Positions 1-21,683 of a stretch of DNA of 21,683 nucleotides are shown here, in pieces (within the stretch, counting starts at the first letter, position 1; each line of letters opens with the position of its first letter). The translations under genes were made by a program, and so were the position numbers. This DNA is from a virus. Where the stretch lies: positions 1-21,683 of IMG/VR virus record IMGVR_UViG_3300031706_000056. One strand, 5' to 3'. Under the pieces are notes generated by a model. The model saw only the letters and a list, made by a program, of their open reading frames with translations, had not been told where the DNA came from and searched no databases.

Positions 1-122
1 TCTACACCTACACTTGCTTGTGGGTCGTTAATATCTGACCCAGCAGTAAATCCATTGCTTACGCCAACTTCAGGACCTTTGTCCTCTTCAGTAGCATCTG
101 TGTTATTTTGATCTTCGTTCAT
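1..122 (-). CDS. Truncated gene, acidic N-terminus of unknown protein
   Basis: About 40 codons are visible from an ATG at 122-120, running off the left edge. The segment is acidic and polar (starts MNEDQNNTDATEEDKG) and looks disordered. A good ribosome site, AAAGGA, lies upstream of the ATG. It follows the nuclease gene by 24 bases and is probably cotranscribed with it. Nothing in the visible part identifies a function; an acidic disordered start would suit a virion or scaffold protein, but that is a guess. Confidence 0.7.
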   Translation of the reverse strand, partial: MNEDQNNTDATEEDKGPEVGVSNGFTAGSDINDPQASVGV

Positions 123-146
123 AATTAGGTTCCTTTAATTAATATG

Positions 147-617
147 TTACTTGTTCATTTTAGCAACGGCAGCATCATAGTCCGATTGTGCTATTACTGA
201 TTCTCGCAATAGTTTAGCTCTGTTTACTAAATGCTTTGCTTGTACTTCTTCTTTATTGCCGCCAAAGTATGCAACTGCATGTCCTTCTTCAATAAGGATG
301 TCTGTTACTTTACGTCCATCTCCAATTCGGAAGTCTCCTAGGATACGACCGAACTTGCCTTTCATATCTTCGCCCTTGCGATCTTCAGTAGTAATAAGTT
401 TACCACCGTCCTTCATAAGCACTTTCAATCGTGCTTTAGCTGCTTCGCCAAACAAGTCTTCTACTTTGTCTCTTGTGCGTGACTCTGGAGTATCAATGCC
501 CATGATGCGCACTCGCTCATCTCTAAGTGTTACTCCGAACCCTAAGTCGATGTCAACGTCTACAGTGTCTCCGTCAACTATTTTAACGACTCTTACGTCA
601 TATTCATTTTGTTGCAT
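147..617 (-). CDS. Staphylococcal nuclease-like (SNase/thermonuclease) protein
   Basis: The 156-residue protein has the SNase fold signature: VDGDTVDVD at residues 14-22, RIMGIDTPES at 37-46 and KFGRILGDF at 88-96. The catalytic set of Staphylococcus nuclease (Arg35, Asp40, Thr41, Glu43, Arg87) maps to R37, D42, T43, E45 and R91, so the enzyme should be an active Ca2+-dependent nuclease on DNA or RNA. There is no signal peptide, so it acts in the cytoplasm or as a virion component. SNase-like genes are known in T4-like marine phages. It starts 10 bases after the stop of the small coiled-coil gene upstream and likely shares that gene's late promoter. A role in breaking down host nucleic acid is inferred. 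Confidence 0.88.
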   Translation of the reverse strand: MQQNEYDVRVVKIVDGDTVDVDIDLGFGVTLRDERVRIMGIDTPESRTRDKVEDLFGEAAKARLKVLMKDGGKLITTEDRKGEDMKGKFGRILGDFRIGDGRKVTDILIEEGHAVAYFGGNKEEVQAKHLVNRAKLLRESVIAQSDYDAAVAKMNK

Positions 618-626
618 AATTTTACC

Positions 627-782
627 CTATTCTTTTTTGCCAGATAACAAATCTTCAATTCGCTGACGTTGCTGTTCAATCAAATCACTTTGTGTTTCAA
701 TCTCTTCGAACTGTCGTTCTAGTTTGTCAGCTTGCTTTGCTTCTTCAGTTTTTTGCGGAAATTGTACTATGTTGTCACTCAT
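627..782 (-). CDS. Small charged coiled-coil protein, conserved in T4-like marine phages
   Basis: The 51-residue ORF starts MSDNIVQFPQKTEEAK and ends DLLSGKKE. After a VQFP segment it is one long charged helix (residues about 12-46, rich in E, Q, K and R with heptad-like spacing) predicted to form a coiled coil. The ATG at 782-780 has a strong AGGAGA ribosome site 7-8 bases upstream. A late-type box (ACTAAATA, 807-814) lies about 25 bases upstream, giving a 5' leader of roughly 19 bases. It leads a short operon with the nuclease gene and the truncated gene. I recall similar small proteins in cyanophages, with no known function. It could be a virion or adaptor protein. Confidence 0.75.
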   Translation of the reverse strand: MSDNIVQFPQKTEEAKQADKLERQFEEIETQSDLIEQQRQRIEDLLSGKKE

Positions 783-806
783 ATATGTTCTCCTGTTAAC
801 TGCTAA

Positions 807-814
807 TATTTAGT
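807..814 (-). promoter_or_regulatory. T4-like late promoter box ACTAAATA
   Basis: The minus strand reads ACTAAATA, one of a recurring set of NNTAAATA boxes in this window. With T4 late geometry (box at -13 to -6), transcription would start near 801, 19 bases before the ATG of the coiled-coil gene. It lies just downstream of a terminator, which fits the start of a new unit. Confidence 0.6.
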
Positions 815-827
815 TAATTTTAGCCAT

Positions 828-858
828 AAAAAAAAGCAGCCCTAAGCTGCTTTTTATT
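828..858 (-). terminator. Rho-independent terminator
   Basis: A 10-bp perfect stem (831-840 with 846-855) has the loop cctaa. On the minus strand the stem is followed by eight T, so it should end transcription of the secreted-protein gene. It also has a T-run on the plus strand and may work both ways. Confidence 0.85.
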
Positions 859-877
859 TTAGTTTTTATATAGTAAC

Positions 878-1264
878 TTAGAAGCTAAATGTTGCTACAA
901 GTTTAATATCTTCGCTACGACCTTTTGCTTCTAAATCATATGAAGTCATTGCTTCTAGTTCTAGTTGATCTGTTGCCTTCCATGAGATACCAAAGTCAAA
1001 CACTGGCTTGTGCTTTAGTTCATCATCAATCATAATTTGGTTTGCATTGTCCCACACGTTTAGCTTTGTGCCAACTGTGAATGTTGTGTTATAACCCAAA
1101 CCTGTATAAGCTAGTTCAGGATTAATAATCATTGATGTAGTATCTACATCATATTTGTGTGTTGCTACTATATCAGTGTTCAATGCTAGGTCAGGAGTAA
1201 TATCTGCTGCCATTGCTGAACTTGCAAAGAATGTAGTGGCTAGTGCCAAAAATAGTGTACGCAT
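878..1264 (-). CDS. Secreted, outer-membrane beta-barrel-like small protein
   Basis: The 128-residue protein has a clear Sec signal peptide: MRT, a hydrophobic core LFLALATTFFASS, then AMA with predicted cleavage after residue 19 (AMA/AD). The mature part of about 109 residues alternates polar and hydrophobic residues in several stretches (for example TTFTVGTKLNVW and LELEAMTSYDLEAK). It ends KLVATFSF, a terminal Phe typical of bacterial outer-membrane proteins read by the BAM machinery. It looks like a small barrel or a few strands of one. The gene is a single unit between two strong terminators. Phage-encoded outer-membrane proteins such as lambda Lom are known; superinfection exclusion or envelope change are possible roles, both inferred. 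I do not recognise the family. Confidence 0.8.
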   Translation of the reverse strand: MRTLFLALATTFFASSAMAADITPDLALNTDIVATHKYDVDTTSMIINPELAYTGLGYNTTFTVGTKLNVWDNANQIMIDDELKHKPVFDFGISWKATDQLELEAMTSYDLEAKGRSEDIKLVATFSF

Positions 1265-1293
1265 GTTAATGTTCTTTCATATTCGTATGTATC

Positions 1294-1306
1294 GAGCTTT
1301 TTGCTC
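1294..1306 (-). other. Small hairpin in the 5' leader of the secreted-protein gene
   Basis: A GAGC-AAAAA-GCTC hairpin sits about 30 bases upstream of the ATG. Weak sigma70-like elements (TTGTGA and TATTAG) may lie further upstream near 1328-1360, but they are far from consensus. I cannot define the promoter of this gene with confidence. Confidence 0.3.
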
Positions 1307-1356
1307 ACATATTACTTATCTTGATCTGCACTAATATTGCCTATTACGAATGTCAC

Positions 1357-1390
1357 AAAAAAAAAGTGTTACATTGCTGCAACACTTTTT
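1357..1390 (-). terminator. Rho-independent terminator after the tmRNA
   Basis: A 10-bp perfect stem (1361-1370 with 1381-1390) has a 10-base loop. On the minus strand it is followed by nine T. It sits directly behind the tmRNA coding piece and separates it from the secreted-protein gene. Confidence 0.88.
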
Positions 1391-1434
1391 CCTGCTATTT
1401 TTGGTAACAAAGTATAACTACTTCGTAGAAGCCC

Positions 1435-1464
1435 TTAGGCTGCTAATGCGAAATTTTCATTTGC
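1435..1464 (-). other. tmRNA proteolysis tag frame, ANENFALAA-stop
   Basis: The codons GCA AAT GAA AAT TTC GCA TTA GCA GCC TAA give ANENFALAA. The ALAA end matches the ClpXP/ClpAP degron of proteobacterial tags such as ANDENYALAA of E. coli. The stop codon lies in a small AGCC-TAAG-GGCT hairpin, as usual for tmRNA helix 5. A look-alike ANENY sequence occurs 19 bases upstream, out of frame. Confidence 0.9.
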
Positions 1465-1554
1465 GTTTATAGTTTTCGTTCGCGATAACCGTGCTTACAT
1501 CCGGGTAACTCCACTTCCTCTCTTACGTGTATCGATACCTGCTTCACCCCCATC

Positions 1555-1625
1555 ATAAACACACTGCTTTCTACCTCTACAGTGTACACTGATTACGCTG
1601 GTATAACGTTCCACAGTGTGTTTAT
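1555..1625 (-). repeat. 12-bp inverted repeat closing the excised loop of the pre-tmRNA
   Basis: Bases 1555-1566 (ataaacacactg) and 1614-1625 (cagtgtgtttat) are perfectly complementary. They extend the 7-bp acceptor stem, giving one helix of about 22 bp in the precursor, with a C-A mismatch and a G-U pair. This would hold the acceptor and coding pieces together for end processing. The loop between them contains the palindrome cagtgtacactg (1580-1591). Confidence 0.85.
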
Positions 1626-1690
1626 GGTGGAGGTGCCGGGTGCCGCCCCCGGGTCTACTCCGTCGTTGCTAAAGTTTCAACGTTACATAC

Positions 1691-1698
1691 TATTTATA
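1691..1698 (-). promoter_or_regulatory. Perfect T4 late promoter box TATAAATA before the tmRNA
   Basis: The minus strand reads exactly TATAAATA. T4 geometry puts the start near 1685, just before the tmRNA acceptor piece, so the RNA is probably made late in infection from its own promoter. The box lies just beyond the stop of the 101-residue gene. Confidence 0.7.
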
Positions 1699-1704
1699 AC
1701 ACGT

Positions 1705-2010
1705 TTAACTAAACATGTCAAGTTCTTTTGATGCTTTTGTCTTTGTCTTCTTAGCTTCAGGACGAATTGGTTCTAGCCATGTATCAGCAATGTATGCTTT
1801 GGGTGATGGTCCCAATTGTATATCTATGTCTTCGCCTTGTATCCACCAATAATGATCATGTATCATACAAGTGCAAGTCATGCTATGTGCTTCAAACTGT
1901 TCGCCAGCTTCAAACTTACCAATGTACTCGACTACCTTTACAGCTCGTCCAATGTTACTCGGATTCACTGAATGTATGATGCGGGCAAAGTCGCCCTGCA
2001 CACACTTCAT
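1705..2010 (-). CDS. Conserved phage hypothetical protein, 101 residues
   Basis: The protein starts MKCVQGDFARIIHSVNPSNIG and has a GRAVKVVEYIG strand, a Cys/His-containing middle (MTCTCMIHDHYWW) and the segment YIADTWLEPIRP before a Lys-rich tail. The layout (QGDxARI at the start, G+xVxVV, then DxWLxPI near the end) is one I recall from small hypothetical proteins of many tailed phages, probably a small beta-barrel. No function is known to me. The start codon overlaps the stop of the 55-residue gene upstream (ATGA), so the two are translationally coupled. It is the last gene of the operon that begins with the HAD phosphatase. Confidence 0.72.
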   Translation of the reverse strand: MKCVQGDFARIIHSVNPSNIGRAVKVVEYIGKFEAGEQFEAHSMTCTCMIHDHYWWIQGEDIDIQLGPSPKAYIADTWLEPIRPEAKKTKTKASKELDMFS

Positions 2011-2174
2011 TCTTCTTCTTTCTTCTTAGGCTTGCGACCGTAGAAACCGCCTTTAACTTCAAGGTCTTCAGTTCTTTCAAATGGCTTACAATATTTAATC
2101 TTGCCGCCCTTTTCAAGAAATTCATCCATTAATCTTTTTGACTCATCGTCTGTTTTTCTAGGTGTTGGGTTCAA
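2007..2174 (-). CDS. Small conserved protein, 55 residues, TTG start
   Basis: The frame reads NPTPRKTDDESKRLMDEF and then LEKGGKIKYCKPFERTED, ending in a Lys/Glu-rich tail. I recall the core (RLMxEFLxKGG followed by a C-x-PFxRTE segment) from small cyanophage proteins. There is no ATG before residue 16. A TTG at 2174-2172 sits about six bases after a strong AAGGAAG ribosome site, so TTG is the likely start. The stop overlaps the ATG of the next gene. Function unknown; the tail is highly charged. Confidence 0.68.
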   Translation of the reverse strand: MNPTPRKTDDESKRLMDEFLEKGGKIKYCKPFERTEDLEVKGGFYGRKPKKKEEE

Positions 2175-2184
2175 TGTTACTTCC

Positions 2185-2355
2185 TTACCAAAAATTTAAT
2201 AATCTACCATTACCAATGATAATCATTGAGCAAGTTACAACATGCAGTAGCACCCAAACTGTTCGGATAAGTGCTACTGCATCTGCTCTGTTGTCATCAT
2301 CGTATGCTTTTTGTCCAATGGCTTTACACCAATATTCCCACATACGACTAACCAT
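2185..2355 (-). CDS. Small single-pass membrane protein, 56 residues
   Basis: The protein starts MVSRMWEYWCKAIGQKAYDD and has a hydrophobic stretch around residues 30-48 (IRTVWVLLHVVTCSMIIIG) predicted to span the membrane once, ending GRLLNFW. The start ATG overlaps the stop of the upstream 61-residue gene (TAATG). I recall very similar small proteins (WEYWCKAIGQKAY) in T4-like cyanophages, where no function is known. A holin-like or membrane-anchor role is possible but not supported by anything specific. Confidence 0.75.
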   Translation of the reverse strand: MVSRMWEYWCKAIGQKAYDDDNRADAVALIRTVWVLLHVVTCSMIIIGNGRLLNFW

Positions 2356-2540
2356 TACAGGTTATTTTTGCGTTCTTGTATCTCTGCTCGACGCGACTTT
2401 GTTAATTTACCTAGATCACCTAGTGCGCCTCGTGCGCGGGTTGCTGCTGCTTTAACATTCTTTTCTTCCCAAGCCGCATGTTCGACTAAGTAATTTTCAA
2501 ATGCTGCAACAATTTTTTCGTGTTGTGTCTGTTCACTCAT
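2355..2540 (-). CDS. Small basic helical protein, 61 residues, conserved in T4-like marine phages
   Basis: The protein starts MSEQTQHEKIVAAFENYLVE and continues through a basic helical region (AATRARGALGDLGKLTKSRR) to the end. It is predicted fully helical and could bind nucleic acid. I recall relatives in cyanophages with the same GALGDxGKLTK segment. It overlaps the HAD gene at its start (ATGA) and the membrane protein gene at its end (TAATG), so the group is translationally coupled. Function unknown. Confidence 0.75.
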   Translation of the reverse strand: MSEQTQHEKIVAAFENYLVEHAAWEEKNVKAAATRARGALGDLGKLTKSRRAEIQERKNNL

Positions 2541-3139
2541 ATATTTTCTCCTGTAATATGATTATAAATTTCCTTCCAGTTAACTACCTTAGTCATACCT
2601 TCTGGAATGTCATCGTGCATGTTAAAACCATGCTCCATCAATATTGAGTTTAGACCCATATCCAAACCTAATACTGCATTAGATAGCTTGTCTTCGATCC
2701 AGTACAATCCGGAATCACGATACGCTTCAAGTGCTTCATCTTTTTCTGCACCAGTATCTAAACAAACTAATTCTTCAAATGCTGTTTCTCCAAACAGCTT
2801 TTCCAAATTCATTTTACGAAGTTTGTATGCATTAGGGTCTAAAGACATAGATGTAATGCAACGGAATACATATCCGTGTTCTTCGTGTAATCGTTTAACG
2901 TAATACATAGCGTCACGTAGTGCTGGGAGAAATCCCATTGCTGCACTTTCATTAAATACCTTTACGTGTTTAATTGCTTCGTTGCGTGAAATACCAAAGC
3001 GTTTAGCAATGTCGTATTCCCAATTGCCATTTTCAATTTGTGTATATCCACGTTGTTCTAACCAACAGCAGAATGCGTATTCCCAATTCATGATTACGCC
3101 ATCACAGTCTGTTAGTATTACCTTTTTATTATATTTCAT
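2537..3139 (-). CDS. HAD-superfamily phosphatase-like protein
   Basis: The 200-residue protein has HAD motif I, VILTDCDGVIMNW (nucleophile D11, acid/base D13), a motif II-like Thr/Ser in CITSMS (96-99), and an acidic motif IV-like WIEDK (E149, D150). Family relatives act as nucleotide or 3'-phosphatases; the substrate here is unknown. A longer frame starts ten codons upstream, but the ATG at 3139 is preferred. It has a GAGG ribosome site six bases away, and the longer version would begin between the -10 box and this site. It leads an operon of coupled small genes (61, 56, 55 and 101 residues) behind a consensus sigma70-type promoter, suggesting early or middle expression. Confidence 0.8.
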   Translation of the reverse strand: MKYNKKVILTDCDGVIMNWEYAFCCWLEQRGYTQIENGNWEYDIAKRFGISRNEAIKHVKVFNESAAMGFLPALRDAMYYVKRLHEEHGYVFRCITSMSLDPNAYKLRKMNLEKLFGETAFEELVCLDTGAEKDEALEAYRDSGLYWIEDKLSNAVLGLDMGLNSILMEHGFNMHDDIPEGMTKVVNWKEIYNHITGENI

Positions 3140-3170
3140 ACATTGCCTCTTCAAATTCATATTATACACT

Positions 3171-3199
3171 ACTATAACATATGATTATGAAGATGTCAA
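3171..3199 (-). promoter_or_regulatory. Sigma70-type promoter before the HAD operon
   Basis: TTGACA (3199-3194) and TATAGT (3176-3171) are spaced by 17 bases. The pair lies between the stop of the M15 cassette and the HAD start. No late box is present, so this looks like an early promoter used by host RNA polymerase. Confidence 0.8.
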
Positions 3200-3205
3200 C
3201 CTTTA

Positions 3206-3931
3206 TTATACAGTAAAGCCGTTTGTAGTAAATACAGGCTTGTATTGGGCAAATTGGCTTGCTCTGCCGCCGGAAGGTCCCCATTGGCGTTTATTGCCAA
3301 TATCGAGGTGTATAAAGCTGTTGTAGCAGCCGACTCCACTAAACCCTGCATCAATTGCTAATTGAATCATATCAACTCGTGTTTGTAAAGTTGATGTTCC
3401 CCATTGTACATCAATTGCTTTGCGCTGTACATGCATACTCTTTTTTGCACCGCCTACACCTGCATTGTATTCTGGTGAACGATAAGCACTATTTAATGTA
3501 ATAGGTCTACCGATGCTCTTTGCAAACACTATTGCTTTCTCCCAAACTTCAGGTAATACTCTTGGATTAACATGTGCTTGTACTATAATCCATTCTGATG
3601 TTGGTCGGTCAACATTACTATCAAATGATGCATCTGCTCCTGCTGCACTATCACTACCTGGCGCTGCTTCAGCACCTTCTTGTCCTGAGACTGGATTAGT
3701 ACCATTTGGAGATCCACCTCCAAATTGTTCTAGTGCTTCATGGGTATCTGGATCAAGTCCTGCTGAGATAGTATCAGCACGATCGCTTATTATCTGTCTT
3801 GCTTGTTCATCACTAATACCAACAGTGTCTTCAATGCCTAGTGCATTTGCTACGCCGCCGCCTAGTGTTGGACCGCCATTTACAAAAACGTTTGTTGCGA
3901 ATGGAGTATTACTATGTGTTACACCTGGCAT
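3206..3931 (-). CDS. M15-type peptidase domain protein, possible tail-tip cell-wall enzyme
   Basis: The C-terminal half carries an M15 (D-Ala-D-Ala peptidase/endolysin-like) zinc site: SAYRSPEYN (148-156), SMH (165-167), D174 and FIHLD (207-210). Predicted ligands are H167, D174 and H208. The usual Gly between His and Asp is replaced (HVQRKAID). The N-terminal 30 residues (MPGVTHSNTPF then TNVFVNGGPTLGGG) weakly resemble PAAR-repeat tip proteins, and a Gly/Ala/Ser-rich linker (70-105) follows. There is no signal peptide or membrane segment. The gene is the last of three coupled genes (TAATG overlaps) under a late promoter, so a virion peptidoglycan hydrolase is more likely than a free endolysin. 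The role is inferred. Confidence 0.75.
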   Translation of the reverse strand: MPGVTHSNTPFATNVFVNGGPTLGGGVANALGIEDTVGISDEQARQIISDRADTISAGLDPDTHEALEQFGGGSPNGTNPVSGQEGAEAAPGSDSAAGADASFDSNVDRPTSEWIIVQAHVNPRVLPEVWEKAIVFAKSIGRPITLNSAYRSPEYNAGVGGAKKSMHVQRKAIDVQWGTSTLQTRVDMIQLAIDAGFSGVGCYNSFIHLDIGNKRQWGPSGGRASQFAQYKPVFTTNGFTV

Positions 3932-4671
3932 TAGCTTGCTCCTGGACTATAATCTGTTGCAGGAGGTGTTGATGTGCCAGTTGCGTTATCTGTTGCTTGA
4001 CTAGCTGCTGACTTACTTACTACTTTACCTGTTGCAGGATCAATTAAGTCTGCATTAGGATTAGCAAGTTGTGATGCCGTTTGGCCTACTGGTCTTGCAA
4101 ACATCCAACGCTTTCTTGGTGTTGATGCATTTGGTATACCATCAGGTGGTCCTGGAGGTGCACCTGCAACAATAAGCCCAGTTGATTCGTTATCAAAGCC
4201 TAGTTGTTCGCCTAAGGCAAACGGAGTAACTATTGTATTAGAGCCTCGAATTCCATCGTCTGGACCTGCTGTTCCCTTTGCTTCCCAATAGTATTGTCCT
4301 GCTACTCGTATTAATACTTTTAAGTCTGCTGGATCTTCTGTAGCACCTAGTGCAGCAATTATTGTTGTTCTTTCTGCATCTAAATCTGCATTACTGTCGC
4401 CGCTGGCTGCTGCAACTGCTGCACCATTAGGAAGTGTTCCTGCAACAACTGCGTCAGCTATTGCGGCTGCTGTATTACCTACTGCTGAACTCATACTAAC
4501 TGCTAAAAGTGCTCGTTGGAAGTCATTTAGTACATTACTTGTAGCAATACCAGATTCTGGATCTTCTTGCAAAGTACGCAATAGTTTTACATCATCACGT
4601 ATGCCTGTTAGTGCTGTAATAATCCGGTTGTATTCCGGAGTCATGTCTAAGTGTTGATATGGTGCTGGCAT
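3931..4671 (-). CDS. Unknown Ala-rich protein between two M15-peptidase genes
   Basis: This 246-residue protein is unrecognised. Residues 1-40 are helical (MPAPYQHLDMTPEYNRIITA). A hydrophobic Ala-rich stretch follows around 55-90, then a more ordered part (LKVLIRVAGQYYWEAKG, about 118-134), and a disordered Pro/Ala/Thr/Ser tail from about 200. There is no signal peptide. Its start overlaps the stop of the upstream M15 gene and its stop overlaps the start of the downstream M15 gene (both TAATG), so the three products are made together and may form one complex. A baseplate or tail structural role is inferred from this context and the late promoter. Confidence 0.7.
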   Translation of the reverse strand: MPAPYQHLDMTPEYNRIITALTGIRDDVKLLRTLQEDPESGIATSNVLNDFQRALLAVSMSSAVGNTAAAIADAVVAGTLPNGAAVAAASGDSNADLDAERTTIIAALGATEDPADLKVLIRVAGQYYWEAKGTAGPDDGIRGSNTIVTPFALGEQLGFDNESTGLIVAGAPPGPPDGIPNASTPRKRWMFARPVGQTASQLANPNADLIDPATGKVVSKSAASQATDNATGTSTPPATDYSPGAS

Positions 4672-5738
4672 TATGCTGTGTTATCCCGTGTTTCCATGAT
4701 GTCTACTAGATATTTTGGTGCGCTTGCAGTGTTTGTTGGTTTGCTTCCGCCCCAATATCTGTTTGACAGCACTCCATTAATTACACCTTGGGTTTGTCCT
4801 ACCCAAGCAATGTCAACATGTATGTTACCATTACTCATATATCCATTACCACAGCCTACTCCAGTTGCTCCTTGAGCTTCACATGCTTGTATAAACTTTG
4901 TCATAATTGCAAGCTGCGTTGAATCGCTAGTATAAAGTCTATTTCCGTTTCCGTCTAGTAATCTAACATCTGCTGCGTAACCTTTGTCATGCCTATTTGA
5001 TCCAACTCTGTTTTTACCTTTGACTCCGCCTTCACTTGCAGGAACTTGGCCGCCGCTAGTAATAACCACATCAACACCTGCTGTTATGGCTGCTGTCTGT
5101 AGTATTTCCCATAGCTGTGTTTGGATTGGTAGATTACGTACGCCGCCGAGTGCATATGTAACGTTGCCAACTCCTCCACCATCTTGGGGTACTATTTGGT
5201 CAAATGGTATACTACCTTCATAGTATACTTCGCCATTTTCGCCTTTAATAGCAGTTGCTGAGTTTCCATACCCTGGAGATTGTGATGACTGTTTGTTGCC
5301 ACCTACAAAGCCACCTGCACTAGTTGTGCTGTTTCTTATTGCATTGTAATTAGCCGCACTTGTATTACCTAAGTTGGTTGGATTGCCAACTTCAGCATTA
5401 ACTAAGTCTAAAATGTCTGATTGTTTTAGATTGATAAAGTCTCTTGCAGCTTTGGCAATGTTAGCAGGATTGTTTGCTACATTATCAGCTTGGCGTTGAT
5501 AAATGCCTTTGCTTCTGTCATCGCCTCTGTCTGTAATAATACGCAAGTCTGATTGTATATCTTCAAACAAACTTGCTATCTCTGCTAGACATGCTTTGTG
5601 TGCGAGGTCAAAGTCAACGTGTACATGGTCGGCAGGTGCTGAGCCCGGATCGGTATCAATGTCCGGATGGTTAACAGTAGTCTTACCTGTTCCTTCTGCT
5701 GCACTATTTTCAAATACATTTGCGCCTGCTAATGACAT
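4671..5738 (-). CDS. M15-type peptidase domain protein with long N-terminal extension
   Basis: The 355-residue protein has about 200 residues of unknown, probably structural, sequence. It then carries a domain with VVITSGGQ (224-231), NRHDKGYAADVRL (248-260) and GNIHVDI (304-310). Predicted zinc ligands are H250, D257 and H307, matching the SxHxxGxAxD...HxD pattern of M15/VanY-like peptidases. The downstream gene at 3206 has a diverged version of the same domain; both share a GVGC segment before the last His. The start has an AGAGGAAC ribosome site and a late box (GATAAATA) 19 bases upstream. There is no signal peptide. A virion-borne peptidoglycan hydrolase used during entry is the favoured reading. 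Confidence 0.78.
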   Translation of the reverse strand: MSLAGANVFENSAAEGTGKTTVNHPDIDTDPGSAPADHVHVDFDLAHKACLAEIASLFEDIQSDLRIITDRGDDRSKGIYQRQADNVANNPANIAKAARDFINLKQSDILDLVNAEVGNPTNLGNTSAANYNAIRNSTTSAGGFVGGNKQSSQSPGYGNSATAIKGENGEVYYEGSIPFDQIVPQDGGGVGNVTYALGGVRNLPIQTQLWEILQTAAITAGVDVVITSGGQVPASEGGVKGKNRVGSNRHDKGYAADVRLLDGNGNRLYTSDSTQLAIMTKFIQACEAQGATGVGCGNGYMSNGNIHVDIAWVGQTQGVINGVLSNRYWGGSKPTNTASAPKYLVDIMETRDNTA

Positions 5739-5756
5739 TTACGTTCCTCTTTAATA

Positions 5757-5764
5757 TATTTATC
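5757..5764 (-). promoter_or_regulatory. T4-like late promoter box GATAAATA before the M15 cassette
   Basis: The box predicts a start near 5751 and a 13-base leader containing the AGAGGA ribosome site of the 355-residue M15 gene. It lies just beyond the stop of the Sm-like gene (5772). Confidence 0.65.
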
Positions 5765-5771
5765 CGGGAAT

Positions 5772-6062
5772 TTACTGAATCTGTATGTTGCTAGTAGCTG
5801 CTGTATATTGCTTTGAAATTTCGTCTTCTGTCTTAGCTCTACAACTTACTGCATGTGTTTGCAACTCAAACTTTGCGTCTGGCGATACACCAAACATAAA
5901 AGGTGCTAGACCTAATCCTTGCTGTTGCATAATTAATACCATTGGCTTATACAGTGTATATTCTGTTGAAGATTCGCCATCTAGCCTAGCTACTAATTCT
6001 TCGCCTGAGTTTAATTTAAATGAGACAATGTCTCCAAATTTCATTGGTGTTTCAATAAACAT
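5772..6062 (-). CDS. Sm-like (LSm fold) conserved phage protein
   Basis: The 96-residue protein starts MFIETPMKFGDIVSFKLNSG and contains FKLNSGEELVARLDG, a typical Sm1-like strand-turn pattern. TLYKPMVLIMQQQGLGLAPFMFG and a final Ala/Thr-rich segment follow. I recall near relatives across T4-like cyanophages, where they are noted as Sm-like or hypothetical proteins. RNA binding is possible but unproven. The ATG overlaps the glutaredoxin stop (TAATG). A second ATG at residue 7 could also be used. It closes the nrdB-glutaredoxin operon. Confidence 0.72.
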   Translation of the reverse strand: MFIETPMKFGDIVSFKLNSGEELVARLDGESSTEYTLYKPMVLIMQQQGLGLAPFMFGVSPDAKFELQTHAVSCRAKTEDEISKQYTAATSNIQIQ

Positions 6063-6313
6063 TATAGTGAGTGTCCTGTTCCGTTATAGTTAGTTTCTTC
6101 TAAATATGTTCCTAGCTTATCAAAGCCGCCGATATTAGTACTCCATACTTTAATTTGAGGAAATGTTCTTGCTCCTGGAAATGATTCCAGCACTTGTTCA
6201 CGAGTAAAGTCTGTACCTAATTGTTTATAGGTATACTTTAACTTTCTTTGTTCACATAGTGCCTTTGCCATATCACAAAACGGACAAGCTGGCTTTCCCC
6301 AAATTTCAATCAT
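6062..6313 (-). CDS. Glutaredoxin
   Basis: The 83-residue protein has the complete glutaredoxin set: active site CPFC (C11 and C14 region), the cis-Pro motif TFPQI (about 50-54) and GGFDKL (about 62-67). It reduces disulfides using glutathione or thioredoxin reductase and should regenerate the C-terminal CxxC of the large reductase subunit. The start overlaps the nrdB stop (ATGA), so the two are translationally coupled. This matches T4 NrdC in role and the usual nrdA-nrdB-glutaredoxin order of marine T4-like phages. The length is normal for a phage glutaredoxin. Confidence 0.93.
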   Translation of the reverse strand: MIEIWGKPACPFCDMAKALCEQRKLKYTYKQLGTDFTREQVLESFPGARTFPQIKVWSTNIGGFDKLGTYLEETNYNGTGHSL

Positions 6314-7413
6314 AAACTAAATCCTTTGATAGAGTCTGTTGTTACGTCTTGCTTGATGCCGCCTACAATGTACGACTCGTTTTCTGTTTCTTGTGGTGCT
6401 ACCTGTAAGCCTGAACTTGACAACCAATGCTGTGTCCATGGTAGCGGATTAGTATTAACAGGTGCATCAAAGATAGCGTTGTATCCTAGTGCTTTAAGTC
6501 TTCGGTTAGCAATGTATTCTACATATTGATTAAGTAGAGCAGCGTTAAGACCAATCATTGATCCGTCTTTAAACAAGTACTCAGCCCAATCTTTTTCTTC
6601 TGCAACACATTCGCGCCACAGTTCATATACTTCTGCTTCGCACTCTTTAGCAACCTTTGCCATTTCTGGATCATCTTTGCCTTGTGCCCACAACTTCAAT
6701 ACGTGTGTACTAAGTGCTAGATGTTGTGCTTCATCTCGAGCAATAAGACTAATAATCTTAGCACTACCTTCCATTAGCTTTAGTTCTCCAAAGCCAAATG
6801 TACAAGCAAAACTTACATAGAAACGCAAGCCTTCTAAGATGTTAACTGTCATCATTGCAAGGTATAGTTTCTTCTTAACTTCATACAAGCTACCTTCGCC
6901 TCTGTGATTAAATGCATCAGCAGCTTCAGTAAACTCGTCATAGTGTTTAGTAACACTCATTGCTCGCGCAATAATCTTGTCATCTTCTAAAATAGTATCA
7001 AACACTTCTGAAGGATCAGCATACACGTTTTTCATAATGTGTGTATAGCTACGTGAGTGAATTGTTTCAAAGAAGTCCCAAGTAACAATACAGCCTTCTA
7101 GTTCAGGAATTGAAACATGCGGCAAAAATGCTAGGCATGGACCACGTCCTTGGACACTGTCAAGTAGTGTTTGATATTTTAAATTAGCAGTAAAAATATG
7201 TTTCTGCTCAGGACGAAAGTTTGCAAAGTCAGCTCTATCTTTTTGCAAACTTACTTCTTCTGGTCGCCAAAAATATCCTAGCATTGTTTGATTAAGTTTA
7301 TCAAACACTGGAAATTTAAACACATCATATCGCTGTGTATTCTGATCTGCTCCGAAGAACATATTTTGTTTTGTGAAGTCTACTTTTTCACGGTTAAAAA
7401 CTGTCTTTGCCAT
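6310..7413 (-). CDS. nrdB: Ribonucleoside-diphosphate reductase small subunit (class Ia)
   Basis: NrdB holds the diiron-tyrosyl radical that starts ribonucleotide reduction. In the 367-residue protein the metal ligands and radical are all visible: D85 (LLDS), E116 and H119 (FFETIHSRSY), radical Y123, E194 (NILEGL), and E228 and H231 (ARDEAQH). These correspond to E. coli D84, E115, H118, Y122, E204, E238 and H241. The C-terminus (SIKGFSL) is the tail that docks into NrdA. It has its own sigma70-type promoter 38-66 bases upstream and overlaps the glutaredoxin gene by ATGA. It makes dNTPs for phage replication together with nrdA just upstream. Length is usual and nothing is missing. Confidence 0.96.
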   Translation of the reverse strand: MAKTVFNREKVDFTKQNMFFGADQNTQRYDVFKFPVFDKLNQTMLGYFWRPEEVSLQKDRADFANFRPEQKHIFTANLKYQTLLDSVQGRGPCLAFLPHVSIPELEGCIVTWDFFETIHSRSYTHIMKNVYADPSEVFDTILEDDKIIARAMSVTKHYDEFTEAADAFNHRGEGSLYEVKKKLYLAMMTVNILEGLRFYVSFACTFGFGELKLMEGSAKIISLIARDEAQHLALSTHVLKLWAQGKDDPEMAKVAKECEAEVYELWRECVAEEKDWAEYLFKDGSMIGLNAALLNQYVEYIANRRLKALGYNAIFDAPVNTNPLPWTQHWLSSSGLQVAPQETENESYIVGGIKQDVTTDSIKGFSL

Positions 7414-7450
7414 TCTCTCTTTAAATCCTGTATGTGTATCTTACTCTATT

Positions 7451-7479
7451 ATTATAGCGCAGTTGACTCTAATAGTCAA
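7451..7479 (-). promoter_or_regulatory. Sigma70-type promoter before nrdB
   Basis: TTGACT (7479-7474) and TATAAT (7456-7451) are spaced by 17 bases, in the 77-base gap between nrdA and nrdB. The spacer and -35 box are covered by an inverted repeat (7462-7480). Confidence 0.82.
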
Positions 7480-7480
7480 C
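7462..7480. promoter_or_regulatory. Operator-like inverted repeat over the nrdB promoter
   Basis: GTTGACT-N5-AGTCAAC is a perfect 7-bp inverted repeat. One arm contains the -35 box and the other lies in the spacer, so a bound protein would block RNA polymerase. It is also just beyond the nrdA stop and could form an RNA hairpin in read-through transcripts, but no T-run follows. Confidence 0.5.
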
Positions 7481-7490
7481 CACTAATTTA

Positions 7491-9800
7491 TTATATATTA
7501 CAAGCTTCACAATCTTCATCTTCAAACTCTAAACTTGCTGCCGACTGCATTAGCTGGTCTAATGGTTTTTCATCTTCTAACTCATTAGGATCTACTTTGT
7601 AATCATATGTGTTCTGATAGTAACTTGTCTTCCATCCCATCTTATAAGTTGTTAGTAGGTCAGTCATCATTACACTCATTGGCACCTCATTGTCTGGAAA
7701 CTGTGTTGGATTATAACTCCAGTTGCCGCTAATTCCTTGATCAAAGAACTTTTGCATTACTGCAACTACATTAATGTATCCAGTGTTGCTAGGCATGTCC
7801 CACAACAATGTATAATGGTTCTTTAACGTTTGATACTGCGGAACAATCTGCTTAAGAGGCCCTTTCTTTGACTTTTTAACGGACAAGTATCCTCTAGGTG
7901 GCTCGATTCCATTGGTTGCGTTCGACACAACGGAACTGCTTTCTGAAGGCATTTGTGCGGACAATGTGCTGTGCCGTAATCCGTGCTCGAGTATGTCTGC
8001 GCGAAGAGTATCCCAATCATAATTTAACTTGTGCTCTACAATAGTATCAACATCTTTCTTATAAGTGTCTATAGGAAGGATGCCATCACTGTATTTAGTG
8101 CGGTTAAAGTAATCACAGGCACCGCGCTCTTTTGCAAGTTTGTTACTTGCTTTTAACAAGTAATACTGGAACGCTTCTGACAAGTCGTGTACTAGCTGCC
8201 ATGACTTAGGGTTGTCAAACTTAACATGATTCCTAGCTAGGTAATGTGCTAAACCAATGTAACCTACACCTAAACTACGTCTTGCTTTTGTGCTAATTTC
8301 AGCCGCTTTAATTGGATACTTTTGATAGTCAATAATCTCTTCTAAAGCACGTACTGCAAGCTCACAGAGGTCTTCTAAGTCGTCTAACGCACGTAGGGTG
8401 CCTACATTTATAGCTGACAAAATACATAGCGCAATTTCGCCTTCTTCATCATCAATATGATTAAGCGGCTTAGTTGGTAATGTAATCTCTTGGCACAGGT
8501 TGCTCATATAAACAGTATCTTTGAATGAGCTGTGGGTATTGCAGTGATCAACATTCATAATATAAATGCGTCCTGTTTCAGCACGTTCTTTGATTAGAGC
8601 AGAGAACAATTCCATTGCTGGGATAGTCTTCTTCTTAATGCTTGTAGCACGTTCATATTTTTCATACATCTCTTGGAACTTTGCTGGCTCACCAAAGTAT
8701 GCTTCGTACAAGCCTGGTACATCATGTGGGCTAAACAACGTAATGTCGCCGCCACTAAGCAGGCGTTCGTACATAGTTAGGTTAAGTTGTATTGAGTAGT
8801 CTAACTTGCGTACACGGTTGTCTTCGGTGCCCTTGTTGTTCTTTAGAACAAGGATGTCTTCAATCTCTTGATGCCAAAAAGGAAAATGTGTAGTTGCACT
8901 GCCACCGCGCACACCATTCTGTGTACAACATCTTACTGTTGCTTCAAACTTCTTTAGGAACGGGACAATACCTGTGTGTGCTACTTCGCCGCCTCTAATA
9001 CGAGAATTTACTCCTCTGATTCTCCCTGCATTAATGCCGATACCCGCTCTCTGTGCAGTGTATCTACCAATCGACATATCGCTTGCGAAGATACTATCAA
9101 GGGTATCGTCAGCGTCAACAAGGACACACGAAGCAAACTGTCGCACAGGAGTTCTGACTCCTGCCATAACCGGCGTTGGGATATTAACTTTAAAAAGTGA
9201 GGTCGCATCGTAGTATCTCCTTACATAGTGCATACGTGTTTCTGCAGGATAGTTAGAAAATAACGTTGCTGCAATCATCATGTACATGAACTGGGGACTC
9301 TCAAAAATCTCACCACTTGAACGATCCTGGCAAAGATATTTGTCTACAACCTGACGCAGACCTGCATAGGTAAAGTTCTCATCACGCTTGTGACGGATGT
9401 AACTATCTAGTGTTGCAATCTCTGCTTCTGTATATTTTTCTAGTATCTCTGCATCGTATACATTGCGTGAAATATTGCGTTCAATATTTTGCTGTAATGT
9501 AATTGCATTATACTCACCAAAAACCATCTTGTTTACACTGTAACTTAATAAACGTGCTGCTGCGTACTGATAGTTTGGAACGTCTAAACTAATAAGATCG
9601 TTTGCGCTACGTACAAGAACCTCTTGTATTTCGTTAGTACTCATACCATCATAAAATTGGATATTTGCATTCATTTCAATTTGGCTACTACTAACACCTG
9701 CTAAATCTAAACAGGCATGTTCAACTACTTTGTGAATTTTATCTATATTGAGATGTTCTTTTGTACCGTCGCGCTTGACGATCATTGTTCCATTTGACAT
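7491..9800 (-). CDS. nrdA: Ribonucleoside-diphosphate reductase large subunit (class Ia)
   Basis: The 769-residue protein is complete. Residues about 5-95 form an ATP-cone regulatory domain. Active-site Cys225 (SCVLVDADDT) and Cys459 (IALCILSA) are the redox pair; N434, C436 and E438 (SNLCQE) carry the thiyl radical and catalytic residues, equal to E. coli N437, C439 and E441. Y727-Y728 (SYYQN) form the end of the radical relay. The C-terminal tail has the shuttle pair C764/C767 (CEAC) that glutaredoxin reduces. A ribosome site (AGAGGAA) precedes the ATG. A late-type box (AATAAATA, 9824-9831) lies just upstream, yet nrdB has a sigma70-type promoter, so the two subunits may be controlled separately. 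No intron or intein is seen. Confidence 0.97.
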   Translation of the reverse strand: MSNGTMIVKRDGTKEHLNIDKIHKVVEHACLDLAGVSSSQIEMNANIQFYDGMSTNEIQEVLVRSANDLISLDVPNYQYAAARLLSYSVNKMVFGEYNAITLQQNIERNISRNVYDAEILEKYTEAEIATLDSYIRHKRDENFTYAGLRQVVDKYLCQDRSSGEIFESPQFMYMMIAATLFSNYPAETRMHYVRRYYDATSLFKVNIPTPVMAGVRTPVRQFASCVLVDADDTLDSIFASDMSIGRYTAQRAGIGINAGRIRGVNSRIRGGEVAHTGIVPFLKKFEATVRCCTQNGVRGGSATTHFPFWHQEIEDILVLKNNKGTEDNRVRKLDYSIQLNLTMYERLLSGGDITLFSPHDVPGLYEAYFGEPAKFQEMYEKYERATSIKKKTIPAMELFSALIKERAETGRIYIMNVDHCNTHSSFKDTVYMSNLCQEITLPTKPLNHIDDEEGEIALCILSAINVGTLRALDDLEDLCELAVRALEEIIDYQKYPIKAAEISTKARRSLGVGYIGLAHYLARNHVKFDNPKSWQLVHDLSEAFQYYLLKASNKLAKERGACDYFNRTKYSDGILPIDTYKKDVDTIVEHKLNYDWDTLRADILEHGLRHSTLSAQMPSESSSVVSNATNGIEPPRGYLSVKKSKKGPLKQIVPQYQTLKNHYTLLWDMPSNTGYINVVAVMQKFFDQGISGNWSYNPTQFPDNEVPMSVMMTDLLTTYKMGWKTSYYQNTYDYKVDPNELEDEKPLDQLMQSAASLEFEDEDCEACNI

Positions 9801-9823
9801 TCTTATTCCTCTATTGTATAAGG

Positions 9824-9831
9824 TATTTATT
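9824..9831 (-). promoter_or_regulatory. Late-type box AATAAATA upstream of nrdA
   Basis: Its geometry matches the other late boxes (predicted start near 9818, 18-base leader). A late promoter for nrdA would be unusual, and the box overlaps the end of the upstream gene, so it may be chance. Confidence 0.35.
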
Positions 9832-10252
9832 ATTGCTTAGGTAGAGCATGGACAAGTTCAGAACGTAAATTTGACGGTAATTCTTTCCTGTGTACATGAG
9901 TATCTCCGGTGAATCCGATAACCCTCTCATCAACATAAAGCAAGTAATACGTCTCTGAGTTTTTATAGTCTCGTGTAATATGTATCTCATAATTACCTTG
10001 GGATAACACATCAGTTAATTGTAAGGTGTAACAAATTGCAAGTATCTTTACAAAGGCACAATAATTATTTTCCTCTAATAATTCCCATGCAGTTGGCCAG
10101 GTACTAGGAGTAAAGGGATCTGCTGCAATCTTACAACTAGGTGCTCGATTATAGAAGTCAATTGCTTCTTGTATAGGATCTGTCGCTGTTTCTAATTCGC
10201 TACGAAACTCACGCCAGAGTGCCAATCTGTCTTCGTATTTTTTATCAAACAT
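9830..10252 (-). CDS. Conserved protein of T4-like marine phages, 140 residues, function unknown
   Basis: The protein starts MFDKKYEDRLALWREFRSEL and contains TWPTAWELLEENNYCAF (52-68), AICYTLQLTD (72-81) and a C-terminal alpha/beta segment (YYLLYVDERVIGFTGDTHVHRKELP). I recall near copies in T4-like cyanophages, where it stays hypothetical; the WPTxWEL and YTLQLTD segments are the recognisable parts. No catalytic motif is obvious. It starts four bases after the tailspike stop with no clear ribosome site, so translation probably depends on coupling. It ends 29 bases before nrdA. Confidence 0.8.
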   Translation of the reverse strand: MFDKKYEDRLALWREFRSELETATDPIQEAIDFYNRAPSCKIAADPFTPSTWPTAWELLEENNYCAFVKILAICYTLQLTDVLSQGNYEIHITRDYKNSETYYLLYVDERVIGFTGDTHVHRKELPSNLRSELVHALPKQ

Positions 10253-10256
10253 TACG

Positions 10257-11879
10257 TTATGATTTAGTCTTAACCTTATAGTACATTATAGCATTATCGC
10301 TTGTAGTTAAGTTTAACATCATAATGGCTATTGTGTCAACCAAAGAATCAGAATTTTCATCATAATTCTGTGCTTTGAACTTTAAGTTCTGCGCAAAGTT
10401 GTCACCGCCAGTATAATTATAGTCATCTGAGAATGTAAATGTATTATTTGCAGGGTCAACAATAAGTTCCATTGTTCCTGTTCTTGATGCTGCTATATAA
10501 CTGCTTTTATAGATATATTCAATTTCATATCCCTTAACAGTTTCTGCTGGAAGTCGGAATAGTTTAGAATATTCTCCTGACTGTCCTATTGCAAGTTGGT
10601 GTGTTATACCAAAGTCTGTAATAGTTGGCCCTTTAACTTCAGGATGATAAACTACTCCATTTTTAAAGGTTTCGTTATATCCTAAATCTGCACTACGTTC
10701 AAACCAATCAGCAGTACTAATATTCTTTTTAGTAGTGCTTGGGCCTGAAAAGTCAATAACTGGGTGTGTAGCATTTAATGATGTACCACCGTTATTACCA
10801 ACACTGTAATATTTGTTATTCTCACTAATATTATCAGCACCGTTTGAAACTTTAATAGCTGATGAGTAAATGTTATCAAACTTGCTCTCAGATACTTTGT
10901 TACTAATTGGTCCAGTCAACATACCACTAGTTCCTAGTGTAGTGCTTACTCCAAATGCAAATCCTTGATACAATGTATCGAACGTACATCCTGTCCATTG
11001 GTTATCTTTTATGTCGTTGTCCGATTGGACAGCACTTGCAAACTTCTTAATTTGAACGTTATTAAACAGGTTATTGTTTGAACTAACTGCTGTACTTAAC
11101 GAGCTAAGTCTTATTCCAACACTTGCTCCGTCAACTACATCACCAAGTGTGTAGTCTCCTACTAGTACTAGGTCTTTAAATTCACTGTCTTTACAACTTA
11201 TTAAGTCTAGCGCAGGACCTTGTGTGCTATTAATTGTTAGTCCTGTAATACTAATTTTTCTTGCTTGATTTAATGTTGTAGTTGTTGCGGCAAGAGCGTA
11301 TGTTCCTGGAGTACTTGTGTCATTAACTGTTTTAAATACTGCGCCGTTGCCTGCATTAATAATAGTTTTACTAGAGCCAGCGCCTCTAATAGTAGTATAT
11401 GGAGGTAAGTTAATAGGACTAGTAATATTGTACTCACCTGGCTCAAATATAAGTTCTACACGAGCTTGAGTAGTTCCTTTGTTTGATGCATTTAAGTATA
11501 GCTCATCAATTGCACGTTGTAGTGCTGCTGTTTGTTCCGTGCCATCTCCATCTAAGCCAAACGAACGAATACTTACTCTGTCATCTAGTCTTTGTTGAAG
11601 GGTACGTAATACAGGATTGCTTGCACTAGATCCTGTTTGCATATTTGTACCAGTTTTGTATTGGTACGTTTTTGCAAATTCAAACAAGTTATCAGCTTCA
11701 CTTAGTAGTTTAGTATTGCCTACAAACGGTGAGCCTTCACTAACTGCTCCGTTACCTATGTAAAGTTCTTGCGAATCAACTGCCCAGCCAAACTCTCCGC
11801 TTGCTAGTTGCGGCAATCCACTGCCTATGTTCTTTTGTCCTCTGCGAACTTGAATTCGACTGATGGAAACTACGGCCAT
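10257..11879 (-). CDS. Tailspike/tail-fibre protein with pectate-lyase-like beta-helix
   Basis: The 540-residue protein begins with a short virion-attachment module (ISRIQVRRGQKN, then LASGEFGWAVDSQELYIGNG). This module, with its ASGEF and LYIGNG signature, is found at the start of many phage fibre proteins. Residues about 100-175 (VSIRSFGLDGDGTEQTAAL, then FEPGEYN, then TIRGAG) open a right-handed beta-helix of the pectate lyase superfamily, with repeated Asn-rich coils to about 380. The rest is beta-rich and probably the receptor-binding or trimerisation end. Such proteins bind or cleave host surface polysaccharide. Catalytic residues cannot be assigned by eye. It has an AGGAG site and its own late box (11908-11915). 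It sits inside a run of nucleotide and Fe-S metabolism genes, next to an endonuclease-like gene. Confidence 0.85.
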   Translation of the reverse strand: MAVVSISRIQVRRGQKNIGSGLPQLASGEFGWAVDSQELYIGNGAVSEGSPFVGNTKLLSEADNLFEFAKTYQYKTGTNMQTGSSASNPVLRTLQQRLDDRVSIRSFGLDGDGTEQTAALQRAIDELYLNASNKGTTQARVELIFEPGEYNITSPINLPPYTTIRGAGSSKTIINAGNGAVFKTVNDTSTPGTYALAATTTTLNQARKISITGLTINSTQGPALDLISCKDSEFKDLVLVGDYTLGDVVDGASVGIRLSSLSTAVSSNNNLFNNVQIKKFASAVQSDNDIKDNQWTGCTFDTLYQGFAFGVSTTLGTSGMLTGPISNKVSESKFDNIYSSAIKVSNGADNISENNKYYSVGNNGGTSLNATHPVIDFSGPSTTKKNISTADWFERSADLGYNETFKNGVVYHPEVKGPTITDFGITHQLAIGQSGEYSKLFRLPAETVKGYEIEYIYKSSYIAASRTGTMELIVDPANNTFTFSDDYNYTGGDNFAQNLKFKAQNYDENSDSLVDTIAIMMLNLTTSDNAIMYYKVKTKS

Positions 11880-11897
11880 ACTATAACTCCTATTTCA

Positions 11898-12494
11898 TTA
11901 TATAATATATTTAGCCCTAAAGTCTCTATCGTTGCCTTCTCGGTGGTACCACATTTCAAATGTATCGGTTGTCCAAAGAGCTTGTTTGTTATTACTTTTC
12001 TTAGGAGCCATGTTATACCATATATTCCACCAGTATTCTGCTTTAGCCTTGTGACCTTCTTTTTTATGATAAGAAAAATTCAAGCGAGGAAGTGTTCGTG
12101 CTCTAGCAGTTGACCAAGTGTCGGCGTGTTTTTGATTATCTAGTTGTTTGTATAGCTTAGGATTATCTAAACGTCCTGTATACTTTCCGGTCTTGTAGTT
12201 AGGATTAGCTTCGCCGCCAAGTGAACCTCCGTGTTCAGCTCGTTTGTTAAAATATTCAGTACTTTCTGCAACATTAAATTTGTTACTATAATGTTTGCAA
12301 ACTTCTGCAAACTTTTCCTTATCATTAGATTGAAAAAGTATCTTAGTACTATAATCATCTCCATACTCGTTTAAGTGAGCAAGCCAGTCATCACTTGAAC
12401 CTTTGTAAATACTTAAATTTCTAGTAGACTGACCTAGATACTTCTTATTTGTTACATTGTGTGTATGGTGATATAGTTGTTGTACAAGCATCAT
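11898..12494 (-). CDS. GIY-YIG-like endonuclease, possible free-standing homing enzyme
   Basis: The 198-residue protein starts with a GIY-YIG-like hairpin: LYHHTHNVTNKKYLGQS at residues 7-23, where LYHHTH and YLG stand for GIY and YIG. An Arg at 25 and a helix with Glu residues (EKFAEVCKHYSNKF) follow, and then GGEANPNYKTGKYTGR. This last piece resembles the NPxYK modules (NUMOD3-like) that homing endonucleases use to bind DNA. T4-like phages carry such free-standing seg-type genes. The first Met overlaps the nuclease stop (ATGA); a second Met follows directly. It lies immediately before the tailspike gene, a typical place for a homing gene to drive spread of a host-range allele. The assignment is moderate because the GIY signature is degenerate. 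Confidence 0.6.
   Translation of the reverse strand: MMLVQQLYHHTHNVTNKKYLGQSTRNLSIYKGSSDDWLAHLNEYGDDYSTKILFQSNDKEKFAEVCKHYSNKFNVAESTEYFNKRAEHGGSLGGEANPNYKTGKYTGRLDNPKLYKQLDNQKHADTWSTARARTLPRLNFSYHKKEGHKAKAEYWWNIWYNMAPKKSNNKQALWTTDTFEMWYHREGNDRDFRAKYII
11908..11915 (-). promoter_or_regulatory. Late promoter box GCTAAATA before the tailspike
   Basis: The box overlaps the end of the GIY-YIG-like gene. It predicts a start near 11902 and a 23-base leader with AGGAG before the tailspike ATG. This fits late expression of a structural protein inside an otherwise early region. Confidence 0.62.
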
Positions 12495-13198
12495 CCGAAC
12501 TTCTCGTAGTATTGCTCACAGCGTTTCCACCATTCTTGTGCCCAGTCATCAAACTCATCTGGCCATAGATCAAACTGTTGATAAGTCTCTCCGCCTAGTT
12601 CAACGCCATCATCTCCGCGACTACACATAAAGATGTGTCCTTCACGTATGTCAGTGCCGTGTATTTCGTTGTGTCCTAGTGCATATGCTGTCATTTGCAA
12701 ATAGTAGTCTTCTACCCACTCAGGCTTTTTAGGCTTGTTTGTTTGTTTAAAGTCCATAATGCAAGCTTCGCCTTTGTACTGTCCGACTAAGTCGGTAGTA
12801 CCTGCAAAGATGCCTGGAACATAAAGCGGAACTTCACTACCCCATATCTCATCTACGTGACACATTGCTTCGTCACGGATAACTTCTGCCATACGATATG
12901 CTTTTTTAGAATAAGGATTGCTGCCTGGACTTTCTGTCCACACACCATTATCAACATAGTCTTCAAGATACTTGTGCATCCTTGTGCCTACGCCACTTGC
13001 TTCAGTTACAATCTCTTGTGCTTTCTTTTCACCCACACGCTTCTTCCAAGCAATAAGATGCGACATATCCTTAGTACCACTAAGAATAGTTGTTACACTT
13101 GCTACAGGTGGACCACCGGGTGCTGCATATCGACGCTTGCCGTTTACTTCAACACGTTGTAGTTTTTCGTACTTGTACTTCTCAATAATTAAGCTCAT
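12491..13198 (-). CDS. PD-(D/E)XK nuclease, RecB/exonuclease-like
   Basis: The 235-residue protein has the RecB-family nuclease layout: GVGTRMHKYLE (69-79, H75), E122 (SEVPLY), GTTDLVG (D136), IMDFK (D149, K151) and QMTAY (Q168, Y172). These give the conserved His, Glu, D...DxK and QxxxY motifs of Mg2+-dependent exonucleases. Cyanophages carry similar proteins, usually labelled exonuclease. It would act on DNA during recombination, repair or host genome breakdown. It is coupled to the NifU-like gene upstream (stop-start overlap) and to the GIY-YIG-like gene downstream (ATGA). Some RecB-family nucleases (AddB, Cas4) carry an Fe-S cluster held by Cys residues; this one has only three scattered Cys, so no cluster is expected. 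Confidence 0.83.
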   Translation of the reverse strand: MSLIIEKYKYEKLQRVEVNGKRRYAAPGGPPVASVTTILSGTKDMSHLIAWKKRVGEKKAQEIVTEASGVGTRMHKYLEDYVDNGVWTESPGSNPYSKKAYRMAEVIRDEAMCHVDEIWGSEVPLYVPGIFAGTTDLVGQYKGEACIMDFKQTNKPKKPEWVEDYYLQMTAYALGHNEIHGTDIREGHIFMCSRGDDGVELGGETYQQFDLWPDEFDDWAQEWWKRCEQYYEKFG

Positions 13199-13536
13199 GA
13201 TTGGCCTCCTTCATCGTCGAATCCATAGTCAAAAGAGCCACCAAACGGATCGTTGTTCATATAATATGGATCTACGCTAGAAAACGGATCATCCATGCCT
13301 TCAACTTCTGTAACTTCAGGTACTAGCTGTGTCATCATTTGTTGTATGCCGTGTTTTAGTGTCATAGTACTACCAGCGCATCCTGAGCATGCTCCGCTCA
13401 GTTCTACTAGTAACACACCGTTTTCAAAGCTAACAAAGTTAACTTTACCTCCGTGCTGTGCTACATTTGGTGCTACATATTGTTCCATTACTTCTAAAAT
13501 ATGTTTAACAATATCTTCGTGTGGTCTTGCGGTCAT
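13195..13536 (-). CDS. NifU-like (Nfu) iron-sulfur cluster scaffold/carrier
   Basis: The 113-residue protein is a NifU C-terminal domain: helix HILEVMEQYVAPNVAQHGGK, strand VNFVSFENGVLLVELSG, then CSGCAGS with the cluster-binding C50 and C53. Nfu proteins carry an Fe4S4 cluster at the interface of a dimer and pass it to client enzymes. After residue 80 there is an unusual acidic, aromatic, Gly-rich tail (DDPFSSVDPYY through FDYGFDDEGG). The ATG at 13536 is chosen over an ATG 17 codons upstream. It has an AGGAG site seven bases away, while the longer version would lie over the promoter. It heads the operon with the nuclease gene. Fe-S assembly genes are reported as auxiliary genes in marine viral metagenomes. 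Confidence 0.88.
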   Translation of the reverse strand: MTARPHEDIVKHILEVMEQYVAPNVAQHGGKVNFVSFENGVLLVELSGACSGCAGSTMTLKHGIQQMMTQLVPEVTEVEGMDDPFSSVDPYYMNNDPFGGSFDYGFDDEGGQS

Positions 13537-13543
13537 AAAAAAA

Positions 13544-13578
13544 CTCCTATTAGTGTATATAATAACACAAAATAGGAG
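13544..13578. promoter_or_regulatory. Gapped inverted repeat around the -10 box of the NifU promoter
   Basis: CTCCTATT (13544-13551) and AATAGGAG (13571-13578) are 8-bp inverted repeats, with a smaller GTGT/ACAC pair inside. The centre falls on the -10 box. One arm is also the ribosome site AGGAG, so part of the symmetry may be coincidental. Confidence 0.35.
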
Positions 13579-13587
13579 CTTTGTCAA
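13559..13587 (-). promoter_or_regulatory. Sigma70-type promoter before the NifU-like gene
   Basis: TTGACA (13587-13582) and TATTAT (13564-13559) are spaced by 17 bases. The predicted start lies about 15 bases before the ATG at 13536 and supports that start codon. Confidence 0.8.
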
Positions 13588-13637
13588 CCATTATTTCTAT
13601 TTTAGAATTCGTTTTCTATAGGTGTGATCTGGATCTA

Positions 13638-13886
13638 TCATAGCTCTGTGCCTACATCCGTAGCGTTCTTAGCCATGTTACCTACAGTGTCACTTGGAGG
13701 ACCTGGGTTGCCTGGAACTGCGCCTGCAACATCATCTACTTCACTTTGTTTGAATTCAATCTTATCTTGATCAAAGTTAGTTACTAGTGCTTGTAATTTA
13801 GGATCTGCATCGTACATTGCTTTAAACGTTTCAAAGTCAAAGTTGCCCTTGCCTTGATTGCGCATGTATTTGTCTAGTTTTTTCAT
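13638..13886 (-). CDS. Small conserved phage protein, 82 residues, function unknown
   Basis: The protein starts MKKLDKYMRNQGKG and contains FETFKAMYDADPKLQALVTNFDQDKI, then a Pro/Gly-rich linker (about 55-67) and a helical end (DTVGNMAKNATDVGTEL). I recall relatives with the FKAMYDADxxL segment in cyanophages. The ATG at 13886 is preferred; an in-frame TTG 13 codons earlier would run through a hairpin. The start has no ordinary ribosome site: the only GGAG lies in the loop of a 9-bp hairpin 14 bases upstream. It follows the 277-residue acidic protein and may be translated from the same late transcript. Function unknown. Confidence 0.68.
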   Translation of the reverse strand: MKKLDKYMRNQGKGNFDFETFKAMYDADPKLQALVTNFDQDKIEFKQSEVDDVAGAVPGNPGPPSDTVGNMAKNATDVGTEL

Positions 13887-13890
13887 AGAT

Positions 13891-13915
13891 AAAGCAGCCA
13901 CTCCGGCTGCTTTTT
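13891..13915. terminator. Strong hairpin between the acidic protein and the 82-residue gene
   Basis: A 9-bp stem (13891-13899 with 13905-13913) encloses a five-base loop. The T-run is better on the plus strand (five T) than on the minus (three T). On the minus strand the loop holds GGAG, so it may act as a partial terminator, a processing site or a translation control for the next gene. A second hairpin (13932-13938 with 13946-13952) lies just upstream. Confidence 0.5.
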
Positions 13916-13960
13916 GTTGGCGCAATAAAGCGTAGATGACAGTGCCATCTACCCCTTCAT

Positions 13961-14794
13961 TTACTTTTTTTTTGAATTTACAGTTTCGTAAAACTTAGCT
14001 GCTTCTTTGCCATGCTTCTTAACAAACTTTGCTTTAGTTAGCTCTTGTGCTTCAGCAATAAGTCCTTCACGTTGGATTGACTCACGCTTTTCACGTCCGC
14101 CAAGCTCTTCGCCGCCTGCTGCTGCGTCTGCTGCACCAAAGTCATCTTCAACTGGAACTTCTGCGTCAACTGTTGGTTCCATTGCTGGATCTGCTTCTGG
14201 ATCCATTGCAGGATCTTCAGCACCCATAGTATCCATTGGCTCACCTTCGCCAGTTAACATGCCTACACCGCCTGTTAATGCAATACGTGTTGTTTCCATC
14301 ACACCATACATTGCTTCTAGTGCTGGCTTAACTGCTGCTGTAAATGCTTCACTTGATTCACTGCCCATTTCGTCTCGGATTGCATCAGCTAGTTCTAGCA
14401 TGGATTCAGTTTGCATTTCTGCTGTGTCTTCCATCCAACCAGTAACACGATCAACCATGTCCTTAGCTGCCATTACTAGTTCTGCTTTGTCTTCTTCACC
14501 CTCATTAACTTGCTCAATAGCTTCGTCAATTGCGGTAGCAACATCGTCACGCTCATGGAGTGCAGCGTTAAGTACGTCTAGGAACAATTTGTTCTTAGTG
14601 TGTCCTTTTTCTTGCACTGCATCAAACGCTTCGTTTGTTTCTACATTAAATACCTGGGTACGTAGTTTGTTACGAGCGTCTTGTAGTTGCTCAGTTGTAA
14701 ACTCATCAATGTTAATTGTTGAACCAAAGCGTTTTGCTAGGCTTTCATTTAGTTTTGCAGCCGTTGCCGGTGCTGAAAATTCTCTAATTTGCAT
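13961..14794 (-). CDS. Acidic, helical head-associated protein candidate, 277 residues
   Basis: The protein starts MQIREFSAPATAAKLNES, then FTTEQLQDARNKLRTQVFNV. Helical segments (about 35-180) follow, then a strongly acidic Pro/Met/Asp/Glu/Ala stretch (about 183-232) and a basic C-terminal helix. I recall similar proteins (EQLQDARNxLRT) in T4-like cyanophages, unassigned. The first 17 residues end in LNE|S, resembling the T4 prohead protease site and capsid-targeting peptide; acidity and helices suit an internal head or core protein. It has a late box (14828-14835) and a 28-base leader. No catalytic motif is seen. A scaffold role is possible, but the usual neighbours (portal, protease, capsid) are not in the window. 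Confidence 0.75.
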   Translation of the reverse strand: MQIREFSAPATAAKLNESLAKRFGSTINIDEFTTEQLQDARNKLRTQVFNVETNEAFDAVQEKGHTKNKLFLDVLNAALHERDDVATAIDEAIEQVNEGEEDKAELVMAAKDMVDRVTGWMEDTAEMQTESMLELADAIRDEMGSESSEAFTAAVKPALEAMYGVMETTRIALTGGVGMLTGEGEPMDTMGAEDPAMDPEADPAMEPTVDAEVPVEDDFGAADAAAGGEELGGREKRESIQREGLIAEAQELTKAKFVKKHGKEAAKFYETVNSKKK

Positions 14795-14827
14795 TTTATT
14801 CTTCCTGTTGATAGGTGTTCTATATTA

Positions 14828-14835
14828 TATTTATC
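14828..14835 (-). promoter_or_regulatory. Late promoter box GATAAATA before the acidic head-type protein
   Basis: The predicted start is near 14822, about 28 bases before the ATG at 14794. The box lies just beyond the stop of the 139-residue gene. Confidence 0.65.
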
Positions 14836-14836
14836 A

Positions 14837-15256
14837 CTAACAAAAAATATAGCGGTCTAAAAGGCTGCGTACTCGTTGTGATTCTTGTATAGCAACATCT
14901 AATCTAGTTTCCCTTATTTCCTTCTTTGTTTCGTCTGTTGTATTGCGTATTGCATGTTTATAGAAGATTGCATCATTGTAATGTTTTAACATTGTATCAT
15001 CAAACTCCATTGCTTGTTCAGTAATATCTTTACCTTGTGCAAGGTTCTTAGCAATAGCAACTGCTGTAGTCTTAAAATAGGTTCTTACTACTTGTTTATT
15101 CTCTTTAGCATCGTATATTAGATATCCTTTAGAACTTTTACGAACCACAATATGTTTAATTCGTATACTATTACCTCTCGAAACAGGGATAGCACTGTCT
15201 TCGAGTCCTCTATTAACAATTTCTTCAAGGTCATTTAAAAGCTGTTCAGTTATCAT
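14837..15256 (-). CDS. Conserved phage protein, 139 residues, function unknown
   Basis: The protein starts MITEQLLNDLEEIVNRGLED and contains SIRIKHIVVRKSSKGYLIYD (30-49). A helical region follows with TYFKTTAVAIAKNLAQGKDI (about 59-78) and a C-terminal helix with many Arg and Glu residues. I recall close relatives in T4-like cyanophages (IRIxxIVVRKSxKGYxxYD, then TAxAxAKNLA), not assigned a function. It may be a small alpha/beta protein with a helical tail. Its start overlaps the 65-residue gene by 11 bases. Confidence 0.76.
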   Translation of the reverse strand: MITEQLLNDLEEIVNRGLEDSAIPVSRGNSIRIKHIVVRKSSKGYLIYDAKENKQVVRTYFKTTAVAIAKNLAQGKDITEQAMEFDDTMLKHYNDAIFYKHAIRNTTDETKKEIRETRLDVAIQESQRVRSLLDRYIFC

Positions 15257-15443
15257 TCCGCATCACCATTATCGTCCCATTGTGTTGTACTTTACTTATA
15301 ATACTCTTACGAATTAGATTGTTGATAATGGTTTGTTCACGCTCTGGAAATGCTCCAAGCGGACGAGGCTCATCAATACTTGCCAAGAGTTGTTTCTCTT
15401 CATTGGTCTTATATGTATATTTGATAAGCTCTTCAATTTTCAT
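15246..15443 (-). CDS. Small conserved protein, 65 residues
   Basis: The protein starts MKIEELIKYTYKTNEEKQLL and contains GAFPEREQTIINNLIRKSII followed by a short beta-like end (VQHNGTIMVM). The helix-turn and beta wing pattern could be a small winged-helix domain, but this is only a guess. It begins directly after the stop of the 80-residue gene (TAAATG) and overlaps the next gene. Similar ORFs are known to me from cyanophages. Confidence 0.72.
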   Translation of the reverse strand: MKIEELIKYTYKTNEEKQLLASIDEPRPLGAFPEREQTIINNLIRKSIISKVQHNGTIMVMRNDN

Positions 15444-15686
15444 TTAGATATTTTTTACAGTTACGTTGTCGCCTGGCTTAATGCCACGGTCAACTGTACC
15501 TTTTGTTTTTGTATCCAATGTTAAGTTGCCGCGTTCGTCTGTTGTAATCGCGCCTGGCTTACTTGGATCTTTTGGAACAGTTGTTTTAATTTTAGTCTTT
15601 GGATCAACTAGGGTAGTTTCGTTATCATCGTCTTTTTCAATCTGTAGAATTGAATCCATTTCAGACAATATTTCATTCATTTTCAT
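15444..15686 (-). CDS. Small conserved protein, 80 residues
   Basis: The protein starts MKMNEILSEMDSILQIEKDD, then runs through a polar, Thr/Asp/Lys/Pro-rich region (TTLVDPKTKIKTTVP to the end) without obvious globular core. It is probably a short helix plus an extended tail. The N-terminal MKMNEILSE|M resembles a T4 capsid-targeting peptide ending in a protease site, although Met after the cut is less typical. The start overlaps the end of the basic 112-residue gene by four bases. Confidence 0.72.
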   Translation of the reverse strand: MKMNEILSEMDSILQIEKDDDNETTLVDPKTKIKTTVPKDPSKPGAITTDERGNLTLDTKTKGTVDRGIKPGDNVTVKNI

Positions 15687-16021
15687 ATTCTTTTACCCCT
15701 ACGGTTTCTCGGTTTAATTCTTCTGCGTCCAGTGTTTATCTTAGTTAAACGTTTACTTACTGGGTTTGTTCTTTTAGTTCTGCTTGCCTTAGTACTTATC
15801 ACCGAACCCTTCTTGCGACGGGTCTGTTTGAGTGTGTTCGATGCCTTCATGTTCTTAGGAGCATTACAAGTTGCAGGCTTTGCAACAATTCGTCCTTTAC
15901 GTGATCCGCTTGTGCAACGATACTTACGAACAGTCTTGTTTCCGCTCTTACCAAATATAGTAGTAACACCTTCATCGAATTCATAATCTTCGCTGGGCGA
16001 TATAAGCTCTCGTAATAACAT
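15683..16021 (-). CDS. Very basic protein with acidic N-terminal segment, 112 residues (paralogue 1)
   Basis: Residues 1-17 (MLLRELISPSEDYEFDE) are acidic; after G18 the protein is dominated by Lys and Arg up to the end (GRRRIKPRNRRGKRI). The body contains VRKYRCTSGSRKGRIVAK with Cys36 and Cys52, then SRTKRTNPVSKRLTK. The gene just upstream encodes a paralogue with the same plan and Cys spacing. FDE17|G18 fits the T4 prohead protease consensus; removal of the acidic segment would free a DNA-binding basic protein. A head-packaged DNA-condensing protein is inferred. An AGAGG site precedes the ATG. Relatives are known to me from T4-like cyanophages, without assigned function. Confidence 0.78.
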   Translation of the reverse strand: MLLRELISPSEDYEFDEGVTTIFGKSGNKTVRKYRCTSGSRKGRIVAKPATCNAPKNMKASNTLKQTRRKKGSVISTKASRTKRTNPVSKRLTKINTGRRRIKPRNRRGKRI

Positions 16022-16025
16022 GTTA

Positions 16026-16319
16026 CTACCTCTTACGGTTAAGAGCTTGTACTCTTTTACTTGCTGGATTGATACGCTTAGTCTTTTTAGCCTTGCGCAT
16101 CATTCTACTACCTAAACGAGCTCTTGTTTTCTTCATTTGCATCCGCTTTTTAGGATCAGGCGCTGCAAAACATTGTGACATCTTAGCAACGATTCGATTC
16201 CTGCGGGGACCACTGGTACATCGATATTTGCGGACAACTTTCTTTCCAGAACGTGCCCACGTTTGACCTTCTTCTAGATCATCTTCTATTGGATCAATAT
16301 ATAATTCACGTAATAACAT
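16026..16319 (-). CDS. Very basic protein with acidic N-terminal segment, 97 residues (paralogue 2)
   Basis: Residues 1-17 (MLLRELYIDPIEDDLEE) hold seven acidic residues and one basic. The 80 residues after G18 hold about 29 Lys/Arg and one acidic. The body matches the neighbouring 112-residue protein: VVRKYRCTSGPRRNRIVAK with Cys34 and Cys50, then KKTKRINPASKRV. LEE17|G18 is a T4-type prohead protease site. There is no ribosome site; a late box (GATAAATA) ends five bases before the ATG, so transcription would begin at the ATG itself. Predicted leaderless late mRNA for a capsid-packaged DNA-binding protein, inferred. Function is not known for relatives. Confidence 0.78.
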   Translation of the reverse strand: MLLRELYIDPIEDDLEEGQTWARSGKKVVRKYRCTSGPRRNRIVAKMSQCFAAPDPKKRMQMKKTRARLGSRMMRKAKKTKRINPASKRVQALNRKR

Positions 16320-16324
16320 ATAGT

Positions 16325-16332
16325 TATTTATC
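16325..16332 (-). promoter_or_regulatory. Late promoter box GATAAATA abutting an ATG
   Basis: T4 geometry (box at -13 to -6) puts +1 at 16319, which is the A of the ATG of the 97-residue basic protein. This predicts a leaderless message. Confidence 0.55.
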
Positions 16333-16344
16333 GTGCGAGGAGGG

Positions 16345-16569
16345 TTACTGTAATAAAATTACTATAACTATGGATACTAAACTAGCAACGACTGTGCCAG
16401 CTGTGCCTATAAGTACTTTGGTCATTGATTTTTGACCGTCTAAAATATCTGTATGGATGTGTTCAATCTTTGTTTCAACTTTGCCGAGTCGGCCTTCTAA
16501 CGCTTCATAGCGTATTGCACATAAGTCAACGTGTGCTTCTAAGTTTGTTCTTTCTAGCTCAGTGGCCAT
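16345..16569 (-). CDS. Small coiled-coil protein with C-terminal membrane anchor, 74 residues
   Basis: The protein starts MATELERTNLEAHVDLCAIR and forms a coiled coil through RLGKVETKIEHIHTDILDGQ, ending in one hydrophobic helix (about 52-74: VLIGTAGTVVASLVSIVIVI). The layout resembles XhlA-type small phage membrane proteins and similar cyanophage ORFs; holin or spanin-like roles are possible but unproven. The ATG at 16569 has an AGGA site; an in-frame ATG 15 codons upstream is less likely because it would lie in a hairpin-rich leader. A late box (16687-16694) predicts a leader of about 110 bases beginning with a hairpin. Confidence 0.72.
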   Translation of the reverse strand: MATELERTNLEAHVDLCAIRYEALEGRLGKVETKIEHIHTDILDGQKSMTKVLIGTAGTVVASLVSIVIVILLQ

Positions 16570-16665
16570 TTTAAATCCTATAATCTCATACACCCGTATT
16601 ATCGTGGGTGGCATTGTTGTAAGTAAACTCTAAGTTGGCCTTGCTGTAGTGATTTAAATTGCCTG

Positions 16666-16681
16666 GTAGTTTTTAAGCTAC
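16666..16681 (-). other. 5'-end hairpin in a long late leader
   Basis: GTAGCTT-AA-AAACTAC (16681-16666) forms a stem with one mismatch or G-T pair. Its first base coincides with the predicted start of the late transcript (near 16681). The leader of about 110 bases then has a second CACCC/GGGTG hairpin before the gene. Confidence 0.45.
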
Positions 16682-16685
16682 AAAG

Positions 16686-17081
16686 TTATTTATCATCTAA
16701 TTGAAAAGAAATGTTACAATTAGCAGTATTTTTGGTAAGAAATTGTGCATTATTAAATACAACTGTTTCGTCTAACTGTGTAATAATTGGAATCAAATCA
16801 AAGTCATCTACTAGCGTATCAATGTCTAAAGCGCCTTCGTAATCTATATCAAACACATACTTCCATACACTTTGTTCAGTTTTAAATGATGTTCCCATTC
16901 CTAGTTTACTAGGCACTTCTTTAACAACTAATGGCGTACTAAGGTATGTTGGATTAACTCTCATACCAATAGTTTGCATTACAGTAAGGAAGTTCTGGTG
17001 TTGCTTGTACTTTTTAGGATCTTCGCCTCTACGGGCTGCTGTCTCAGTTATGTCTACTAATGTATGTATTATGAATCTCAT
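16686..17081 (-). CDS. Conserved protein of T4-like marine phages, 131 residues
   Basis: The protein starts MRFIIHTLVDITETAARRGE and contains QHQNFLTVMQTIGMRVNP (27-44), a middle with GMGTSFKTEQSVWKYVFDID, and FDLIPIITQLDETVVF (94-109). It is strongly conserved in T4-like cyanophages in my recollection (HTLVDITETxARRGxDP, LQTIGLRxNP), with no assigned function. The ATG follows a late box by only four bases and has no ribosome site, so a leaderless message is predicted. The gene directly follows a strong terminator. Confidence 0.8.
   Translation of the reverse strand: MRFIIHTLVDITETAARRGEDPKKYKQHQNFLTVMQTIGMRVNPTYLSTPLVVKEVPSKLGMGTSFKTEQSVWKYVFDIDYEGALDIDTLVDDFDLIPIITQLDETVVFNNAQFLTKNTANCNISFQLDDK
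16687..16694 (-). promoter_or_regulatory. Late promoter box GATAAATA before the coiled-coil membrane protein
   Basis: The box overlaps the last codons of the 131-residue gene. The predicted start is near 16681. Confidence 0.55.
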
Positions 17082-17085
17082 ACAG

Positions 17086-17093
17086 TATTTAAG
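17086..17093 (-). promoter_or_regulatory. Late-type box CTTAAATA abutting an ATG
   Basis: The box ends four bases before the ATG at 17081, so +1 is predicted within the start codon (near 17080). The flanking TAAATACTGTAT is shared with the box before the 87-residue gene at 21315. Confidence 0.45.
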
Positions 17094-17095
17094 TC

Positions 17096-17128
17096 ATAAA
17101 AAAACAGTCACTCGTTAAAGTGACTGTT
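17096..17128 (-). terminator. Rho-independent terminator
   Basis: A 10-bp perfect stem (17103-17112 with 17119-17128) is followed on the minus strand by seven T. It ends the transcript of the 122-residue Gly/Ala-rich protein. Confidence 0.9.
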
Positions 17129-17162
17129 TAGTGTGACGCCTGCCTTGCGGCCGTATATCACG

Positions 17163-17181
17163 ATTCTAAGGTAGTTAGAAT
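17163..17181 (-). other. Hairpin at the stop codon of the 122-residue gene
   Basis: ATTCTAA-N5-TTAGAAT is a perfect 7-bp stem that begins inside the TAA stop codon. A small GCC-GCAA-GGC hairpin and then the terminator follow, giving a structured 3' end. Confidence 0.5.
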
Positions 17182-17549
17182 TACAAGCCTTCGATGTCTG
17201 TTACAACTGTTACTGTAACTGTATCACCGTCTGACAAAGTCTGTACGCCGCCGGCTAAAGCTGCTAGTGTGCCTGTGTCTAATACTGTACCAATCATCTG
17301 TGCTACTGAATCGATATCAATTGCGTGACCATCTACTACTGCATAAATTTCTGCACCGTTTGCTTTAAGTTGGAATAATCCTGAGATTGAACCTAATGCG
17401 TCAGTTACTTTAGCTGCTAGTGCGTCAGAGCCAATTGCTCCTAAGCCGTTTCCGCCTGCTAGTACAACTTTCATCATATCTAGTTCACGTGTTTTTTGAA
17501 TTGTGCCGCGAGTGATCGCTGCTGGGTTAGTTCTTGTTACTGTAGCCAT
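17181..17549 (-). CDS. Small Gly/Ala-rich protein, probable abundant virion component
   Basis: The 122-residue protein starts MATVTRTNPAAITRGTIQKT and contains VVLAGGNGLGAIGSDALAAK (28-47), then SISGLFQLKANGAEIYAVVDG, and ends in a beta-rich VTVTVVTDIEGL. Its composition and neutral charge suit a structural protein. It forms its own transcription unit: late box (17607-17614), 5' hairpin, AGGAG ribosome site, and a strong terminator downstream, which suggests high late expression. I do not recognise the family firmly; a head decoration or tail protein are the likeliest roles, both inferred from the unit's design. Confidence 0.75.
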   Translation of the reverse strand: MATVTRTNPAAITRGTIQKTRELDMMKVVLAGGNGLGAIGSDALAAKVTDALGSISGLFQLKANGAEIYAVVDGHAIDIDSVAQMIGTVLDTGTLAALAGGVQTLSDGDTVTVTVVTDIEGL

Positions 17550-17574
17550 TTTATATTCTCCTGTTTTCTAATGG

Positions 17575-17598
17575 CAAGTAAGATTCTCTTCTTACTTG
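17575..17598 (-). other. 9-bp 5'-end hairpin in the leader of the 122-residue gene
   Basis: CAAGTAAGA (17598-17590) pairs perfectly with TCTTACTTG (17583-17575) around a six-base loop. The predicted transcript start is near 17601, so the hairpin is at the very 5' end and may protect the message from decay. Confidence 0.65.
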
Positions 17599-17606
17599 TA
17601 TAATAT

Positions 17607-17614
17607 TATTTATC
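17607..17614 (-). promoter_or_regulatory. Late promoter box GATAAATA before the 122-residue gene
   Basis: The box predicts a start near 17601 and a 52-base leader with a 5' hairpin and an AGGAG ribosome site. Confidence 0.68.
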
Positions 17615-17639
17615 ATTTTAAAATAAAAACGAGGCTTAG

Positions 17640-18578
17640 TTAGCGTTTTTTAGCTCTCTTATGCACTGCTCGTAGCTGTTGAACCATTGCAGGGCCACCT
17701 TTTACGATATCATCTATCATTTTAATAGCTGGCAAGTAGGCTGCAACCATGTTAGCACTTGCTGCTTTACCGTCTTTGGCTTGCTCTAAGAACTTTTTAG
17801 TAAGTGCTAAGTTCCTGTCTCCTACTAGATATCTATATAGTGCTAGTTCTGCGCCTGTGGTGCTTAGATCAGGAGTTGATATAGTTGGTTCTGGATCTAT
17901 TACACTTGCTTTTTCTAAGTTCTTAATTGCTGCAAACTTTTCAAAGTCTTCAATGATATCCGAGCTGCGTAGTTTAGCACGAACAGCAAATATTAAGCGT
18001 GTAGATATCAAACGCTTCTCTGCTTTGGTTAACTTTTGAAAGTTAACTAAGTTCCTGCGAATTTGTTTATAGTCGCTGTTAGTAATCTTAACGGCTGTTT
18101 CAATTGCCATAAGCATATTGTTTACTTGCACTGGCTGTTTACCAGAAGCTAATGCATTAATGTATCTATTAATAGCTGCTGTTGGTAATTTTGTAGTTGC
18201 TCGCATACGCTTTGCAGACTCTGGGTCTTTAAGTTTATCTTGGGCAGGACCGTTACCTACAAGGAAATATGTAAAGTTGTAGAGATCAGTTCCCATTACA
18301 CGATAAAACTTGTGTAATTCAAAACCCGCAGTTTTCTTACAATATCGTTGCACATAAGCTTTAAAGTCTGGATACTGACGCATTGTTTCTAGTGCTAATA
18401 AAATCAAATACAATCGTTGTCCACAGTCAGTATATGTTAGCTTTTGTGAGCTGCCATTGTCTTTAGTCATACGTGATTCGTGTATGTCTTTAATAAAAGA
18501 AAATGGTTGCTCTGAGGCAGTCATTTCATGCCCGCCTTCAATCTCTGCCCATTGTGCTGCTGTAAACTTTTCAGTCAT
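17640..18578 (-). CDS. Conserved phage protein, 312 residues, function unknown
   Basis: The protein starts MTEKFTAAQWAEIEGGHEMT and contains CGQRLYLILLALETMRQYPD (52-71), FYRVMGTDLYNFTYFLVG and INRYINALASGKQ in a mostly helical fold. It ends in a basic tail (RAVHKRAKKR). No catalytic motif is visible. It is the last gene of the operon starting at 21315 and begins six bases after the stop of the 162-residue gene. I have weak recollection of relatives in T4-like marine phages. A structural or packaged-protein role fits the operon but is not shown. Confidence 0.68.
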   Translation of the reverse strand: MTEKFTAAQWAEIEGGHEMTASEQPFSFIKDIHESRMTKDNGSSQKLTYTDCGQRLYLILLALETMRQYPDFKAYVQRYCKKTAGFELHKFYRVMGTDLYNFTYFLVGNGPAQDKLKDPESAKRMRATTKLPTAAINRYINALASGKQPVQVNNMLMAIETAVKITNSDYKQIRRNLVNFQKLTKAEKRLISTRLIFAVRAKLRSSDIIEDFEKFAAIKNLEKASVIDPEPTISTPDLSTTGAELALYRYLVGDRNLALTKKFLEQAKDGKAASANMVAAYLPAIKMIDDIVKGGPAMVQQLRAVHKRAKKR

Positions 18579-18584
18579 TAAATG

Positions 18585-19073
18585 TTAGCCTCTTGCTGCG
18601 CGATCTGCTTGACGTGCAAGCTCATCATCGCTTGGCTCTCTATCGTCTGGCTCATCAAAGTCGTCATCGTCTTGATCAGTTGGTTCTGGATCTGGAACTT
18701 TAGCTTTTACATCACCCATTTTATCTGCTTTAGAAATTAACTGCATAACGCCGGCTCTGCCAACGCCTGTCTTTTTCTCAATATCAGCAAACATTTTAGC
18801 TAAGTTTGCTTTTTGGTCGCCTTTGGATGTTGATGGATCTATGATTCCATAAGAACCAACTTCACCTAGCGCAGATCCAACAGCAGACATTTGATTCATG
18901 TTACGTAATCTATCATCATATGCTTTATCATCTTCGCCTTTTTGCTTTTTTAAGCTTCCAGATGCGCCGTCACCTTCGCCCATTGCTGAGATAATGCGTC
19001 CGTATTTTGCCATCTTCTGGGCAAAGGGAGATGCATCATACATGCCTTCTTCTATTACTTCATTAATTTTCAT
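18585..19073 (-). CDS. Small protein with capsid-targeting-like N-terminus and acidic tail, 162 residues
   Basis: The protein starts MKINEVIEEGMYDASPFAQK. Residues 1-9 end in IEE|G, close to the T4 internal-protein leader (MKTYQEFIAE, cut before Ala). The middle is Gly-rich and polar (GEGDGASGSLKKQKGEDDK), then helical (KANLAKMFADIEKKTGVGRA). The end is strongly acidic (DQDDDDFDEPDDREPSDDE). AAGGA precedes the ATG. It lies between the ligase-like gene and the 312-residue gene in one operon. Function unknown; a head-packaged protein is inferred. Confidence 0.72.
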   Translation of the reverse strand: MKINEVIEEGMYDASPFAQKMAKYGRIISAMGEGDGASGSLKKQKGEDDKAYDDRLRNMNQMSAVGSALGEVGSYGIIDPSTSKGDQKANLAKMFADIEKKTGVGRAGVMQLISKADKMGDVKAKVPDPEPTDQDDDDFDEPDDREPSDDELARQADRAARG

Positions 19074-19083
19074 TGTCTATTCC

Positions 19084-20196
19084 TTAATTTGGTTGCCAAC
19101 GCTGCCGCGGCACTAGTTTAGTCTTTGATCCTAGAGCAACATATCCTTCGCCGCCCTTCTCACCTTTTGTTGTTGCTGTCACATCAGCAGGAGCATTATC
19201 TAACTGATCAATAATATGATCCTTTACAGTCATGATCTGTTTTACAAGACCAAACAATGCAGGCAATGCCTTAGGGCTTGCTGTGTTCATTTCTGCAATC
19301 TTTGCTTGCTTGTTAGTACTTACCTTTGATGCTCCGAGCCAGTCAAAAAAACCATTTTCAATATTCTTCAACTGCTGTGTACGTGTCATGTGATTAACAT
19401 ATGTATAAATGATGTTCTTCATATCACTTAGTCCTTTAACAGGAGCAAGGAAGGAGTCAACTAACTGGGCAGTTTTTGCTGCCGTAGCTCTAATACTTTT
19501 AACTTCTGATGTGTCAACTTTAGGCTGATGTGTAACATAAGTTTGTCCTAGTACTACTACATCATTGCTGTTAAGTTCTTTTACATCTTTAATAGGTGTT
19601 GCAGACTTTGAACCAAACTCTTCAAGTTTTGTGTGAACTACTACACCAACTTTTGAGTTCGCTATGCGCCCGCCGAGTTGGCCATTCGTATCAACTGTGT
19701 ACTTAACCAAGTTTGGTTCAAATTCTACTGAGCCTTTAGTTGCTGTAAAAGGCTTGCGTGGACTGTATAGTAAGTCACCATAAACATATCCTCGGAAGCT
19801 TCCAGGAGTTGCTGACTTCATTAGTTCAAACACTTCTGCCATTTCTTCGCCGAAGTCTTTGCGCCAAGGTTGTTCTTCTACACCCTTGCCTGAATTTTGT
19901 ATAAAGCGTGATAGATCATCTGCGCTTGTTGACTTGTTGCGTCCCCAACCATTTTTACCTACTAGAACAAACTCGCCGTCTGACTCGCGTCCCCAATAGA
20001 TAGTTGGATTGCCGTCCCACTTGATTGCAACATCACTGCTGTCAGTACCTAGCTTGTCTAGGATGTCTGCTGCTTCTACTGCCCCTGCTGAGCCTTTAAC
20101 AAACACTAGATCTTCTAGGTGGTTATACTCGCGTCCTTTAAACTCTTCAGTTAGGACTGCTTCAGTTAGGACTGTACGGAACTCGTTAAATCTCAT
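19084..20196 (-). CDS. KxDG-motif protein, possible ligase/nucleotidyltransferase-like enzyme
   Basis: The 370-residue protein contains AIKWDGNPTIYWGR (57-70). K59-W-D61-G62 fits motif I (KxDG) of DNA/RNA ligases and capping enzymes, where Lys forms the covalent AMP/GMP intermediate. FRGYVYGDLLYSP (134-146) resembles motif III, with Asp instead of Glu. Later motifs are not clear. The N-terminus (MRFNEFRTVLTEAVLTEEF) has two LTE cut-site-like repeats from a 15-base tandem duplication (20145-20174). The family is common in T4-like cyanophages; I recall it as a DUF (perhaps DUF6267, not checked). It overlaps the nucleotidyltransferase gene by four bases, so the two are cotranslated. Ligase activity is a hypothesis; end-modification of RNA or DNA is the likeliest chemistry. 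Confidence 0.68.
   Translation of the reverse strand: MRFNEFRTVLTEAVLTEEFKGREYNHLEDLVFVKGSAGAVEAADILDKLGTDSSDVAIKWDGNPTIYWGRESDGEFVLVGKNGWGRNKSTSADDLSRFIQNSGKGVEEQPWRKDFGEEMAEVFELMKSATPGSFRGYVYGDLLYSPRKPFTATKGSVEFEPNLVKYTVDTNGQLGGRIANSKVGVVVHTKLEEFGSKSATPIKDVKELNSNDVVVLGQTYVTHQPKVDTSEVKSIRATAAKTAQLVDSFLAPVKGLSDMKNIIYTYVNHMTRTQQLKNIENGFFDWLGASKVSTNKQAKIAEMNTASPKALPALFGLVKQIMTVKDHIIDQLDNAPADVTATTKGEKGGEGYVALGSKTKLVPRQRWQPN
20145..20174. repeat. Perfect 15-bp tandem duplication in the KxDG gene
   Basis: The unit cttcagttaggactg occurs twice in a row (20145-20159, 20160-20174). It keeps frame and encodes two consecutive VLTE units at residues 9-17 of the KxDG protein, doubling the predicted processing site. 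Confidence 0.9.
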
Positions 20197-21065
20197 CTTA
20201 TAAAGCTTCCTGAGGACATAACAGCACTGTTTAGCATGTTGCCACTAAGTTCTCTAATACGTGCAAGTTGCTTGTCTTCTAGTGTTTTGTATCCAGTTGG
20301 TGTTTTAGACTCAGGTACTTCTTTACCAGCCTTGGCCATTGTTTCTTTCCACGGAGCAATTAGCTGTTCGTAGTTTGGATCACTTTTTAACTTTGCAAGC
20401 ATAGTTTCAACTGTATGAGTGTCTGGTTCTTTTGCGCCTTTGCCTAATAGCAATGGTGCAATTTTATCCCATGTAGCAGCAATTACTTCATCGCCTTTGG
20501 CAGGATCAACTAATCCAAACTTAGGACTAAACTTTAGTCCACGTCCTCTTGCAATAGCCGATAGTAGGATAGCTCTGTCTGTTCCGCCGAACTGTGCTGT
20601 GCCTCCACGCTTGGCTCCACGTTGAAAGTCTGGATTGTTAGTAAACATAAAGTCTGTTTGTACAAATCCATTTTTGTCACTACCTGCAATAGGTGTGCGG
20701 AAGTGTACTTGATCACCTGCATCTTTAATCCAGCCGTCTGTCTTTTTACGACCAACATTCATAATTTCTGCATCGTCAACGCCTTGACTTTTTAGCCATG
20801 CAGTTAGTTTAACGATTAATTGTTCTTTGCTTATTTTGTTTGCATCTGTGTTTAGATCTAAGTCACCGGAACTATTCTTTTCAAACTCGCCATCTGGATC
20901 GTTCTTCTTACCAGTTGTGCCTAGCCAATCTTCTTCATCGTATGTTAAGCCTGTAATCTTTTCAATAAAGTTAATCGAAGCTTGCACATCTTTTGTTGCA
21001 ATACGCTGAGTTATAGCACCTTGTTCAGTTTTGAATATGTTGCCGCCTTCTTTAAGTATTGTCAT
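20193..21065 (-). CDS. Pol beta-superfamily nucleotidyltransferase
   Basis: The 290-residue protein shows the minimal nucleotidyltransferase signature: WLGTTGKK (47-54), SGDLDLN (66-72) with catalytic D68 and D70, and VQTDFMF (135-141) with D138 as the likely third Asp. Such enzymes transfer a nucleotide to RNA, protein or small molecules using two metals; the acceptor here is unknown. The N-terminus MTILKE|GG looks like a short cleavable leader with a T4 prohead-protease-type site. It overlaps the 87-residue gene by 14 bases upstream and the KxDG gene by four bases downstream. I recall cyanophage proteins with the same SGDLDM-type motif. The function is unassigned. Confidence 0.75.
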   Translation of the reverse strand: MTILKEGGNIFKTEQGAITQRIATKDVQASINFIEKITGLTYDEEDWLGTTGKKNDPDGEFEKNSSGDLDLNTDANKISKEQLIVKLTAWLKSQGVDDAEIMNVGRKKTDGWIKDAGDQVHFRTPIAGSDKNGFVQTDFMFTNNPDFQRGAKRGGTAQFGGTDRAILLSAIARGRGLKFSPKFGLVDPAKGDEVIAATWDKIAPLLLGKGAKEPDTHTVETMLAKLKSDPNYEQLIAPWKETMAKAGKEVPESKTPTGYKTLEDKQLARIRELSGNMLNSAVMSSGSFIR

Positions 21066-21315
21066 TCTTTTTACTCTCTATTATTCTAGTCATACTACGT
21101 TTAAACTTACGAGGGTCACTTGCTTTAATACTATTAATAAAGCGTCTTTCTAGTTCGCCGGCGGTATCTACATCATATGTAGAATGTATTCTACTTAATA
21201 AATTAATAGCACTTTCGATGATGTTATTGGCTGTAGCATCAATAAGATGGTCACTGTCACGCCGTCCGTGGGCATTATTCAGTTCCTCAAGTATACTTCT
21301 AGTTCGTTTTTTCAT
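21052..21315 (-). CDS. Small conserved protein of T4-like marine phages, 87 residues
   Basis: The protein starts MKKRTRSILEELNNAHGRRD and contains HLIDATANNIIESAINLLSR (23-42) and LERRFINSIKASDPRKFKR (55-73). It is helical and basic. I recall close relatives (KKRTRSILEEL, then HLIExRAxNIIxSAINLL) in T4-like cyanophages with no function assigned. It leads the operon reaching to 17640 and has a late-type box and an AGGA ribosome site. Confidence 0.78.
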   Translation of the reverse strand: MKKRTRSILEELNNAHGRRDSDHLIDATANNIIESAINLLSRIHSTYDVDTAGELERRFINSIKASDPRKFKRSMTRIIESKKNDNT

Positions 21316-21335
21316 GTTTAACTATTCCTATACAG

Positions 21336-21343
21336 TATTTAGT
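21336..21343 (-). promoter_or_regulatory. Late promoter box ACTAAATA, leftward
   Basis: The predicted start is near 21330, giving a 15-base leader to the 87-residue gene. It is back to back with a rightward TATAAATA box 10 bases away. Confidence 0.6.
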
Positions 21344-21353
21344 AGACTTTGTT

Positions 21354-21361
21354 TATAAATA
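21354..21361 (+). promoter_or_regulatory. Late promoter box TATAAATA, rightward
   Basis: A perfect T4 late box. The predicted start is near 21367, and a GGAGG ribosome site (21373-21377) precedes the lipase ATG at 21385. Confidence 0.72.
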
Positions 21362-21384
21362 TTACAAATAATGGAGGACCACAC

Positions 21385-21683
21385 ATGGCGATAACTGAAT
21401 TAAGTTTTGAAGAGAAATCCCTTCTCTTCGCTAAATTATCAAGTATAGCATATAGTAACATAAAAGTAGCAAAAAGTCAAGCAAAGGATTTAGGATTTAC
21501 TACAACAGAGTTTTACAACAAAGACGGTGCGCAAGCATATCGCTTTATGAACAAAACAGACTTAGTAATTGCATGTCGAGGAACGCAACCAAGAGAGTTT
21601 AACGACATTAAAGCAGATCTAAAAGCATTTCCAGTTATAGCTGAGACTGTTAGTAGAGTACACAGAGGATTTAAAGCTGAAAC
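21385..21683 (+). CDS. Class 3 lipase-like hydrolase, N-terminal part
   Basis: 99 residues are visible before the right edge. The protein starts MAITELSFEEKSLLFAKLSS with no signal peptide and contains LVIACRGTQPREFNDIKADL followed by VHRGFKAE. The RGTQ oxyanion-region motif, the DxxxDL turn and the VHxGF segment are characteristic of the class 3 lipase family; the GHSLGG nucleophile elbow would lie beyond the window. Similar genes occur in T4-like marine phages. It has a late promoter and a strong GGAGG ribosome site and is the only plus-strand gene here. Its substrate and role (lysis or membrane lipid use) are unknown. Confidence 0.85.
   Translation, partial: MAITELSFEEKSLLFAKLSSIAYSNIKVAKSQAKDLGFTTTEFYNKDGAQAYRFMNKTDLVIACRGTQPREFNDIKADLKAFPVIAETVSRVHRGFKAE

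Follow-up and report, generated by a model that had tools for sequence, protein, structure and literature searches.

The window, by which we mean all 21,683 nt of IMGVR_UViG_3300031706_000056, encodes a ribonucleotide reductase, a glutaredoxin, a PD-(D/E)XK exonuclease and structural proteins. The ribonucleotide reductase is closest to those of marine T4-like cyanomyophages (~70% identity), and because of this gene content the assignment to a marine-type T4-like phage is well supported. The minus strand of positions 1357–1698 holds a complete, phage-borne tmRNA gene of the circularly permuted, two-piece type (Table 1). A sequence-only reading of this DNA had flagged 1391–1690; the feature overruns that interval at both ends, with a late promoter on one side and a terminator on the other. 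Along the minus strand, TATAAATA is followed by the acceptor piece, an intervening sequence (IVS), the coding piece with its tag frame, and a terminator-like hairpin. The earlier reading had placed an acceptor piece (T-arm, CACCTCC, A, CCA) ahead of a coding piece beginning GGGGGTG; all of these elements could be located, as could the ANENFALAA-stop frame and the 12-bp inverted repeat said to close the excised loop. The proposed 7-bp acceptor stem forms seven of seven pairs, including a G3–U70 wobble, and the gap between its strands, put at about 77 bases, measures 77 nt (ACCA plus the 73 nt of the IVS). The 5′ end of the acceptor piece (~1687) is an estimate from the start of the Rfam model and the position of the promoter. 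The model also aligned GUAAC (1686–1682) in the acceptor piece against GUUAC (1509–1505) in the coding piece.

Table 1. Features of the permuted tmRNA locus in the window
Feature	Position	Strand	Basis or remark
Upstream neighbour gene, 101 aa, phrog_2529	1705..2010	-	marker for gathering relatives
T4-type late promoter TATAAATA	1691..1698	-	sequence; fixed position in relatives
tmRNA acceptor piece	1625..1687	-	RF04321 match begins at 1687; encoded CCA at end
T-arm, 5-bp stem CCGGG/CCCGG, loop GGCGGCA (alpha-type)	1652-1636	-	sequence and Rfam
Acceptor stem 3′ half CACCTCC, contains U70	1635-1629	-	7/7 paired with 1551-1545; covariation, 150 loci
ACCA	1628-1625	-	sequence
Intervening sequence (IVS), 73 nt	1624-1552	-	closed by 12-bp inverted repeat, 1624-1613 with 1567-1556
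tmRNA coding piece, starts GGGGGTG (1551-1545)	1391..1551	-	RF04321 and RF01849 alignments; 3′ end provisional
Tag frame ANENFALAA and stop, hydrophobic end	1464-1435	-	resume codon GCA inferred
Intrinsic-terminator-like hairpin, then T run	1357..1390	-	fold -17.7 kcal/mol, z -4.3; missed by consensus scan

The Rfam search that the sequence-only reading had called for matched the minus strand to RF04321 tmRNA_permuted (103.2 bits, E 1.7e-19, cut-off 47) and to RF01849 alpha_tmRNA (81.2 bits, E 6.8e-21, above its own cut-off); it returned no beta_tmRNA or cyano_tmRNA match for the window. With alpha_tmRNA as the best clade model, the RNA falls into the alphaproteobacterial subgroup. Three relatives (L005, L048, L103) matched beta_tmRNA rather than alpha_tmRNA. 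ARAGORN made no tmRNA call in the window and overlooked 11 of 24 related loci, indicating that this tool under-counts the group. The acceptor stem together with the IVS hairpin folded at –39.3 kcal/mol (z = –4.7; none of 200 shuffles as good), the window IVS alone gave z –2.7 and the 336-nt transcript z = –3.8; these scores and energies refer to structure without pseudoknots.

Relatives were gathered through the 101-aa neighbour gene, yielding 74 viral loci; where the contig extends far enough, most have a tmRNA at the corresponding position. The position of the gene is thus kept in related phages, where the earlier reading had proposed to look for it. Among phage isolate records the neighbour gene had no relative, and a blastn search of phage isolates returned only a 40-nt match, within a Rhodobacter phage gene. 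Further loci were added by a DNA pattern search; this second set had the late promoter in its pattern and was therefore excluded from the promoter claim. For covariation we used 150 viral loci located without requiring any pairing beyond the initial GGG. Loss of the acceptor pairing and of the tag in relatives had been named as grounds against a tmRNA, and both proved to be retained: pairs 5–7 were paired in 97.8% of cases, whereas 10,000 shufflings of the partners averaged 66.8%, peaked at 72.4% and never came as high, and 94 of 108 tags end in LAA. All four Watson–Crick types are present at pairs 5–68 and 6–67, and G3–U70, the alanine identity element, occurs in 150 of 150 loci. In 26 loci the tag was missing, mostly through contig ends or limits of the search pattern, and real tag loss was rejected. 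On this alignment, the acceptor stem is preserved through compensatory changes across viral loci, and such covariation is stronger evidence against chance than the fold z-scores. The proposal of a phage-borne, permuted two-piece-type tmRNA in a T4-like marine phage is accordingly backed by Rfam, gene content and covariation. A decaying host relic, or the remnant of a prophage attachment site, is extremely improbable: tmRNA genes are common integration sites and acceptor-half remnants occur in two relatives (L005 near 1063, L018 near 6224), but the compensatory changes over 150 loci and the invariant G3–U70 contradict decay, promoter, tag and terminator are intact, and the position beside a phage gene is conserved.

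In the set gathered via the neighbour gene, which was unselected for promoter, 38 of 40 tmRNAs have TATAAATA at –45 to –48 relative to the T-arm, placing it 46–47 nt upstream of that arm in nearly all relatives. Eight of the ten copies of this motif in a 116-kb close relative are intergenic, in a record that is 87% coding. TATAAAT is given as the core of T4-like late promoters in PMC9004378 and PMC3037559. The motif aligns on the UAUAUU (–10-like) box of the alphaproteobacterial alpha_tmRNA model, which suggests that a bacterial promoter was apparently swapped for a phage late one, and no sigma-70-type promoter was found in 1200–1900. With a fixed late promoter and a terminator of its own, the window tmRNA probably forms a late transcription unit by itself. 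A promoter of this type favors activity late in infection, in contrast to the early phase suggested for phage Melnitz (PMC9004378). We prefer a role in rescuing ribosomes at that stage, at a time when broken mRNAs would accumulate; rescue during the destruction of host mRNA, as proposed earlier, would also be plausible. The sole other TATAAATA in the window (21354–21361, plus strand) lies close to where a plus-strand reading frame starts, the other genes being mostly on the minus strand.

Across 134 distinct tmRNA loci the IVS spans 8–264 nt. Its ends pair as a closing helix at a constant distance of 4 nt from the coding piece. This helix has at least 9 of 10 pairs in 97 of the 104 distinct IVSs of at least 29 nt, with a mean of 9.3 pairs compared with 7.1 when partners were exchanged. 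The window and L007 share a core that is 100% identical over 179 nt (45 nt plus the T-arm, the acceptor half and 110 nt of the coding piece), yet their IVSs measure 73 and 29 nt. Conversely, the IVS of the window recurs in the distant tmRNA of L053 with 71 of 73 positions identical (97.3%), while the coding pieces agree at only 62%. The former pattern, a core at least 93% identical with an IVS below 60%, was seen in 21 locus pairs, and the reverse, an IVS at least 85% identical with a core below 70%, in five; L018 and L072, for instance, have a common 103-nt IVS at 99% and cores at 58%. These comparisons show that the IVS behaves as an exchangeable cassette, swapped between tmRNAs as a unit. 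An assembly error is unlikely because L007–L009 stem from three separate metagenomes and the window IVS recurs in another contig.

IVSs that lack a convincing ORF, that of the window among them, form families whose members sit in different tmRNAs. One such family of ~80 nt (L046, L128, L177, L240, L241) turned up nowhere but in tmRNA IVSs (5/5); its hairpin arms co-vary by eye and the RNA is apparently structured. A search for Rfam families inside the IVSs of 16 loci gave no match. The window IVS contains no convincing ORF, the ORF test not being significant there, so that its cargo may be inert; a GTG ORF was rejected since it has no Shine–Dalgarno sequence and extends into the coding piece.

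ORFs fill most of several IVSs of ~100–264 nt. A shuffle test required a start, a Shine–Dalgarno-like motif and a stop, all inside the IVS. ORFs of at least 21 codons reached p ≤ 0.023 in nine IVSs (L152, L036, L168, L037, L150, L164, L156, L180, L144); the cargo ORFs of L100, L106, L130, L171 and L199 failed the test. The best-case cargo gene is MYYVMNLKTGSIIDTYDSLLEASELVNKHPEWTIMVKYKDR. Between L150 and L164, this 41-codon gene beginning MYYV differs by eight synonymous and three non-synonymous codons (dN 0.046, dS 0.66, dN/dS ~0.07). Its relatives sit in the IVSs of tmRNAs of six acceptor-stem types, and it also stands alone as an ordinary phage gene in other contigs (IVS-borne and stand-alone loci together: L150, L164, L037, L214–L239). 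As judged by these codon differences, at least one IVS-borne gene is under purifying selection and coding. A Shine–Dalgarno-like NAAGGA opens 8 of the 104 distinct IVSs, within the left arm of the closing helix, and all eight bear an ORF. By sequence, one cargo protein has two CxxC motifs and some resemble membrane peptides, with weak PHROGs hits only; the MYYV mini-protein, the zinc-ribbon and the 77-aa cargo protein had no relatives in phage isolate records.

That an ordinary host tmRNA was captured, performing host-like rescue with a variable IVS as neutral stuffer, seems unlikely to us. Every tmRNA feature is canonical, as this explanation would have it, and known permuted tmRNAs discard the IVS. 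The window IVS and many others are without an ORF, and in cellular genomes unusual IVS contents have been recorded as single cases, namely a tRNA-Ala gene and a repeat (PMC11915505). A neutral insert is nevertheless difficult to reconcile with purifying selection on an IVS ORF that is found in six tmRNA types, with non-coding families kept while the cores differ, as in L018/L072, and with a non-coding family confined to tmRNA IVSs. We favor a functional, late-expressed phage two-piece tmRNA that uses its IVS as a cargo slot, a reading to which we assign a probability of roughly 80%. A further-reaching version is offered tentatively, its odds falling a little short of even: the IVS of phage permuted tmRNA genes may be a dedicated cargo site, where mini-genes and structured RNAs would travel within the gene of a stable RNA; as cassettes exchanged between phages they would be driven by the strong late promoter of the tmRNA, short RNAs or mRNAs would be released by tRNA-processing enzymes, and the closing hairpin (with NAAGGA in eight inserts) would couple translation of the cargo to maturation of the tmRNA.

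In the favored reading, host RNA polymerase and T4-type late factors of the phage would transcribe ~330 nt, starting at TATAAATA and stopping at the terminator. The covariation shows that the acceptor strands pair and, stacked on the IVS hairpin, give an extended tRNA-like acceptor stem. By analogy to known permuted tmRNAs, host RNase P would cut 5′ of G1551 and host enzymes would trim the 3′ end to the CCA at 1625, thereby freeing the 73-nt IVS and two pieces joined by base pairing. Charging by host AlaRS would proceed via G3–U70, and host SmpB and EF-Tu would deliver the RNA to stalled ribosomes, where ANENFALAA would be added; host ClpXP would be expected to read a tag of the LAA type. Finally, the discarded IVS would be free to change in its interior; in this phage group, sequence comparison shows it to be swapped as a whole between tmRNAs and to hold structured RNAs or tiny genes. 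Late expression, as well as translation or stability of the released IVS, is the more conjectural part of this scheme. Eight related phage records (fragments, the longest of 116 kb) yielded no SmpB gene, so that SmpB of the host would be needed. The same finding would suit a decoy that titrates SmpB to block trans-translation in the host; for mycobacteriophage DS6A, whose RNA comprises little beyond a tRNA-like domain, such titration has been proposed (PMC4131195). We regard a DS6A-like decoy as very improbable, since here a full coding piece and the tag frame are kept, with LAA-ending tags in most relatives, rather than a tRNA-like domain only. Assigning a host by the tag was rejected: an exact search of genome contigs for ANENFALAA-stop hit only Clostridia, Spirochaetes and Victivallis, which we took as convergent.

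The sequence-only reading knew of no described permuted tmRNA in a T4-like marine phage. That such RNAs are undescribed is not supported, as a 2022 publication had reported two-piece tmRNAs from marine phages. That report (PMC9004378) describes phage Melnitz with a two-piece tmRNA, a permuted tmRNA in 17 of 47 contigs of the Melnitz cluster, and 53 phage tmRNA types that ARAGORN calls two-piece, of which 50 come from marine or aquatic phages. The window tmRNA resembles those of Melnitz (a Methylophilales phage), Pelagibacter phage Mosig and others in being a permuted RNA of alphaproteobacterial type borne by marine T4-like myophages. The Melnitz-type tmRNA follows an early promoter and has a glutamine riboswitch linked to it, whereas the window gene has a conserved late promoter and a different genomic neighbour (the 101-aa gene), and its group has swappable IVS cassettes, of which the accessible text makes no mention for the Melnitz type (PMC9004378). 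In L123, the permuted tmRNA is followed ~1.6 kb downstream by a glutamine riboswitch (RF01739, 5124–5172), which recalls the link described for Melnitz.

With the alphaproteobacterial two-piece tmRNA (RF01849; merged permuted model RF04321) the phage group shares piece order, T-loop type, the G3–U70 acceptor stem, the encoded CCA and the tag frame; it differs by a late phage promoter in place of the –10-like box, a short tag, and an IVS of 8–264 nt that holds cargo in relatives. Phages also encode tmRNAs in one piece (mycobacteriophage Bxz1 group, Bacillus phage G; PMC4131195), but there the gene is unpermuted and has no IVS. tmRNA genes with group I introns also have a removed insert able to carry a protein gene, a homing endonuclease in 36 of 883 (PMC11915505). 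There, however, a self-splicing intron sits in the T-loop (PMC11915505), whereas the phage insert is the IVS of a permuted form, presumably cut by tRNA-processing enzymes, and its cargo consists of non-endonuclease mini-genes or structured RNA. In the 2025 paper on the tmRNA database, 79 phage sequences are listed, and the IVS contents mentioned are a single tRNA gene and a single repetitive element, both from cellular genomes (PMC11915505). A search of the open-access literature brought up neither exchangeable IVS cassettes nor protein genes borne by an IVS. The comparison suggests that the late promoter with its own terminator, the exchangeable IVS and the tiny genes within it go beyond published work as found. 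With a late tmRNA encoded by a phage, one could test whether phages take control of ribosome rescue while virions are being produced. Through the exchangeable IVS, genes as small as 31–77 codons might be carried and expressed compactly within a non-coding RNA gene; such genes would be systematically absent from phage annotations because ordinary gene callers and ARAGORN miss much of this layout. One RNA core seen with many inserts also represents a natural recombination system.

Some loci depart from the common layout. The IVS of L149 (near the reverse complement of 1603–1941) looks tRNA-like, with a T-arm GGTTCGAATCC and a long closing stem, and received no ARAGORN call. The acceptor-half copies in L005 and L018 consist of an acceptor piece and an IVS without a coding piece and may be remnants or a reduced form; the one in L005 bears an ORF (MNWDWHWISWFKG...). 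L172 holds two different permuted tmRNA genes (8159–8493 and 9090–9481), with the tags ANDNFASEDYALAA and ANENFALAA and with tRNA genes between them.
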